From Geobacter sp. (GTDB lineage Bacteria; Desulfobacterota; Desulfuromonadia; Geobacterales; Pseudopelobacteraceae), in contig VFJW01000033.1 of the NCBI GenBank assembly GCA_009885845.1, forward strand, positions 1-64,000: a DNA stretch of 64,000 nt, read 5' to 3'. Every line of letters begins with the position of its first letter. The first letter of the stretch is position 1. The notes beneath the pieces were generated by a model, which saw only the letters and a list, made by a program, of their open reading frames with translations, did not search any database and was not told where the DNA came from. This document shows positions 1-64,000 of the stretch, piece after piece. Position numbers and translations under genes: made by a program.

Positions 1-2
1 GA

Positions 3-962
3 CAGCGGGGCTATTCACCCGGCTTCGCCGCCGGCATCATCGCCGCCGGCGGCACGCTCGGAATCCTTCTCCCCCCCTCCATCACCATGATTCTGTTCGC
101 CGTTGCCGCAGAACAATCACTCGGCCGGCTGTTCCTTGCCGGCCTTGGACCAGGCCTCCTGCTGGTTACGCTCTTCTCAGGGTATGCGGTATGGCAGTAC
201 AAGCGTGAGTACAACGTGGCACTCGATGTATATCAGGGAGGCGGCGCCAAGTCCGCCTATCTTGATGACATGAACCTGACCCTTGCCGACAAGACCCGGA
301 TGCTGCCGCGGGTGCTTCCCTTCGTGATCCTGCTCACCGGCGTCATGATCGCCCTCTACGGCGGCTACGCGACACCTTCAGAAACAGCCGGACTGGGCGC
401 CATTCTGGCGCTGGCGCTGATTGCCGTTGTCTACAAGGTCTGGCGCCCGAAAGATCTTAAGCCGATCTTCACCAGCACCCTGAAGGAATCGACCATGCTG
501 ATGCTGATTATCGGCATGTCGCTCCTCTATTCCTACGTGATGAGCTCCCTGCACATCAGCCAGTCGGCAGCCGAGTGGATCGTCGCGCTGCATCTCTCCA
601 AGTGGGTGCTCCTCTCGATGATACTGTTCATGGTTCTGATCCTCGGCTTTTTTCTGCCGCCGGTATCGATTATCCTGATGACGGCACCGATCATTCTGCC
701 GCCACTGAGGGCTGCAGGGTTTGATCTGATCTGGTTCGGCATAGTTATGACCATCATCATGGAGATGGGGCTTATCCATCCGCCGGTCGGACTGAACATA
801 TTCGTCATCAAGAATATTGCGCCGGACATCCCACTGAAAGACGTGATCTGGGGTGTGATGCCCTTTGTCGGACTCATGATGATCGCTGTTCTGCTGCTCT
901 GCTTCATCCCTGGTATTGCCACCTGGTTTCCTGACATGATGATGGGTATTTCCACCAAATGA
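3..962 (+). CDS. dctM: TRAP transporter large permease (DctM family), 5'-truncated
   Basis: The reading frame is open from the left edge, so the start codon lies outside the window. About 319 residues remain of a family that is usually near 430. It begins in the conserved GTLGILLPPSI segment and has many hydrophobic helices to the end, as expected for the 12-helix subunit that moves substrate across the inner membrane using the ion gradient. The last 4 bases overlap the malonyl-CoA synthetase gene (ATGA), so the two are translationally coupled. Malonate (or a related dicarboxylate) as substrate is inferred from the operon; TRAP systems for malonate are known in other proteobacteria. Family call is firm, substrate is not. 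Confidence 0.9.
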   Translation, partial: QRGYSPGFAAGIIAAGGTLGILLPPSITMILFAVAAEQSLGRLFLAGLGPGLLLVTLFSGYAVWQYKREYNVALDVYQGGGAKSAYLDDMNLTLADKTRMLPRVLPFVILLTGVMIALYGGYATPSETAGLGAILALALIAVVYKVWRPKDLKPIFTSTLKESTMLMLIIGMSLLYSYVMSSLHISQSAAEWIVALHLSKWVLLSMILFMVLILGFFLPPVSIILMTAPIILPPLRAAGFDLIWFGIVMTIIMEMGLIHPPVGLNIFVIKNIAPDIPLKDVIWGVMPFVGLMMIAVLLLCFIPGIATWFPDMMMGISTK

Positions 963-2506
963 ATTGTGCCATAAACGAAAATCTCTATACGATTCTCCTG
1001 GAAGGCTTTCCGGCGGACCCGGATGCGGCATGTCTGATTCTCCCCGACGGCGGAGTGGTAAGCTACGGCATGCTGCATCAGGAGTCAGCCCGCTACGCAA
1101 ATCTGCTTGTGTCGCTCGGCGTGCAGTCGGGCGACCGCGTCGCGGTGCAGGTCGAAAAATCGGTTGCAGCAGTTTTCCTCTACCTTGGCTGCCTACGCGC
1201 CGGTGCCGTATTCTTGCCGATGAACGTTGCCTACAAGCGTCACGAACTGGAGTATTTTCTTTGCGATGCCACGCCGCGCCTCTTCGTTTGTCAGCCACAG
1301 CCCAGAGTGCTGGCCGACGAGATGGCAAGAAAAGCCGGAGTGGCACACGTATTCGAACTTGGAGACGACGGAGGCGGGAGCCTGGCTGAAGCGGCGGCAG
1401 AGCATCAGAAAACCTTCGCCACTGTACCTCGCATCGCGACTGACCTCGCCGCCATCCTCTACACCTCCGGGACCACCGGCCGGCCCAAGGGGGCGATGTT
1501 GTCCCACGGCAATCTTGCCGCTAACGCCCTGGTTCTACATCGTCTCTGGGGCTTCCGCCCCGGAGACGTGCTCCTGCACATGCTGCCGATCTTCCATGCC
1601 CACGGCCTGTTCGTCGCGATCCACTGCGCCCTGCTGAACGGCAGTCCCATGCTCTTCGAACCGCGCTTCGACGCTGCGCGCGCCGTGTCGCTACTCCCCA
1701 GGGCGACGGTGTTCATGGGGGTGCCTACCTATTACGTCCGCCTGCTGGCGGAATCCGGGCTCACCGGTCAACAGTGTGCCGGCGTGCGTCTCTTCCTCTC
1801 CGGTTCGGCACCGCTATTGAAGGAAACCTTCGACGAGTTCAAGGCGCGTACCGGCCATACAATCCTCGAACGGTACGGCATGACCGAGGGGGGGATGTTC
1901 ACCTCCAACCCCTATGATGCCGAGCGACGCGGCGGAACGGTCGGATTCCCTCTGCCCGGGACGACAATCCGCATCGTGGATGACGCCGGTACTCCGGCAA
2001 AAACAGGCGAGGTAGGAAATATTCTGGTCAAGGGGGCTCAGGTCTTCGTCGGCTATTGGCGGATGCCGGAAAAAACACGGGAGGAGTTCACCGAAGAACT
2101 CTTCTTCAAGACCGGAGACATGGGGCGATTTGATGACGACGGCTATATAACGATCATCGGCCGTACCAGGGATTTGATTATCACCGGCGGGCTCAATGTG
2201 TACCCAAAGGAAATTGAAGAGATGGTCGATGGAATGTCCGGTGTAGTCGAATCGGCCGTGATCGGCTGCCCCGATACTGATTTGGGGGAAGTGGTCACGG
2301 TGGTTGTGGTCCGACAGAAAAACGCGGCTGGTGATGCCTTGACGGAGACCGGTATCATCAATGCGCTTAAAGCGATCATTGCCGGATTCAAGGTTCCGAA
2401 GCAGGTGTACTTTGTCGATGATCTGCCGCGTAACACGATGGGTAAAGTTCAGAAGAACGTGCTGCGGCAAAATGAACAGCCGAGCGACCGGGCAGTGCCG
2501 ACATAA
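959..2506 (+). CDS. matB: Malonyl-CoA synthetase (MatB-like acyl-CoA ligase)
   Basis: A 515-residue member of the AMP-forming acyl-CoA synthetase family. The phosphate-binding loop YTSGTTGRPKG is at about residues 168-178, an ERYGMTEGG adenine-site motif follows in the middle, TGD (in FFKTGDMGRF) and a GRTRDLI hinge come later, and the C-terminal catalytic lysine sits in NTMGKVQKN. Product: malonyl-CoA from malonate, CoA and ATP. The malonate assignment rests on MatB-like length and on its place between a TRAP permease and the malonate decarboxylase genes. It could supply malonyl-CoA to charge the decarboxylase carrier protein through MdcH. Substrate identity is inferred; another short carboxylic acid is possible. 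Confidence 0.85.
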   Translation: MNCAINENLYTILLEGFPADPDAACLILPDGGVVSYGMLHQESARYANLLVSLGVQSGDRVAVQVEKSVAAVFLYLGCLRAGAVFLPMNVAYKRHELEYFLCDATPRLFVCQPQPRVLADEMARKAGVAHVFELGDDGGGSLAEAAAEHQKTFATVPRIATDLAAILYTSGTTGRPKGAMLSHGNLAANALVLHRLWGFRPGDVLLHMLPIFHAHGLFVAIHCALLNGSPMLFEPRFDAARAVSLLPRATVFMGVPTYYVRLLAESGLTGQQCAGVRLFLSGSAPLLKETFDEFKARTGHTILERYGMTEGGMFTSNPYDAERRGGTVGFPLPGTTIRIVDDAGTPAKTGEVGNILVKGAQVFVGYWRMPEKTREEFTEELFFKTGDMGRFDDDGYITIIGRTRDLIITGGLNVYPKEIEEMVDGMSGVVESAVIGCPDTDLGEVVTVVVVRQKNAAGDALTETGIINALKAIIAGFKVPKQVYFVDDLPRNTMGKVQKNVLRQNEQPSDRAVPT

Positions 2507-2561
2507 CCGTATGATGAAGGGCGGATCAAGGATAATCGATTTTTATTCGGAGAGGCACACC

Positions 2562-4223
2562 ATGAACAAACCATCAATCAATACACCTATATGGGACCGG
2601 GAACGGAGCAACTGTAAAAACCGGCGAGAGCGCGGCGCAGCCCTGGCCAACGGTCGCGAAGTTGCCGCAGATGATATCATACGACTGCTGGAAACCATCA
2701 TCGAACCTGGCGATCGGGTCTGCATTGAGGGAAACAACCAGAAACAGGCCGACTTCCTTGCAAAAAGCCTCGTGAAAACCGATCCGGCGCTGGTGCGTGA
2801 TCTACACCTCGTGCAATCGGTTCTGGCACTGCCTGAGCATGTTGACCTGATCGAGCAAGGGCAGGTAAGCCTCATCGACTTCTCCTTTTCCGGACAGCAG
2901 GCGGGCCGCCTGGCGACGCTGGTCGAGCAGGGGCGGATCAAGATCGGCGCTATCCACACGTATCTTGAACTATTCGGCCGATATTTTGTTGATCTCACCC
3001 CCAAGGTGGCGTTGATCGCCGCCCAAATGGCCGACCGGGAGGGCAATCTCTATACCGGCCCTAATACTGAGGATACACCTGCCATCGTTGAAGCCACGGC
3101 ATTCAAGAACGGCATTGTCATCGCCCAGGTTAACGAAGTCGTCGACAAGCTGCCGAGGGTGGATATTCCGGCAGACTGGGTCGATTTCTTCGTTAAAGCG
3201 CCCACACCGCACTACATTGAGCCGCTTTTCACCAGAGATCCGGCGCAGATCACCGAAATACAGATCCTGATGGCGATGATTGCAATCAAGGGACTCTATG
3301 CCGAATATGGCATTACCAGCCTCAACCACGGCATCGGCTTCGACACTGCGGCGATTGAATTACTGCTTCCTACCTATGCCGCTGAACTGGGGTTGAAAGG
3401 GAAGATCTGTACTCATTGGGCTCTGAATCCCCACCCGACGTTAATTCCGGCTATCGAAGCCGGTTTCGTTCAGTCAGTTCATTCCTTCGGCTCAGAAGTC
3501 GGAATGGAAAATTACATTGCGGCTCGACCGGATATTTTTTTTGTCGGTCAGGATGGCTCAATGCGCTCCAATCGTGCTTTCAGTCAGGCCGCCGGTCACT
3601 ATGCCTGCGACCTGTTCATCGGTTCCACACTGCAAATCGACATGGGGGGTAACAGCTCCACTGCCACCAAGGGGAGAATCTCCGGTTTTGGAGGAGCACC
3701 CAACATGGGTTCTGATGCTCGGGGACGTCGTCATGCCTCACCCGCCTGGCTGCGGGCGGGGAGAGAGGGGCGCGGCAGCAACAGTATGCCTCGAGGCCAG
3801 AAACTGGTGGCGCAGATAGTCGAGACTTCGCGTGAACATATGCAACCGGCCTTCGTCGAACGCCTCGATGCCTGGGATCTGGCCGAGAGCGCCGGAATGG
3901 AGTTGCCACCGGTCATGATCTATGGGGAGGACCTTACTCACATAATCACTGAAGAAGGGATAGCTCATCTCGTGCGTTGTCAGAATCCGGAGGAGCGCGA
4001 ACAGGCTATTCGTGGCGTTGCCGGCTATACACAGGCGGGCTTGGCTCGTGACAAACGCATGGTGGAAAACCTGCGTGATCGCGGCATTGTTCAATACCCC
4101 CAGGATCTCGGCATTGACAAAAGAATGGCTACCCGGGATCTCCTCGCAGCACGCAGCATCAGAGATCTCGTGCGTGCTTCAGGTGGTCTTTATAATCCAC
4201 CAAATCATTTCCGTAACTGGTAA
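2562..4223 (+). CDS. mdcA: Malonate decarboxylase alpha subunit (acetyl-S-ACP:malonate ACP transferase)
   Basis: 553 residues, the normal MdcA length. The enzyme swaps acetyl for malonyl on the carrier protein, the first step of biotin-independent malonate decarboxylation in the cytoplasm. Recognisable MdcA segments include HWALNPHPTLIPAIEAGF, the FVGQDGSMRSNRAFSQAAGHYA region, GGFGGAPNMG-like text (GFGGAPNMGSDARGRRHASP) and LRASGGLYNPP-type C-terminus. The frame is open further upstream to 2361, inside matB, but the ATG at 2562 has the GGAGAGG ribosome site just before it and gives the family's N-terminus. It follows matB by 55 bp and begins the run of mdc genes. Confidence 0.96.
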   Translation: MNKPSINTPIWDRERSNCKNRRERGAALANGREVAADDIIRLLETIIEPGDRVCIEGNNQKQADFLAKSLVKTDPALVRDLHLVQSVLALPEHVDLIEQGQVSLIDFSFSGQQAGRLATLVEQGRIKIGAIHTYLELFGRYFVDLTPKVALIAAQMADREGNLYTGPNTEDTPAIVEATAFKNGIVIAQVNEVVDKLPRVDIPADWVDFFVKAPTPHYIEPLFTRDPAQITEIQILMAMIAIKGLYAEYGITSLNHGIGFDTAAIELLLPTYAAELGLKGKICTHWALNPHPTLIPAIEAGFVQSVHSFGSEVGMENYIAARPDIFFVGQDGSMRSNRAFSQAAGHYACDLFIGSTLQIDMGGNSSTATKGRISGFGGAPNMGSDARGRRHASPAWLRAGREGRGSNSMPRGQKLVAQIVETSREHMQPAFVERLDAWDLAESAGMELPPVMIYGEDLTHIITEEGIAHLVRCQNPEEREQAIRGVAGYTQAGLARDKRMVENLRDRGIVQYPQDLGIDKRMATRDLLAARSIRDLVRASGGLYNPPNHFRNW

Positions 4224-4232
4224 GGAGAATAT

Positions 4233-4550
4233 ATGGAGCAGTTTGTAATGATTTTTACGTCAACAGGGCGCTTGACGACATCACCAACACCTCGGGTTTG
4301 TGGCGTCGTTTCTTCGGGGAATCTTGAAGTACTCGTTGAGAGCGGCGACGCTGAAAATTCATGCAGAATAGACGTGTCCACCCCCGCTGAAGGATTCCGC
4401 GACATCTGGAAGGCAGTGTTGAACGACTTTGTTGAACGCCAGCCGGTGGGAGGTCTGCATGTCACCATTAATGATGCTGGGGCAACCCCGGCCGTGGTCA
4501 GCTTGCGTCTCGATCAGGCTATTGATGCTTTCAGGAGTGAGAGACCATGA
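4233..4550 (+). CDS. mdcC: Malonate decarboxylase acyl carrier protein (delta subunit)
   Basis: 105 residues, typical for MdcC. This small protein carries the 2'-(5''-triphosphoribosyl)-3'-dephospho-CoA arm that holds acetyl or malonyl during catalysis. The segment VVSSGNLEVL near residues 25-34 matches the attachment region of known MdcC proteins (GSGDLEVL), making Ser28 the probable attachment serine; that residue assignment is by recalled alignment. It lies 9 bp after mdcA with AAGGAG before its start and overlaps mdcD by 4 bases. Confidence 0.93.
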   Translation: MEQFVMIFTSTGRLTTSPTPRVCGVVSSGNLEVLVESGDAENSCRIDVSTPAEGFRDIWKAVLNDFVERQPVGGLHVTINDAGATPAVVSLRLDQAIDAFRSERP

Positions 4551-5446
4551 ACTCAAAAACGGTCAATTATTTTGAAGCATCAGCACGGACCCGCATTACC
4601 TGTCTCGTTGATACGGACTCTTTTGCGGAAATCTGTCCTCCGCATTTCCGTCACACCAGTCCCCACCTGGCGCGGCTCAATGCCCCGGTGGCCTTTGACG
4701 ACGGCGTTATTGTGGGGCGGGCCACGGTGGCCGGTCATAGCGTGCTGATTGCCAGCCAGGAGGGAAAGTTCAATGGCGGTGCCGTGGGAGAGGTGCATGG
4801 CGCCAAGCTGCGTGGTTTGATGGAGAGGGCTCTTGACGAGCGGCCGGTGGCCGTACTGTTGCTGGTTGATTCAGGCGGTGTCCGTCTGCATGAGGCCAAC
4901 GCCGGTCTGATTGCCATATCGGAACTGATGCGCGCCGTTCTGCGTACCCAGGCTGCCGGCATTCCGGTTTTTGCCCTGATCGGTGGCTCCTGCGGCGCCT
5001 TTGGCGGGATGGGTATCGTGTCGCGCCTCTGCGCGGAGGTGGTTATCTCCGAGCAGGGACGACTGGGGCTTTCCGGGCCGGAGGTCATCGAGACGGTCAA
5101 AGGTGTGGAAGAGTTCGATTCCCGCGACCGGGCGCTGGTATGGCGTATCACCGGCGGTAAGCTACGGCGCGCTCAGGGCGAGGCGACCCACCTGGTTGAC
5201 GAAGACGTTCACTCCTTCCGCTCAAAAACCGCACAGCTGCTCGGCGCATATGCCGAAGAGAAGTTGAAGCCGGCGGGCTTGGCCGGGCTTACCGAGATAC
5301 AGCGGCAGCTGGCTGAACGGACGGAGAGCTATGCCGAGGCTCGCGATGGACGCATCATCTTCCAGGTGTCCGGCTTCACAGATTTGGAAGCGGTAGCACT
5401 CATGCCGATTGACGCGTTCAACCGGCAGCTCGGGGAGGCACTATGA
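4547..5446 (+). CDS. mdcD: Malonate decarboxylase beta subunit
   Basis: 299 residues with the carboxyltransferase (crotonase-like) fold of the MdcD family. Together with MdcE it decarboxylates malonyl-S-ACP to acetyl-S-ACP and CO2 without biotin. Family features are the glycine-rich GGSCGAFGGMG oxyanion segment, VDSGGVRLHEANAGL, and GRLGLSGPEVIE. It overlaps mdcC and mdcE by 4 bases each, consistent with equimolar translation of the subunits. No truncation seen. Confidence 0.95.
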   Translation: MNSKTVNYFEASARTRITCLVDTDSFAEICPPHFRHTSPHLARLNAPVAFDDGVIVGRATVAGHSVLIASQEGKFNGGAVGEVHGAKLRGLMERALDERPVAVLLLVDSGGVRLHEANAGLIAISELMRAVLRTQAAGIPVFALIGGSCGAFGGMGIVSRLCAEVVISEQGRLGLSGPEVIETVKGVEEFDSRDRALVWRITGGKLRRAQGEATHLVDEDVHSFRSKTAQLLGAYAEEKLKPAGLAGLTEIQRQLAERTESYAEARDGRIIFQVSGFTDLEAVALMPIDAFNRQLGEAL

Positions 5447-6159
5447 ATATCCTGTTTGACAGGTTGTTTGGCACAGGACAACACCATATAGCAATTGATG
5501 GCGACTTTTTGGGAGGCACCGCAACCGTCGGTGATCGCGAGGCGGTAATCATCGGCACATGTAACAAGGCCGCTATCAACTGTAGTACTTCCCTCAAGGT
5601 CGCCGGGGCCATTCTGGCCGCTGTGCGTGAGGATGAGGCAACTTTCCGCCCGCCGCGTCCGATTGTCTTTCTGGTGGATACCCAGGGGCAGGAACTCTCA
5701 CGCCATGAAGAACTGTTGGGTTTGAACGGCTATTTTGCCCACGTGGCAGAATGCTGTGAGCTCGCCAGATGCCAGGGGCACAGCCTGATCACCGTAATCC
5801 ATGGCGAGGCGGTCAGCGGCGGTTTCCTGGCGTTCGGGCTGATGGCAGACCGGGTCTGTGCCCTGCCGGATGCACAGGTGCGGGTCATGGATCTGCGGGC
5901 GATGGCAAAAGTGACCAAGATACCGTACGACAAATTGCTGGTTCTGGCAGAGGAGTCCCCCGTATTTGCACCGGGAGCGGAAAACTACTGGCGGATGGGA
6001 GCGATTCATGAGTTGTGGCGCAAAAACGACGATTGGCGGCGCTGCCTTATCGCCGCCCTGACTCAGACGGAACAGGAAGACGGACGTGCACGTCTGGGGC
6101 TTGAGCGTGGCGGCAGGGAATTGGCCGCACCGATAGCCGCTCTGGTGGCAACGGCGTGA
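5443..6159 (+). CDS. mdcE: Malonate decarboxylase gamma subunit
   Basis: 238 residues. Partner of MdcD in the decarboxylase half of the complex and the second carboxyltransferase-like half. VFLVDTQGQELSRHEE, GEAVSGGFLAFGLMADR and MDLRAMAKVTKIP are recognisable MdcE segments. It starts by a 4-base overlap with mdcD and ends by a 4-base overlap with mdcG. In some bacteria mdcD and mdcE are fused; here they are separate, as in Klebsiella and Pseudomonas. Confidence 0.94.
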   Translation: MNILFDRLFGTGQHHIAIDGDFLGGTATVGDREAVIIGTCNKAAINCSTSLKVAGAILAAVREDEATFRPPRPIVFLVDTQGQELSRHEELLGLNGYFAHVAECCELARCQGHSLITVIHGEAVSGGFLAFGLMADRVCALPDAQVRVMDLRAMAKVTKIPYDKLLVLAEESPVFAPGAENYWRMGAIHELWRKNDDWRRCLIAALTQTEQEDGRARLGLERGGRELAAPIAALVATA

Positions 6160-6824
6160 TGTTGGTGCCGCAACGCCATGGCTTGGTCTGGCTTGATCCG
6201 GGTCTGGATGTGTCTGAATTCATCGCAGACCCGGCGCATGCAGCCGCTGCCAAGGAATGGATCGAGCGCGACCTGCCGCTCGTGTTGGCGCGACAACCTG
6301 AGCAGCAGGATGCCGGCACCCACATTACGGTTGGCCTGACCCTGCCGCCGCCGGCAACACGCACACGCGTTTCACTGGTAGTGCCTTCAACGGCAATACT
6401 CAGGCAGAGCGGTCCGCTGGCGTTGGCGCAGGCTCACGACGCAGTTGACGGGCGCTGTAAGGAGCTTGTGCAGCGAGTACTGGATATCTGCGAGGATGCA
6501 AACGTTGCGCCCTGCGTGTATGGATCGGCGTTGTGGCAGACCGTGAGCAACCGGACCTATATGACCGATACGAGCGACCTAGACGTACTCTTTGTCTGCA
6601 ATGAGACCTCACACACGCATCGTCTCCTGGACGCGCTTGAGACATGTGATGGTTCGAAACCACGGTTGGACGGCGAGCTGGTTGCTCCGTCCGGCTGGGC
6701 AGCGGCCTGGCGGGAGGTTTCTGCTGCAGGTATGGCTGGAGGAATGGGTACCGTGTTGGCCAAATCCACGTATGATGTACGGCTGCTGAGGCTTGAGGAA
6801 TTTTTCGGGCAAAAGGATGCTTAA
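6156..6824 (+). CDS. mdcG: Malonate decarboxylase holo-ACP synthase (phosphoribosyl-dephospho-CoA transferase)
   Basis: 222 residues. Transfers the triphosphoribosyl-dephospho-CoA made by MdcB to the serine of MdcC. The nucleotidyltransferase-type motif is visible: VYGSALWQTVSNRTYMTD followed by TSDLDVLF, whose aspartates are the expected metal ligands. The protein is coupled by overlap to mdcE upstream and mdcB downstream, so cofactor maturation is encoded with the subunits it serves. Confidence 0.92.
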   Translation: MMLVPQRHGLVWLDPGLDVSEFIADPAHAAAAKEWIERDLPLVLARQPEQQDAGTHITVGLTLPPPATRTRVSLVVPSTAILRQSGPLALAQAHDAVDGRCKELVQRVLDICEDANVAPCVYGSALWQTVSNRTYMTDTSDLDVLFVCNETSHTHRLLDALETCDGSKPRLDGELVAPSGWAAAWREVSAAGMAGGMGTVLAKSTYDVRLLRLEEFFGQKDA

Positions 6825-7704
6825 TTTGGAACGGACTCTCAGCTATTCACCGGAAACACAGCAGGGATTTTCACCGCTGGTTGATTTTCACGTACTTGAT
6901 CAGCTCTGCCTGCATGCCCTGCGCACCGAGGTCATTGCCTGGCCTAAGCCGGGACTGGTAACGCCGGTCGATTCCGGTAGTCATCAGGACATGCATATCG
7001 GCACGTTCCTGAAGAGTATCACTGCGTTGGAAGGAACATTTTCTGAAATGGCGATGGCCGCAGCCTTTGGAGATGGATTCGAGGCCATGATGGCAATAGG
7101 TAGGAAGGCTGAATCGAGGATGCTGCTTGCGACCAATGATATCAACACCCATCGTGGGGCAATCTTCAACCTGGGGCTTCTTGTATCCGCCGCAGCATTG
7201 CGCAACTGTTCCCCGGACCTGGCCGGATTGAGGTGCGGGAAGATTGTTGCGCAACAGTGGGGGGGGAAGATTCTCGCCGCACGCCCTGCATCTGCTGCTA
7301 CCCATGGAAATCTGGTGTATCGGCGATATGCCAAGGCCGGTGCCCGTGGTGAGGCTGCCGCCGGGTTTCCGATGGTGTACGGTTGCGGTGTACCAACCCT
7401 CCGTGCCTTGCTTCAGGAAGGTTACGACCACGAGCAGGCAGTTATAGGTACGCTTATGGCGCTGATAGAACAGGTTGATGATTCGAACCTGTTGTGGCGC
7501 GGCGGGGAGAATGGGCTGGCCTATGCAAAACAAACCGCACGGGAATTTAACGCCAATGGCGGTGTGGAACAGCCAGGATGGCAGGACCGGTTGCTACAGA
7601 TACACCGCTCTTTTGTGGATCGAAGACTCAGCCCCGGCGGCAGCGCTGATCTTGTGGCGGCCTCCTGGGTCGCCCATCGTCTGGATATGGCAGAGATCCT
7701 ATGA
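6817..7704 (+). CDS. mdcB: Triphosphoribosyl-dephospho-CoA synthase
   Basis: 295 residues from the ATG at 6817; a TTG at 6793 would add eight residues but the ATG overlaps the mdcG stop in the style of the other genes. The enzyme joins dephospho-CoA and ATP to make the prosthetic-group precursor (CitG/MdcB family). Family text includes WPKPGLVTPVDSGSHQDM near the N-terminus, DINTHRGAIFNLG, and SPGGSADLVAASW near the C-terminus. Member of the same operon; it acts before MdcG. Confidence 0.93.
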   Translation: MLNLERTLSYSPETQQGFSPLVDFHVLDQLCLHALRTEVIAWPKPGLVTPVDSGSHQDMHIGTFLKSITALEGTFSEMAMAAAFGDGFEAMMAIGRKAESRMLLATNDINTHRGAIFNLGLLVSAAALRNCSPDLAGLRCGKIVAQQWGGKILAARPASAATHGNLVYRRYAKAGARGEAAAGFPMVYGCGVPTLRALLQEGYDHEQAVIGTLMALIEQVDDSNLLWRGGENGLAYAKQTAREFNANGGVEQPGWQDRLLQIHRSFVDRRLSPGGSADLVAASWVAHRLDMAEIL

Positions 7705-8654
7705 AACTTGCGATTCTTTGTTCAGGGCAGGCTGGTCAGCATCGTGCCATGCTTGATAATCTGATAACAGCTCCCGACCTGGAAGAACTCCGCAGTAGTG
7801 CGTCGGAGATATTGGGTGAAGACGTTGAGGGATGGTGGCGCAACCTGACGGATGAAGCCATTTTTACCAACGAGAATGCCCAGTTTGCTATCGCGCTCTA
7901 TCAACTGTCCGTCTGGCAACGGATTGCCGCACTCATTCCACAACCTGCCCTGATAGCTGGATACTCACTGGGAGAACTGATTGCATACCATGTGGCCGGT
8001 TCACTGAATGTAACCGACACTCTCAAACTGGTGCGCCAACGTGCCCGGTTGATGGATGAGGCAGTCGGGCCTTTAGCCGTAAAAGGCAGCTGCATGGTGC
8101 TTTGGCGGGGCAGGGTGTCCTATCAGGTGCAGGAAGCTATGCAACACGGGCTGAAGGATTACGGCCTGGAAACTGCCATAGTGAGGAACCGGGGCGAACA
8201 GGTGTTTACCGGCCCGGCCGACGCAGTAGACAGCTTCCTGGCTGATCCCCATATTGTCAATCCCAACATGTCCAGACTGGCAATTACAACCCCGTCTCAC
8301 AGCCGTTATCTTGTTGCTGCTACCGATAATTTCAGGAGAGTTCTTGACGATTCAAATCTGACCTCACCTTCAGTTCCGGTTCTGGCGGGCGTTGACGGAT
8401 CTCGAGTGCGGACCCGCAGCCAGGCAGTTGATGCGCTTACCCGTCAGATAGCTACGACAGTACGCTGGGACCGCTGCATGGAAGCACTCGAAGAAACCGG
8501 CATCACAACCGTGCTGGAACTTGGGCCAGGAAATGATCTCGCGAATCTGATCGAAATGGAACATCCAAATATTTCGGCACGCTCCATCGGCGATTTCCGT
8601 GACTGGAGATCTGTAACCGGGTGGCTGAAAGAGAAGGGTCTTTCGTTGCATTGA
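7701..8654 (+). CDS. mdcH: Malonate decarboxylase epsilon subunit (malonyl-CoA:ACP transacylase)
   Basis: 317 residues with the FabD-type acyltransferase fold. The nucleophile elbow GYSLGE (about residues 91-96) carries the active serine. In known systems MdcH loads malonyl from malonyl-CoA on to the carrier protein to start or restart the cycle. This makes MatB upstream a sensible source of its substrate (inference). Last gene of the operon; no strong terminator is seen directly after it, and the next promoter begins 22 bp beyond its stop. No mdcR-type regulator is in the window. Confidence 0.93.
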   Translation: MKLAILCSGQAGQHRAMLDNLITAPDLEELRSSASEILGEDVEGWWRNLTDEAIFTNENAQFAIALYQLSVWQRIAALIPQPALIAGYSLGELIAYHVAGSLNVTDTLKLVRQRARLMDEAVGPLAVKGSCMVLWRGRVSYQVQEAMQHGLKDYGLETAIVRNRGEQVFTGPADAVDSFLADPHIVNPNMSRLAITTPSHSRYLVAATDNFRRVLDDSNLTSPSVPVLAGVDGSRVRTRSQAVDALTRQIATTVRWDRCMEALEETGITTVLELGPGNDLANLIEMEHPNISARSIGDFRDWRSVTGWLKEKGLSLH

Positions 8655-8675
8655 ATTGCCTGTTATTTTAACCGC

Positions 8676-8705
8676 TTGACACGACTCGGATAAAACTGGT
8701 ATGGT
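8676..8705 (+). promoter_or_regulatory. Sigma-70-type promoter for the helicase gene
   Basis: TTGACA at 8676-8681 and, after 18 bp, TATGGT at 8700-8705 preceded by TG one base earlier, i.e. an extended -10. Transcription would start near 8712 and give a leader of about 95 nt before the helicase ATG. Confidence 0.7.
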
Positions 8706-8744
8706 CAGGCATTACAATTGTTGTACCGGATAGCACGTCATCGT

Positions 8745-8772
8745 AAGCCCCGGAAATTTTCGGGGCTTTTTT
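8745..8772 (+). terminator. Intrinsic terminator inside the helicase leader
   Basis: AAGCCCCG (8745-8752) pairs with CGGGGCTT (8761-8768) and is followed directly by a run of T to 8772. It lies between the promoter at 8676 and the helicase start, so it could be an attenuator or give a ~60-nt small RNA; it could also end read-through from the mdc operon. Confidence 0.8.
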
Positions 8773-8805
8773 CGTACCATCAGAGCAACCTGAAAGAGGA
8801 GTAAC

Positions 8806-10146
8806 ATGCAGTTTCAATCGTTTAATTTTCACCCCGTAATCGCAGCACGTATCAAAGAAGTCGGGTATGTCACGCCCACCCCTATCCAGCAGCAGGCAAT
8901 ACCAACGGTCATGCAGGGACGGGACGTCATGGGCCTGGCCCAAACCGGTACCGGCAAAACGGCGGCCTTCGCATTACCGATCCTCAATCGCCTCATGGAG
9001 GGGCCACGCGGCCGCGTCCGCGCCTTGATTGTTGCCCCTACCCGCGAACTGGCCGAACAGATCCATGAATCTTTTGTGACGTTGGGACGACAGACCCGAC
9101 TCAAGAGTGTTACCGTCTATGGCGGAGTCAACGCCAATCCTCAGATTCAGGCACTCAAAAACGGCGTCGAAATCGTCGTCGCCTGCCCGGGCCGCCTGTT
9201 GGATCACATCGGCCAGGGAACCATCGACCTTTCGCACCTTGAAGTGCTGGTACTTGACGAAGCTGACCAGATGTTCGACATGGGATTTCTCCCTGACATC
9301 CGCCGCATTTTGAAGCAGATTCCTGCCAAACGGCAGACTCTGCTGTTCTCTGCCACTATGCCGCCGGATATCAACAAACTTGCCAGCGACATTCTGACCG
9401 ATCCGATTACCGTCAAGGTCGGCAATACCGCTCCTCCGGTGACCGTTTCCCACGCACTCTACCCGGTGGAGCAGCACCTGAAAACCGGACTGCTGCTGGA
9501 ACTGTTAAAGCATACCGATACCGATTCGGTACTGATTTTTACCCGTACCAAGCACCGCGCCAAACGTCTGGGCGAACAGCTTGAGAAAGCCGGTTACAAA
9601 GCGGCCTCGCTGCAGGGAAATCTTTCGCAGAATCGCCGTCAGGCAGCACTGGACGGCTTTCGTGACGGCACGTATCAGATTCTGGTGGCAACCGACATCG
9701 CTGCCCGCGGTATCGACGTGAGTCAGATATCGCACGTTATCAACTACGATATTCCCGATACTCCGGAAGCGTACGTACACCGCATCGGTCGTACCGGACG
9801 CGCCGCCAAAAGCGGTGACGCTTTTACCATGGTATGCAGCGAGGATACTGTCATGGTGCGGACAATCGAGAAAAAGCTGGGGGCTCCGCTGGAACGTCGC
9901 ACCGTAGACGGCTTTGACTACAGTGTCCCTGCTCCGAAAAAAGATGCCGAATTCGCCCGGCCACCGCGCGAACCACGGCCAAGCCGCAAACCAGCAGAAG
10001 CGAAAAAAAGTCCGACGGGATCAATCAACCCGTTCAAAAGCGATCACCCCGGCAGCAAACCTGCTGCGCGTCCCCAGCAGGGCAGACCGGGAGCAGCCGG
10101 AGGACCGGCCAAAACCGTTTTCAACAGTTCACGACGCGGGAAATAA
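8806..10146 (+). CDS. rhlE: DEAD-box ATP-dependent RNA helicase (RhlE-like)
   Basis: 446 residues. All core motifs are present in order: Q-motif region TPTPIQQQAIP, Walker A AQTGTGKT (about 46-53), PTREL, DEAD in VLDEADQMFDMGF, SAT, ARGIDVSQ and HRIGRTGRA. The last ~80 residues are a basic, proline-rich tail (PPREPRPSRKPAEAKK) as in RhlE/DeaD-type helicases that remodel ribosomal or structured RNA. GAGGAG precedes the ATG. Its leader holds a terminator hairpin, so expression may be controlled by attenuation, as could suit a cold-responsive helicase (inference). Confidence 0.93.
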   Translation: MQFQSFNFHPVIAARIKEVGYVTPTPIQQQAIPTVMQGRDVMGLAQTGTGKTAAFALPILNRLMEGPRGRVRALIVAPTRELAEQIHESFVTLGRQTRLKSVTVYGGVNANPQIQALKNGVEIVVACPGRLLDHIGQGTIDLSHLEVLVLDEADQMFDMGFLPDIRRILKQIPAKRQTLLFSATMPPDINKLASDILTDPITVKVGNTAPPVTVSHALYPVEQHLKTGLLLELLKHTDTDSVLIFTRTKHRAKRLGEQLEKAGYKAASLQGNLSQNRRQAALDGFRDGTYQILVATDIAARGIDVSQISHVINYDIPDTPEAYVHRIGRTGRAAKSGDAFTMVCSEDTVMVRTIEKKLGAPLERRTVDGFDYSVPAPKKDAEFARPPREPRPSRKPAEAKKSPTGSINPFKSDHPGSKPAARPQQGRPGAAGGPAKTVFNSSRRGK

Positions 10147-10174
10147 TTACCTGAATAATTTATGAACATCGATG

Positions 10175-10215
10175 GCCAGGATGAACTGGATATGGATACC
10201 CGGTTTCATCCTGGC
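10175..10215 (+). terminator. Stem-loop downstream of the helicase gene
   Basis: GCCAGGATGAA (10175-10185) and TTCATCCTGGC (10205-10215) form a perfect 11-bp stem with a 19-nt loop. There is no U-run, so it may be a weak or factor-aided terminator or an mRNA-stabilising hairpin. Confidence 0.5.
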
Positions 10216-10238
10216 TATCCTGGCTATCCTGGCTATCC
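10210..10238 (+). repeat. 9-bp tandem repeat
   Basis: CCTGGCTAT occurs three times in a row, with two more bases of a fourth copy. The first copy is also the 3' arm of the hairpin at 10175-10215, so extra copies offer alternative pairings for the same 5' arm. Confidence 0.8.
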
Positions 10239-10285
10239 ATGTTAGACAAAAGTATCTCTCCTGAAGTTGATTGAGGAAACTCTAC

Positions 10286-11221
10286 ATGGGAATATCCAAG
10301 CACCCCTCAATCGTCACCATGCCGGAATCTAAAAAACCGTACCCCTCAATCCTTGCGTTCCTCTGTAAAAGATTCCCTGCCATCTCAGCGGAAATGTGGG
10401 AAAAACGGATTTCAGAAGGAAAAGTCCTTGATGAAAGAGGACACGAAATAACACGTGATACTCTATACGTTCCGCAGGGCCGTATTTTTTATTTCCGTGA
10501 AGTCGCCTCTGAACCGCGTATCCCTTTCGCCGAAAAAATCCTCTGTATTGATGACGAAATACTGGCAGTCTGCAAACCGCATTTTCTTCCGGTAACTCCC
10601 GGGGGAAAATATGTCGATGAATGTCTGCTGAACCGCCTACGGCGCAGCACCGGAATAGCAGATCTGGCGCCCCTCCACCGCATCGACCGCGAAACTGCCG
10701 GAATAGTGCTCTTTTCCGTCAACAAAAAGAGCCGGGGGCTCTACGGCAGGCTTTTCATGAATGGACAGGTTGAAAAAACCTATCAGGCACTCTCGGCATG
10801 TCTGCCGACTCAGGAAACAGCTTCATGGAATATTGAGAATCGAATAGAGCGGGGAAATCCATGGTTCCGAATGAAGGTGGTACCCGGCAGCGTTAATGCC
10901 CGGTCAGCCATACATCTGACGGAGGTCAAAGGGGATACAGCCCGTTTTACCCTCTGCCCGCACACCGGCAAAACCCATCAACTGCGGATCCACATGAGTG
11001 GCCTCGGCTTCGGGATACTGAACGACCGCTATTATCCTGAACTGCAAGATGAGCGAGAAGACGATTTCGACACCCCGCTTCAGCTTATCGCGCAGGCGCT
11101 TCGTTTCAAAGATCCTCTCACGGGACTGCACAGGGAGTTTGTGTCAGATCGAGAGTTATTGAAGACGCCCCCTTCAGCTTTCATGCCCCTCCCACAGAAA
11201 CTGATTCGCATTTCAACTTGA
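10286..11221 (+). CDS. RluA-family RNA pseudouridine synthase
   Basis: 311 residues from the ATG at 10286, which has GAGGAA seven bases upstream (itself preceded by an in-frame TTG at 10271). An S4-like RNA-binding segment is near the N-terminus (YPSILAFLCKRF...ISEGKVLDERG), followed by the catalytic domain with the HRIDRETAGIVLF motif, whose Asp is the family nucleophile, and the TGKTHQLRIHM segment. It isomerises uridine in rRNA or tRNA; which base cannot be read from sequence. It ends just before the pqi operon. Confidence 0.9.
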   Translation: MGISKHPSIVTMPESKKPYPSILAFLCKRFPAISAEMWEKRISEGKVLDERGHEITRDTLYVPQGRIFYFREVASEPRIPFAEKILCIDDEILAVCKPHFLPVTPGGKYVDECLLNRLRRSTGIADLAPLHRIDRETAGIVLFSVNKKSRGLYGRLFMNGQVEKTYQALSACLPTQETASWNIENRIERGNPWFRMKVVPGSVNARSAIHLTEVKGDTARFTLCPHTGKTHQLRIHMSGLGFGILNDRYYPELQDEREDDFDTPLQLIAQALRFKDPLTGLHREFVSDRELLKTPPSAFMPLPQKLIRIST

Positions 11222-11286
11222 CTACATTTACGCATGTCCGTACTCTGCTGCGAAATCATTGTTTCGGAGACAGCGGCACAATTACT

Positions 11287-11919
11287 ATGACTCCTTATCC
11301 CACTCAACTCATAGCTTGTCAGGAATGTGACCTGCTACAGCGCGAAATCCCGCTCCCCACGGGTGGAGAGGCGCATTGCAGGAGGTGTGGGGCGATGCTG
11401 TACCGGAGCTCTCCCCGAAGTCTTGACAATTCTCTCGCCTTCGCACTGGCGGCAGCAGTACTGTTCGTCATCGCCAATATATACCCGCTTCTGGGAATTG
11501 AAATACAGGACAATCCCAACGCGACTCATCTCTTTGGTGCCGTACGCTATCTCTGGAACCATGAGATGCACCTGATATCGTCCCTTGTCTTCGTTACGGC
11601 AATTGTGATTCCGGGACTCGAAATAGCCATGATCGTGTACCTCCTGCTGCCGCTCAGGTTCCGGGTTGTCCCCGCCGGTCTCCCCCTGATCCTGCGAGTA
11701 CTGCAAAACATCAAACCGTGGGGCATGGTTGAAGTCTTCATGCTCGGCATACTCGTGTCACTGGTCAAACTGAAAGGAACGTCCACGATTATCCCCGGTG
11801 TTGCGCTCTGGTCATTTGGCGGGTTAACGCTGATGCTTGCCGCCGTCGCTTCTTCGTTTAACCCCCGTGATGTCTGGATCAGGATCGAGCAGGGATCAGT
11901 CTGCGAGCGTTCGATATGA
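11287..11919 (+). CDS. pqiA: PqiA/LetA-like membrane protein, first half
   Basis: 210 residues from the ATG at 11287; a TTG at 11218 overlapping the previous stop would add 23 residues and cannot be excluded. A four-cysteine zinc-ribbon-like head (CQECDLL ... HCRRCGAML) is followed by four membrane helices. E. coli PqiA is about twice as long, with two such units in one chain; here each unit is its own gene and the next gene is the second. The family works with an MCE protein in lipid traffic between membranes. ATGA overlap with the next gene. Confidence 0.85.
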   Translation: MTPYPTQLIACQECDLLQREIPLPTGGEAHCRRCGAMLYRSSPRSLDNSLAFALAAAVLFVIANIYPLLGIEIQDNPNATHLFGAVRYLWNHEMHLISSLVFVTAIVIPGLEIAMIVYLLLPLRFRVVPAGLPLILRVLQNIKPWGMVEVFMLGILVSLVKLKGTSTIIPGVALWSFGGLTLMLAAVASSFNPRDVWIRIEQGSVCERSI

Positions 11920-12551
11920 ATGAGCAATGGGTGACAGCAGCGGAACAGGGTCTCTGTTCATGTCATGTCTGTGGTCTGGTCTCGAGATTGCCGCAGAAGA
12001 GCACTCCAGGACACTGTTCACGGTGCTATGCCCGTCTGCACTCGCGTAAACCGCGAAGTGTGGCGCGCAGTTGGGCATTGCTGATAGCTGCCTATCTCCT
12101 CTACATCCCCGCCAATCTGTTGACGATCATGGAAACCGGATCACTTTTCAATTACCGTAAAGACACCATCATGAGCGGAGTGGTTCATTTGTGGAAGACC
12201 GATTTTGAAGGGATCGCAACAATTGTGTTTATCGCCAGTATCATGGTGCCGTTGTTCAAATTGCTGGCACTTACCCTGCTGCTGCTTTCCGTGCAGCGCC
12301 GCTCGCTCTGGCGAACCGCACAGCGGGCACGACTCTACCGGTTGGTGGAGTTTGTCGGCCGCTGGTCGATGCTGGATATCTATGTTGTAACACTCATGGC
12401 CGCACTGGTGCAGATTCGTTCTCTGGCCACAGTTACCGCCGGAACCGGTGCAATAGCCTTTGGCGCGGTCGTTGTACTTACGATGTTCAGCGCCATATAT
12501 TTTGACCCGCGACTTATCTGGGACCCACTGCAAAAAGAGAGAAACATATGA
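11916..12551 (+). CDS. pqiA: PqiA/LetA-like membrane protein, second half
   Basis: 211 residues with the same design as the preceding protein: CHVCGLV ... HCSRCYARL cysteine pairs and four hydrophobic helices. The protein is probably a partner of the first half, the two together equalling one classical PqiA. The short overlap at both ends (4 bases each) supports coordinated production with its neighbour and with the MCE protein. The split could be ancestral or derived; it is not a frameshift, since each part has its own cysteine head and start. Confidence 0.86.
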   Translation: MNEQWVTAAEQGLCSCHVCGLVSRLPQKSTPGHCSRCYARLHSRKPRSVARSWALLIAAYLLYIPANLLTIMETGSLFNYRKDTIMSGVVHLWKTDFEGIATIVFIASIMVPLFKLLALTLLLLSVQRRSLWRTAQRARLYRLVEFVGRWSMLDIYVVTLMAALVQIRSLATVTAGTGAIAFGAVVVLTMFSAIYFDPRLIWDPLQKERNI

Positions 12552-14206
12552 CCGATGAATCTCAAAACCCTGATTTTTCAACAATTCCAGAGGCGGTATT
12601 TCAACCCCGCCGCCGTCGGAGCCTCCAACTGGTCTGGATTATCCCGATCATCGCCGCAATTATCGGCGCTTCACTGGCGGTCAAGTCATATGTTGAGCGC
12701 GGTCCGGTTATCACCATAACCTTCCCGAATGGCGAAGGGCTGGAACCGGGCAAGACAAAGATAAAGTATAAGGAAGTCCAGATCGGAGAAGTTAAGGGCA
12801 TTACCATTGCCAAGGACAGATCTCACGTGGTGGTGACTGCCGAGTTAACGAGAGAGGCCGATGGTCTTCTGATGGAAGATACGCGTTTTTGGGTTGTACG
12901 CGCCCGGATCACGGGGGGAAATGTTTCCGGGCTTGGAACTCTTATGGGAGGTTCCTATATTGGCGTTGATGCCGGCACCTCTACCGTCCGGAAGAATGCT
13001 TTCAGCGGACTTGACCGCCCGCCGGTGGTTACTATGAACGCTCCGGGACGTCAATTTGTTTTACACGCAAAAGACATCGGGTCGTTGGATATTGCTTCAC
13101 CACTCTATTTTCGCCGGGTGCAGGTTGGCGAAGTAGTGGCGCACGAACTGGATAAAAATGGTACCGGTGTCACTCTCAAAGTGTTTGTCCGTGCCCCCTT
13201 TGACCAGTACGTCAAGTCCAATACTACCTTCTGGCAGGCCAGTGGCGTCGACATAACCCTTGATGCCAATGGCGTCAAGGTTACCACGGAATCAATGCTT
13301 TCAATTCTTCTCGGAGGGATTTCCTTTCAAACCCCGGAAGACAAAAGTGATGCCCCGCCTGCACAAGCCAATAGTGCCTTCAATCTGTTTTCCAGCAAAG
13401 AAGAAGCCTTGAAACGCCCGGATACTGTCCTTGAAAACTACGTCCTGGTTTTCAAGGAATCTGTTCGTGGCCTACCGATTGGTGCCCCGGTTGATCTACG
13501 GGGAGTAACCGTGGGTGAAGTCAGTAAAATTAACGTGGAACTGGATCCGCGCCGTAAAGAATTTTCCATGCCGGTTGAGATCCAGTTTTATCCGGAACGG
13601 CTGCGGGCTCATTACCGGAACAAATCGCAGCAGGGTAAAACCTTGACTTCACGGGAATTGTTGAATTCCCTGGTTGAACATGGTTTTCGTGCCCAACTGA
13701 GAAGCGGAAATCTGTTGACCGGACAGATGTATGTTGCGCTCGATTTTTTTCCAAAAGCGGTAGAGGCAAAAATGGATTGGAATAAGCCCGTTCCCGAATT
13801 CCCGACCATCGCCGGAAGTATGGAACAATTCCAGGCATCACTTATGCAAATAGTAACTAAGATTGATAAATTGCCAATGGAGGAACTTGCCGGCGATGCA
13901 CGGCAGGCGATCAAGACGCTCGACACCACACTAAAGAATGCGGATCAACTGCTCAGGAATGTTGATGCCGTTATCGTTCCCGAAGCGCGTTCCGTGCTGA
14001 CAGATGTTCGCACTTCTCTCGATGAAGTACGTAAAACCCTGGGCAGCGCAAAACAGACTCTGTCGGCCGATGCACCGCTCCAGAAAGATCTCCGCGAAGC
14101 CCTGCGTGAAATGAATCGGGCGGCCCAGTCGTTACGCGGTCTGGGCGATTATCTGGAACAACACCCGGAATCATTGATCTGGGGGAAAAAGGAGAACAAA
14201 CCATGA
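12548..14206 (+). CDS. pqiB: PqiB-like MCE-domain protein
   Basis: 552 residues. A single N-terminal membrane helix (about 28-46, VWIIPIIAAIIGASLAV) anchors a periplasmic chain with three MCE repeats: the first begins near ITFPNGEGLEPGKTKIKYK, the second near DIGSLDIASPLYFRRVQVG, the third near GLPIGAPVDLRGVTVGEV. A long helical C-terminal part (LDTTLKNADQLLRNV ...) resembles the needle-forming region of PqiB. Such proteins form hexameric tubes for lipid transport across the periplasm. Overlaps both neighbours by 4 bases. Confidence 0.93.
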   Translation: MTDESQNPDFSTIPEAVFQPRRRRSLQLVWIIPIIAAIIGASLAVKSYVERGPVITITFPNGEGLEPGKTKIKYKEVQIGEVKGITIAKDRSHVVVTAELTREADGLLMEDTRFWVVRARITGGNVSGLGTLMGGSYIGVDAGTSTVRKNAFSGLDRPPVVTMNAPGRQFVLHAKDIGSLDIASPLYFRRVQVGEVVAHELDKNGTGVTLKVFVRAPFDQYVKSNTTFWQASGVDITLDANGVKVTTESMLSILLGGISFQTPEDKSDAPPAQANSAFNLFSSKEEALKRPDTVLENYVLVFKESVRGLPIGAPVDLRGVTVGEVSKINVELDPRRKEFSMPVEIQFYPERLRAHYRNKSQQGKTLTSRELLNSLVEHGFRAQLRSGNLLTGQMYVALDFFPKAVEAKMDWNKPVPEFPTIAGSMEQFQASLMQIVTKIDKLPMEELAGDARQAIKTLDTTLKNADQLLRNVDAVIVPEARSVLTDVRTSLDEVRKTLGSAKQTLSADAPLQKDLREALREMNRAAQSLRGLGDYLEQHPESLIWGKKENKP

Positions 14207-14829
14207 GGCAGGCCATCATCCGCAGTGGACTTCTGTGCTGTCTTGTAACAGCCATGACAACCGGTTGCAGCAGTTCTCCCCGAGTGACCTATTATGCTCT
14301 TGAATCGGCACCCGCGCCTGAATCAAAGCGTGTGCCTTCCTTATCTGCAAAAAAAATAATGCCTTCAGTTTCCGTTGAGACGCCGACGGTGCCGGAACTG
14401 GTTGATCGCCTGCAACTGGTGGAACGCACACACACCAATCAGATAGAAATCCGGGAATTTCACCGCTGGGCCGAGCCTTTGAAAAGCAGTATTCCCCGGC
14501 TGCTGGCGGATAATCTGTCACGTCTGCTCGAATCTGACCGAATCTCATCTTATCCTCAAAATATGGGCAGTGATGCAGACTTTCGGGTTTTTGTTGATTT
14601 TCAACGTTTTGAATCAGAGGGTTCTGCCGTATCAATCGATGCACTCTGGAGAATACGCCGTACAGCAGATGGCACGCAAAAGTCCGGACGGTTGCGGATT
14701 CGTGAAGTGACCGGCGGAGGAGGATACGAGTCTGTTGTTGCAGCATATACCCGTGCCCTGTCGACGGTAAGCAGCGACATCGCTCAGGCACTTCAGGCGG
14801 AATGGAGCGCAGTACCCGCACAGAAATAG
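14203..14829 (+). CDS. pqiC: PqiC-like outer-membrane lipoprotein
   Basis: 208 residues. The N-terminus is a lipoprotein signal with lipobox TTGC (cysteine about residue 22). The rest matches the ABC-type transport auxiliary lipoprotein family (VTYYALESAP ..., WAEPLKSSIPRLLADNLSRLL). It would sit at the outer membrane and complete the PqiA-PqiB-PqiC bridge. Starts by overlap with pqiB. Confident as to family. Confidence 0.88.
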   Translation: MRQAIIRSGLLCCLVTAMTTGCSSSPRVTYYALESAPAPESKRVPSLSAKKIMPSVSVETPTVPELVDRLQLVERTHTNQIEIREFHRWAEPLKSSIPRLLADNLSRLLESDRISSYPQNMGSDADFRVFVDFQRFESEGSAVSIDALWRIRRTADGTQKSGRLRIREVTGGGGYESVVAAYTRALSTVSSDIAQALQAEWSAVPAQK

Positions 14830-14858
14830 CGGGGACAGACGCAACCGGAGGAGATGAG

Positions 14859-15356
14859 ATGAGAGCTGCTATCCTGACGTTGAGTGACAAGGGTTCCCGG
14901 GGCGAGCGGATTGACGAGAGCGGTCCGGCACTGACGGCCTGGCTGGCGGAGCGCGGCGTTACGACAACTCAGTCCCGTATCATTGCCGATGAGTTTGATC
15001 AAATTGTCGAAGTTCTGACGGGATGGGCGGATTCTGACATAGCCGACCTGATTCTGACAACCGGCGGTACCGGCGTTTCGCCGCGGGATATAACCCCTGA
15101 AGCAACACTGCAGGTCGTGGAGCGGGTAATCCCGGGACTCGGTGAACTGATGCGCATCAGAAGTCTTGAGAAAACCCCGATGGCATCCCTGTCCCGTGCC
15201 GTTGCAGGCATTCGCGGCCGGTCACTGATTATAAATCTCCCCGGAAGCCCCAAAGGCGCACGGGAAAACCTTGAAGCGATCTGGCCGACGATCGATCACG
15301 CCGTCGAGAAGATTCGTGGCGGTCAGGAAGATTGCGGCGACAGGTTTTCAAAATAA
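14859..15356 (+). CDS. mog: Molybdopterin adenylyltransferase-type protein (Mog/MoaB)
   Basis: 165 residues from the ATG at 14859, chosen for the GGAGGAG site five bases upstream; the frame opens earlier at 14802 inside pqiC. The MoCF-binding fold is clear: ILTLSDKGSRGERIDESGP at the start, LTTGGTGVSPRDITPEAT in the centre. It activates molybdopterin by adenylation before metal insertion. Molybdenum/tungsten pterin enzymes are relevant here because a tungsten AOR is encoded at 30429. Confidence 0.92.
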   Translation: MRAAILTLSDKGSRGERIDESGPALTAWLAERGVTTTQSRIIADEFDQIVEVLTGWADSDIADLILTTGGTGVSPRDITPEATLQVVERVIPGLGELMRIRSLEKTPMASLSRAVAGIRGRSLIINLPGSPKGARENLEAIWPTIDHAVEKIRGGQEDCGDRFSK

Positions 15357-15397
15357 CGCCCTTTTGAAATCTGATAAATGGGGTTGCTTATTACATG

Positions 15398-16240
15398 TTA
15401 GGGAAGATCTTTGAGGCCAGCGGCACTGGGAAAACGTTGTCGAATTTTATTGCTCTCTAGACGGGCCATCTCGTTGAGACCCTTGCCAGCGATAAAATAG
15501 AGGTAGGCAATCATTTCTGCAATATCGTCATCATCGACTTTGGCATAGGCCGCTGTCTTCTCCAGCACTTCCTTGCGATCAGCTTCGGGCAAAATGGTGA
15601 ACACGCCGCTGGCCATGTCAAAGTCGGAGCCGCCGGCGATCAACCACATGTATTTCCTGCCAGGTTGGACCAAACCATCTGGTATCTTAAAATGTGTCTC
15701 ATTTGACTCCGCCGTAAGAACAATTCGTTCATCAGCCAACACAGTAACTGTGACCTGCTTCAAGCCATCGCAGCTATTCTCCCAGCTCAATTCGGGAGAA
15801 TGATCTATTACGGCCGTGTTGCTGGGTGAAAGAGGCTTCAGACAGCTGCTAATGTTGCCTCCGGATCGCATTACCACTCCACCCATGCTGCCGTCATTAG
15901 TTTTGGGGAGGGCAAAGCTTTTTTTAAGCGAAACGGCACCCTTGATAGCTCGGACATGATCCGCCTCAACTATCCCCTCGCTATTTTCACCGATCTCGAA
16001 GGCCTGCCGACTCTTCAGCGAAACGATGACAACCTTCCCACCGCTCCCAACCTTGAACCGGCTCCCCTTCTGGACCATCTCAAAAAGGTTCTTTCCGTTT
16101 GAGAGCGCGCGAGTACCACTGTCATTCTGTAAGCTCACCTTGCCCTTGACATCAAATATTCGCCAGGATGAGTCTGCAGAAAACGCAGGAGAGGTCAATA
16201 GCAGCAGGGCCATCAATAACGGTATGATTATAAATTGCAT
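15398..16240 (-). CDS. Secreted FecR-domain-like protein of unknown function
   Basis: 280 residues with a signal peptide (cleavage after LLTSPAFSA). Residues about 25-100 read as a FecR-like domain (VKGKVSLQND..., KGSRFKVGSGGKVVIVSLKSRQAFEIGENSEG). A beta-sandwich-like middle (SPELSWENSCDGLKQVTVTVL) and a helical C-terminus follow. It is encoded 58 bp downstream of a CHASE2-cyclase gene on the same strand, and the two probably form one transcript. The pairing suggests a periplasmic sensor or ligand part for the cyclase, but no function is established by sequence alone. Confidence 0.7.
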   Translation of the reverse strand: MQFIIIPLLMALLLLTSPAFSADSSWRIFDVKGKVSLQNDSGTRALSNGKNLFEMVQKGSRFKVGSGGKVVIVSLKSRQAFEIGENSEGIVEADHVRAIKGAVSLKKSFALPKTNDGSMGGVVMRSGGNISSCLKPLSPSNTAVIDHSPELSWENSCDGLKQVTVTVLADERIVLTAESNETHFKIPDGLVQPGRKYMWLIAGGSDFDMASGVFTILPEADRKEVLEKTAAYAKVDDDDIAEMIAYLYFIAGKGLNEMARLESNKIRQRFPSAAGLKDLP

Positions 16241-16298
16241 AAACAGTTACTCCTTTGAATTACATTAGTTAAAATTCATAATACTACGAATGTATTTT

Positions 16299-18092
16299 TC
16301 AAATATTTAGTGCATAAATCTCAACTCCACCGTTGATCCCTTTAATTTCACTCCGGCCAAGCGGTTCAAACGTAAACTGTTCTGAAGCAGCATTTCGCAC
16401 GGCATCGCTCACCAGAACTTTTCTGGAATACTGTTTTGTCAATGACTCGATTCGTGAAGCAGTGTTGACCGGTGGCCCGATAACCGTAAAATCAAGTTTT
16501 CGCTTCGACCCAATGTTTCCCAGGATCACGCTGCCGCAATGGAGGCCGATTCCAATTGCGATACTCCTGTCGCCGATGTATGCCTCCAGCGCACCGGAGT
16601 CGTTCAACTGATCCGTTGCCTCACAGATTTCCCTGGATGCCTTTAAAGCATCATCAACGTATTGTTCGTCGACAGCAAAAAATGCAAGCAACCCGTCTCC
16701 GATAAACTTGTTGACAAAACCCTGATTACCTTGAATGATTTCGCTGATACACCCGAAAAAAGCGTTTAACATGGAAACAAGTGCCTCTGATGAGATGCTC
16801 TCAGATAGCGCAGTAAAACCGCGGATATCAAGAAACATCACACATACATCATGCCGTTCGCCTTTCATAAGGGTCAGCGGATCCTGAGTGATGAGCTTGT
16901 CGATTATGGCTGGTTCAACATAATAACTGAAGGTCTGGTAGAGCTTGCGTTTACTGCGTTCCTCGACCATAAAACGGTAAAGATAGTTGGCCGTAAACAT
17001 TGCCGGAGGTGCAAGGATATGGGGAAATACGGGCAGGTTGAATCCGTATGAAAATGAGTACGTTGCTACGACGAAGTAGGCGAACATCATGGCGCAGATC
17101 CAGCAAAATGACATGACAGGCTGCCTGAAGCGGATAAATGGATAAACGGCAAGACAGAGCAGTGCCAAGAGTCCGAAATACATGTTCCTGCCGGTATTGA
17201 TGATTTGTGTCCGGGTCAGAAGCGTTTCCAACTCAGCAGCATGAATTTGCGCTCCGGAACGCTTCCCAAGCGGGGTATTATGCACATCCTCGTGCTTGCT
17301 CACTAATCCGAGGATAATGACCTTGCCGCGCAGCTTGGACATGTCAAAGGAACCGTTAAGAATGTCCTCAAAAGAGTAGTTTGGTATCTTGTCGACCAGG
17401 CAGAAGTTGATCCTGAACTGATTCGGGGCTCGCGCAGGAACGCCGGTTGCGCGGTAGAGCTCCGCGACAAAGCCCGCCTGCCCCTGTTCCGGGCTTAGGG
17501 ACGCCATTCGCAAAATGCTGTCAGAATCGGAATCGACTCGCAACGATGCCAGCTTGACATTCTCCATGAAAGCCATCAAGTCGTGGTAGTATGGCACAAG
17601 CGTACCAGAGACACCCTGCACGATTACCGTCTCACGAGACGCATGCATGATCCCTTCCACCAGAGAGTTGTCTAGCTGTCTGCCAATGTCATTAAGTGTT
17701 GCCAGCGATGGTGATTCGCCATCTAATCCTCTGAAACTGTCCGGCAACTTTTGTTCAAGCGAATGAAACGGAATTATATCGATTCCGACTGCAAGAGCAC
17801 CAGATCGGGCAGCCAATTTTAAAAAACGTCCCAATTCCGGGTACCAGAATATGAAAGGCTTCTTCCTGAGCGCCTCGTGATCTTCAATGCTGACCACAAC
17901 GACGACGCCGGACGGATCCTGATGTCCCAATGACAGCTTACGGCGCAGGTTCATCCTGACATCACATGCTTTGTACTCAAGATATTGCCATAAAGGTTCG
18001 CTGACTGCCATCAGGAAAAAGCATGACAATGCCATGATCAAAAATGCTTTTTTTGCAGACCCTATTCCCACGTTACTCGCCAATCTCATCAA
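16299..18092 (-). CDS. CHASE2-domain class III adenylate/guanylate cyclase
   Basis: 597 residues. An N-terminal helix is followed by an extracytoplasmic CHASE2 sensory domain (about 45-290; VVVVSIEDHEALRKKPF, GALAVGIDIIPFHS), three further helices (about 300-385) and a cytoplasmic class III cyclase domain. Catalytic features are FLDIRGFT and FIGDGLLAFF (metal aspartates) and VIGPPVNTASRIESL. The KRKLDFT stretch before it is the usual adenylate-type position, so cAMP is more likely than cGMP. The enzyme would convert an envelope signal into a cyclic nucleotide. It is divergent from the Cys-rich/caspase gene set. Confidence 0.9.
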   Translation of the reverse strand: MMRLASNVGIGSAKKAFLIMALSCFFLMAVSEPLWQYLEYKACDVRMNLRRKLSLGHQDPSGVVVVVSIEDHEALRKKPFIFWYPELGRFLKLAARSGALAVGIDIIPFHSLEQKLPDSFRGLDGESPSLATLNDIGRQLDNSLVEGIMHASRETVIVQGVSGTLVPYYHDLMAFMENVKLASLRVDSDSDSILRMASLSPEQGQAGFVAELYRATGVPARAPNQFRINFCLVDKIPNYSFEDILNGSFDMSKLRGKVIILGLVSKHEDVHNTPLGKRSGAQIHAAELETLLTRTQIINTGRNMYFGLLALLCLAVYPFIRFRQPVMSFCWICAMMFAYFVVATYSFSYGFNLPVFPHILAPPAMFTANYLYRFMVEERSKRKLYQTFSYYVEPAIIDKLITQDPLTLMKGERHDVCVMFLDIRGFTALSESISSEALVSMLNAFFGCISEIIQGNQGFVNKFIGDGLLAFFAVDEQYVDDALKASREICEATDQLNDSGALEAYIGDRSIAIGIGLHCGSVILGNIGSKRKLDFTVIGPPVNTASRIESLTKQYSRKVLVSDAVRNAASEQFTFEPLGRSEIKGINGGVEIYALNI

Positions 18093-18288
18093 ATTTATTC
18101 AGAGTAAAGCCTTCTTGACACACTTTTAGGGCACATTATTGTGTGACTATTTAAAAAACAATTGTCATGCCAGCGGATATGTTATATCCCATGGTGAGAA
18201 AATAATACTTAATTGTGACAGATTAAGCATCAGCAACCTAGCATAGACTTAGGGGTCAGGTTGAGAATATTTTCTGCGAGGTGTCAGA

Positions 18289-18690
18289 TTGCCAGTTAAA
18301 TGCCACAACATAATAAAAATTAATTCAGCAGCGGCTCTACTCTTGCTGGCGCTATCTTCATTATCACCTGCTTATCCTGCGCTGGCAGCAGCTCAGAATG
18401 TTACAATGATATTTGAATTTACCGATGAGTGTGATGACGGAATTACCCCGGAAATAGAATTTTATCTGAAACGCAATCCGGAAAAAATGTGGGGGACTTA
18501 CTTGCTCCAATATTTCAATAAACCTTTGAAAACAAAGATTAACTGTGAAGAGGATAGTCAAATATGTTTTGGTGCATGGCTTGACGATTCCTCTTGGGGG
18601 TGTGGGAAAAAATGTAGTGACTCATCTAAAGGCGCCTGTTTTCTATGCAAGCAGGCAACGGTCAGTATAGGCCTGCAATGCAACAAGTGA
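18289..18690 (+). CDS. Small secreted cysteine-rich protein, unknown
   Basis: 133 residues, probably starting at a TTG with GCGAGG seven bases upstream. A clear signal peptide (LLLLALSSLSPAYPALA) leads to a short mature part with eight cysteines (DEC, NC, IC, GC, KC, AC, LC, QC), which could make four disulfides in the periplasm or outside the cell. I do not recognise a family. It is the first gene of a four-gene set; its stop overlaps a possible ATG of the next frame by one base. Coding status rests on the signal peptide and the operon. Confidence 0.6.
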   Translation: MPVKCHNIIKINSAAALLLLALSSLSPAYPALAAAQNVTMIFEFTDECDDGITPEIEFYLKRNPEKMWGTYLLQYFNKPLKTKINCEEDSQICFGAWLDDSSWGCGKKCSDSSKGACFLCKQATVSIGLQCNK

Positions 18691-18719
18691 TGAAAATCGT
18701 AACAACAGGAAAACTAGGC

Positions 18720-19799
18720 ATGTCATTAAGATTTGCATATCTGCTGCTGCTATTTTTCTCTACTCCTTTGATGGCTGCAGAGATTAAAAACTTGCGGACC
18801 GGGCAACAGGAAAACAGAGCGTTCGCTGCGTTTGACCTGCAGGGCAAACCTGGCGAGAAAGAGGCAGAAGTGAGAGTGATCCTTGAAATAGGCGGGGATC
18901 ACTATGAGTCTGGTAGGCTTTCACTGACTGGCGATTTCGGCAAGACGGTAAAAGTCGGAGTTGGTAAAATTATTTACTGGGATGTTCTCAAGGATATGCC
19001 GAGTGGATTGGAAGGAAATGTCTTCTGGAACATTGAAACATCCTTACCTCCTGTGAAGACAATTCCGGATGAACCGACTACTTTTTCTGATGCCGCTTCC
19101 CCGGTTGGTCAAAACGTAACCGATCAGGTTACCAGAATGGAGTTTGTAAAAGTCCCTTCAGGATGTTTTCAGATGGGGGATTTTTCAGGGCGGGGAGATA
19201 TCGACGAAAAACCGGTTCATAAAGTATGTCTTGATGGTTTTTATATCGGGAAATATGAGGTTACTCAAGTACAGTGGCAGACTGTTATGGGAGTCAACCC
19301 TTCATTTTTCAAACAATGCGGAGAAAATTGCCCCGTCGAAAATATCTCCTGGTCTGATGCCATAAAATTCATTAAGAAACTTAATGGCAAGAGCGACAGG
19401 AACTACCGTCTTCCGACTGAGGCGGAATGGGAATATGCTTCAAGAAGCGCCGGGAGGAACGAGAAGTTTTCCGGATCAAACGCAACTGTTGACTCTGTTG
19501 GCTGGTATGAGACCAACTCTAACAACAAAACTCATCCGGTTGGAAAAAAACAGCCAAACAGCATCGGTCTCTTCGATATGAGCGGTAATGTTGCTGAATG
19601 GGTTCAGGATTTAAAGGGTGATTATACTGCAGTAGAGATGAAAAACCCTGCAGGTTCGAAAAGCGGAAATAACAGAGTCGTGCGAGGAGGATCCTGGCTT
19701 GATGAAGCATCTGAGTTACGTACCAGTTATCGAAGCGAGCTCGGAACCAGGGTCCGGACTAACGTCATTGGCATGAGGCTGCTTCTGCCGAATTTGTGA
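18720..19799 (+). CDS. Secreted FGE/SUMF1-domain protein (formylglycine-enzyme-like)
   Basis: 359 residues from the ATG at 18720, with AGGA nine bases before it and a clean signal peptide; an ATG at 18690 adds ten residues. Residues about 20-110 are a beta-rich domain of unknown type. Residues about 135-359 are an FGE-sulfatase fold: MEFVKVPSGCFQMGD, KYEVTQVQWQTVMG, YRLPTEAEWEYASR, FDMSGNVAEWVQD, RVVRGGSWLDEA. The C-terminal part lacks the paired cysteines of true formylglycine-generating enzymes, so I infer a binding or lectin-like role rather than that chemistry. It sits between the Cys-rich protein and the caspase-like protein. Confidence 0.85.
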   Translation: MSLRFAYLLLLFFSTPLMAAEIKNLRTGQQENRAFAAFDLQGKPGEKEAEVRVILEIGGDHYESGRLSLTGDFGKTVKVGVGKIIYWDVLKDMPSGLEGNVFWNIETSLPPVKTIPDEPTTFSDAASPVGQNVTDQVTRMEFVKVPSGCFQMGDFSGRGDIDEKPVHKVCLDGFYIGKYEVTQVQWQTVMGVNPSFFKQCGENCPVENISWSDAIKFIKKLNGKSDRNYRLPTEAEWEYASRSAGRNEKFSGSNATVDSVGWYETNSNNKTHPVGKKQPNSIGLFDMSGNVAEWVQDLKGDYTAVEMKNPAGSKSGNNRVVRGGSWLDEASELRTSYRSELGTRVRTNVIGMRLLLPNL

Positions 19800-19824
19800 C
19801 AACTGCACCAGGGAGAATACATTT

Positions 19825-20952
19825 ATGAAATGTTATTTTTTTCAGGTATTTTTGATTCTACTGACCGTCACAACGGTATTCGCTGAGCGTTCTGGCGGTA
19901 GGATCGCTGTGTTCCCCGGAGGGGGGCAGCGTGATACAAACCCACCAATTATTGCCATCATATCACCGGATGTAAAACCTGGAGTCAAAGTCAACTCTTC
20001 GGATGCCAGGATGACTATAATCGGGCGCGCCACCGATGAGAGCGGCGTGGCTTCGGTCATGGTCAATAACCAAGCTGCAAAGCTGGATGAGATCGGCAAT
20101 TTCTCGATTGATATTCTGCTGAAACCAGGTAAAAACCGGGTATTGGTGGTCGCCGTGGACACGCATGGCAACCAGGGAATGCAGCAATTCATTCTTCATC
20201 GCCAGGAGGATGCTGTACAGACAGCCTCTCCGACAAAAAAGGGCACGTACCATGCACTTATAATAGGTGTTCAGAATTATTTAGACAGTTCCATCAACAG
20301 CCTCGACGCACCAATCCAGGACGCTCAGGGAGTTTACGATATCTTGACCGGGAGCTATTCATTCCGAGCCGAAAATGTTATTTTTCTGAAGAACCCGGAG
20401 AGAACATCCGTTATTCAGGCTTTTGATCAACTTGCTCAGAAGGTAGAGGAGTCAGACAGCGTTCTGATTTTTTACGCCGGCCATGGTTTTTGGGACGAAC
20501 GCCTTAAACAAGGTTACTGGCTCCCTGTCAACGCAACCAGAAAAAGTCGTGTAGAGTGGCTTTCTAACGGTACTATCAGGGATTACATCAACGGAATAAA
20601 ATCGAAACACACTCTTCTGGTGGCTGATGCATGTTTTAGTGGGGGCATATTTAAAACACGTACTGCTTTCACTGAAGTGCCTAGAAATATTCAGGAACTG
20701 TTCAAACTTCCCAGTCGCAAAGCCATGACGAGTGGTGCAATGAAGGAAGTACCGGATCGCTCGGTATTCGTCGACTACTTTTTGAAAAGGCTGAATCAGA
20801 ATAAGGAATCCCACCTTAGTTCGGAACAACTTTTTACTAGCTTTCGACAAGCAGTGATAAGTAACAGCATTAACAATCAAATACCTCAATATGGTGAAAT
20901 TCGCGAGACTGGTGATGAGGGGGGAGATTTTGTTTTTGAACGGAAATATTAA
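19825..20952 (+). CDS. Secreted caspase-like (peptidase C14) protein
   Basis: 375 residues with an N-terminal signal peptide (LILLTVTTVFA). Residues about 30-130 form a beta-sandwich-like segment (PPIIAIISP, RATDESGVASVMVN). The caspase fold begins near YHALIIGVQNYLD (about 140). The catalytic pair is present: His220 in FYAGHG and Cys270 in DACFSGG. Bacterial metacaspase-like proteins are cysteine proteases, but their targets here are unknown. It is exported, which is unlike cytoplasmic defence caspases. Preceded by the FGE-like gene and followed after 10 bp by an OmpA lipoprotein. Confidence 0.88.
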   Translation: MKCYFFQVFLILLTVTTVFAERSGGRIAVFPGGGQRDTNPPIIAIISPDVKPGVKVNSSDARMTIIGRATDESGVASVMVNNQAAKLDEIGNFSIDILLKPGKNRVLVVAVDTHGNQGMQQFILHRQEDAVQTASPTKKGTYHALIIGVQNYLDSSINSLDAPIQDAQGVYDILTGSYSFRAENVIFLKNPERTSVIQAFDQLAQKVEESDSVLIFYAGHGFWDERLKQGYWLPVNATRKSRVEWLSNGTIRDYINGIKSKHTLLVADACFSGGIFKTRTAFTEVPRNIQELFKLPSRKAMTSGAMKEVPDRSVFVDYFLKRLNQNKESHLSSEQLFTSFRQAVISNSINNQIPQYGEIRETGDEGGDFVFERKY

Positions 20953-20962
20953 ACTGACATCA

Positions 20963-22624
20963 ATGGTGATGAGGTCGAAGCCTTACCAGTTGCTGCACTG
21001 TCTGCTATTTTCCGGATTGTTTTTACAAGCATGCGCAATTACAAAAACCGAAACCAGAGTTTTACCGGGCAAGGAACTTTCGAGAGTTTCTCAAGGATTT
21101 CGAGAAATTGAAAGCAATATAGTTCTAAAAGAGATAACATCTTACTCTATCGGCATTACCCGTCGTGCCTGCGAAGCCGAATTTATTACTGTTGAGCATC
21201 AGGGACTGATTGAGGCAACTCATGAACGTCGAGAGTTGTCTTGTGCTCACGCAATTCCTGAGTATGCTCTTTTTCAGGTAATGGCACTTGGTATTCCACT
21301 TTTATATGACATGGTATCCGGATTTGGCATCTTCAGGGAAATGTGTGAAAAAGGCCCACCTGTATACAGTAAAAATACGCTGGATAGTAATACAACTGTT
21401 ACTCAAATAATAATTGATCGCAAAACTTCTGTTTGCAGAGACCATCCGGTTACTAACGCTGAGGTCGGAGTAACATCAGGCACTACTTCACTTACACTTG
21501 TATCCTCTGAAGCCGGGACTGTTGCACTTTCTCCTGAACAAATAACTGCAATTACCAAAAGTACTTCACAAAAAGGAACTATACAGTTTCGATATAAAAC
21601 TGAAATAATGACCGCAGCTTTTTCTCCTTTGGTTGCTTCAGAACCTCAAATAATGGCCAAGCTGGATGATCAGAACGCCGTTGTCAAAAATGGTACCACA
21701 GGTTCTGCTGCTACTGCGGTAAACTCGGCAAATATGATGAATAAAATATCTGGCAGCGCAAATAAAATCTCTGGTACTGCTAAAAACAATGTACAGGCTG
21801 AATCGCAGATGATGGCCAAGCTGAATGATCAGAACGCCGCAATTAAAAACAGTACAAAGGGCTCAGGGGACGCTTCGAGTAACGCGGAAAACAAGATAAA
21901 TAAAATAGCAGGTAACGTAAACAGGATCTCTGGCAATACTACTAATAATTCACCGGCTGAATCGCAGATGATGGCCAGGCTGGATGATCAGAACGCCGCA
22001 ATTAAAAACAGTACAAAGGGTTCAGATGCTGCTGTTGAATACACGAAAAACAGGATAAGTAAAATATCAGGCGGCATGAACAAAGTCTCTGGTGATGTCA
22101 ATCAAAAAGCAGCGCAGATGATGGCAAGACAGGCTGAAAAAAATGGAGGTGGCAGTTCTGAAATAACTACGGCAAAATCGTGGGATAAACCTGATATTTT
22201 TTCTCATGGCCTTAGCAGCTCAAATAAAGATGTACCGTCGAATACGACTTTGAATGGTGTCAGAGTTACTCGGGAAGCAATTCACCTATTTGCTTTTGCC
22301 AACAATAAGTCCAATTTGAGAAAGGAATATCGAGCTGACCTGAAAAGGATTGCAATTAAAATGAAAGCAAACCCAGAGATGCACAGTATAATAGAAGGTT
22401 ACACCGACAATATAGGACGCGACATATCAAACAGGAAAATATCACTGCGGAGAGCCACTACAATTAAAGATATTCTGGTGAACACGCATGGTATCGCCGC
22501 AAAGCGCGTTCATGCATATGGTTATGGTTTGACTAAACCTGTGGCAGACAATTCATCGGCCAAAGGACGCGCAAAAAATCGTCGGGTCGAAATATATACA
22601 ACAGACAATGCCGTCTTGCAGTAA
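20963..22624 (+). CDS. OmpA-family lipoprotein with internal 53-residue repeats
   Basis: 553 residues from the ATG at 20963 (a second ATG at 20969 also works). The start has a lipoprotein signal with lipobox LQAC. A long unassigned region follows, then three copies of a 53-residue repeat (QMMAKLNDQNAAIKNSTKG ...) and a C-terminal OmpA domain (RRATTIKDILVNTHGI, GYGLTKPVADNSSAKGRAKNRR) that binds peptidoglycan. The sequence is richer in A+T than the rest of the window, hinting at transfer. It could tether the gene set's products to the outer membrane or cell wall. Confidence 0.85.
   Translation: MVMRSKPYQLLHCLLFSGLFLQACAITKTETRVLPGKELSRVSQGFREIESNIVLKEITSYSIGITRRACEAEFITVEHQGLIEATHERRELSCAHAIPEYALFQVMALGIPLLYDMVSGFGIFREMCEKGPPVYSKNTLDSNTTVTQIIIDRKTSVCRDHPVTNAEVGVTSGTTSLTLVSSEAGTVALSPEQITAITKSTSQKGTIQFRYKTEIMTAAFSPLVASEPQIMAKLDDQNAVVKNGTTGSAATAVNSANMMNKISGSANKISGTAKNNVQAESQMMAKLNDQNAAIKNSTKGSGDASSNAENKINKIAGNVNRISGNTTNNSPAESQMMARLDDQNAAIKNSTKGSDAAVEYTKNRISKISGGMNKVSGDVNQKAAQMMARQAEKNGGGSSEITTAKSWDKPDIFSHGLSSSNKDVPSNTTLNGVRVTREAIHLFAFANNKSNLRKEYRADLKRIAIKMKANPEMHSIIEGYTDNIGRDISNRKISLRRATTIKDILVNTHGIAAKRVHAYGYGLTKPVADNSSAKGRAKNRRVEIYTTDNAVLQ
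21647..22135 (+). repeat. In-gene tandem repeats of 159 bp
   Basis: Units begin at 21647, 21806 and 21965 (spacing exactly 159 and 159 bp), with a partial unit at 22115. Copies two and three are nearly identical over their first ~70 bases, indicating recent duplication. Each encodes a QxMAxLxDQNAxxKN head and a polar, Ser/Asn/Lys-rich tail. Confidence 0.9.
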
Positions 22625-22795
22625 AAGCTTTATCTTGTCTGCAGCCGTTAATTACCGTTTTCATTGTCCGACATAAAATCAAAGATGCCATTCTATAAAA
22701 TCACCTCTTTCAATGCATACCAATGCTCAGGTCAATGTCCTTCAGAAAATGGATTAACATGCGACAGGTTTTCAAGATAACGAGTGGAGATTCCT

Positions 22796-24001
22796 GTGAG
22801 TACAAAGGATGCAGTACGAATTGTCGGACCCGAAACAGTCCGAATGCTGGAACTGGGTCATCCCTGGATTGTCGCTGATGCCTACACCCGGAAATGGCCG
22901 GCCGGAAGTGCCGGACAGACCGTTGCGCTCAGCGACAGTCAGGGGCGTTTTCTGGCCACAGCCCTGCTCGATCCGGATGATCGGATCGTCGCACGGGTAC
23001 TGGACCGGAAGCAGATTCAACTTGATAAAAAATGGCTCGCGAAGCGACTGTTAAGCGCTATCGGACTGCGCCGTCACGCAGACCTGAATGATACCACCGT
23101 CTACCGTATAGTGAACGCCGAAGGAGATGGCCTGCCGGGCCTGACCGTTGACCGGTATGCCGATTACCTGATGCTGCAGATCTACAGCGCCGCCTGGCGG
23201 CCGCATATAAAGCTGGTCACACAGGTACTGCAGGAACTGCTGTCGCCACTCGGAATTTACGAAAAAAGCCGGCCACAGAAAACCCGTGAACTGGAGGCGG
23301 TGAGCGATAGCAAAAGTTACGGGAAACTGCTTGCGGGTAAGACGGCACCACAGCGAATGGAAGTCCGGGAGAACGGCCTCTCTTTTCTGGTGAGTCTGGA
23401 GCAGGGATTGAACGCGGGACTGTTTCTCGATCAACGCCGTAATCGCCGCGATCTGATGGAACGGGTGAAGGATAAACGGGTGCTCAATCTGTTCGCTTAC
23501 ACCGGCGCGTTTTCGGTCGCGGCGGCCGCTGCCGGAGCAGCACGGGTTACCAGCGTAGATGCCTCGCCCGGATATACAAACTGGGCCAGAGACAACTTCA
23601 CCGCAAACCGGTTGAACCCCCAGCACCATGAGTTTATTGTTGGCGACTGCCTTACGGTACTCGGCAAGCTGGCACATGCCGGCAAAACGTTTGATGTAAT
23701 TCTGATGGATCCGCCTTCCTTTTCAACCACTTCAAAGAACCGCTTTACCACCCGGGGCGGCACATCTGACCTGGTGGCAGCGGTTCTGCCGTTACTGGCG
23801 GAAAATGGACTATTGATCGCATCATCAAATCATCAGAAGCTTGATGTCGCCGATTACCTTAAAGAATTACGCCGGGGAGCCCTTCAGGTCTCGTGTGACC
23901 TGCGGGTCATTTCCCTTCGAGGACAGCCCGAAGACTTCCCGTATCCTGTCACCTTTCCGGAAGGGCGCTATCTCAAATATGCGGTGTGCGTTAAAGCATG
24001 A
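22796..24001 (+). CDS. rlmI: Class I SAM-dependent rRNA methyltransferase (RlmI-like)
   Basis: 401 residues from the GTG at 22796, with GGAG six bases upstream; a GTG at 22784 is an alternative. An N-terminal PUA-type RNA-binding domain ([13 protein letters not shown] ... [18 protein letters not shown]) precedes the methyltransferase fold: [20 protein letters not shown] is motif I and ILMDPPSF is motif IV. Proteins of this family methylate cytosine C5 in 23S rRNA. Seven bases separate it from the next gene, a release-factor-like protein. Confidence 0.88.
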
Positions 24002-24008
24002 GTTTCCA

Positions 24009-24332
24009 ATGACGATTGAAATTCGTGAATCAGATCTCAAAGTAGAATTCTATCGTGGTTCCGGACCGGGGGGACAACATCGGAATACAACCGATTCGGC
24101 CGTGCGCATCCGTCATCTCCCGACCGGGATCGTTGCCCAGGCTTCGGAAAATCGTTCCCAGTTTCAAAATCGTGAGGTTGCGATGAATCGCCTTCGTCTC
24201 GCATTGGAACGACGCGAGAGAAAAGTCAAGAAACGCATCTCTACCCGGGTGCCGAAACGGGCTAAAGAGGACCGCCTCACCGGCAAAAGGATCACCTCTG
24301 AAAAAAAACGCCTCCGCACAACCATTGACTAG
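24009..24332 (+). CDS. Short release-factor-like protein with GGQ motif
   Basis: 107 residues from the ATG at 24009; the frame opens further upstream within the methyltransferase gene, but that stretch is a shadow. It consists of a single RF-1 domain with the [10 protein letters not shown] motif that triggers peptidyl-tRNA hydrolysis, and a very basic C-terminal tail (RERKVKKR ... EKKRLR). No codon-recognition domain is present. It resembles ribosome-rescue hydrolases such as ArfB in layout, though it may be a separate family. Position in an rRNA-modification context fits a ribosomal role. Confidence 0.82.
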
Positions 24333-24363
24333 CATCCTCGTGCCGCTTTCCCCCAGAATTCGT

Positions 24364-24392
24364 TTGACTCACTTTTGTTAAACCTGTAATTT
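24364..24392 (+). promoter_or_regulatory. Sigma-70-like promoter before plsC
   Basis: TTGACT (24364-24369), 17-bp spacer, TAATTT (24387-24392). Start would be near 24399, 30 bp upstream of the chosen ATG at 24429. Confidence 0.5.
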
Positions 24393-24428
24393 GTCTGATT
24401 TAATATGAGCATGTTACCCGGAGTTGCG

Positions 24429-25133
24429 ATGGTTCGCGCATACATTTTTCTTTTCTTCTTTATTCCTCTGACTTTTCTTTTTTCTGTCAGTGCAATTATT
24501 TCGACATTTTTTGATTCAAGCGGCCGGATCTATGCCGGGCACGCCCGCCTCTGGGGGAAACTCGCATTGGCGATGAACCTGATAAAGGTTACGGTAACGG
24601 GAAGCGAACATCTCCCTGATGGTCCGGTAATTTTTATGAGTAACCATCAGAGCAACTTTGACATCTTATCACTACTCGCTGCCATGCCCCGTCAGTTTTA
24701 CTGGATCGCCAAGAAGGAACTTTTCGACATTCCGGTGTTCGGCTCCTCGATGCGCCGCGGAGGGTATATCCCCCTTGATCGTGGCGATGGCCGCAAGGCA
24801 CTGAAGAGCATCGATGATGCAGCAGCCTCGATTCATCAGGGTAAAAGCGTGGTCCTGTTTCCCGAAGGAACACGCACACCGGATGGCAACCTGCTTCCAT
24901 TCAAGCGGGGCGGATTCATTCTGGCCCGCAAAGCAGATGTTCCGGTGGTTCCGGTTACCATCAACGGCAGCGGCAGAATAAACCCGGCCAACAGTTTCAG
25001 GCTGTATAACGGAGATATCACCATTACTCTGCACCCACCGGTTATTATTCCTTCAGGACTCCGCCGGAGCGAAGCCGAGATCTGGCTGATGGAGACCGTA
25101 CGGGAACAGATTGAATCCGCTCTGGAGCATTAA
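24429..25133 (+). CDS. plsC: 1-acyl-sn-glycerol-3-phosphate acyltransferase
   Basis: 234 residues from the ATG at 24429 with CGGAG five bases upstream; an in-frame ATG at 24405 lacks such a site. It has an N-terminal membrane helix, then the acyltransferase motif NHQSNFD (H-x4-D) and FPEGTRTPDGNLLPFKRGG, with VPVVPVTINGSG further on. It makes phosphatidic acid from lysophosphatidic acid at the inner membrane. A small membrane protein gene starts immediately after its stop. Confidence 0.92.
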   Translation: MVRAYIFLFFFIPLTFLFSVSAIISTFFDSSGRIYAGHARLWGKLALAMNLIKVTVTGSEHLPDGPVIFMSNHQSNFDILSLLAAMPRQFYWIAKKELFDIPVFGSSMRRGGYIPLDRGDGRKALKSIDDAAASIHQGKSVVLFPEGTRTPDGNLLPFKRGGFILARKADVPVVPVTINGSGRINPANSFRLYNGDITITLHPPVIIPSGLRRSEAEIWLMETVREQIESALEH

Positions 25134-25316
25134 GTGATTATCAGCTATCCGTACATACTTCTGATTATTGCCGGTCTTGCAGGAATAATCTGGGGGCTGC
25201 CGGCAGCACACCGGCTGAAGAGCCCTTTTGATATCGCAGCAGCAGTTGTTGTTCTCTGTGGAGTGATTACTTTTGCTCTGGGCGTCCTTTTAACCTTTAT
25301 TCCAGGCTTTTTTTAG
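25134..25316 (+). CDS. Small two-helix membrane protein, unknown
   Basis: 60 residues starting at a GTG that directly follows the plsC stop (TAAGTG). Two hydrophobic segments (about 5-22 and 33-56) are joined by a short polar loop (HRLKSPFD). No family recognised. Support comes from the zero-gap arrangement with plsC and the consistent membrane profile. Confidence 0.6.
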   Translation: MIISYPYILLIIAGLAGIIWGLPAAHRLKSPFDIAAAVVVLCGVITFALGVLLTFIPGFF

Positions 25317-25329
25317 TACGTTAAAAATA

Positions 25330-25351
25330 TTTCTGCGCTGTTTTGCAGAAA
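25330..25351 (+). terminator. Stem-loop after the small membrane protein gene
   Basis: TTTCTGC (25330-25336) and GCAGAAA (25345-25351) form a 7-bp stem with an 8-nt loop; AT-rich flanks follow. GTACGTT just before it and AACGTAC at about 25372-25378 could extend the pairing. Likely a terminator for the plsC pair. Confidence 0.5.
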
Positions 25352-25395
25352 TTATTTTGTGAACGTACTTATCCCTTCAGGGGCTAGGTGATCCG

Positions 25396-25797
25396 ATGAA
25401 CGAGCAGATGAAACGCATCATAGCCAACGGGATTGTCATCATCATGGTAAGTCTGGTGATGTTTTTCGCGAGCACCTGGTGGCGATTGAACAGTCAATTC
25501 AACCGGGGAGAAGCGGCTTTCCTCAGAGGGGATTTTACCGCCGCTGTCGCGGGATTTGAATCTGCACTGCATATGTATATTCCGTTTCATCCGGCAATTG
25601 AAAGAGCCGCTGAAAAACTATGGCTGATCGGCGAAACCTTTGAGCGCCATGGTGATGTGAACCGCGCCCTGATTTCATACCGCGCCCTGCGAAGTTCGTT
25701 TTACGCCGATCACTGGCTGGTTACTCCAGGCAGCGTCTGGATCGAAAAATGCGACAAAAAAATAACCGCGATGATACCCTTGCAGCATGAAAGATAA
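25396..25797 (+). CDS. Membrane-anchored TPR-like protein, unknown
   Basis: 133 residues. One N-terminal membrane helix (about 8-27, IIANGIVIIMVSLVMFFAST) is followed by a soluble part that reads like one or two TPR-type helix pairs (GEAAFLRGDFTAAVAGFESALHMY; LIGETFERHGDVNRALISYRALRS). It ends three bases before the RNase J start, so it is probably co-transcribed. Function unknown; a scaffold or assembly role is only a guess. Confidence 0.7.
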   Translation: MNEQMKRIIANGIVIIMVSLVMFFASTWWRLNSQFNRGEAAFLRGDFTAAVAGFESALHMYIPFHPAIERAAEKLWLIGETFERHGDVNRALISYRALRSSFYADHWLVTPGSVWIEKCDKKITAMIPLQHER

Positions 25798-25800
25798 CCT

Positions 25801-27477
25801 ATGAATACAGCAGAAACACAACACTCGGCACTACAGATAGTCGCCCTCGGCGGCTTAGGCGAAATAGGCATGAACATGATGGCCTACCAGCACGGCGACG
25901 ATATTTTGATCGTCGATTGCGGACTTATGTTTCCCAGCCCGGACATGCTCGGCATCGACTACGTCATACCTGACATTTCATGGCTGCGCGAGCGCAGTGA
26001 CAACGTACGCGCCATCTGCCTGACCCATGGTCACGAGGATCACATCGGTGCGCTCCCCTTTGTACTGCAGGAGCTGAACGTGCCGGTTTACGGTACAGCC
26101 TTGACGCTCGGCCTGGTCACGGCAAAACTTGAGGAGTACAAACTTGACGGTTCTGTTGAATTGATAACGGTTCAGCCGAGAGAGACCGTTGGCATCGGTT
26201 CTTTTCAGGTCGAGTTTCTACGTGTGGCCCATTCGATCGTCGACGGCTGCGCTCTGGCAATAACCTGTCCGGAGGGGGTTGTAATTCACACCGGCGACTT
26301 CAAGATCGATCATACCCCGGTTGACGGTCAACTGACTGATCTGGCAAGCCTGTCGCGCTACGGTGAAGCGGGCGTCCTTGCACTGCTGTCAGATTCCACC
26401 AACGTTGAGCGTGAAGGATATACGTTATCCGAAAAATATGTGGGAGAGGCTTTTGCGGATATCTTCCCTAAATGTACAGGCCGAATCATTGTCGCCGCAT
26501 TCTCCAGCAGCATTCACCGGGTGCAGCAGGTCGCTGATGTTGCAGCGAACTGCGGCCGGAAAATTCTGCTGAACGGCCGTTCGATGCTGAAAAACGTTCA
26601 GATCGCCCGCGATCTGGGCTATTTGACAATTGCCGACGAACAACTGATGGATCTGCGGGAACTGCCTCACCTGCCTCCGGAACAGGTCTGCATTATCTCC
26701 ACCGGCAGTCAGGGGGAGCCGATGAGCGCCCTGACCCGGATTGCCATGGATGATCATAAGCAGATCAAGCTGGAAAAGGGGGACACAGTCATCCTCTCGT
26801 CTCGCGTCATTCCCGGCAATGAACGCACCATTTCGGAGCTGATCAACCATCTCTACCGCCGGGGCGCTGAGGTCTTCCATGAAAAAGTCTCAGAGGTGCA
26901 TGTCTCCGGCCACGCCAGCCAGGAAGAGTTGAAGCTGATGCTCAACACCGTTCAACCGCGCTTTTTCATTCCGATTCATGGAGAGTACCGGCATCTGGTC
27001 AAACATATCCAGCTGGCCCGCACGGTCGGCATCCCGGAGGAACGCTGTATTCTGGCAACCAATGGAGAAGTGGTATCCTTTTATGCCGATACCGCTGCGA
27101 TAGTTGAACATATTGAGTCCGGCAGGGTTTTTGTCGACGGAAAAGGGGTCGGCGATGTCGGCAGGATGGTTCTGCGAGACCGCAAGCACCTCTCCGAAGA
27201 CGGCATGATCGTTGTCATTATTGGACTCAATATGTCCACCGGGGCTATTATTTACGGACCTGATATCGTTTCGCGCGGTTTTGTCTTTGAAGATGAAAGT
27301 CAGGAATATCTGGAAGATGCCCGGAAAGTGGTTCTGTTTGCTCTGGAGGAAATTAACGCCGAGATGCGCTGCGATGCCGAGGAGGTCAAGACTGCCGTAC
27401 GTCAGGCGCTGCGACGTTTCTGCAAGAAAACCATCGAGCGGAGGCCGGTCATACTGCCGGTTATTATGGAGATGTAA
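25801..27477 (+). CDS. rnj: Ribonuclease J
   Basis: 558 residues, typical for RNase J. The metallo-beta-lactamase core shows LTHGHEDHIGALPF (HxHxDH metal site), the beta-CASP region contains STGSQGEPMSALTRI, and HVSGHASQEEL and IHGEYRHLV supply later metal ligands. It acts in mRNA decay and rRNA processing as an endo- and 5'-3' exonuclease. Ribonuclease Y is also encoded in this window at 50600, so the organism has the J/Y pair known from Gram-positive bacteria. Confidence 0.95.
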   Translation: MNTAETQHSALQIVALGGLGEIGMNMMAYQHGDDILIVDCGLMFPSPDMLGIDYVIPDISWLRERSDNVRAICLTHGHEDHIGALPFVLQELNVPVYGTALTLGLVTAKLEEYKLDGSVELITVQPRETVGIGSFQVEFLRVAHSIVDGCALAITCPEGVVIHTGDFKIDHTPVDGQLTDLASLSRYGEAGVLALLSDSTNVEREGYTLSEKYVGEAFADIFPKCTGRIIVAAFSSSIHRVQQVADVAANCGRKILLNGRSMLKNVQIARDLGYLTIADEQLMDLRELPHLPPEQVCIISTGSQGEPMSALTRIAMDDHKQIKLEKGDTVILSSRVIPGNERTISELINHLYRRGAEVFHEKVSEVHVSGHASQEELKLMLNTVQPRFFIPIHGEYRHLVKHIQLARTVGIPEERCILATNGEVVSFYADTAAIVEHIESGRVFVDGKGVGDVGRMVLRDRKHLSEDGMIVVIIGLNMSTGAIIYGPDIVSRGFVFEDESQEYLEDARKVVLFALEEINAEMRCDAEEVKTAVRQALRRFCKKTIERRPVILPVIMEM

Positions 27478-27503
27478 TAATCTCAAAAATATTCTCATAC
27501 ACG

Positions 27504-27543
27504 CAGAAAGAGGGACTGGCGATAATGCCTGTCCCTCTTTCTG
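27504..27543 (+). terminator. Strong hairpin after RNase J gene
   Basis: CAGAAAGAGGGAC (27504-27516) and GTCCCTCTTTCTG (27531-27543) form a perfect 13-bp stem with a 14-nt loop, 26 bp after the stop codon. The downstream U-run is short. Confidence 0.7.
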
Positions 27544-27592
27544 TCTTAAAACAGAAAAACTCGCTTACTGAATTAATCGTATTATTCTCATT

Positions 27593-27607
27593 TGCATCTA
27601 AGATGCA
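27593..27607. promoter_or_regulatory. Palindrome upstream of the sigma-54 activator gene
   Basis: TGCATCTAAGATGCA is a perfect 15-base palindrome around one central base, followed by TTCATGCAT. It shares GCATCT and GATGCAT with the palindrome at 29509, so both may bind the same protein, plausibly the activator itself. Confidence 0.55.
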
Positions 27608-27707
27608 TTCATGCATAATACCGACATCGTCGTTTTCATAATTCCTTTACTACACACCCGCTAACTGGTGATGGCACGTTTCACCGCGGGATTGCGAGGC
27701 TTCTGTA

Positions 27708-29483
27708 ATGTCAGCAAATGTTGTCACTGTAGCGCCTGCAGGATCACAGCCGGACAGCCGGACACTGCACATTGACACTCTCAGCCAGGCACTGGTTAAC
27801 GCCATGGGAGTCGGCTTTCTGGCGGTCAACACCTCGGGCATTACCATTATGGCCAACTCTATCGCTCATAAAAGTTTCGGTACATTTCCAGGCAGCGACC
27901 TGAAAAAAGTTTACCCTGAGTTATGGCCGAAGACTCTGCAAATACTTAAGGGCCGAAAACTCAGTGCTGAATTTTCTCTGCGACGCGAAAATACAAGCTA
28001 TCTGATTAGAGTGAATCCAATAATTATCGACTCTGAGAAGGTTGGAGCAATCTGTGTATTCGTTGAGAGCTCAGGCTTGGAAGAGATGGCAATGCAAATG
28101 AGCTTCTTTCAGGAGATCATCAGCGAATTAGAGGCGGTCATCAACTCATCTTCGGAAGGACTTTGGATTTGCGATGGCGAAGCAAACGTACTCCGCATGA
28201 ATCCGGCATCGGAGCGAATTCATGGTGTAAATGCCGAGGATGTTATTGGCCGTAACATGCAGGACCTTGTCGATGAGGGTTTTATTGACAAGTCAGCCAC
28301 TCTTGAGGTTATCAAAGCAAGAAGCGTGGTAAATATTCTGCAAAACAGAAAAGGCAGAAAGCTGGTCATAACGGGAACGCCGGTCTTTGATACGGTCGGG
28401 AAACTGATCAGAATTGTCTCAAGTGTTCGTGATATTACTGAGATTGAAACCATGCAGCGGGAGCTTGAGGAACAGGAAGCGCTTAAGGATCAGTTGCGTA
28501 ATCACATGCTGGAGCTTCAACATATTGAGCTTGCGTCCAGGCGGGTCATCGCGAAAAGTCCCTGTATGTTGAAAGCATTACGGCAGTCCATAAAAGTAGG
28601 TTCGGTTGGTTCTTCAGTGTTGCTCCTTGGAGAATCTGGCGTTGGGAAGGGTCTTATTGCTGATATAATCCATAAAAATTCTCCTCGCTCAGAAAAGCCG
28701 CTTATCAGGATAAACTGCGGTGCCATCCCTGATTCACTGATTGAATCCGAGCTATTTGGTTATGAAAAAGGAGCCTTTACCGGTGCAAGTACGGGTGGTA
28801 AGCCAGGATATCTTGAACTTGCGGACGGTGGGACGCTCTTTCTTGATGAAATAGCAGAACTGCCGGCCCCTTCACAGGTAAAACTTCTCCGTTTCCTGGA
28901 AGATGGCCGAATTACCAGACTCGGGGGGACCGCAAGCCGAACGGTCGATGTCCGGATACTTGCGGCAACGCATCGGGATCTGGAAGAGATGATCGCACAG
29001 GGAAAGTTCAGGCTAGATCTCTATTATCGTCTGAAGGTTGTTCCAATCAGTGTCCCTGCAGTCAGGGAACGCAGGGATTGCATCTTACCTCTGATACAGC
29101 ATTATATAGAATTTTTCGGAACAAAGAACGGCATCAGCAAGCGCTTGACTCGTGCCGCTTCTGACGCGCTACTGACATACCCCTATCCCGGTAACGTGCG
29201 CGAATTGATGAACATCTGTGAACGACTTGTCGTTATGTCCGAAACCGAACTGATAGATCTCAAGGACCTGCCGAATGATATTGTCCCACGCACGAAAGAA
29301 GTAACGGCTGAAGCAGCAGACTGGACGAACAATTTGACCCTGCAGCAGGCAATGGACATCCTTGAACGTAAAATGCTTGCTCAATCGCTTGAACTCCACA
29401 GAAATCAGAGGCAAATGGCCACCGCGCTGGGGATCAATCAATCGACTGTAGCCCGAAAGCTCGAAAAGCATAGTTTGAGTTAA
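27708..29483 (+). CDS. PAS-domain sigma-54-dependent transcriptional activator
   Basis: 591 residues. Two PAS-type sensor domains (about 20-125 and 140-255) and a short coiled linker come before the AAA+ domain. Walker A is GESGVGKG (about 308-315), the sigma-54 contact loop is GAFTGAS (from 355), and TLFLDEIAELP is Walker B. The C-terminus is a Fis-type helix-turn-helix (QMATALGINQSTVARKLEKH). It probably senses a small molecule or redox state and turns on the -24/-12 promoter at 29747, which lies 264 bp past its stop. Confidence 0.93.
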   Translation: MSANVVTVAPAGSQPDSRTLHIDTLSQALVNAMGVGFLAVNTSGITIMANSIAHKSFGTFPGSDLKKVYPELWPKTLQILKGRKLSAEFSLRRENTSYLIRVNPIIIDSEKVGAICVFVESSGLEEMAMQMSFFQEIISELEAVINSSSEGLWICDGEANVLRMNPASERIHGVNAEDVIGRNMQDLVDEGFIDKSATLEVIKARSVVNILQNRKGRKLVITGTPVFDTVGKLIRIVSSVRDITEIETMQRELEEQEALKDQLRNHMLELQHIELASRRVIAKSPCMLKALRQSIKVGSVGSSVLLLGESGVGKGLIADIIHKNSPRSEKPLIRINCGAIPDSLIESELFGYEKGAFTGASTGGKPGYLELADGGTLFLDEIAELPAPSQVKLLRFLEDGRITRLGGTASRTVDVRILAATHRDLEEMIAQGKFRLDLYYRLKVVPISVPAVRERRDCILPLIQHYIEFFGTKNGISKRLTRAASDALLTYPYPGNVRELMNICERLVVMSETELIDLKDLPNDIVPRTKEVTAEAADWTNNLTLQQAMDILERKMLAQSLELHRNQRQMATALGINQSTVARKLEKHSLS

Positions 29484-29508
29484 TACCACTGACAAAATTT
29501 CTGCGTAA

Positions 29509-29534
29509 GCATCTTGATGCATACGCGCATCAAG
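29509..29534. promoter_or_regulatory. Candidate enhancer-binding site
   Basis: GCATCTTGATGC (29509-29520) is an inverted repeat, and CTTGATGC (29513-29520) also pairs with GCATCAAG (29527-29534). Three GCATC/GATGC half-sites thus lie about 215-240 bp before the -24/-12 promoter, a normal distance for an activator that works by looping. Confidence 0.55.
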
Positions 29535-29906
29535 GCAGATGAGTAACTCTCTTTTTTATAATTATGTTTGTAAAATTTTGCTCCAAATTATGCAGATTAA
29601 TTGTTACGCGCAATTTAAATATCTACTGTATTTAAGCAATAAATACAATTTACATGTTTAATATTGATGCGTTACAGTCAGTATAGCGAGAGCATCATCC
29701 CTGCCACTCCATTATCCCCCCCTCGCTCCAGACAGTTTTCCTGTGATTGGCACATTCAGTGCAAAAGTTTTCAAACAGCTGTTCTGTTTTTTGTTGCTGC
29801 CGGATGTCCTCTACGGGAAGATTCCGCCAAGGTTACGCTTTCCTTTAGCTTTCAATGCTTCCGCATGCAATGCCAGTGACGCAAACAGCATCCCAGGTGA
29901 TTCCAT
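29535..29906 (+). other. Regulatory stretch before the MoaD/AOR operon
   Basis: No convincing gene. It is AT-rich to about 29660, then holds TGATGC at 29665-29670 and GCATCA at 29692-29697 (a further inverted half-site pair), the sigma-54 promoter at 29747-29763, and an untranslated leader of about 130 nt before the ATG at 29907. Confidence 0.7.
29747..29763 (+). promoter_or_regulatory. Sigma-54 (-24/-12) promoter
   Basis: TTGGCACATTCAGTGCA. GG at 29749-29750 and GC at 29761-29762 have the invariant 12-base spacing, and both elements match consensus except G for T before TGCA. The start is expected near 29774. Expected activator: the PAS/AAA+ protein encoded just upstream. Confidence 0.8.
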
Positions 29907-30134
29907 ATGAATGTTACCATTAAGCTATTCGCCACGTTTCGTGTAAAATGGGGGCAAAAGATTGCCCGAACATGTCGCCCGGGTGCCACTATCTTTGATG
30001 TTATTTCGGCAATTGGTATTCCTGACAACGAAAGCTTCACTGTTGAATTGAACGGGATTCACGCCTCGCTAAACGACTCACTGCACGAGGGGGACGTTCT
30101 TTCACTCATGCCTCTTGATCAGCTGCAAGAATAA
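29907..30134 (+). CDS. MoaD/ThiS-like beta-grasp protein without C-terminal GG
   Basis: 75 residues with the ubiquitin-like sulfur-carrier pattern (VTIKLFATFRVKWG ... ATIFDVISAIGIP ... VELNGIHASLNDSLHEGDVLSLMPL). It ends in DQLQE and so lacks the Gly-Gly tail needed for thiocarboxylate formation. First gene after the sigma-54 promoter. It may have lost carrier function or may act as a structural or regulatory partner of its sister protein at 30145. Confidence 0.78.
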   Translation: MNVTIKLFATFRVKWGQKIARTCRPGATIFDVISAIGIPDNESFTVELNGIHASLNDSLHEGDVLSLMPLDQLQE

Positions 30135-30144
30135 GGACTCAGCA

Positions 30145-30369
30145 ATGAATGTAACTATCCAACTTATTGGAACTTTTCAAATCGGCCGTTTTAAAGAGGC
30201 GGTCCGTGAGTATCCCTCTGGCACCTGCGTACGGGAGGTGATAAATGAACTTCGGATTCCCGATCCTCTTCTCGGAGTCGTACTTATCAATGGCATTCAT
30301 GCCGGCACGGTGGACATACTCATCAATGGTGATACACTTTGCTTGTTGCCCTTTATAGATGGCGGATAG
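30145..30369 (+). CDS. MoaD/ThiS-like sulfur-carrier protein
   Basis: 74 residues from the ATG at 30145 with AAGGAC upstream. Same fold pattern as its neighbour (VTIQLIGTFQIGRF ... CVREVINELRIPDP ... VLINGIHAGTVDILINGDTLCLLPF) but it ends in DGG, the tail used by MoaD to carry sulfur for pterin cofactor synthesis. Its place directly before a tungsten AOR suggests dedicated supply of dithiolene sulfur for tungstopterin, by analogy with MoaD-like genes beside other AOR genes. Confidence 0.82.
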   Translation: MNVTIQLIGTFQIGRFKEAVREYPSGTCVREVINELRIPDPLLGVVLINGIHAGTVDILINGDTLCLLPFIDGG

Positions 30370-30428
30370 AACGAAAGATGATCTTTGCTCAGTTTAGCCG
30401 ATTTAGCCTATGACAAGGAGTATTCAGT

Positions 30429-32276
30429 ATGAAATTTTCTACAACTGATCCGGCATCTGAACCAGCCTCCATTTTGTATGCGCGCTGCACAGTCGATCTG
30501 AAAAGCGGAAGCATGCACACTGAAGATGTTCCCTGTCGAAACCTGGAGGATGTGCTGGGAGGGTTCGGCCGTTCTTTCCAGATTCTGTCCGAACGGCAGA
30601 TAAACACAGCCTATTGTGAGGAGAATCCGCTGATCGTCAATACCGGTCTCTTAACCGGCAGCAGTGCAATGACCGGAATGCGCACTTATTTTTCCGGCTA
30701 CAGCCCGCTCAAGGAATCGAAAAAGGGGCTGCCGGCAGCCATGTGGTCAACCGGGAGCGGCAACTTCGGCGTCAAACTCAAATGGACCGGCCTGGATGAA
30801 CTGGTCTTTGAAGGGCGCTCTCCAAAGCCTGTCTATGCGGTAATCAGGGATTCTCCGGAAGGGCCGGTGGTGGAACTGAAGCCGGCCGACCATCTGGTCG
30901 GTCTTTCTACCCACGCCAAGATCATGGCACTGCAGAAGGAATACAGCAACGCCCATTTCGCTGCAATCGGCCAGGCCGGTGAGCAGTGGGAGAATGTCTA
31001 CTTCGGCGCGGTCGGACTGTCGACCGACAACCAGCTCAAATCGGGTGAGGACAAAATGCGTTTTGCCGGGCGCGGCGGCATGGGGAGTCTCATGGGCTAC
31101 AAAAACATCCTCGCCCTGGTGGCTCAAAGCAGCAACAAAATCAAACCGCTGACACCCGAAGTCAAGGCCGTAAACATCAACGTCGTCAAAGGGGGCGGCG
31201 CAGCACGACTGCAGCCGATCAGCCGCGGCGGCGGCGGCGGCACCTGGGCTGCGTACGATGTGCTGCAGGCCTTTCATGCCGTGCCGGTGAATAATTTCCG
31301 GCCGCAGGGGAACGACCTGCCAGAGAAGTTGTTTCGTGAACATGTTGAAAAGCAATTCATGATCAAGTCAGAAGCCTGCTACCGCTGCGGCATAACCTGC
31401 CATAACAATATCCACGAAAAGAGTGAAGACGGCAGTGCGGGCAGTTTCCTGGCCAAATTCGACTACGAACCACTCAACCTGCTCGGCACCAACATCGGCA
31501 TCCATGATGCGCGGCAGGCGGCCCGACTGATCCATCTGTCTGATAACTACGGCATGGACTCCATTTCCCTCGGGGTGACGATCTCCTATGTACTGTCGTA
31601 CAACGAGAGACATCCTGAGCAGCCGCTGCTGAACGGGGCAACCTTCGGGGACTTCGTAAAGATCGAGGAGTTGATCACTCAGACCGGCCGGGGCAAACTG
31701 CTGGAGATCGGCCGTGGCTCCAAACGCCTCTCCGAGATTACCGGAGAGACCTCCTACGCCTACCATGTCAAAGGCCTGGAGATAGCTGCCTATCAACCGG
31801 AAACCAACCCGGGATATGCCTGGGCCATCGCTGGCGGGCATATGTCGATGGGGACCTACGGACTTCTCACGCGTGAAGGGAAATCAGATATTGATTCCTG
31901 GGTCACCGGCATCACTCAGACAAAACTTCAGATTGTCGGCTTCGACATGATCGGGCTGTGCAAGTTTTTCGACATCACCAAGGGTATCTGCACTCAGATG
32001 GTAGTGGACTGCCTCAAGAGCGAGTTCAACCTGGAAGTAACAACAGAAAACCTGGCCGCAGCCGTACGCAGGGCGTTCCTGCGCGGACTGGCCCTTGAGT
32101 TGCGACAGGGGTACGAAAAAGGGGAATACACCCTGCCGGCCGAAGTGTGGGAACAACCGAACCCGAACATAAAATTGCCGAATATTACCAATCCGGAATT
32201 CATGGCCGAACTTCAAAAAAGGGTCTGGGCGGTTTTTGAGCCGGAGATGGCGGGGCTACTGCCTGAAATAGAGTAG
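30429..32276 (+). CDS. aor: Tungsten-containing aldehyde:ferredoxin oxidoreductase
   Basis: 615 residues. The enzyme oxidises aldehydes to acids with ferredoxin, or the reverse, using a bis-tungstopterin and one [4Fe-4S] cluster. Cluster ligands are visible as Cys317, Cys320 and Cys324 (ACYRCGITCHN) and Cys511 (MIGLCKF). Other AOR text is RGGMGSLMGYKNI and GGHMSMGTYG. The aldehyde is unknown. A sigma-54 promoter, MoaD-like proteins, an importer and an alcohol dehydrogenase are co-located. It is also related to BamB-type subunits, but the other Bam subunits are absent here. Confidence 0.93.
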   Translation: MKFSTTDPASEPASILYARCTVDLKSGSMHTEDVPCRNLEDVLGGFGRSFQILSERQINTAYCEENPLIVNTGLLTGSSAMTGMRTYFSGYSPLKESKKGLPAAMWSTGSGNFGVKLKWTGLDELVFEGRSPKPVYAVIRDSPEGPVVELKPADHLVGLSTHAKIMALQKEYSNAHFAAIGQAGEQWENVYFGAVGLSTDNQLKSGEDKMRFAGRGGMGSLMGYKNILALVAQSSNKIKPLTPEVKAVNINVVKGGGAARLQPISRGGGGGTWAAYDVLQAFHAVPVNNFRPQGNDLPEKLFREHVEKQFMIKSEACYRCGITCHNNIHEKSEDGSAGSFLAKFDYEPLNLLGTNIGIHDARQAARLIHLSDNYGMDSISLGVTISYVLSYNERHPEQPLLNGATFGDFVKIEELITQTGRGKLLEIGRGSKRLSEITGETSYAYHVKGLEIAAYQPETNPGYAWAIAGGHMSMGTYGLLTREGKSDIDSWVTGITQTKLQIVGFDMIGLCKFFDITKGICTQMVVDCLKSEFNLEVTTENLAAAVRRAFLRGLALELRQGYEKGEYTLPAEVWEQPNPNIKLPNITNPEFMAELQKRVWAVFEPEMAGLLPEIE

Positions 32277-32360
32277 AGATATTTACATAACAATGACAAG
32301 GCTGTGTCGGGCTTAAGCTTTCAAATTCACTGCAGCACACCACACAAAGGGAGGTTCAAG

Positions 32361-33605
32361 ATGAAACGAAAAACCGTATCAATTTTGGCAGTACTGTTGG
32401 TCAGTTTAACGTCTGTAGCCAGTTTTGCTGCAGAAACAATCAAGATCGGGGCTCTGTATCCGATGTCAGGCAGGGGTGGATTGTACGGCCAGGATTCTGA
32501 AGCCGCCATCAAAATTGCTCTGGCAGAAGTGAACGCCAAAGGGTTGCCGGGCGGAAGAAAGCTGGAAGCCATCGTAACAGACGACCAGAGCAAACCGGCC
32601 CTCGCCGTAACACTCGCCAAACGGTACATCACGGAAGATAAAGTGAAGTTTCTGTACGGTGTTGTTTCTTCCGGAGCAGCTCTTGCCGTAACCGAAGTCA
32701 GCAAGGAGTACAAAACCATTTTTGTCGGTTCTGACCATGCTGCCACCGACCTGACTGCAAATGCCTTCCAGAAATATTATTTCCGGGTGAGCAACAATAC
32801 CTACCAGTCAATGGCGGCCGGAGCCATGTATATGCAGGAGACCAAGATGGGCGGCAAAATCGCCTATATCGGCCCTGACTATGCCTATGGCAGAGACCAG
32901 ATCGCAGAGCTCAAGTACTCCCTCGGCAAACTCGGGGTGAAATACGAAATGGTTGGCGAATTCTGGCCGAAACTGTATGAACCAGACTACACCTCATATA
33001 TCACCGCAATCATCAAAGCGAAACCGGATGTTCTGGTTTCCGGTTTCTGGGGCGGGGACACGGTAGCCTTTATCAAGCAGGCAAAAGCATACGGTCTGTT
33101 CGACAAGATGAAGTATTTCCATCCGGACGGCGGCGGCAATTACGAAGTTTTCTCCACCCTTGGTGCTGAATGTCCGGAAGGGTTGATCATGTCTGCCCGG
33201 CATCACAACAACTGGCCAGACACTAAAGAAAACAAGGATTTCGTTCAAAAATTCCATAAAGCGACCGGCAGATACCCCTCCTATGCCGCTGAAGGTGCCT
33301 ATGCCGGTATTCTCGTGATCGCCGAAGCTATCCGGAAAGTGGGCAATGCCGATGATACCGAGGCGCTTATCAAGGCAATGGAAGGTATGAAGATAAAACT
33401 TCCTGAAGATCCGGCCGGTTTCACCTCATACATCGATCCGAAGACCCATCAAATCGTTCAGGCTCAGGCGATCGGCGTGACGGTGAAGAATGACAAATTC
33501 CCGCCCGCTAAATATGCACTTGGTAAAATGAAGGTCTACGCGGCTGACAAAATCATGGCCACGGAAGAGTATATCGACATCCTGACAAAGTCTAAAAAGA
33601 AGTAG
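32361..33605 (+). CDS. livK: ABC transporter periplasmic substrate-binding protein (LivK/Leu-Ile-Val type)
   Basis: 414 residues from the ATG at 32361, which has GGGAGG upstream and starts a clean signal peptide (VLLVSLTSVASFA). The mature part has the type I periplasmic-binding fold (IKIGALYPMSGRGGLYG ... YFRVSNNTYQSMAAGAMYM). The family binds branched-chain amino acids, amides, or aromatic and short carboxylic acids. The neighbourhood favours a carbon substrate of the AOR pathway over an amino acid (inference). Confidence 0.9.
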   Translation: MKRKTVSILAVLLVSLTSVASFAAETIKIGALYPMSGRGGLYGQDSEAAIKIALAEVNAKGLPGGRKLEAIVTDDQSKPALAVTLAKRYITEDKVKFLYGVVSSGAALAVTEVSKEYKTIFVGSDHAATDLTANAFQKYYFRVSNNTYQSMAAGAMYMQETKMGGKIAYIGPDYAYGRDQIAELKYSLGKLGVKYEMVGEFWPKLYEPDYTSYITAIIKAKPDVLVSGFWGGDTVAFIKQAKAYGLFDKMKYFHPDGGGNYEVFSTLGAECPEGLIMSARHHNNWPDTKENKDFVQKFHKATGRYPSYAAEGAYAGILVIAEAIRKVGNADDTEALIKAMEGMKIKLPEDPAGFTSYIDPKTHQIVQAQAIGVTVKNDKFPPAKYALGKMKVYAADKIMATEEYIDILTKSKKK

Positions 33606-33617
33606 CGGAGCATTTTC

Positions 33618-34505
33618 ATGAGTTTTGAAATATTTATTTCCCAGTTTTTCGGCGGTCTGTCTGTAGCAATGCTCCTGTTTCTGGTGGCGAGCGGCCTGAC
33701 ACTGATTTTCGGTGTGGCCAAAGTATTCAACTTTGCCCATGGCTCGTTTTATATGATCGGCGCATATTTCAGTTATCAGGCGATAGCCCTGTTCGACAAT
33801 TTCTGGATCGGTGCTCTTGCTGCCGCTCTGGGGGCGGGGCTGGTCGGAATGCTGCTTGAGATCTGCTTTATCAGAAGGATTGCGGGACGGGAGGAGGAGG
33901 GAGCATTCCAGATTCTGCTCACCTATGCCTTTATCCTGATTCTCGACGATGCGGTGAAATTCATTTGGGGTCCGGCCTACAAAACAATCTCGAAGCCGGA
34001 ATCTTTGGCAGGATCGATGGATTTTGGCGCCGTCACCATTCCGACCTACAACATGTTTATCATCGTGCTCGGGTTGGTGATTGTCGTAAGCGCCTGGTAC
34101 GTACTCAGCCGGACCAAAACCGGCAAGATAATCCAGGCGGCATCCACTGACACGCAGATGGTCGGCATGCTGGGAGTAAATGTTTCACTGGTCATGAGCC
34201 TGGTGTTCGGAGTAGCAACTGCAATGGGCGGCCTGGCAGGAGCCATGGCCGCCCCATTACGGACCATTGCCCCCGGCACCGGTGTAGAGGTCATTATCGA
34301 CTCGCTGATTGTTGTGGTCATCGGCGGCCTGGGAAACTTCTGGGGAGCGCTGTTTGCGGCGCTGCTCATCGGCGAAGTCAATGCCTTCGGTATCCTCTGG
34401 ATGCCGCAGTGGGCTTCACTGCTCAGCTTTGCAGTAATGATCGTCGTACTCATATTTAAACCGAAAGGGCTGTTCTCCCGCGAAAAAGGGAGGAAGAAGA
34501 TATGA
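33618..34505 (+). CDS. livH: Branched-chain-type ABC transporter permease (LivH)
   Basis: 295 residues, mostly hydrophobic, with the LivH pattern (SGLTLIFGVAKVFNFAHGSFYMIGAYF near the start; GVNVSLVMSLVFGVATAMGGLAGAMAAP and VVVIGGLGNFWGALFAALLIGEV later). It forms the translocation channel with LivM. Located 12 bp after livK and overlapping livM by 4 bases. Confidence 0.93.
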   Translation: MSFEIFISQFFGGLSVAMLLFLVASGLTLIFGVAKVFNFAHGSFYMIGAYFSYQAIALFDNFWIGALAAALGAGLVGMLLEICFIRRIAGREEEGAFQILLTYAFILILDDAVKFIWGPAYKTISKPESLAGSMDFGAVTIPTYNMFIIVLGLVIVVSAWYVLSRTKTGKIIQAASTDTQMVGMLGVNVSLVMSLVFGVATAMGGLAGAMAAPLRTIAPGTGVEVIIDSLIVVVIGGLGNFWGALFAALLIGEVNAFGILWMPQWASLLSFAVMIVVLIFKPKGLFSREKGRKKI

Positions 34506-35458
34506 ACAATAAACTTACTACCATGGCGCCCTGGCTGGCTTATTTCCTTATTTTCGGCAGTCTGATTTTTGTTGGCGGAGACCACACCATCCATATCGCA
34601 TCACAGGTGATCATTCTCGGTCTGTTTGCCATTGCGTTCAATGTCCTGTTTGGCACGACCGGCCTGCTTTCGTTCGGACAGGCGATCTTTTACGGTCTGG
34701 GGGCCTATATCACCGGCATGATGGCCAAGAGTTTTGGCGGCGACTTTTTTGTCTGGGCGCTGCTGATTGCGCCGGCGGCGGCAATCGTCCTGTCTGTGCT
34801 GTTGGGTGTATTAAGCCTGCGCTTGTCGGACGTCTACTTTACCATGCTTACCCTGGCGTTTGCCCAGCTTGCCTGGGGAATTTGCGTCAAGTGGTCGAGC
34901 TTTACCGGCGGAGACGACGGTATCCAGGCGATACCAAAACCGGAGTTGCTGGCCGGGGGCCTTAACTACTACATTTTCTCCTTCGTTATCGTGACGGCCT
35001 GTCTCTATCTGCTCTGGCGTCTTGACCGGTCACCATTCGGCTCAGTTTTGAAGGGTATCAGACAGAATCCCACCCGGATAAGCTTTATCGGCATGAACGT
35101 GTTTCGCCACAAACTGCTGGCGTACATGATTTCTTCCTGTTTTACCGCTATTGCCGGTGGTCTGTATGCCGGAATAGACAAAAGCATTCATCCGGACATG
35201 TTTGTCTGGACCATGTCCGGCAGTATTATTCTGATGACTATTCTGGGGGGGATGCGGAGCTTTTTCGGGCCGCTCATCGGCGTCGCGGTCTTTATTCTGC
35301 TTGAAGATGAAATAGGGCGCGCCACCCAATATTGGTCCTTTGTGATCGGAGCCATCATGATAACCGTTGTGCTGCTGTTTCCGAAGGGTATTGTCGGCAT
35401 TTCACGGCACTTCGCGAGACTCTTCGCGAAAAAAGGAGGCCAGCGTGACAACCCTTGA
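34502..35458 (+). CDS. livM: Branched-chain-type ABC transporter permease (LivM)
   Basis: 318 residues with about ten helices and LivM text (NVLFGTTGLLSFGQAIFYGLGAY; SWRLDRSPFG-like LWRLDRSPFGSVLKGIRQN, the coupling loop to the ATPases; ILGGMRSFFGPLIG). Second channel subunit. Its end overlaps the livG start by 14 bases. Confidence 0.93.
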   Translation: MNNKLTTMAPWLAYFLIFGSLIFVGGDHTIHIASQVIILGLFAIAFNVLFGTTGLLSFGQAIFYGLGAYITGMMAKSFGGDFFVWALLIAPAAAIVLSVLLGVLSLRLSDVYFTMLTLAFAQLAWGICVKWSSFTGGDDGIQAIPKPELLAGGLNYYIFSFVIVTACLYLLWRLDRSPFGSVLKGIRQNPTRISFIGMNVFRHKLLAYMISSCFTAIAGGLYAGIDKSIHPDMFVWTMSGSIILMTILGGMRSFFGPLIGVAVFILLEDEIGRATQYWSFVIGAIMITVVLLFPKGIVGISRHFARLFAKKGGQRDNP

Positions 35459-36197
35459 ACTGAGACAGGTGAATAAACATTTTGGTGGTCTGCATGTTTC
35501 AAAAAATATCACCATGGGGATTGAACAGGGTGAACTCACCGCCATTATTGGCCCCAACGGTGCCGGAAAAACTACGTTGTTCAACGAAATTACCGGCTAT
35601 ATCACACCGGACAACGGGGGCATATTCTTCAACGGTGTAGAGATTACCGGAGCGGAACCGGAGAGCCTGGTCAAGATGGGCATAGTCCGCGCCTTCCAGG
35701 TCGCCAGCCTTTTTATTGATGAAACGGTCTACGACAACCTCTGCCTGGCGGCTCTGGCATTCCATGGCAAGAACTGGAATATCTTTACTAACCGAAGTGT
35801 GTATAAAAATGTGGAGGAGCATTGTCGCTTCATTCTGGAGCGCCTGGGCCTCAGCGGCAAAGAGGGGTTAAAGGCTTTTGAACTTTCCCACGGAGACCAG
35901 AAAGTTCTGGATATCGCCATTGCCCTGACCATGAAGCCGAAACTGCTCCTGCTGGACGAACCGACCGCCGGCATGTCACCTGACGAGCGGGTCAAGATGA
36001 CCCATCTGATTCGGGCGATTCATGAAGAGTTCAAGCTGACCACGATCTTTGTCGAGCATGACATGGATATGGTGTTCGGGATTGCCGATAACATTCGCGT
36101 GCTGGTTTATGGCGAATTGATTGCAGAGGGGAACGCCGAAGAGATTCAGAAAAATCCGGCGGTTATTGAGGCCTATCTTGGCCATGAGGTGCTCTGA
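35445..36197 (+). CDS. livG: Branched-chain-type ABC transporter ATPase (LivG)
   Basis: 250 residues starting at a GTG with GGAGG seven bases before it; the longer open frame lies inside livM. Walker A GPNGAGKTT, a variant signature ELSHGDQKVLDIA and Walker B LLLLDEPTAGMSP, then FVEHDMDMVF (switch His). It powers import with LivF. Confidence 0.94.
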   Translation: MTTLELRQVNKHFGGLHVSKNITMGIEQGELTAIIGPNGAGKTTLFNEITGYITPDNGGIFFNGVEITGAEPESLVKMGIVRAFQVASLFIDETVYDNLCLAALAFHGKNWNIFTNRSVYKNVEEHCRFILERLGLSGKEGLKAFELSHGDQKVLDIAIALTMKPKLLLLDEPTAGMSPDERVKMTHLIRAIHEEFKLTTIFVEHDMDMVFGIADNIRVLVYGELIAEGNAEEIQKNPAVIEAYLGHEVL

Positions 36198-36199
36198 TT

Positions 36200-36904
36200 A
36201 TGAATGAAACACTGCTCGTGCAAAATATCCATAGTTATTATGGAAAGAGTCATATTCTTTTCGGTGTCGATTTTTCCGTCAAAAAGGGTGAGACCTTCTG
36301 CCTGATGGGGAGAAACGGCGCCGGGAAAACCACTACCTTCAAAAGCATTGTGATGCTGGTCCCGCCAAAAGAGGGCAAAGTAATCTTGAATGGCAGAGAG
36401 ATCAACGGACTGAAACCATATCATGCCGCACGTCTCGGCATCGGTCTTGTTCCGGAGGACCGGCGGATCTTCGGCGAACTTTCGGTTAAAGACAATCTTC
36501 TGCTCGGCACCTCCAGCGGACGGCATGGCTACTGGAATCTGGAGCAGATTTACACCTATTTCCCGATTCTGCTCGATTACCAGGACAAACCGGGCGGAAC
36601 CCTCTCAGGCGGAGAGCAGCAGATGCTTACCATCGCCCGGACCCTGATGGGAAATCCCGATATACTGCTGCTGGATGAGCCGACAGAGGGGTTGAGCCCG
36701 GTTATGGTAAAAGTTTTGAAAGATCTGGTGTTGAAAATAAAGGAATTGGGCACCACGATTCTGCTGTCCGAACAGAACATAAAATTCTGCATGGCGGTTG
36801 CCGACCGGGTTGTCATCATCGACAAAGGACATATCGTCTATGAAGCCGACGCGGAAACCTTCCGGCATGATGATGACGTTAAAAAGAGATATCTGGCTGT
36901 TTAA
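36200..36904 (+). CDS. livF: Branched-chain-type ABC transporter ATPase (LivF)
   Basis: 234 residues. Walker A GRNGAGKTT, signature LSGGEQQML, Walker B ILLLDEPTEGLSP. Begins two bases after livG. With the four preceding genes it completes the five-part importer. Confidence 0.94.
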   Translation: MNETLLVQNIHSYYGKSHILFGVDFSVKKGETFCLMGRNGAGKTTTFKSIVMLVPPKEGKVILNGREINGLKPYHAARLGIGLVPEDRRIFGELSVKDNLLLGTSSGRHGYWNLEQIYTYFPILLDYQDKPGGTLSGGEQQMLTIARTLMGNPDILLLDEPTEGLSPVMVKVLKDLVLKIKELGTTILLSEQNIKFCMAVADRVVIIDKGHIVYEADAETFRHDDDVKKRYLAV

Positions 36905-36921
36905 CCTACGAGGAGAAACCG

Positions 36922-38082
36922 ATGAATACCAAAATAAACTATTTTAAAACCACCGGCAAAATCATCACCGGGATGAAGTCAATAGCAACTCTCCCGGAGG
37001 AAATCAGGCTGCTCGGCGGAAAACGGGTGTTTATCTTTACCGATGAAGGGATCATCAAGGCCGGTATTTGTGAGCAGGTGTTGCAGATACTGGAGGGTAC
37101 TGTTGAGTCGGTATCTGTGTTCGGAAATGTACCGCCCGAGCCACCACTGGAAACAATCGATGAGTGCCTTGCGTTGGCGCGTGAAGCGCGCTGCGATCTG
37201 ATAATCGGTCTTGGCGGCGGTTCAGCCATGGACGTTGCCAAGGTTATCTCGGTCCTGTTAACCAACGACAAATCACTTGCCCAGATGATCGGGGTCAATC
37301 TGGTAGATGTACGCGGGATCCCGAAAATTCTGATCCCCACTTCTGCCGGCACCGGGAGTGAAGTAACTCCGATTGTCATTCTGACCGACCAGGCGGAGAA
37401 TCTGAAAAAAGGGGTTGTATCTGATTTCCTTTTTCCGGAGACGGCCATTCTTGATCCGGAGCTGACGATATCCCTGCCGCCGGGCGCGACGGCGGCCAGT
37501 GGCATGGATGCGCTTATTCATGCAGTTGAAGCGTACACCTCCGTGAATGCGACCCCCATGACCGATCATCTTGCTGTGCGGGCGATTCAACTGGTTGCTG
37601 CAAATATCAGGAGTGCCTGGGCCAACGGCAATAATCTTGAAGCCCGCATGAACATGCTGGAAGGGAGTCTACTGGCCGGACAAGCCTTTGCCAATGCAGG
37701 GGTGACTGCCGTACACGCCTTCGCCTATCCGCTCGGCGGGGAGTTCCATGTACCGCATGGCGTATCAAATGCGGTAATGCTTTGCGCTGTACTCCGTTTC
37801 AACATGATCGCTAATCTGGAAAAGTTTGCTTCTCTGGGCAGATTGCTCTGCCCGGATGTAGCCTCACAGGACAATAAGGTTTGTGCGGAAGCCGGCATAT
37901 GTTTCCTTGAAGGACTGATTGTCGATCTGCAACTTCCGAGAACACTTCGGGAGCTGAAGATACCTCAGGATGCAATTCCCCGGATGGCAGAAGGTGTCAT
38001 GAAGGTCACCAGATTGCTGGCGAACAATCCACGAAAGATTACTCTTGAAGACGCAAAAAAAATATATCAGGATGTCTACTGA
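36922..38082 (+). CDS. Iron-containing (group III) alcohol dehydrogenase
   Basis: 386 residues. An N-terminal nucleotide-binding part has GLGGGSAMDVAKV, and the metal site follows with ASGMDALIHAVEAY (Asp and first His) and HAFAYPLGGEFHVPHG (two further His). It interconverts an alcohol and aldehyde with NAD(P)H. Located 17 bp after livF with AGGAG before the ATG. Together with AOR it could carry an alcohol through its aldehyde to the acid; substrate unknown. Confidence 0.92.
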   Translation: MNTKINYFKTTGKIITGMKSIATLPEEIRLLGGKRVFIFTDEGIIKAGICEQVLQILEGTVESVSVFGNVPPEPPLETIDECLALAREARCDLIIGLGGGSAMDVAKVISVLLTNDKSLAQMIGVNLVDVRGIPKILIPTSAGTGSEVTPIVILTDQAENLKKGVVSDFLFPETAILDPELTISLPPGATAASGMDALIHAVEAYTSVNATPMTDHLAVRAIQLVAANIRSAWANGNNLEARMNMLEGSLLAGQAFANAGVTAVHAFAYPLGGEFHVPHGVSNAVMLCAVLRFNMIANLEKFASLGRLLCPDVASQDNKVCAEAGICFLEGLIVDLQLPRTLRELKIPQDAIPRMAEGVMKVTRLLANNPRKITLEDAKKIYQDVY

Positions 38083-38121
38083 TGAACATGATTTCCAGGG
38101 TTAAATGTTCGGGGGCTTACA

Positions 38122-38553
38122 ATGAAGGAGCAAGCAGAGACACGCCGCAATTACAAGCATTTTCACGAGATAACAACCCGCTGGATGGATAACGACATCT
38201 ACGGGCACGTCAACAATGTCATCTACTACAGCTGGTTTGATACGGCAGTGAACCGGTTTCTGATTGCGAATGATGTGCTTGACATCGAACATAGTCCGGT
38301 TGTTGGCCTGGTAATCGAAACGCAATGCAACTATTTCGCTCCGGTCGCTTTTCCGGATCGGATAACTATAGGAGTGCGCGTGGCAAAGCTGGGAAACTCA
38401 AGTGTGCGTTATGAAGTCGGCGTCTTCAGGGAAGACGAAGAGGAGGTTTCAGCTCAGGGGCACTTCATCCACGTTTATGTCAGCCGGGAGACCCGCCGGC
38501 CGGTTGCGCTGCCCGATAAACTGAGAACTGTTCTTCAGACCATTCAGGCTTGA
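38122..38553 (+). CDS. Acyl-CoA thioesterase, hot-dog fold (4-hydroxybenzoyl-CoA thioesterase-like)
   Basis: 143 residues. The family pattern TRWMDNDIYGHVNNVIYYSWFDTA appears near residues 17-40, with the Asp of MDNDIYGHVNN in the catalytic position. It releases CoA from an acyl-CoA in the cytoplasm. Overall this is the third enzyme after the importer, suggesting that the imported compound passes through a CoA ester. Short hot-dog proteins differ widely in substrate, so the name is general. Confidence 0.85.
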   Translation: MKEQAETRRNYKHFHEITTRWMDNDIYGHVNNVIYYSWFDTAVNRFLIANDVLDIEHSPVVGLVIETQCNYFAPVAFPDRITIGVRVAKLGNSSVRYEVGVFREDEEEVSAQGHFIHVYVSRETRRPVALPDKLRTVLQTIQA

Positions 38554-38597
38554 GTAAGCTCCGGCACTCTGCATGATTTTTAGAAAAGGAGCCTGAT

Positions 38598-38888
38598 GTG
38601 TCAAAAATAACGGTAGCAGCAAAGATCGTTACAAAGAAGGATTCTGTTGAAGCGGTCAAGGCGGAACTGCTTAAACTTATCCCTCCGACAAGGAAAGAGA
38701 GCGGCTGTATCGAGTACACTCTGCATCAGGACAACAGTGATCCTTCAATATTTCTCTTCTACGAAACCTGGGAGAGCATCACTTCTATTGAAAAACATAT
38801 AAAAACTTATCATTACAAGGCTTATGTAAAAGCGCTGGAGGGATTGCTTGAAGAGAAAGTCGTTAACAAAATGACACGAATCGGCTGA
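38598..38888 (+). CDS. ABM-domain protein (putative quinol monooxygenase family)
   Basis: 96 residues starting at GTG with AAGGAG upstream. Antibiotic-biosynthesis-monooxygenase fold: ITVAAKIVTKKDSVEAVKAELLKL, TRKESGCIEYTLHQDNSDP, FLFYETWESITSIEKHIKT. Members act on quinones or aromatic compounds, but many are uncharacterised. Last gene of the plus-strand set; its stop is one base from the end of the convergent hicB gene. Confidence 0.85.
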   Translation: MSKITVAAKIVTKKDSVEAVKAELLKLIPPTRKESGCIEYTLHQDNSDPSIFLFYETWESITSIEKHIKTYHYKAYVKALEGLLEEKVVNKMTRIG

Positions 38889-38889
38889 T

Positions 38890-39222
38890 TCAAGCCGCTT
38901 TTTTGAGAATTTTGCGACAATAACTGTTCAGGCTTTCCCCTTGCTGAATTGCCCTTATGGCGAGAGTCTGATGCAACTCTTTTTCAACACGCAGTAAAAA
39001 TCTGCCGGAATATACTCTAGAAGCAGTCGGTTTTGGCAGTGGCCGGGCGTCTAATTTGTACAGCTCGATCGTTTCAGCGACAACCTCGCACAACTCTTTG
39101 TAAACGGCAGTCTCATCATCGCCATGCACCCCACCTAGCAAAACGCCGGGGCATGTGCCTACATAACAGCTATCATCTTCCGACCATTGCACAATCTTCA
39201 GATACTTGTCACCCGCTTTCAT
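38890..39222 (-). CDS. hicB: Orphan HicB-family antitoxin-like protein
   Basis: 110 residues. The N-terminal part has the HicB partial RNase-H-like pattern (DSCYVGTCPGVLLGGVHGDDETAVYKEL) and the C-terminal part is a ribbon-helix-helix DNA-binding domain (RFLLRVEKELHQTLAIRAIQQGESLNSYCRKIL). No hicA reading frame is found on either side: only 49 bp separate it from the metallopeptidase gene upstream. It may be a solitary regulator. Confidence 0.82.
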   Translation of the reverse strand: MKAGDKYLKIVQWSEDDSCYVGTCPGVLLGGVHGDDETAVYKELCEVVAETIELYKLDARPLPKPTASRVYSGRFLLRVEKELHQTLAIRAIQQGESLNSYCRKILKKAA

Positions 39223-39271
39223 CTTTTTGTCTCCTGTATTGAATCCATTCGGGATGCCAATCCTTGATGAT

Positions 39272-39979
39272 CTACACCAGCGCCAACTCCAATTTATGCT
39301 TCCGCTTCTCCCAGTCAGGCATCACCTTTTCCAGAAGCCGGTAAAATTCTGAACTGTGATCATGACATTGCAGATGGCAGAGTTCATGAGTAATGACGTA
39401 ATCGATACTCTCTTTTGGAGCGCGAATCAGGTCAGTATTGAGGGTCAGCTGCCCTCCCCTGGACAAGCTCCCCCAGCGCGTCCTCATTCGTCTGGTTCGG
39501 ATGAGCGGCTTTGTTAACCCACGTTGTTCAAAGTACGGCCAACACCGAGCAAAGCTGCTGCAAAATGTAGCCGCCGCCTTTTCCACATACCATGCGTTCA
39601 AAAGCAATTTGATGTGATCCGGAGATGAAAGGTGCTTTGTCTCCACCAGAAAATATCCTCTCAACAGTTTAACCGAATCCCGGACACCCTCGCTGATTTT
39701 CAGGCGGAACTGCTTGCCTAAGTAGAGGTGCGTTTCGCCGCCAACAAACTGCCGCCCCGGTGTTCGCGGGTCAAACTGCCGAAAATACTGCTGCTGTTTC
39801 AAGATCCACCGGGCACGTTTGCTGACTATTTTTTGTATCTCATCAAGCCCGGTTTCGGTCGGTGACTTAACCACAACGCTGCTGTCAGGGTACACCTCGA
39901 TAGCCAGAGTTTTTCTGGCACCACGGAGCACGTTGAAGCTGATGTTCTCTTTGCCATAGGTGACCGTACAGAGTGCCAT
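39272..39979 (-). CDS. YgjP-like zinc metallopeptidase (M48/DUF45)
   Basis: 235 residues with the zinc motif in YVITHELCHLQCHDHS (HExxH plus a downstream His) and MRTRWGSLSRGGQLTLN, typical of the YgjP/SprT-related group. Begins three bases after the hsdR stop, so it is the last gene of the restriction operon. Genes of this family often sit beside hsdR; their role there is not established. Confidence 0.88.
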   Translation of the reverse strand: MALCTVTYGKENISFNVLRGARKTLAIEVYPDSSVVVKSPTETGLDEIQKIVSKRARWILKQQQYFRQFDPRTPGRQFVGGETHLYLGKQFRLKISEGVRDSVKLLRGYFLVETKHLSSPDHIKLLLNAWYVEKAAATFCSSFARCWPYFEQRGLTKPLIRTRRMRTRWGSLSRGGQLTLNTDLIRAPKESIDYVITHELCHLQCHDHSSEFYRLLEKVMPDWEKRKHKLELALV

Positions 39980-39982
39980 AGC

Positions 39983-42900
39983 CTACTTTCTCCGGTTCCT
40001 GGAGACGTTCAGTGCCTTTTCAATCAGCACATCCATCTGCTCCAGGCTTATTTCAATTCCCTTGGCGCCTTTTATCTCATCGAATAGATAATCGTCGATG
40101 TCATTAATCACTTGCTTCCGGGCATCGTCATCATCCCAGAATTGCACCTTCCAGTGATGATCAAGTATGGCTTGAATCGCCAGAGCTATTTCGGCGGAAA
40201 TGGTTTCGCACGCTTCCTGCGAAAGATCGAGCTCCGCCAGAAACGGCTTCAGCACCCCAAAGTATGCCATTGCCTCTTCATTGCCTTTCAGGCTGGCAGG
40301 GATGTCGTCATGTTGGCGAGTGACTACCTTGGTACGGTACTCCACTGTTCGGTTCAGATATTCAAGATCAGAAATTCGCTTGGCCCGAAAATCCTCAATA
40401 GCCTGTTGAATCAGTGCAGAGAATTTCTCGTAAAAAGCCGGATCTTCCGCCATCTTTTCGGTAATAACCTTCTTAGTCGCATGGGCAATGGCATCCGCCT
40501 TTGCCGCAGTTGTCTTGCCGTAAACGCCCTGTTCTTCCTTGACCACATTGAACATCTTGTCGTCAAAGATATTGACCGGTTCATTCAACTGGATGACTTC
40601 ATTCGCTTGAATATGGGTATCAAGCAGCTTCTTGATCTTCGGTTCGTAATCCCGATAATCAATGGCTTCAGCATAGCGGAGCTTAACGGCAGCTTTCAGG
40701 TTGTGGAAACGTTTCAGGTCTGCCTTGTAACGGTAAAGCTTTGCCTCATCGATGTTCACGATAAACTCTTCAGACGAAAGAGCAATCCCCAGGGTTTTAC
40801 TGTATTCGGCCAAACGCTGATAGAAACTCTCCCGATATGCATCATCAGACAGCAGAACCTCGTAGGCTTCTTCGTCGTAACTATTCTTGACCTCTTTGAA
40901 GATATCCCACAGGTCGGAGTATCGCTGGGGAAGCTTTTCAACTTCAGCATTTATGGACGTCAGCGTGCCTTTTAGATCGTCTTCATCATACCCTTCAAAA
41001 GCACTGTACATGGTCAAGGCTTTATCCAGTTCACCCAACAGCCCCACATAATCAACAACAAAGCCTTCATCCTTGTCTTCCGACAGCCGGTTGACGCGGG
41101 CAATCGCCTGCAACAGCGTATGCTCTTTCAATTCCTTACAGATGTAGATAACCCGGTTGCGCGGGGCGTCAAAACCGGTCAGCAGCTTGCTCACCACAAT
41201 CAGGATTTCCGGTTCCGAACCAAACTTGAACTGGTTGATAATCTGCTTGGTATACTCCTCTTCGCTGCCGTAGCGTTTCATCATCTTCAGCCAGAACTTG
41301 ACCACCTCGTCCGTCGGCTCATCGTCAGTTTCCTCATACCCTTCGCGGCTGTCCGGCGCCGAGATGACTACCTCGGAAGAAATGAAGCCGATGTTCTCAA
41401 GATGCTCCTGATACTTCAGGGCTACGGCCTTGCTCGGGGCAACCAGTTGAGCCTTGAAACCGGTCCCCTGCCAATTGGCCCGGAAATGCTCGCTGATGTC
41501 AAAAGCCCGCATGTAAACGACCTGATCAGCCTTGTTCAGCATCGATGCCCTGGCATATTTTCGTTTCAGGTCAGCCTTTTGTTCTTTAGTCAGCCCCTGC
41601 GTATGACGCTCGAACCAGAGATCGATGGCGACCTTATTCTGCTCCATCTCCACATAGCGTCCTTCATAGAGCAGCGGGACGACCGCACCGTCCTCTACCG
41701 CTTGATTAATCGAATAGTGCGGTTCGATCAGGCCACCGAACTTGACGAAGTTGTTCTTCTCTTTTTTCAGTAGCGGCGTACCGGTAAAGCCGATATAGCA
41801 GGCATTGGGAAACATCTGCCGCATCCGCGCAGAAAAGCCGCCGAAGTTGGTACGGTGGCTTTCATCAATCAGCATGAAGATGTCAGGAGAATCATCCTGA
41901 AATTTCCTGATGTTCAATGCCTTATCGAATTTGTGAATCAGCGTGGTCACGATGCTGGCCTTATGCTCCGCAACCAGCTCCATGAGGTGTCGTCCCGAGG
42001 TCGCCCTGTTCGGGTCAAGGCCGCAGGCGGCAAAGGTATTGCCGAGCTGTTTATCCAGGTCGTCACGGTCGGTCACCAGCACAATACGCGGATTAGTGAC
42101 GCAGGGATCAAGTGCCAGATTTCTCCCCAGCATAACCATGGTCAATGATTTGCCCGATCCTTGCGTGTGCCAGATGATACCGCCTCTGCGCCGCCCTTCA
42201 CTATCCAACTGCTGAATCTGCTCCAAGGTTGACTTGACGACAAAATACTGTTGATAGCGGGCTATTTTCTTGATGCCGCCATCGAACAGCGTGAACTTGA
42301 AAGCCAGCTCCAACAAGCGTTCCGGACGGCACAGGCTGTAGAGAACCTTGTCCTGCTCGGTCACCAGGCGCTCCCCCTCTGCTTCATGAGCGTCGAAGAA
42401 TGACCGGGCAACAGCAAATTCGCCACTAAAGAGGAGGTTTTTTTTATCCATCGCAAGAGCGGTATTAACCGAGCGGGAAACATCGGTATCCTTGTCACGC
42501 AGCTCTTTCCAGATGCCCCAGAATTTGGCCGGAGTTCCTGCAGTTGCATACTGAGCGGCGTTCTTATTAACCGCCAGGACCAGTTGGCTATAGACAAACA
42601 GCCGGGGAATATACTCGTCATTCTGATTACGGATGCACTGGGAGATTGCCTGCTCCACCTCCACATTGGGTGACTTGCACTCGATCACCGCCAGCGGGAT
42701 GCCATTGACGAACAGAACGATATCCGGCCGGGCTGTCTCCGTGCTGCGGGATCGGTCAACGCTGAATTCAGCAGTCACATGAAAGACATTCCGCTCCCAT
42801 TCACGCCAGTTGATGTAATTCAGGTTGAAGCTCTTGGAATCGCCTTCGACGGTCTGTTCCAGAGCACTTCCCAGGGTAATCAGGTCGTAGATCGCCTCGT

Positions 42901-43177
42901 TGGTCTTGAGCAGACCATCGTACTTGACGTTCTTCAGTTTCTGGATGGCGGACTGTATGTTCTCTTCGCTGAACAGGAATTCGCGCCCTTTGTAGTTGAT
43001 GCGGTTGAGGCGTTTCAACTGCTCGCGCAGGATGCCTTCCAGCAGGACATTGCCGGTTTTACCCTGGCGCTGTTTCATGACCTGTTCAGGAGGGAGGTAT
43101 TCGTAGCCCAGATTGATCAGGAGTTGCAGGGCGGGGATCTGGGAGAGGTATTTTTCGTTGAAGCGAAAGCCGCTCAT
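39983..43177 (-). CDS. hsdR: Type I restriction enzyme, R subunit
   Basis: 1064 residues, full length. The nuclease core is near residues 150-170 (PDIVLFVNGIPLAVIECKS: Asp, then E-x-K). The superfamily 2 motor follows with WHTQGSGKSLTM (Walker A) and LIDESHRTN (Walker B), and FTGTPL and LLTGFDAP mark later helicase motifs. It translocates and cuts unmodified DNA together with HsdM and HsdS encoded upstream. Overlaps the four-helix-bundle gene by 4 bases. Confidence 0.96.
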   Translation of the reverse strand: MSGFRFNEKYLSQIPALQLLINLGYEYLPPEQVMKQRQGKTGNVLLEGILREQLKRLNRINYKGREFLFSEENIQSAIQKLKNVKYDGLLKTNEAIYDLITLGSALEQTVEGDSKSFNLNYINWREWERNVFHVTAEFSVDRSRSTETARPDIVLFVNGIPLAVIECKSPNVEVEQAISQCIRNQNDEYIPRLFVYSQLVLAVNKNAAQYATAGTPAKFWGIWKELRDKDTDVSRSVNTALAMDKKNLLFSGEFAVARSFFDAHEAEGERLVTEQDKVLYSLCRPERLLELAFKFTLFDGGIKKIARYQQYFVVKSTLEQIQQLDSEGRRRGGIIWHTQGSGKSLTMVMLGRNLALDPCVTNPRIVLVTDRDDLDKQLGNTFAACGLDPNRATSGRHLMELVAEHKASIVTTLIHKFDKALNIRKFQDDSPDIFMLIDESHRTNFGGFSARMRQMFPNACYIGFTGTPLLKKEKNNFVKFGGLIEPHYSINQAVEDGAVVPLLYEGRYVEMEQNKVAIDLWFERHTQGLTKEQKADLKRKYARASMLNKADQVVYMRAFDISEHFRANWQGTGFKAQLVAPSKAVALKYQEHLENIGFISSEVVISAPDSREGYEETDDEPTDEVVKFWLKMMKRYGSEEEYTKQIINQFKFGSEPEILIVVSKLLTGFDAPRNRVIYICKELKEHTLLQAIARVNRLSEDKDEGFVVDYVGLLGELDKALTMYSAFEGYDEDDLKGTLTSINAEVEKLPQRYSDLWDIFKEVKNSYDEEAYEVLLSDDAYRESFYQRLAEYSKTLGIALSSEEFIVNIDEAKLYRYKADLKRFHNLKAAVKLRYAEAIDYRDYEPKIKKLLDTHIQANEVIQLNEPVNIFDDKMFNVVKEEQGVYGKTTAAKADAIAHATKKVITEKMAEDPAFYEKFSALIQQAIEDFRAKRISDLEYLNRTVEYRTKVVTRQHDDIPASLKGNEEAMAYFGVLKPFLAELDLSQEACETISAEIALAIQAILDHHWKVQFWDDDDARKQVINDIDDYLFDEIKGAKGIEISLEQMDVLIEKALNVSRNRRK

Positions 43178-43830
43178 GGTTTTCTCCTGGCCTGACTGCG
43201 GGTGCGGTAGAGGCGTTCGGTGAAGCCCCCTTCTTTTTCAAAAGCCGCCGCTTGGGCGGCCAGCTGGCGGTCGAGCAGGGAGCAGGCGACTGCGAGCAGG
43301 GTGAGAGCCGCGTTAGCGGCGATTTCGGGGTAGGACGGTGGGGTTGGTTGGGTTGGTTTTGTGGACGCTGTGGACATCATGGACATCATGGACGACGTGG
43401 ACTGTGTGGACTGTCCATCAAGTCCATGCTGTCCACCGATTTCCTTGCACCAAGCCGCAACCTCATCCGCACTAGCGCACCGCCGCGCAACCAGCCACTT
43501 GCGGCGCGGGTCTTCCCGCTCCCAGAGCGGCAGTCCCCGCTGCCGCAGAAAGTCTTCATAATCCAGTTTCAACTCTTCCAGGCTGGCGCGGGCCACATTG
43601 GTAAGTTTCAGTTCGGTCTTTTTGGAGGTGCCGGAAGCCTGGCTTCCTTCGGCAATGTTCTGCACGCCGCTGCGCGCTGCCTGCACCATCTGGTCGCGGG
43701 TGCGGCTGAAGCGGTCGATGTAGCGCTCACAAAAGCGCACCGTCACATCAAAAACAAGCTGGGCAATCTGAAAGCTTTTCAAATTACGATACCCGCCATG
43801 CTTAGGAATCAACCCCTCCCCATCACCCAT
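43174..43830 (-). CDS. Four-helix-bundle protein (23S rRNA intervening-sequence/Avd-like family)
   Basis: 218 residues from the ATG at 43830; an upstream extension to 43935 would only translate the GTCCAC-type repeat (TLWTLWTRWT) and is rejected. Residues about 12-110 match the S23/IVP four-helix family (FQIAQLVFDVTVRFCERY, MVQAARSGVQNIAEGSQASG, ELKLTNVARASLEEL, DYEDFLRQRG). A low-complexity insert coded by a second repeat (STQSTSSMMSMMSTAST) splits the C-terminal part. It is coupled by overlap to hsdR. Family members are basic helical proteins of unclear function, one branch serving diversity-generating retroelements; no reverse transcriptase is seen here. Confidence 0.82.
   Translation of the reverse strand: MGDGEGLIPKHGGYRNLKSFQIAQLVFDVTVRFCERYIDRFSRTRDQMVQAARSGVQNIAEGSQASGTSKKTELKLTNVARASLEELKLDYEDFLRQRGLPLWEREDPRRKWLVARRCASADEVAAWCKEIGGQHGLDGQSTQSTSSMMSMMSTASTKPTQPTPPSYPEIAANAALTLLAVACSLLDRQLAAQAAAFEKEGGFTERLYRTRSQARRKP
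43366..43436. repeat. GTGGAC/GTCCAC-type minisatellite inside the four-helix-bundle gene
   Basis: Degenerate tandem units of the form xxGTGGACxx or CATGGACAT (plus strand) with ~9-bp periodicity, ending in GTCCATC, GTCCATG and GTCCACC in the opposite orientation. They encode the Ser/Thr/Met-rich insert of the minus-strand protein without breaking its frame. Confidence 0.75.
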
Positions 43831-43849
43831 AACAACCCCCACAAAATAA

Positions 43850-43895
43850 TCAGTCCACCTCGTCCACAATGTCCACAAAGTCCACCAAGTCCAAA
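43850..43895. repeat. GTCCAC-type minisatellite between hsdS and the four-helix-bundle gene
   Basis: Five 9-bp units of the type GTCCACnnn (CAGTCCACC, TCGTCCACA, ATGTCCACA, AAGTCCACC, AAGTCCAAA). Same core as the repeat at 43366, 400 bp away. Confidence 0.85.
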
Positions 43896-43913
43896 ACAAA
43901 CCTGACCAAACCC

Positions 43914-45107
43914 TTACTCCACCCGCACCCGCCACTCCCCGGTCAACAGCCTTTGCATCAACCCACGCTTCTGTCTGCGGTAGGCTTCGGCCTGCTTTTT
44001 CAGCAGGTCGATTTCCTGTCTGGCGATGGTGAGGATTGCGGCAATAGCCTCTGTTTCTTCATCACAGCTAGGCAAATAAAGGCTGTTTGAGAGAAACGTA
44101 GAGTTTGTAATGTTGATCGTGTTCTTTGCGCCTTTTTGAATGATTGGCCACAAGTAATTTCGAGTCCTAACAGGAGATTCAAAATAAAAATTCAGGAACG
44201 TTCCAAGCTGTTGGCTTCTGGGAGTGAATACGCCATACAAGGGTGATACTATTACGGAGGAGTCAACTCGACTCTGCTTGACAATCCCGTAGGGAAACTC
44301 TCCGGTTGGACTTTTCGTATAAACGACATCCCTTGGTTTCACCACATTATAGTTTGAGGTGTCTTTGGCAGCATATACACGACCAAGATGTTCAACTTGG
44401 TTAATCAAGCCTTTGTGCACTGATACGGAATATACTTCTTCTTGACCGGAACTTTGCTCGCCATGCTCAATCAGCACTTCAGAAAGTCGGTATTTTTGCC
44501 ATTTTTTTTCAAAGCCCTTGATGCGCATGTTTCCTGCAAGGAGGTCATGTTTAATTGCATTTAAATGCTTCACTTTGGTCTCAATCAACCGTTCGGTTTT
44601 TTCGATGGCAAGAGCCCAAGTAGAAAGTAGGGCGTCTATTGAGTCTTGTTCGTTCTTTGGAGGGAGTTCTATAAGGAGTGGTCTTATCGTCTGAAGGTTT
44701 ATATTTGCTTGAGCATTTTGTGTCGCTCGCGATTCAAAATAACTTTTCTGCGTTTGAAGAAAAAACTTGAGCCAGTTTTTATTAATACCTTCCTTAGGCT
44801 GAACGGCCACTAGGCTATCTGTACAAGCAAATCCGAAACCAACTTCTGCGACATCACCGATGTTTGCAGCGATAGTAATTAATAATGTTCCAGCAGGAAA
44901 GTACTTGCTGACCTTTAGCCCTTCATTATTTAATGTTTGAGAATATGTAGAGATTGTGGCACCTGATGCGCCTGCTACGTCACCAGTTTGCAAAAACGGA
45001 ATTTCACCACCAAAATATTTGGGGTCGTTTCTTGGCCTTACAGAAAATTTTCCGCGCTCAACTACAGCAATATCCTGAAGCTCCACAGTCTGCCAGTTTT
45101 TCTTCAT
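43914..45107 (-). CDS. hsdS: Type I restriction enzyme, specificity subunit
   Basis: 397 residues, full length with two target-recognition domains. Each begins with a similar pattern: WQTVELQDIAVVERGKFSVRPRND at the start, and WQKYRLSEVLIEHGEQSSGQE in the second half. Each ends in a conserved helix (NEQDSIDALLSTWALAIEKTERLIETKVKHLNAI-type; EETEAIAAILTIARQEIDLLKKQAEAYRRQKRGL). It dictates the DNA target. Starts by a 4-base overlap with dinD. Confidence 0.94.
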   Translation of the reverse strand: MKKNWQTVELQDIAVVERGKFSVRPRNDPKYFGGEIPFLQTGDVAGASGATISTYSQTLNNEGLKVSKYFPAGTLLITIAANIGDVAEVGFGFACTDSLVAVQPKEGINKNWLKFFLQTQKSYFESRATQNAQANINLQTIRPLLIELPPKNEQDSIDALLSTWALAIEKTERLIETKVKHLNAIKHDLLAGNMRIKGFEKKWQKYRLSEVLIEHGEQSSGQEEVYSVSVHKGLINQVEHLGRVYAAKDTSNYNVVKPRDVVYTKSPTGEFPYGIVKQSRVDSSVIVSPLYGVFTPRSQQLGTFLNFYFESPVRTRNYLWPIIQKGAKNTINITNSTFLSNSLYLPSCDEETEAIAAILTIARQEIDLLKKQAEAYRRQKRGLMQRLLTGEWRVRVE

Positions 45108-45949
45108 TCCCCACCCTCCACCATCTTCTGCTTCCGCTCCAACTTCTTGACACTCTTCTCCGGAACAGGCAGCTCTTCCGGCATGGTGCCACCCAACTCC
45201 TTGATCGTCTGGCGAACTTTCGCCCCTACCTCGAAATGTGTCTGATTGGCCTTGTCTTTTCCTTTGACCTCGTCCCGGCGCAGCTTCTCTTCGGCCTGTG
45301 TGGCTCGGAAGAGGTTGGCAGCCAGCTCGGTACTTCCCATGTGGTCGAGGATCTTCTGGCTCTTTTTTAAGCCCTTACGTCCGTGAATCCCTTTTGCATC
45401 CAGGCCGCCATACAGCCCCTTGTAACCATGGTTCTGAAACACCGCAAAATCGATAGTGGTCTCAACACCAGCCAGTTGTGCCGCTTCAACCAGTTGCTTG
45501 TTGTGCTCTTTCAGTTCGTTGCGCAGAAACAGACGTTTTTCATCTTCTTTCAGTTGTTGGAACGCCTCGTCGTCAGCCAGTTCCTGCCGTCGTGTCTGAA
45601 GTGCAAAGTAGGTCTGACCGTTGGCGATAACAGACTTGGTAGGATCAGCATTCTGTACGAGGAGGTAACAGGCATAACGGGAGAGCGCAAAGGAAGGCAT
45701 TTCCCTTTCAGCACCTGAGCCAATGGAGACCATCTCGTGCATCTCCACGAAATGGTCAGCAACTTGCTGACCGCTATTTTCACAGGCTTTCCGGGCTTTC
45801 TCGATGACCGGAAGAAAGTTCCTGAATTCGGCATACTCCAGAGTCTTGGATAGCTGTCTGGCCATCCAGTATTCCTGTCCGTACTCATTGATCTTCTTGA
45901 GTTTCTCGAATGTTTCGTGATGAGCCTTTTCGATTTCTTTTCCGCGCAT
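45104..45949 (-). CDS. dinD: DinD-like DNA-damage-inducible protein
   Basis: 281 residues. The N-terminal BRO-like domain reads YWMARQLSKTLEYAEFRNFLPVIEKA and SRYACYLLVQNADPTKSVIANGQTYFA. The C-terminal part matches E. coli DinD (HGRKGLKKSQKILDHMGSTELAANLFRATQAEEKL). DinD restrains RecA activity in E. coli. Its place inside an hsd operon suggests a link between DNA cutting and recombination control (inference). Three hairpins lie between it and hsdM. Confidence 0.9.
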   Translation of the reverse strand: MRGKEIEKAHHETFEKLKKINEYGQEYWMARQLSKTLEYAEFRNFLPVIEKARKACENSGQQVADHFVEMHEMVSIGSGAEREMPSFALSRYACYLLVQNADPTKSVIANGQTYFALQTRRQELADDEAFQQLKEDEKRLFLRNELKEHNKQLVEAAQLAGVETTIDFAVFQNHGYKGLYGGLDAKGIHGRKGLKKSQKILDHMGSTELAANLFRATQAEEKLRRDEVKGKDKANQTHFEVGAKVRQTIKELGGTMPEELPVPEKSVKKLERKQKMVEGGE

Positions 45950-45966
45950 GATGTTCCTCCGTTAAG

Positions 45967-45994
45967 ACCATTTTGTTGCCATCAACAAATTGGT
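45967..45994 (-). repeat. Hairpin 1 between hsdM and dinD
   Basis: ACCATTTTGTTG (45967-45978) and CAACAAATTGGT (45983-45994) pair over 12 positions with one mismatch around a 4-nt loop. It lies 18 bp before the dinD start on the minus strand and may affect its translation. Confidence 0.75.
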
Positions 45995-46008
45995 TGTATC
46001 CTGTTCTT

Positions 46009-46038
46009 GATCATTTCCGTGGCGTCACGAAAATGATC
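46009..46038 (-). repeat. Hairpin 2 between hsdM and dinD
   Basis: GATCATTT (46009-46016) pairs with AAATGATC (46031-46038); inside, CGTG pairs with CACG around GCGT, with one C/A mismatch between the stems. Same plan as hairpin 3. Confidence 0.85.
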
Positions 46039-46062
46039 AAAACTGCCTTGTAACTTATTCCA

Positions 46063-46092
46063 AACCATTTGCGTGACGTCACGAAAATGGTT
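46063..46092 (-). repeat. Hairpin 3 between hsdM and dinD
   Basis: AACCATTT (46063-46070) pairs with AAATGGTT (46085-46092); the centre CGTGACGTCACG is a perfect 12-bp palindrome. Compared with hairpin 2 the outer stem changes on both sides so that pairing is kept. Confidence 0.87.
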
Positions 46093-46141
46093 CACCGAAC
46101 TATCAAGGATTACTTAATAGTTGCCCTCAGTCCAAAAGCAA

Positions 46142-47695
46142 CTACCTTTCAATCCCCTTCAACATCTCCGCCATCCGCACCCGCACTGCAACCAACTCCT
46201 TTTCCAGCTGCTCAATTTCCACCTGCACGGCATCAATATCAATCTCAACCTCCTCCTCAAAGGTGTCCACATAACGCGGAATGTTGAGGTTGAAATCATT
46301 GTCCCTGATCTCTTCGAAAGCGGCGACGTGGGCGTATTTTTCTATGTCCTGCCGGGCAGCGACGGTATCGACAATCTTCTGAATATGCTCGTCGGAAAGA
46401 GAGTTCTGATTTTTCCCCGACAGGTAGTCGCGGCTGGCATCAACAAAGAGCACATCCTTGCGATCCTGATTGGCACCCCCTTTTTCACGGCTCCGATCAA
46501 AGACCAGAATCGCCACCGGAATCGAGGTGGTCGTAAAGAGATTGCCCGGCAGACCGATAACGGCATCAAGCAGATTTTCCTCGATCATCTTCTGACGGAT
46601 GCGACCTTCGGCAGCGCCACGGAACAGCACTCCGTGAGGCACTACCACTGAGACTCGCCCCTCCTTTTCCAGAGCCGATTCCACCATGTGACTGATAAAA
46701 GCCCAGTCTGCCTTTGATTTGGGAGGCACGCCGCGCCAGAAACGGTTATAGCGGTCACTTTCAGCTTCTTCGGCACCCCACTTGTCGAGAGAAAATGGCG
46801 GATTGGCAACCACAACATTGAACTTCATCAAGCGGTCATTCTCTACCAGCGCCGGACTGTTGAGCGTGTCGCACCATTCAATGCGCGCACTGTCAAAGCC
46901 ATGCAGAAACATATTCATCCGGGCCAGCGCCCAGGTGCTGCCGTTGGATTCCATGCCGAACAGGGCGAAGTTGCGGTCATTGACCTCCCGTGCTGCTTCG
47001 ATCAACAGTCCTCCGGAACCGGAGGTTGGGTCGCAAATACGGTCTCCTGGCTTGGGTCTTCCAAGCTTGGCTACCAGCGTCGAAATTTTATGCGGAGTAT
47101 AGAACTCTCCGGCCTTTTTCCCGGAGTCGGAGGCAAAGCGTTCGATCAGGTAGATGTAGGTGTTACCGATGACATCCTCAGAAACCTTGCCGGGACTCAT
47201 ATCCAGCAGCGGCTTGTTAAAGTCTTCCAGCAACGTTTTCAGGCGGCGGTTGCGGTCTTTGGTCTTGCCGAGATTACCCTCGCTGTTGAAGTCGATATTG
47301 CGGAATACGCTTTCCAGCTTCGCCTTGTTGGCCTCTTCAATGGCATCAAGCACGATATTGATCAGCTCGCCGATGTTGGCCGCACTACGTCGCTCATACA
47401 GGCTGTAATAGTCCGCCAGAAAGTGATCTTCCACCTTACCGGTCTCATGATTCTTCAGCTCCGCAAAGGGGAGCACAAACCGCTCCCGCTCCAGTCTGCG
47501 CCTGATACGGGCATCGTCATCACCGTATTGCTGACGATATTCCTCATAGTGGCTCTTCCAGACATCCGAGATGTATTTCACAAACAGCATGGTCAGGATG
47601 TAATCTTTGTATTGTGCCGGGTCAACGACACCACGGAACGTGTCACAGGCTGCCCATGCGGCGTTATTGATGTCTTTTTGATCGATCTGGCTCAT
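46142..47695 (-). CDS. hsdM: Type I restriction-modification methyltransferase subunit
   Basis: 517 residues. The N-terminal helical HsdM domain is followed by the adenine methyltransferase fold with GEFYTPHKIS, DPTSGSGGLLIEAA (motif I) and NPPFSLDKW (motif IV), giving N6-methyladenine. GGAGAAT in the end of the half-size hsdS gene is its ribosome site, three bases from that stop. It forms the modification core with HsdS. Confidence 0.96.
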   Translation of the reverse strand: MSQIDQKDINNAAWAACDTFRGVVDPAQYKDYILTMLFVKYISDVWKSHYEEYRQQYGDDDARIRRRLERERFVLPFAELKNHETGKVEDHFLADYYSLYERRSAANIGELINIVLDAIEEANKAKLESVFRNIDFNSEGNLGKTKDRNRRLKTLLEDFNKPLLDMSPGKVSEDVIGNTYIYLIERFASDSGKKAGEFYTPHKISTLVAKLGRPKPGDRICDPTSGSGGLLIEAAREVNDRNFALFGMESNGSTWALARMNMFLHGFDSARIEWCDTLNSPALVENDRLMKFNVVVANPPFSLDKWGAEEAESDRYNRFWRGVPPKSKADWAFISHMVESALEKEGRVSVVVPHGVLFRGAAEGRIRQKMIEENLLDAVIGLPGNLFTTTSIPVAILVFDRSREKGGANQDRKDVLFVDASRDYLSGKNQNSLSDEHIQKIVDTVAARQDIEKYAHVAAFEEIRDNDFNLNIPRYVDTFEEEVEIDIDAVQVEIEQLEKELVAVRVRMAEMLKGIER

Positions 47696-47697
47696 TT

Positions 47698-48273
47698 TTA
47701 TTCTCCTTCCGCTATCTGTAATAATTTCAATGTAATATATTGGATGCGCTTTTCAGCAATTAGCTTCGTGATTCGCTGTTCCTTTTCTGCCAAGGAGGCC
47801 AATTCTACTATCATCCGCTGTTGTTGCAGTGACGGCACAACTACTTCGAGGTTTTCCAAAGACAGTTTACTGATCATCTTGAGCGATGTCCCTTCAGAGC
47901 AACTTGCAAGGTATACCTGAGCCGGTCTCTGACTGATAAACCAGTTCAAATATGCGGGCATGATGCAATCGTTCGTTATCCGTATCCGCAGCAGGGGTGC
48001 CGCGAGGATCGCATCACCTGGGTCATCCACAAGCAGAGCAGAATTGCTGGTCAAGCCACGAGAACGGAATATCAAATCTCCTGACCTTACGAGATGGTGT
48101 TCCTTGGGAATTTCCATATCAAGCCTGACCAACTCGTCACAGTTGACCTTATTGTCGCTGGCCAGATCTTTCATCTGAATAACTGCAACTGTGCCGGAAT
48201 CCATTGACTCCAGTCGGGAACGGAATGAGTATCCCGATTGCACCGATGCGATATCTCTTAAAACAACTTTCAT
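47698..48273 (-). CDS. Half-size HsdS-like specificity protein
   Basis: 191 residues from the ATG at 48273, which has AAGGA seven bases before it. It holds a single target-recognition domain: VVLRDIASVQSGYSFRSRLE at the start, LIFRSRGLTSNSALLVDD, and the conserved C-terminal helix (LQQQRMIVELASLAEKEQRITKLIAEKRIQYITLKLL). It is intact, not a remnant: own start, ribosome site and stop. First gene of the operon. Two half-S proteins could pair, or it could compete with the full HsdS. Confidence 0.85.
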   Translation of the reverse strand: MKVVLRDIASVQSGYSFRSRLESMDSGTVAVIQMKDLASDNKVNCDELVRLDMEIPKEHHLVRSGDLIFRSRGLTSNSALLVDDPGDAILAAPLLRIRITNDCIMPAYLNWFISQRPAQVYLASCSEGTSLKMISKLSLENLEVVVPSLQQQRMIVELASLAEKEQRITKLIAEKRIQYITLKLLQIAEGE

Positions 48274-48288
48274 ACATTTTCCTTGTGA

Positions 48289-48301
48289 GTAATTCAATTA
48301 C
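48289..48301 (-). promoter_or_regulatory. Palindromic operator at the hsd transcription start
   Basis: GTAATTCAATTAC, a perfect palindrome around one base, begins 8 bp after the -10 box, so it covers the expected start. A bound repressor would block transcription of the restriction operon. Confidence 0.6.
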
Positions 48302-48308
48302 TGTATTT

Positions 48309-48337
48309 ATTATATCATTGCAAGTTTAATTTGTCAA
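48309..48337 (-). promoter_or_regulatory. Consensus sigma-70 promoter of the restriction operon
   Basis: On the minus strand: TTGACA (48337-48332), 17-bp spacer, TATAAT (48314-48309). Both boxes match consensus exactly; start expected near 48302. Confidence 0.9.
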
Positions 48338-48384
48338 TTATAAATTGCAAAAACGCTATTACTGTGTTTTTTAGGCACAAAATA

Positions 48385-48410
48385 GGGCGACCTCTATTTG
48401 GGAGTCGCCC
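48385..48410 (-). terminator. Terminator of tyrS
   Basis: GGGCGAC (48385-48391) pairs with GTCGCCC (48404-48410), followed on the minus strand by TATTTT, 33 bp after the tyrS stop. It separates tyrS from the hsd promoter. Confidence 0.75.
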
Positions 48411-48442
48411 TAAAATTGCATGCATGGATTGTAAGTCTGGTT

Positions 48443-49660
48443 TTACGAAACCACGATCCTCGCAAACCTGCGCCGCCCGATCTGGACGATGTACTCGCCG
48501 ATAGCAGTCAGCTCCAGATTGGTGTCACTGACTTTTTCGCCGTTCAACTTGACCCCGCCACCGTCGATGGCCCGTCGCCCTTCGCCGTTTGACTTGGTCA
48601 GTCCGGCTTCGGTCATGGCCCTCGCCAACAATACGACACCGTCGGTCATAGTGTAGCAAACCTGTGGCATCTCCTCAGGAATCTCGTTCTCCTTGAAGCG
48701 TTTAACAAAATTATCTTCTGCAATCTCCCCGGCACCGGCACCGTGAAAGCGTGAAACCATCTCTCGCCCCAACCGTTTCTTGGCAGCCATCGGATGGAGC
48801 GAATGGTCCTTCAATTCACGCTTCAGTGCCTCTATTTCTGCCAGAGACATATCGGAAAGAAGTTCGTAATAGCGCAGCATCAGTTCATCGGAAATCGACA
48901 TGATTTTGCCGAAAATTTCGTCGGCCGGATCGCTCACGCCGATGTAGTTACCAAGCGATTTCGACATCTTGTTGACGCCGTCCAGCCCTTCCAGAAGCGG
49001 CATGGTCACGATGCACTGGGGAGACTGCCCCCACTCCCTCTGCAGTTCGCGTCCCATCAAAAGGTTGAACTTCTGGTCGGTGCCGCCCAGTTCGACATCG
49101 GCCTTCATAGCGACGGAATCATACCCCTGGACCAGCGGATAGAGAAACTCATGAATGGCAATCGGCTGCTGATTGGTAAAACGCTTGTGAAAGTCATCCC
49201 GTTCCAGCATACGGGCCATAGTGCACTTGGAGGCCAGGGCGATCATGCCAGCCGAACCCAGTTCGTTCAACCAGGTAGAATTGAAGACAACCTTGGTCTT
49301 TTCCGGATCAAGTATCTTGAAAACCTGCTCTTTGTAAGTCTCCGCGTTACTCAGCACATCCTCGCGGGTCAGCACCTTGCGGGTCTCGGATTTACCGGTC
49401 GGGTCGCCTATCATGCCGGTAAAATCACCGATCAAAAAATTGACCTCATGACCCAGCAGTTGAAAATGACGCAGTTTCTGGATCAGCACGGTGTGTCCCA
49501 GATGCAGGTCGGGGGCGGTCGGATCGAAACCGGCTTTGATTATCAACGGAATTCCGGTCGAGAGCGACTTTGCCAGCTTCTCTTCCAGTTCCTTTTCAAT
49601 CAGTACTTCTACTGCGCCGCGCTTGATGACGGCCATCTGTTCCGCTACGGACATATTCAT
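48443..49660 (-). CDS. tyrS: Tyrosyl-tRNA synthetase
   Basis: 405 residues of the long bacterial form. Class I signatures [11 protein letters not shown] (HIGH type) and KMSKSLGN, with [14 protein letters not shown] between. The C-terminal S4 RNA-binding domain starts near [21 protein letters not shown]. Charges tRNA-Tyr. GAGG lies eight bases before the ATG; ATG at 49654 is an alternative. It is bounded by a terminator downstream and an inverted-repeat element upstream. Confidence 0.96.
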
Positions 49661-49682
49661 AATTAAAACCTCAAAAACATCT

Positions 49683-49815
49683 CACCACGGAGGCACAGAG
49701 ACACAGAGAAAACCGGAAAATCTTTTATTTTTTGACATCAGAAAAGATTTTAAGCTTTTGAATTTACTCCGTGTCTCAGTGCCTCGCTTAGAAGCGCCTA
49801 CTTTTGGCCGTGGTG
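49683..49815. repeat. Inverted-repeat element A (~133 bp)
   Basis: Left arm CACCACGG (49683-49690) plus AGGCACAGAGACACAGAG; right arm CTCCGTGTCTCAGTGCCTC (49767-49785; 17 of 19 positions pair) and CCGTGGTG (49808-49815; all pair). The interior is AT-rich. The arm follows the same 25-base pattern as element B at 61814. It fills the gap between tyrS and ymdB. Confidence 0.8.
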
Positions 49816-49824
49816 GACTTTGAT

Positions 49825-50610
49825 TTAACAGCTTATATTGATACGTTCGATACTTACCGCCTTGCCGCTCAGTTCATCAACACCGATCACAACCGCATTC
49901 AGGCGGATGTCCTTCTTGGCCACTTCAAACTTTGCCGGGAGCTGGGTCAGAAAACGGTGAATCGTTTCTTCCTTTCCCATGCCGATAACCGAGTCGAAAC
50001 TGCCGGTCATGCCGGCATCAGTCAAAAAGGCCGTTCCCTGCGGAAGAATCCGTTCGTCAGCAGTCTGTACGTGGGTATGAGTACCGACAAGAGCACTGAT
50101 CTGACCATCAAGATACCACCCTAATGCCGATTTTTCTGATGTAGCTTCGGCATGAAAATCGACAAAAAGAATCGGAGTTTCCTGTTTAAGTCGTTTAATT
50201 TCACGATCAGCAACCAGAAAAGGGCACTCAAGGGTTTTCATAAAAACCCGCCCTTCAAGATTGAGAACACCAACCTTGATCCCGCCAGGGGTGGTCAGGA
50301 TCGTACTTCCGACCCCGGGCGCACCGGCAGGGTAGTTGGCAGGACGAATTATACGTTGATCAGTAAAAATCAGCGGCACCTGCTCTTTTTTGTCCCAGAT
50401 GTGGTTGCCACCCGTCAGCAGATGAATACCGTGGCCGAACAGCTCCTTGGCGACCTCAACCGTTAATCCGAAACCGCCGGCGGCATTTTCGCCATTTGCG
50501 ATGACAATATCAATTGTATACCGGTCCACCAGTCGATGCAGCTCTCGCGACAGCGCCTGACGGCCCGGTTTACCGACAATATCACCCACAAACAGAATTT
50601 TAACGGGCAT
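49825..50610 (-). CDS. ymdB: YmdB-family metallophosphoesterase (TIGR00282)
   Basis: 261 residues with the full metal site: [42 protein letters not shown] and [10 protein letters not shown]. The Bacillus protein hydrolyses cyclic nucleotides and is encoded next to rny, as here, where the two genes overlap by 11 bases. It could link cyclic nucleotide levels with RNA decay. Confidence 0.94.
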
Positions 50611-52168
50611 ATTCGACCGAACGTGTTTCGCGTATAACGTTGACCTTGATCTGACCGGGATAGGTCATTTCAGCTTCAATTTTCTTGGCAATATCACGGG
50701 CCATGACCACTGACTGATCATCACTGACGTGCTCGCTGGAAACCATGACGCGAATTTCTCGACCTGCCTGAATAGCAAATGAAGACTGAACGCCGTTGAA
50801 CGACGTTGCGATTCGCTCCAGATCACCCAGGCGCTTTACGTACGTTTCCATCATCTCGCGACGGGCACCGGGACGGGCGCCGGAAAGTGCATCGGCGGCC
50901 TGAACCAGAATAGCCAGAATGGAATTCGGTTTTTCATCTTCGTGATGAGCCATTATAGCATGTACAATATTGGGAGATTCCCCGTATTTACGAGCCAACT
51001 CCGCGCCAATTACCGCGTGAGAGCCTTCAACTTCATGGTCGACCGCTTTGCCCAGATCATGCAGCAGGCCGGCACGTTTGGCCTGTTTGACGTTGATACC
51101 CAGTTCTGCGGCCATAATACCGCACAGGAACGCAACTTCAAGTGAGTGGAGATAGACGTTCTGGGTATAGGAAGTACGATATTTGAGCCGGCCGATCAAT
51201 TTAAGAATTTCCGGGTGAATGCCGTGAACTCCCAGGTCAAATGCCGCCTGTTCGCCGGCCTCTTTAATTAAATGTTCCACTTCTTCAGTTGATTTTGCCA
51301 CAACCTCTTCAATCCGGCCGGGATGGATGCGGCCATCAGCCAATAGTTTTTCCAACGATAAACGCGCTATTTCACGACGAACCGGATTAAAGCCGGACAG
51401 GATTACCGCTTCAGGGGTATCGTCAATGATCAGGTCGATACCGGTGGCAGCTTCAAGAGCACGAATGTTTCGCCCCTCACGGCCAATTATGCGCCCCTTC
51501 ATCTCATCAGACGGCAACGGTACAACAGAGACGGTACGCTCGGCGACATATTCACCGGCATAGCGCTGAATGGCAAGCGCCATGATTTCCTTCGCTTTTT
51601 TGTCACCATTTTCCCGGGCCTCATCTTCGATAGCCCGGATTATTTTGGCGGCATCATGCTTGGCCTCTGTTTCCATTACGTTCATCAACTCTTTTTTGGC
51701 TTCAGCAGCCGACATGCCGGAAATCTGCTCCAGTTTGGCATTTTGAACATCTACCGCTTTTTTCAGCTCTGTATCCCGTTGGTCGAGAGATTGCTCTTTT
51801 TGCGACACGGTCTGCTCTTTTTTAAGAACGTCCATCTCTTTCTGATCGATCAAACCCGCTTTTTTATCAAGATTTTCTTCTTTTTGCGTCAGCCTTTTCT
51901 CGAGAGCCAAAAGATCCTTGTTTTTTTCGCTCGTATGACGATCGTGGTCTTCCTTGGCCTGGATAGCAGCATCCTTGGCTTTAAGCTGCGACTCTTTGGT
52001 GATGGTATCCGCTTCACGACGGGCATCGTCGAGCACCTTGCTGGCAAGCTCTTCGGCCTGTTTCAGAATTGATCCCGAATCTTTTTTGTTGAGCTTGTTA
52101 CCGGCAAAATAGGCTCCGGCGGCGACAACCAGAGTAATAACAACCATAATTACGTTACTTGCATCCAT
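50600..52168 (-). CDS. rny: Ribonuclease Y
   Basis: 522 residues. An N-terminal membrane helix ([18 protein letters not shown]) is followed by a long charged coiled coil (about 30-200), a KH domain ([21 protein letters not shown]) and an HD domain ([25 protein letters not shown]). It is the membrane-bound endonuclease that starts mRNA decay. GGAGG lies before the ATG. Confidence 0.96.
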
Positions 52169-52215
52169 GTTGAACCTCCTTCTATATAAAATCCGGGCCG
52201 CGTGGCGAACCCCGG

Positions 52216-52788
52216 TTACTTCTCTATCGGGATGCGGATTATTCGTGTATCTGTAACAACTATTTCCATTGGAATATCGTGTACATCGGCCCTGATTGGA
52301 ACTTCTGTCAATTGAAAATCATGGCACAGACCAACCAGATGTGCCGTGCTGTCCGGATGACGGAGAAAACGGTCATAAAATCCTTTACCGTAGCCGATCC
52401 GATGTCCTGTCAGATCAAAAGCCACTCCAGGTACGAGAATCAGATCGGCTTCGTCTGCTTGATGATCCACCCCGGTAGGACATGGTTCCAGAATTCCAAA
52501 CGTTCCCTTCTGAAGCGCTTCAATCCTCTCAACAGGGCGAAAGACCATCTGATGACCGCACACAGCCGGATACAGAACCCGTTTCCCGGTTTGAAAAGCA
52601 GCCGCCAGGATCAATCCTGTATCGATTTCGTTATGAGTCGCTGCATACAGCGCTATGCATTCAGCCTGAGCATATTCGTCAAGCGAGAGCAGATTGAGCT
52701 GCGCTGCAAGGCTGGACGCGCGCCACACATCATGGTCGAGCACACGGCGCTGTGCCAGCAACTGCGAACGGAGCGACGTCTTGGGCAT
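52216..52788 (-). CDS. fau: 5-formyltetrahydrofolate cyclo-ligase
   Basis: 190 residues. Family text: [51 protein letters not shown], the last being the ATP/folate-site signature. It converts 5-formyl-THF to 5,10-methenyl-THF with ATP. The gap between zapA and this gene carries the candidate 6S RNA, the same order as ssrS-ygfA in E. coli. Confidence 0.94.
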
Positions 52789-52842
52789 AATTAAAAACTT
52801 TCTCTACTGCACGTACGGAATGGCCCCGGGAAGTTTCGGGAA

Positions 52843-53058
52843 GGTCGTTCAGGGAGGTTGAAAGGGGAAAAATGCTTGAGTGCCGGGGTAATAGAGAACT
52901 GTTTTTGTTATTGCTACCCGGAAGCAGTTTTTCCTTTCAGTGAGGATATATTCAACGGGCGACACATTATTTCAATCAGACGGTTAAATATCAGCGTGTG
53001 ACGAGCCCGAACGGAAGTACAATTATGCGAATATATGATCAAGTCTCCCTGAGAGACC
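52843..53058 (-). ncRNA. ssrS: Candidate 6S RNA
   Basis: The 278-bp gap between zapA and fau has no gene. On the minus strand GGTC, two bases, TCAGGGAG (from 53058) can pair with CTCCCTGA, two bases, GACC (to 52843), closing a ~216-nt RNA. Inside, CGGGC and CACAC pair with GTGT and GCCCG, and CCGGGTA with TACCCCGG. The long helix with internal bulges and the zapA-fau location are those of 6S RNA, which blocks the housekeeping RNA polymerase. Ends are approximate; 216 nt is slightly long for the family. Confidence 0.6.
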
Positions 53059-53066
53059 ATGTAAAT

Positions 53067-53339
53067 TCAGATCGATTCCAACGTAACGATCATAGCACCA
53101 ATTCTGTTTTCGACATCAGCATCCTGATTCTGACGGGAGCGAAGCTCAAGCAATTCTTCTGAGGCATTCAGCAGTGCCAGCGTCAGCACCAGTTGTGCAT
53201 CACCATTTTTAAGAGCGCTGCCGATCTCCTGAAGCTTGCCATTTACAAAAGTTTCAACCGCCGCTACTTTCTCTTCGGAAGCTGAACTCCGGACCGAAAG
53301 TTCACGACCAAGAACTGTCACTGCATGGCTTTTTTTCAT
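53067..53339 (-). CDS. zapA: Cell division protein ZapA
   Basis: 90 residues. Family pattern: HAVTVLGRELSVRSSASEEKV at the start, then LVLTLALLNASEELLELRSRQ helix. It stabilises the FtsZ ring. Lies 20 bp after zapB on the same transcript. Confidence 0.9.
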   Translation of the reverse strand: MKKSHAVTVLGRELSVRSSASEEKVAAVETFVNGKLQEIGSALKNGDAQLVLTLALLNASEELLELRSRQNQDADVENRIGAMIVTLESI

Positions 53340-53359
53340 ACAATGACCACGGCCATGTG

Positions 53360-53536
53360 TTAAATCCCGTCCAGCTTGCCAAGTATGGCATCTACACGGG
53401 ACTTTATTCCCTCACGATCATCTGAGAACCGCTTAATTTCTGCAGCCAAACGGGCGTTTTCCTCTTTCAGAGCGCTATACTTTTCGACGATGTCACCGAT
53501 TTTTTTTTCAAGTACTTCTATGAGTTCAGGATTCAC
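53360..53536 (-). CDS. zapB: ZapB-like coiled-coil cell division protein
   Basis: 58 residues starting at the GTG at 53536 with AGGAAA before it; the longer open frame upstream runs into ftsY and is rejected. Nearly all of the chain is a heptad coiled coil (ELIEVLEKKIGDIVEKYSAL, KEENARLAAEIKRF), as in ZapB, and the pairing with zapA supports the call. It starts 28 bp after a strong promoter -10 box. Confidence 0.75.
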   Translation of the reverse strand: MNPELIEVLEKKIGDIVEKYSALKEENARLAAEIKRFSDDREGIKSRVDAILGKLDGI

Positions 53537-53563
53537 GGGTTCTGTTTCCTTTCGAGGTAGGTC

Positions 53564-53592
53564 ACTATACGAAGGGATACACACAAAGTCAA
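53564..53592 (-). promoter_or_regulatory. Promoter of zapB-zapA (and probably 6S RNA)
   Basis: Minus strand TTGACT (53592-53587), 17-bp spacer, TATAGT (53569-53564). Start expected near 53557. Confidence 0.85.
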
Positions 53593-53654
53593 GCCCTAAT
53601 TGATTGAAATCGCAGAGTTCCGCGGCAGCTTTCCCCTTTCGGCTGCCTGCATTT

Positions 53655-54709
<1,055 letters not shown>

Positions 54710-54713
<4 letters not shown>

Positions 54714-55066
54714 ATCTCCCTTTTCAATTCCGAGATTGCCCGACGGAAATGGTACAGAGCCAAAGCCACCGGACAGCTTCGGTCGACATTCATAACGAGT
54801 GAATAATCCTTATCTATACATCCGATGATCAGATGACCTTTGCTGGAAGTAACAACAACGTCCTCGACCTCTCCAATATCTGCACTGCTCTGCATCTCCT
54901 TGAGGCGCACCAGTATAATACCCTTGTGAGCAGCAATGAAGCGGATATCATAGGGATCACAATGACAGTGCTCCATGACCGCCTCCCCTTCCCAGTCCAC
55001 CAGGATGGCACCCACCGCTTGAGGCACATGATCCACTAAATTTTGCAGTATTACTTCAAACGACAT
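54710..55066 (-). CDS. Roadblock/LC7-like protein
   Basis: 118 residues with a single alpha/beta domain of the roadblock/LC7 type (ILQNLVDHVPQAVGAILVDWEGEAV; IRFIAAHKGIILVRLKEMQ; SLVMNVDRSCPVALALYHFR). Members often regulate small GTPases. Between smc and ftsY; a link to the FtsY GTPase is possible but unproven. Confidence 0.7.
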
Positions 55067-55115
55067 GACTGACCCCCAAAAAACACACCTCTTTCTGATA
55101 CACTAAAAACGTACG

Positions 55116-58100
55116 TCAATGCAACCGCACTGAAACGACCCGCGACACTCCGGGCTCTTCCATGGTGATGCCGTAGAGAGTGTCGGCAACCTGCATGGTC
55201 GCTTTGTTATGCGTGATGATAATAAACTGCGAAATGGCACTCATTTCCCTGACCATTTCGTTGAAGCGACCGATGTTGGCGTCATCAAGCGGCGCATCAA
55301 CCTCATCGAGAAGACAGAACGGCGTCGGCTTGATCAGGAAAATCGAGAAAATCAGCGCAACGGCAGTCAGCGCTTTTTCACCGCCGGAGAGCAGCGTCAC
55401 ATTCTGCAGTTTCTTGCCAGGTGGCTGCACAATTATTTCGATACCGGTTTCCAGCAGATCCTCTTCATCCGTCAGCCGCAATTCAGCATGGCCTCCGCAG
55501 AACAAACGCGGAAAAACCTCCTGAAATTTGGCATTGATAAGGTTATAGGTTTCCAGAAACCGCTGCCGGGTAGTGCGATTGATCCGTTGAATTGCCTGCT
55601 GCAGGCCTCGCAGTGATTCTTCCAGATCATCCTTCTGACTCGTCAGGAAGTTGAACCGTTCTTCCATCCCGGTACACTCCTCAATTGCCATCAGATTGAC
55701 CTCACCCATTTCATCAAGCAGCCGTTGAAGTTCAACCTGCCGCAGCCGTCCGGCCGCTTCGTCACATTCGGCAGACTCAAGCTTTGCCAGCGCCTCCGGC
55801 ATGGTGATACGGCTCCGCTCCTGCAGAACCTGCTCCAGATGTCCCGCCTGCATAGTCAGAGTCGAAAAACGGAGGTTGAGCTCCGCCTGCAACTGCCTGA
55901 CACTGTCACTCTCTTCGCGGCTCTTTTTGAGCTGCAGTTCTACCAGATTCAAAGCCGCTCCCGCCTCCTCAAAACAACCGCGCAGTGCGGTCAAGCGGCC
56001 CTCGGATTCGGTCTGTTCCCGGACAAGGCCCTCCAGCCGCGCCGATGCTCCACTCATATCAGACAACAGCTGGACTCTGGCGGTTTCAGCGGATGCAAGC
56101 TCCTCTCGATCGGCATTCATACGCCGCACAATCTCTTCCGTACGCTGCTCCAGGTCGGACAATGACCGCAGACCGGCATCATGCTGTTCCTTGACAGTCG
56201 CCATCTGTACCTTGATAGCGGTCACCTTTTCACGGGCAACTGCCAGTTGGCCACGACGAAGGTCAAGCTCCCCTTTCAAGCGGCTAGTTTCCTGCTCCAG
56301 ACCCTTTGAAGCATCACCTGTCCGGGTCATCTGTTCCCCGGCCAATTTCAGCTCAGCCTCCAGAGCAGCCTGCTCTTCAGTAATAGTGGCGGTTTCCAGT
56401 GACTGCACCTCCAACCGCTCGGCAATGCGTGCACTTTCATCAACAATTTGCAGGCGATCCTTGAGCAGCCCGGCCAGTTTCAACTCCGACTGGTGCAGTT
56501 GCACGCCGCTGATCTTAAGTCCTTCGGCAACTTCATGGCTCTGTCGCCGCAGGTCGTCGCGCTGTTTGCCAAGCGCCGCGGTTTCCTCTTCCAGTCGTGC
56601 CACGATCTGCTCCAGTTCCCGTATTTCACGCTTTTTGTGGATCAGCCCGTTCCCTGCCGGTTCTCCGGAACCGCCGCTGATGATTCCCCCCTGTGCGGCC
56701 ATGTCGCCGTCACGGGTAACAAACATCAAAGCAGGAAACAGGCGGGCATACCTGAGCGCAGTGGAGATGTCATCAACCAGCATAACGGTGGAGAGCAGGT
56801 TCCGTATCAATCCGGCAAACGGACCGTCTGTCTGCACCTGATCCATCAAAGGTGTAACGCCCGCAACGGCCGAAAGGATACCTGCCGGAAGCGCAAGAGG
56901 AAGGGCAATTCCGGCCCGACCACCCTTATGTGTTTTAAGAAACTCCAGCGCACTAATCGCATCGCGGTCATCCGTGCAGAGGATACATTGCAATCGATCT
57001 GCCAGAACCGCTTCAAGCGCCGGTTCGAGCTCAGACGGGGCCTGAATGGCATCTGCCAGCACACCGCCGAAACGAGAGCGAAAGGAAGCATCCTTCATGA
57101 GCGTCCGGGTTCCCTGGCCAAATCCGGCAAACTGGGCTTCCAGCTCTTTAAGCGAATGAAGACGTGATGAACAGCGATTCAACTCGTCCCGGCGCGACTG
57201 CCACACTTTCTCAACCTCCGGCAGCCGCCGTTTCAGGTCGTCCTCATGGCCTCGCAGAGAGGAAACATGTACCTGCAGCGCTTCCTGTTCCCGCGTACCG
57301 GCAGATATTTCCTTCTCCAGCAGCTCCCCCCGGTGACGCAGCTGTTCAGAGCGCCCGGTTAGCTGCATTGCTTCCCGGGCATGGCGATCTGACCGTTCCC
57401 GCAGCGCGACCAGACGTTTCTGGGCAATCTCAAGGCGGCTCTTGAACTGGGCCGCCTCGGCGAGGGCGGTAAAGAGTTCCCTGCGGCGGCTTTCCAGATC
57501 CCGGCTCAGGCCCTCTTCAGTCGACTGGTGCCCGGTCAGTTCTTCTTCATATTTTTCCAGTTCCGCCTGCATACCAGCGACATCAACCACCCCCGTATCC
57601 CGACGAAGTTCCAGCAGACCTCGCTGTTCTCCGCATTCTTTCAAACGCTGATCGAGTTCAGCCGCTTCGACCGCCAACCGTGCCCGCCGGACATCCAGGC
57701 TGGCCAATTCCTTGCGCTGAAATTCAATCCCGTTCCCGGTCGTACTGAATTCACTCCTGACCCGGAAAATATCCTCCTGTGCAATCGTCAACCGTTTTTC
57801 CGCTTCCAGCACCAGTATCCGGGCCTCTTCAGCCTGAGACTCGCCCAGCGCCGTAGCGGCAAAAACCTCACGGATACGCAGGCTCAGTGCCGCAAGTTCC
57901 TGCTCCGCCCCCTCCCGTTGCCGACGGGTTTCACGATATTCCCGAGCACTGAAGAGCATCTCGATATCACGCAGCTCATCACGGTATTCCCGGAATTTCT
58001 CTGCTTTTTTTGCCTGACGCTGCAGCGATACCAATTGCCGCCTGATTTCCCCCAGAACATCCGCCAGACGGGCCAGATTCTGCCGGGTGCCCTCAATTTT

Positions 58101-58646
58101 TTTGAGTGCCAGCAGTTTGCGTGACTTGAATTTGGTAACTCCGGCCGCTTCCTCGATCAGAAAGCGTCGTTCTTCAGGTCGCGAGTGGAGGATCTGCCCG
58201 ATCTTCCCCTGCTCGATGATCGAATACGCGCGGGTACCGACACCGGTATCCATGAAGAGTTCGGTTATATCCAGTAATCGGCAGGGGGTCTTGTTTATCA
58301 GATAATCACTCTCGCCATCCCGGTAGAGACGGCGGGTGAGCTGGATCTCAGCAAAATCAAGATACTTCGCCGGCGCACGCCCATCCTCGACGGAGAAGAC
58401 CAGAGAAACCTCCGCCATTCCCAGAGGCTTGCGGTTCTCGCTGCCGACAAAAATCACATCTTCCATGGCTTTGCCGCGCAGATTTTTTGCGGACTGCTCC
58501 CCCATACACCAGCGGATAGCATCGACAATGTTGGATTTGCCGCAGCCATTCGGGCCAACCACACCGGTTACCCCCTGTTGGAAGTCGAGCACAATCTTGT
58601 CGGCAAAAGATTTGAAGCCGGATATTTCGAGTCGTTTGATTTTCAT
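55116..58646 (-). CDS. smc: Chromosome segregation protein SMC
   Basis: 1176 residues from the ATG at 58646 (MKIKRLEISGFKSF, the family's usual start); an ATG at 58670 adds eight residues, and neither has a clear ribosome site. N-terminal Walker A VVGPNGCGKSNIVDAIRW, long coiled coils, a hinge near 510-640 (FGGVLADAIQAPSELEPALEA), then the second coil and the C-terminal signature LLSGGEKALTAVAL with Walker B FCLLDEVDAPLDDANI. It organises and separates chromosomes with ScpA/ScpB, which are not in the window. Confidence 0.97.
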   Translation of the reverse strand: MKIKRLEISGFKSFADKIVLDFQQGVTGVVGPNGCGKSNIVDAIRWCMGEQSAKNLRGKAMEDVIFVGSENRKPLGMAEVSLVFSVEDGRAPAKYLDFAEIQLTRRLYRDGESDYLINKTPCRLLDITELFMDTGVGTRAYSIIEQGKIGQILHSRPEERRFLIEEAAGVTKFKSRKLLALKKIEGTRQNLARLADVLGEIRRQLVSLQRQAKKAEKFREYRDELRDIEMLFSAREYRETRRQREGAEQELAALSLRIREVFAATALGESQAEEARILVLEAEKRLTIAQEDIFRVRSEFSTTGNGIEFQRKELASLDVRRARLAVEAAELDQRLKECGEQRGLLELRRDTGVVDVAGMQAELEKYEEELTGHQSTEEGLSRDLESRRRELFTALAEAAQFKSRLEIAQKRLVALRERSDRHAREAMQLTGRSEQLRHRGELLEKEISAGTREQEALQVHVSSLRGHEDDLKRRLPEVEKVWQSRRDELNRCSSRLHSLKELEAQFAGFGQGTRTLMKDASFRSRFGGVLADAIQAPSELEPALEAVLADRLQCILCTDDRDAISALEFLKTHKGGRAGIALPLALPAGILSAVAGVTPLMDQVQTDGPFAGLIRNLLSTVMLVDDISTALRYARLFPALMFVTRDGDMAAQGGIISGGSGEPAGNGLIHKKREIRELEQIVARLEEETAALGKQRDDLRRQSHEVAEGLKISGVQLHQSELKLAGLLKDRLQIVDESARIAERLEVQSLETATITEEQAALEAELKLAGEQMTRTGDASKGLEQETSRLKGELDLRRGQLAVAREKVTAIKVQMATVKEQHDAGLRSLSDLEQRTEEIVRRMNADREELASAETARVQLLSDMSGASARLEGLVREQTESEGRLTALRGCFEEAGAALNLVELQLKKSREESDSVRQLQAELNLRFSTLTMQAGHLEQVLQERSRITMPEALAKLESAECDEAAGRLRQVELQRLLDEMGEVNLMAIEECTGMEERFNFLTSQKDDLEESLRGLQQAIQRINRTTRQRFLETYNLINAKFQEVFPRLFCGGHAELRLTDEEDLLETGIEIIVQPPGKKLQNVTLLSGGEKALTAVALIFSIFLIKPTPFCLLDEVDAPLDDANIGRFNEMVREMSAISQFIIITHNKATMQVADTLYGITMEEPGVSRVVSVRLH

Positions 58647-58734
58647 GTGGGAGGGAACAATAACCGTCAATGACCCGTGCTGTCAATATATTGCGATGTG
58701 TGGTAAAGTCGGTAGCACACTGGAGGGAACGTTC

Positions 58735-59205
58735 ATGAATCTCTATTTTCATACCACGAACATTGGGCGCATCGGCATCGCCGAAGTGAATGGCTGCATA
58801 TCAAATCTTTATTTTGAAACTGACACTCTCCCAAAGACTGTCACTATAGGAAAAACCGATGTCATCGAAGAGGCCTTCCGGCAGTTGGATGCATATCTTG
58901 CCGGAAAGTTGCAGTCGTTTTCCCTGCCGCTTGCCCCCAAGGGTACTGCCTTTATGCTGACGGTCTGGAAAAATCTCAGTACTATACCCTATGGAAAAAC
59001 AGTCAGCTACAAGGAGATCGCTATCTCGGCCGGAAACCCGAAAGCGTGCCGTGCGGTGGGTATGGCGAACAACAGGAATCCGCTGCCGATCTTAATTCCC
59101 TGTCACCGAGTCATCGGCGCAGACGGAAAGCTGATCGGATACCGTGGCGGCGTGGATCTAAAAAGAAGATTGCTTGAACTTGAAGCGCGTCATGGAGATG
59201 CTTGA
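58735..59205 (+). CDS. ogt: Methylated-DNA-protein-cysteine methyltransferase
   Basis: 156 residues from the ATG at 58735, with GGAGGG upstream; the longer frame overlaps smc. The acceptor cysteine is in ILIPCHRVIG, preceded by the DNA-binding helix region VSYKEIAISAGNPKACRAVGMANNRNP. It removes methyl from O6-alkylguanine in a suicide reaction. Divergent from smc. Confidence 0.95.
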   Translation: MNLYFHTTNIGRIGIAEVNGCISNLYFETDTLPKTVTIGKTDVIEEAFRQLDAYLAGKLQSFSLPLAPKGTAFMLTVWKNLSTIPYGKTVSYKEIAISAGNPKACRAVGMANNRNPLPILIPCHRVIGADGKLIGYRGGVDLKRRLLELEARHGDA

Positions 59206-59300
59206 CAGATACATCCGACAAGACATATTCCCGCAAAAAACCACTGTTTTAAATAATCGATTGACAGGGAATGGTGATTCCGTTATCGTCCCGCCACAAT

Positions 59301-59400
59301 TTGCCAGTACCCGAGTCGCAGGACCTACCAGGGAAAAATCCTCACGGTTCACGACCTACGGGTGTCGCCGGAAACAGCGCCGCCCTCCTTTAGTGAGTTA
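59301..59400 (+). promoter_or_regulatory. Structured leader, possible Moco/Tuco riboswitch
   Basis: ACCCG (59309-59313), GTCG (59315-59318) and AGGA (59320-59323) pair in order with TCCT (59339-59342), CGAC (59352-59355) and CGGGT (59359-59363), making a long imperfect hairpin. A GC-rich purine-linked stretch follows (GTCGCCGGAAACAGCGCCGC, 59364-59383). This layout resembles my memory of the molybdenum/tungsten-cofactor riboswitch, and the downstream genes are a porin and a tungstate-binding protein. The resemblance is not proven. Confidence 0.4.
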
Positions 59401-59437
59401 GAAGTTGTTTTTGCCTTGTTCTGGCAAATACAACTTC
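59401..59437 (+). terminator. Hairpin after the structured leader
   Basis: GAAGTTGT (59401-59408) pairs with ACAACTTC (59430-59437), and TTTGCC with GGCAAA inside, around a 7-nt loop. It could be an expression-platform hairpin. A second potential pairing, GAAAAGGGG with CCCCTTTTC, lies at about 59468-59523. The rest of the stretch to 59580 shows no gene I can support. Confidence 0.55.
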
Positions 59438-59585
59438 GTGAACGAACTATCCTGCCTGTTTGGGCCGAAAAGGGGAACTTGTGCTTGATATTCCACAGCT
59501 GTGGTTTGTCCGCGCCCCTTTTCTATCTTGAGAAGGGGCTTTCTGTTTTTGATAATATGAATACCGTTGCATAACATTTTCAGAA

Positions 59586-59613
59586 TTGACACCCCATTGT
59601 CATGAAATATTTG
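59586..59613 (+). promoter_or_regulatory. Promoter near the porin gene
   Basis: TTGACA (59586-59591), 16-bp spacer, TATTTG (59608-59613), 44 bp before the porin start. Its presence means part of transcription would bypass the structured leader. Confidence 0.5.
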
Positions 59614-59657
59614 GTAGGTAGTAAACAGCAGCAACACCAAAAAACAAGGGGGAACAG

Positions 59658-60809
59658 ATGAACTTCAAAAAAGCAGCAGCAATTGTAGCAGCAGCAGGGG
59701 CACTCTCCGCCCTGGCACTTCCGGCATTGGCAGAAACCGGTTTCTATGGATCAGCCCGTCTGGCAACGTTCTATAACGCGGTTGACAATACTTTAGCCGC
59801 AAACGCCACAACAGGTGTCATGCCTCCATCTAAAGACACCACCAATATTGACGAGCATCTGCAGTCGAACAGTGTTTTTGGCATGAACGCCTCAAGCGGT
59901 GATTTGTCCGGTAAAGTTGAATTAGGTTTAGGCGCTGCGGCTGTCAGTACCCGCCTTCTGTACGGTAGTTACAAGTTTGACTTCGGCAAGGTTCTCGTCG
60001 GCCAGGACAATAACAACTATTACGTTGGCTCCGCCTCGGTTGTCCTCGATGACAATGCTCATAAATCGTATGGAGCATTGTGGGATTCCCGTCAACCGCA
60101 ACTCAAAGTAACTCTTAACAACGGCCTGTATATCGCCTTTATTCAGCCGACTAACTCTGCTACCGGAAAAATCCTGATGCCGAAAACAAATATCGGTTAT
60201 GAAGGTGCAGCCGGTACTTTTAAATTCGGAACTGGAGTTGTCGGACAGAAGTATCAGGAATTTTATGTAGCTTCTACTGCAACTACCGCACAAGTCACTG
60301 ATGGAGTAACCTCCGTTCTTGGCTACATCCATGGCACACTCGGCATGGGTCCTGCCGAGATTAAATTCAACCTCGGCTATGGCCGGAACATTGGTAACAT
60401 GGGCTTTACAAATGCCAATGGCACCGCTACTACTGGTTTCATGACTAACAAAATGGTTCGCATCGCAGCTACAGCTACTACAGCAGCACAGAATAAGAAT
60501 ACAAATACTCTCGAAGGTTTTGTCCAGGCCAAGTACACGGTCTCCCCGACCCTGGCTATAAATACGGGCATTGGCTATGTAAGTGACACAAACGACACAT
60601 TTCAAACTGCCGCTACTGCTACCACCGCCGCTATCGGCAAAAAAACCGACAACCGCATGATGGTATATGCCAACGTACCGGTTGGTCTTGGCAAAGGTTT
60701 CACCGTCATACCTGAAGTTGCATATGTGAATCAGCTTGACGAGAAAAACAGTAATGTTAAAGGCACAAAGACACTTTATGCCGGCGCAAAATGGCAGATG
60801 GACTTTTAA
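59658..60809 (+). CDS. Outer-membrane porin-like beta-barrel protein
   Basis: 383 residues with a signal peptide (AALSALALPALA-type, cleavage before ETGFYGSARLATFYN). The rest alternates in short beta strands, ends in aromatic Phe (WQMDF) and is rich in Gly/Asn/Thr, as expected of a 16-strand barrel. Three Ala/Thr-rich segments (ASTATTAQ, AATATTAAQ, AATATTAAI) fall in probable surface loops. GGGGGAAC precedes the ATG. A hairpin separates it from tupA. Confidence 0.85.
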   Translation: MNFKKAAAIVAAAGALSALALPALAETGFYGSARLATFYNAVDNTLAANATTGVMPPSKDTTNIDEHLQSNSVFGMNASSGDLSGKVELGLGAAAVSTRLLYGSYKFDFGKVLVGQDNNNYYVGSASVVLDDNAHKSYGALWDSRQPQLKVTLNNGLYIAFIQPTNSATGKILMPKTNIGYEGAAGTFKFGTGVVGQKYQEFYVASTATTAQVTDGVTSVLGYIHGTLGMGPAEIKFNLGYGRNIGNMGFTNANGTATTGFMTNKMVRIAATATTAAQNKNTNTLEGFVQAKYTVSPTLAINTGIGYVSDTNDTFQTAATATTAAIGKKTDNRMMVYANVPVGLGKGFTVIPEVAYVNQLDEKNSNVKGTKTLYAGAKWQMDF

Positions 60810-60844
60810 TCACTGCCTGATAACGGAATCGAACGTGCATCGAC

Positions 60845-60881
60845 CCGCTCCGGCAGTTGTCGAAAACCATTGCCGGAGCGG
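60845..60881 (+). terminator. Hairpin between porin and tupA
   Basis: CCGCTCCGGCA (60845-60855) and TGCCGGAGCGG (60871-60881) pair perfectly over 11 bp; no U-run. May reduce read-through or protect the upstream mRNA. Confidence 0.65.
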
Positions 60882-60940
60882 TGATGAGTAAAGATGTGAG
60901 CCCTCGCTCACTACACAACAAAGGATAAAGGAGTGTGTAC

Positions 60941-61798
60941 ATGAAACGACAGGCCGGTTTGAAACTGGGCATCACAACCATAGCGACCACACTCGCAATT
61001 CTCGCCTGGGGAACGGTTGCAGTGGCTGCGTCAAAAACGATCATCCTGGCCACGACAACCAGCACTCAGGATTCCGGCTTATTGGATGTACTGGTACCGT
61101 TATTTGAGAAAGAGAGCGGTTTTAGTGTCAAAACCATTTCCGTCGGCTCCGGCCAGGCCATGAAGATGGGGGAGAAGGGAGAAGCAGACGTACTGCTGGT
61201 TCACTCACCTGATGCCGAGAAAAAGTTCATGGCCGACGGTTTCGGCAGTTCCCGCCGACTGGTGATGCACAACGACTTCATCATCGTCGGCCCCGCTGCC
61301 GACCCGGCCAAAATAAAGGGTGCCAGTGCCGCCGACGCCTTGAAACGTGTTGCAGCCGCCGGATCCATTTTCGCTTCACGCGGTGATAACTCCGGCACTC
61401 ATGCCAAGGAAAAGGGACTCTGGAAGGGTGCCGCCATAAACCCTGACGGTCAGAAGTGGTATCAGCAGACCGGTCTCGGCATGGGGCAGACCCTGAATAT
61501 CGCGGCAGAGAAAAAGGGTTATACTCTGACGGACCGCGCTACGTACCTGTCACTGAAAAAAGGGCTGGGACTGGAAATTTTGGTGGAAGGGGATGGCAAG
61601 CTGCTCAATATCTATCACGTGATCGAGCTCAATGCGGCCAAGTGGCCCAAAGTAAATGCCCAGGGCGGCAAAGCTTTTGCTGATTTCATGATTACGAAGA
61701 AAACCCAGGAGACCATCGGCCGTTTCGGAGTGGAAAAGTTCGGCGGCCCGCTGTTCTTTCCTGATGCCGGCAAAAAACCGGAGTCATTAGGGCTTTGA
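60941..61798 (+). CDS. tupA: Tungstate-binding protein TupA
   Basis: 285 residues from the ATG at 60941 with AAAGGAG upstream. Signal peptide to about AVAAS, then LATTTSTQDSGLLDVLVPLF, the TupA hallmark, with VGSGQAMKMGEKGEADVLLVHSP and FASRGDNSGTHAKE. It captures tungstate in the periplasm for an ABC importer. TupB and TupC are not adjacent: the next gene is convergent. It fits the tungsten AOR of this window. Confidence 0.9.
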   Translation: MKRQAGLKLGITTIATTLAILAWGTVAVAASKTIILATTTSTQDSGLLDVLVPLFEKESGFSVKTISVGSGQAMKMGEKGEADVLLVHSPDAEKKFMADGFGSSRRLVMHNDFIIVGPAADPAKIKGASAADALKRVAAAGSIFASRGDNSGTHAKEKGLWKGAAINPDGQKWYQQTGLGMGQTLNIAAEKKGYTLTDRATYLSLKKGLGLEILVEGDGKLLNIYHVIELNAAKWPKVNAQGGKAFADFMITKKTQETIGRFGVEKFGGPLFFPDAGKKPESLGL

Positions 61799-61813
61799 GC
61801 CGAGAAAAGAATT

Positions 61814-61949
61814 GAACCACAGAGCAACTGAGCAACTGAGTAAAACCAAAGTAAAATCCATGTTAAAATCAAAGATCACGAACCTATTCATTGTGTCTTA
61901 TTTTACTGGTACCGCTTGATCTCTCTGTTGCTCAGTTGCTCTGTGGTTC
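61814..61949. repeat. Inverted-repeat element B (~136 bp)
   Basis: The left arm begins GAACCACAGAGCAACTGAG (61814-61840) and pairs with the right arm (61923-61949, ending GCTCTGTGGTTC) at 26 of 27 positions. It lies between the convergent tupA and SulP genes, where it may end transcription from both sides. The arm shares its base pattern with element A at 49683. Confidence 0.88.
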
Positions 61950-61976
61950 GTGAATTACCATTTTTGCTTTTGATGT

Positions 61977-63998
61977 TCAGCGTTCCTCCAGGACGCGCAG
62001 TTCAGCATCGGTCTGGCGCAGGCTCTCGGCGATGGAGAGAGCCAGCCGGGCAAAGACCTGAACACCCATGGCGGCATTCGCCCGGGCCAGTTCATTAAAG
62101 CGGGAACGGGAGAGAACGTACAGATCGGTATCCACCTTGGCATCAACATCGGCTGAACGGATGCCGCGATCCAGGAAAGCCAGTTCACCGATCACACCCC
62201 CTCGACAGACGGTGGCAAGATGGTGATACTTGCCCCCCTCCAGTGGCAGCAATACCCGCAGAGTACCTCTTCGCACCAGATACAGCTCGTCTCCCGTATC
62301 TCCGGAGCAGAATGCCTTTTCCCCCTGCCTGAGTGATAATTCGCCGATGCAGCCGGCAAGGGAAGCCAGATCGTCTGCGCTGAACTCCCGGAACAGCCTG
62401 AAGTCCTTCAACTCCATTAAGCCCTCCTGGTCGGCGGCAGTCACGCCGGCCGTTTCCAGGATACGCTCCTCCATCCATTCAAGAGCACTGTCCTGAGTTT
62501 CACGTATCATGACTCCGTTCCCTTCATGAACCAGACCCATCTGTTCAAGATAACGCTCGAAATCACGCTGTTCCAGAACTCCGGACGGCATGCCGCTGAA
62601 AAGAAGCTGACCACCCCGCTCGGCTAACCGGGCATGCATCTGCTCAAACAGGTGAACAGCGGTATAATCGATGGATTGGACGTGGCGCATATCCAGCAAC
62701 AGAAAGCGGCTGGTCCTGAGATCGGGTTCAAGTTGGCTGAAAAGCTGGTCGGCGGTGCCGAAAAACAGGTTCCCCTGTAGTTCGCAGAAAACCCCCTGGC
62801 CGCCGTCACGTTTGAGAATTTCACGATCAGAGGCCTGGCGACGGGTCTTGGATGACATCTGGTTGAGGTACCGCTTGCGGCGGATGACCGAACCACGTAC
62901 CTGGTCGCGGATAAAAAGCAGAATCGCCAGGGCGATACCGACGCCCGAAGCGGCAATGAGATCAACAGTCAGAGCGACCAGAACCACCCCCGCGATAACG
63001 CAGAAATCAAGTCGGCCCGCCGGATAACGCAGCAGGTGAATCATGTTCTTGTCGAACATCCTCCAGGCAATCATGAGCAGGATGCCGGCCAGCGCGCCGA
63101 TCGGAACCCAGGCAATCAGGGTGCTGAGCAGGAGCAGGGCCAGCACGACAAAGAGCCCTTCAATAACTCCCGAGCGGAACGTGCGACCACCGCTGGCAAT
63201 GTTGACCAGCGTCGGGCCCATTGTTCCGGCACCCGGAATCCCGCCGACAAAAAACGACGCCAGATTTCCAAGGCCCTGACCGATCAGTTCACGGTTTGAA
63301 TTATGGCGACTACGCATCTGGACATCAAGACCCACACAGGTTTTAAGCGTATCGATCGAAAGCAGCACGGAAAGGGTTAAAGCCGGCACCAGAATACGAC
63401 CGAAGGATGCGATGTCAATCTGAAGCATGGGGAGTATCCGGTTGCTGACGGCATCCAGGAAAGAGCCGGATGTCTGCAGCGGCCCGATGATGAGTGGGTT
63501 ACCGTTCAGTTCCAGCAAACCGGGTGAAAAGGGAGCCAGTGCAAAATAAGTTAGTATGCCGCCAAACAGGCCGAGAATAACGGCGGGAATCTTCTTGGTA
63601 ACCAGTGGCGCAAGCGCCATAACGGTCATAGTAACAATCCCGACTGTCAGCCCCTGAAATTTCCACAACTCCGGAGAGATTAAACCCCGGGCAAGCGGGA
63701 TACCTTTGGGGAGACCAAGCAGTTTTGGCAGTTGCCCGATTGCAATCAGCAGACCCACCCCTGAGAGGTAGCCGCTTACCACCTGGTAGGGAATAAATTT
63801 TATCAGCCGACCGCCGCCGACGATGCCGTAGATGGTTTGCAACAGAGCCGACAGCAACACGGTCAGTGCCACCATCGGCATGATGGCCTCCGGACCGAGT
63901 TTTACCCCTCCTTCGCCGGACAGCAGCCCCGCTATCAGGGCAGTCAGAACGGCAGCAGCCGGTGCACAGGGAGCCGAAATCAGGCCGCCTGTCCGTCC
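61977..63998 (-). CDS. SulP-family anion transporter with STAS and cyclic-nucleotide-binding domains, 5'-truncated
   Basis: The frame runs off the right edge, so the N-terminus is missing; about 673 residues remain. Order: membrane transporter (QVVSGYLSGVGLLIAIGQL, GGIPGAGTMGPTLVNIASGGRT), STAS domain (LQGNLFFGTADQLFSQLEP; LLLDMRHVQSIDYTAVHLF), then a C-terminal cyclic-nucleotide-binding domain (FSADDLASLAGCIGELSLRQGEKAFCSGDTGDEL). Substrate could be sulfate, bicarbonate or another anion. The binding domain suggests gating by cAMP/cGMP. ATG at 63881 is internal. Confidence 0.92.
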   Translation of the reverse strand, partial: GRTGGLISAPCAPAAAVLTALIAGLLSGEGGVKLGPEAIMPMVALTVLLSALLQTIYGIVGGGRLIKFIPYQVVSGYLSGVGLLIAIGQLPKLLGLPKGIPLARGLISPELWKFQGLTVGIVTMTVMALAPLVTKKIPAVILGLFGGILTYFALAPFSPGLLELNGNPLIIGPLQTSGSFLDAVSNRILPMLQIDIASFGRILVPALTLSVLLSIDTLKTCVGLDVQMRSRHNSNRELIGQGLGNLASFFVGGIPGAGTMGPTLVNIASGGRTFRSGVIEGLFVVLALLLLSTLIAWVPIGALAGILLMIAWRMFDKNMIHLLRYPAGRLDFCVIAGVVLVALTVDLIAASGVGIALAILLFIRDQVRGSVIRRKRYLNQMSSKTRRQASDREILKRDGGQGVFCELQGNLFFGTADQLFSQLEPDLRTSRFLLLDMRHVQSIDYTAVHLFEQMHARLAERGGQLLFSGMPSGVLEQRDFERYLEQMGLVHEGNGVMIRETQDSALEWMEERILETAGVTAADQEGLMELKDFRLFREFSADDLASLAGCIGELSLRQGEKAFCSGDTGDELYLVRRGTLRVLLPLEGGKYHHLATVCRGGVIGELAFLDRGIRSADVDAKVDTDLYVLSRSRFNELARANAAMGVQVFARLALSIAESLRQTDAELRVLEER

Positions 63999-64000
63999 AC

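Follow-up and report, generated by a model that had tools for sequence, protein, structure and literature searches.

Gene content of the locus

The window, i.e. the whole stretch of 64,000 nucleotides of the Geobacter sp. contig VFJW01000033.1 that was analysed, contains a divergent locus of six open reading frames (Table 1), which were found at the positions and on the strands given by the initial annotation. Two genes on the minus strand are separated by a gap of 196 bp from four genes on the plus strand. The preferred start codons lie at 18720 for the FGE-fold protein and at about 20963 for the OmpA lipoprotein. The FecR-like, Cys-rich, FGE-fold and caspase proteins have signal-like N-termini, with a 12-aa hydropathy of 2.1-3.2 versus 0.4-0.7 for the mog and rlmI products, and the OmpA lipoprotein bears the lipobox LQAC; the earlier proposal that five of the six proteins carry export signals is thus plausible by sequence. 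A scan for promoters and terminators gave no excess above shuffled sequences.

Table 1. Features of the island and of its insertion site (positions in the window)
Feature	Position	Strand	Evidence or remark
mog-like gene	14802..15356	+	Left neighbour of the empty site; outside the island
22-nt direct repeat, left copy	15337..15358	+	Island boundary, at the 3' end of mog
FecR-like secreted protein, 280 aa, signal peptide	15398..16240	-	Weak matches to DUF7354 and to a LapA-retention module; in 5 genomes an orthologue adjoins the orthologous cyclase
CHASE2 sensor and class III adenylate cyclase, 597 aa, TTG start	16299..18092	-	Pfam; metal Asp, Lys/Asp and Asn/Arg motifs present
Cys-rich secreted protein	18289..18690	+	Beta-rich low-confidence model; family limited to four genomes
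Exported N-terminal domain and FGE/C-type-lectin-fold protein, without FGE catalytic Cys pair	18720..19799	+	Pfam, Cys positions
Exported Ig-like (Glucodextran_B) and caspase C14 protease, type A catalytic domain, H220/C270	19825..20952	+	
Lipoprotein: N-terminal domain, three 159-bp tandem repeats, C-terminal OmpA peptidoglycan-binding domain	20963..22624	+	
22-nt direct repeat, right copy	22761..22782	+	Island boundary, just upstream of rlmI
rlmI-like methyltransferase	22784..24001	+	Right neighbour of the empty site; outside the island

Boundaries and insertion site

The six genes are exactly enclosed by the two copies of a 22-nt direct repeat, GCGACAGGTTTTCAA(A/G)ATAACG, which delimit an island of 7.4 kb. 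The left copy is the end of mog and the right copy extends into the rlmI leader. With up to 3 mismatches allowed, the whole genome (an assembly of 179 contigs) contains these two copies and none elsewhere, 0 being expected by chance. In 21 of 29 loci of the same genus mog is directly followed by rlmI, and these empty-site junctions resemble both repeat copies fused, which indicates that the six genes represent one insertion at the 3' end of mog accompanied by a 22-nt duplication. Since the copies differ by one base, we infer that an artefactual assembly join via short words is unlikely. Of the features of an integrase-mediated island, the bounding direct repeat and the empty site in relatives were found; no integrase gene was detected by open reading frames and Pfam between the two repeats, and an integrase is known only from a relative, G044, described below. 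The possibility that mog-rlmI is a general insertion hotspot was dropped, as the two fetched loci in which the genes are not adjacent (L260 and L261) have a different gene order without islands.

The initial annotation had described the genes as AT-richer than their neighbours. This holds for the plus arm, whose GC content of 0.438 versus 0.521 (sd 0.025) elsewhere lies below every stretch of the same size, and only weakly for the minus arm (0.486 versus 0.522, sd 0.029). The transfer that had been read from base composition is far more strongly indicated by the bounding repeat, the empty site, the patchy distribution and the tRNA/integrase element in a relative. Together, these observations support the view that the island is a laterally acquired insertion.

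Distribution of the plus-strand operon

The operon, in the order Cys-rich, FGE-fold, Ig and caspase, OmpA lipoprotein, was found in three other genomes, all of them Geobacterales (L088, L102 and L103); here and below, the neighbourhoods are those of sampled loci, in which ORFs were called by a simple procedure. The complete set, in the same order, is present in Geomonas sp. Red32 (L103). In L102 and L088 the first three genes are followed by the contig end after the caspase gene, so that the OmpA gene was seen twice only. The OmpA gene of the window contains three 159-bp tandem repeats (21641-22117), and such repeats possibly account for the contig ends in the two relatives. The OmpA proteins of the window and of Red32 have the N-terminal region and the C-terminal domain in common, and their middle region aligns poorly. 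The Cys-rich gene of L102 (3920-4316) contains an in-frame TAG, which reflects either a real pseudogene or a sequence error.

The Cys-rich family occurs in 4 of 141 genomes of the order and, among 395 genomes sampled from the phylum, in the window's own genome only. A scan of 84,980 species yielded three loci, which are again those of the three relatives above and belong to a Geobacter MAG, a Geobacteraceae MAG and Geomonas sp. Red32. In G044 the operon lies downstream of tRNA-Ser, a tyrosine integrase, ParB, a second integrase and ArdC, a context that points to its carriage by a tRNA-Ser integrative element. Viral or plasmid carriage was considered and rejected, because the Cys-rich family is absent from viral contigs and plasmids and the caspase has only distant matches on plasmids and in one phage record. 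No report of the operon, the Cys-rich family or the caspase domain exchange described below was found in the open-licence literature searched.

The caspase-like protease and the exchange of its catalytic domain

The caspase protein matches the Pfam families Peptidase_C14 (1.3e-19) and Glucodextran_B/Ig (1.1e-9). H220 and C270, already described as intact, are invariant across 9 homologues, none of which has lost the site residues, and the intact His-Cys dyad places the domain among the metacaspase-like C14 peptidases. The best fold matches of its low-confidence model (pLDDT 58) are the yeast metacaspase Yca1 and MALT1. An Asp at position -2 from the catalytic Cys hints that the enzyme may cut after Arg/Lys.

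The catalytic domain has been exchanged behind a constant Ig leader. The Ig regions of the four operon caspases are 47-54% identical in every pairing, and their C14 domains fall into two types (window and G089, 76% identical; G044 and Red32, 70%) that share 31-34% identity with each other, the switch between leader and variable protease domain lying near residue 140. From the C14 trees, descent of the operons as a single lineage is rejected (p-AU 1.3e-5). In the Ig tree the four operon proteins cluster together with modest support (74/84), and the Ig data do not reject pairings matching the protease types (p 0.2). The C14 type of the window is also present in an S41-PDZ-Ig-C14 protein of L087. 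At another locus (L090, 495-2616), where an Ig-caspase gene is adjacent, the N-terminal domain of the FGE protein (residues 33-132) is followed by another C-terminal part; this, too, suggests domain exchange.

On a plasmid of Azospirillum sp. B510 (L269, 4714-9945) a single protein of 1743 aa combines a TPS secretion domain with Ig and caspase C14, and the presence of Ig and C14 at the end of this two-partner-secretion exoprotein supports export of the island caspase. The statement of the initial annotation that bacterial caspases are usually discussed as cytoplasmic was too strong, since extracellular ones, FGE fusions and caspase operons containing OmpA were reported in 2012 (PMC3501461).

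The FGE-fold, Cys-rich and OmpA proteins

The FGE-fold protein matches Pfam FGE-sulfatase (1.1e-41). Its only Cys residues are at positions 174, 195, 225 and 229, and none follows the RGGSW motif (347-351), the region that holds the catalytic Cys pair in true FGE. Alignment to FGE structures agrees with the earlier observation that the protein lacks the catalytic cysteines of a formylglycine-generating enzyme. Among solved structures, the variable protein of Treponema denticola (2y3c), with a C-type-lectin-type FGE fold, is nearest to it in sequence (2.2e-37). Owing to this closeness and to the missing Cys pair, the protein is more likely to bind than to catalyse. Its diversification by a diversity-generating retroelement (DGR) was considered and rejected: within the window there is no second copy of the 3' end of the gene and no variable/template repeat pair, and no full reverse transcriptase was found in the genome, the one RVT fragment, located at the end of a contig, scoring below threshold.

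The Cys-rich protein has no Pfam match. Its structure model (pLDDT 66) gave weak CBM20-like matches, none with an E value below 0.001, and such an identity was not relied on. The last protein belongs to the OmpA-family lipoproteins, as it combines the Pfam OmpA domain (2.2e-18) with its lipobox.

The FecR-like and CHASE2 cyclase pair

Both the CHASE2 (6.5e-20) and the class III cyclase (1.2e-24) domains were recognised in the cyclase, together with the catalytic motifs LDIRGF (421), NKFIGDG (461), LDFTVIG (533) and VNTASR (542), which identifies a CHASE2 class III adenylate cyclase. Its neighbour matches DUF7354 alone in Pfam (0.0013; 18.9 bits versus a cut-off of 31.4) and does not match the FecR profile PF04773; we call it FecR-like from two properties only, its position beside CHASE2 and its orthologues. 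A role in Pycsar defence was discarded: the PycC models match only the generic cyclase domain, and the protein has a membrane CHASE2 sensor, Lys/Asp adenine-type residues and no Pycsar effector.

G001, G023, G037, G337 and G359, none of them with the operon, each carry orthologues of the FecR-like and the CHASE2-cyclase gene side by side. A CHAT protein is encoded near the pair in 4 of these five genomes; in G337, whose contig starts close by, none was seen. FecR was found near 39 of 60 CHASE2 loci versus 0 of 40 controls (p 1e-12). The pair is thus a common and already described pairing, and FecR-CHASE2 pairs with histidine kinase output are known (PMC5192318). A general enrichment of C14 or CHAT near CHASE2 was not retained (5/60 versus 1/40 controls, p 0.4, not significant). 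In L145 and L147 the pair adjoins a TPR-CHAT protein, and both loci also encode a neighbouring two-partner-secretion exoprotein, whose ShlB-type transporter was confirmed in L145.

A second caspase cluster on the genome's own contig C53 (L086, 238-16273) comprises an Ank, Ig and caspase protein, a lipoprotein, a CHASE2 cyclase and a FecR-TPR protein, divergent from a caspase-FGE fusion that is followed by another caspase, an SLH protein and a transglutaminase. An IS200-like (Y1_Tnp) transposase gene lies within it (8307-8849). Such FecR-CHASE2-caspase clusters with transglutaminase and SLH proteins are also found in several genomes of the Geomonas group.

Interpretation of the island

The locus had been proposed to be a single six-gene system. 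It is not conserved as such: the operon occurs without the cyclase in three other genomes and the cyclase pair without the operon in five, and a FecR-CHASE2-caspase unit of six co-occurring genes was not found. Most likely, the island consists of two modules placed back to back, the plus-strand operon and the minus-strand cyclase pair. A single signalling system, in which the CHASE2 cyclase senses outside the cell and cAMP controls the protease operon, or the protease feeds the sensor, appears doubtful to us. It would account for the presence of both arms inside one bounded insertion, divergent from a short gap, for the exported CHAT (caspase-fold) gene near the close relatives of the cyclase pair (4/5 versus 5/60 CHASE2 loci generally, p 0.0009), and for the recurrence of the FecR-CHASE2-caspase(-transglutaminase) cluster, in whole or in part, on C53 and in L148, L177, L181, L186 and L187. 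However, besides the separate occurrence of the arms, C14/CHAT neighbours are not enriched over all CHASE2 loci, the two arms differ in GC, and the relatives are few and related. As the relatives of the cyclase pair mostly neighbour an exported CHAT and the CHASE2-FecR-caspase cluster recurs in the order, coupling is conceivable, and both modules may have been acquired jointly and may be coupled.

Our preferred explanation, to which we give an even chance, is an acquired two-module island composed of a four-gene exported-protease operon and an independent envelope-sensor pair. The OmpA lipoprotein would fasten the operon proteins to the outer membrane and peptidoglycan, the FGE-fold and Cys-rich proteins would bind ligands without catalysis, and the Ig-tethered caspase-fold protease would process a periplasmic or surface target, with a predicted cut after Arg/Lys. 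Its catalytic domain is exchangeable behind the constant leader. The FecR-like protein and the adenylate cyclase would form an independent pair reporting an envelope condition as cAMP, and the cyclase would probably not be an obligatory partner of the operon. Judged by the logic of its domains, the operon most likely encodes an anchored, ligand-guided exported protease.

Other functions of the operon appear less probable. The same anchors and constant leader could serve to expose an exchangeable protease directed at neighbouring cells, as a polymorphic weapon of contact or kin competition. Such a role would fit the domain exchange, the mobility and rarity of the operon, the Azospirillum exoprotein and the earlier proposal of fratricide by extracellular caspases (PMC3501461), but no immunity gene was recognised, the operon contains no delivery machinery and only two protease types were seen, so that we hold it to be improbable. 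Regulated lysis or death of the carrier itself by envelope proteolysis is very improbable: the caspase fold has its dyad intact and prokaryotic caspases have frequently been connected with cell death (PMC3501461), but the proteins are exported and the set contains no death-domain, NACHT or phage-sensing gene. PADLOC gave only generic domain matches (Pycsar-cyclase, caspase and ZorB-like OmpA models), and membership of a defence system was not accepted on these. That the FGE-fold protein is an active, sulfatase-activating enzyme is hardly credible in spite of its strong Pfam match, given the replaced Cys pair, the Treponema protein as closest structure and the lack of a sulfatase gene in the island.

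Comparison with known systems

Among prokaryotic metacaspases and orthocaspases, FGE ranks with the most frequent fusion partners (4.9% of sequences), OmpA occurs in 14 caspase operons, and some members are extracellular (PMC3501461). The island resembles these operons in its C14 His-Cys dyad and its FGE and OmpA partners, and differs from them in its separate exported proteins, fixed four-gene order, new Cys-rich family, mobility and exchanged catalytic domain. With BiofilmReg of Burkholderiales it shares neighbouring genes for a CHASE2 membrane sensor and an exported protein of FecR type, whereas the output is an adenylate cyclase rather than a histidine kinase with response regulator (PMC5192318), and the FecR-like domain is divergent, with no match to PF04773. 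A fusion of CHASE2 and caspase is on record in cyanobacteria (PMC2853523), so that this combination, like caspase-FGE fusions, OmpA caspase operons and extracellular caspases, was already known. The FGE-fold protein has its closest solved structure by sequence among the DGR-diversified FGE/C-type-lectin proteins, namely the variable protein of Treponema denticola, and differs from this group in the missing repeat pair and full reverse transcriptase. As in EACC1-type caspase conflict systems, the caspase is carried on a constant module, and it matches NF047832 (7e-20), although at 71.4 bits, under the curated cut-off of 140 bits. The EACC1-type systems are cytoplasmic and have partners different from those of the island.

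Conclusions

In this compact, rare and laterally acquired operon the catalytic domain of an exported caspase-like protease is replaced, whereas the leader and the partner proteins are retained. The operon is set apart from the FecR-CHASE2 pair, a widespread sensing unit in its own right. The island looks like a mobile, modular surface-protease system. More speculatively, and in our opinion rather unlikely, it might exemplify a mobile polymorphic exported-caspase system, in which exchangeable proteases of caspase fold are displayed on the cell surface by a fixed set of anchoring and recognition proteins, for use between bacteria or in envelope remodelling, and which plugs into envelope-sensing cyclases where they meet. 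With these four genes, the role of bacterial caspases outside the cytoplasm becomes testable.
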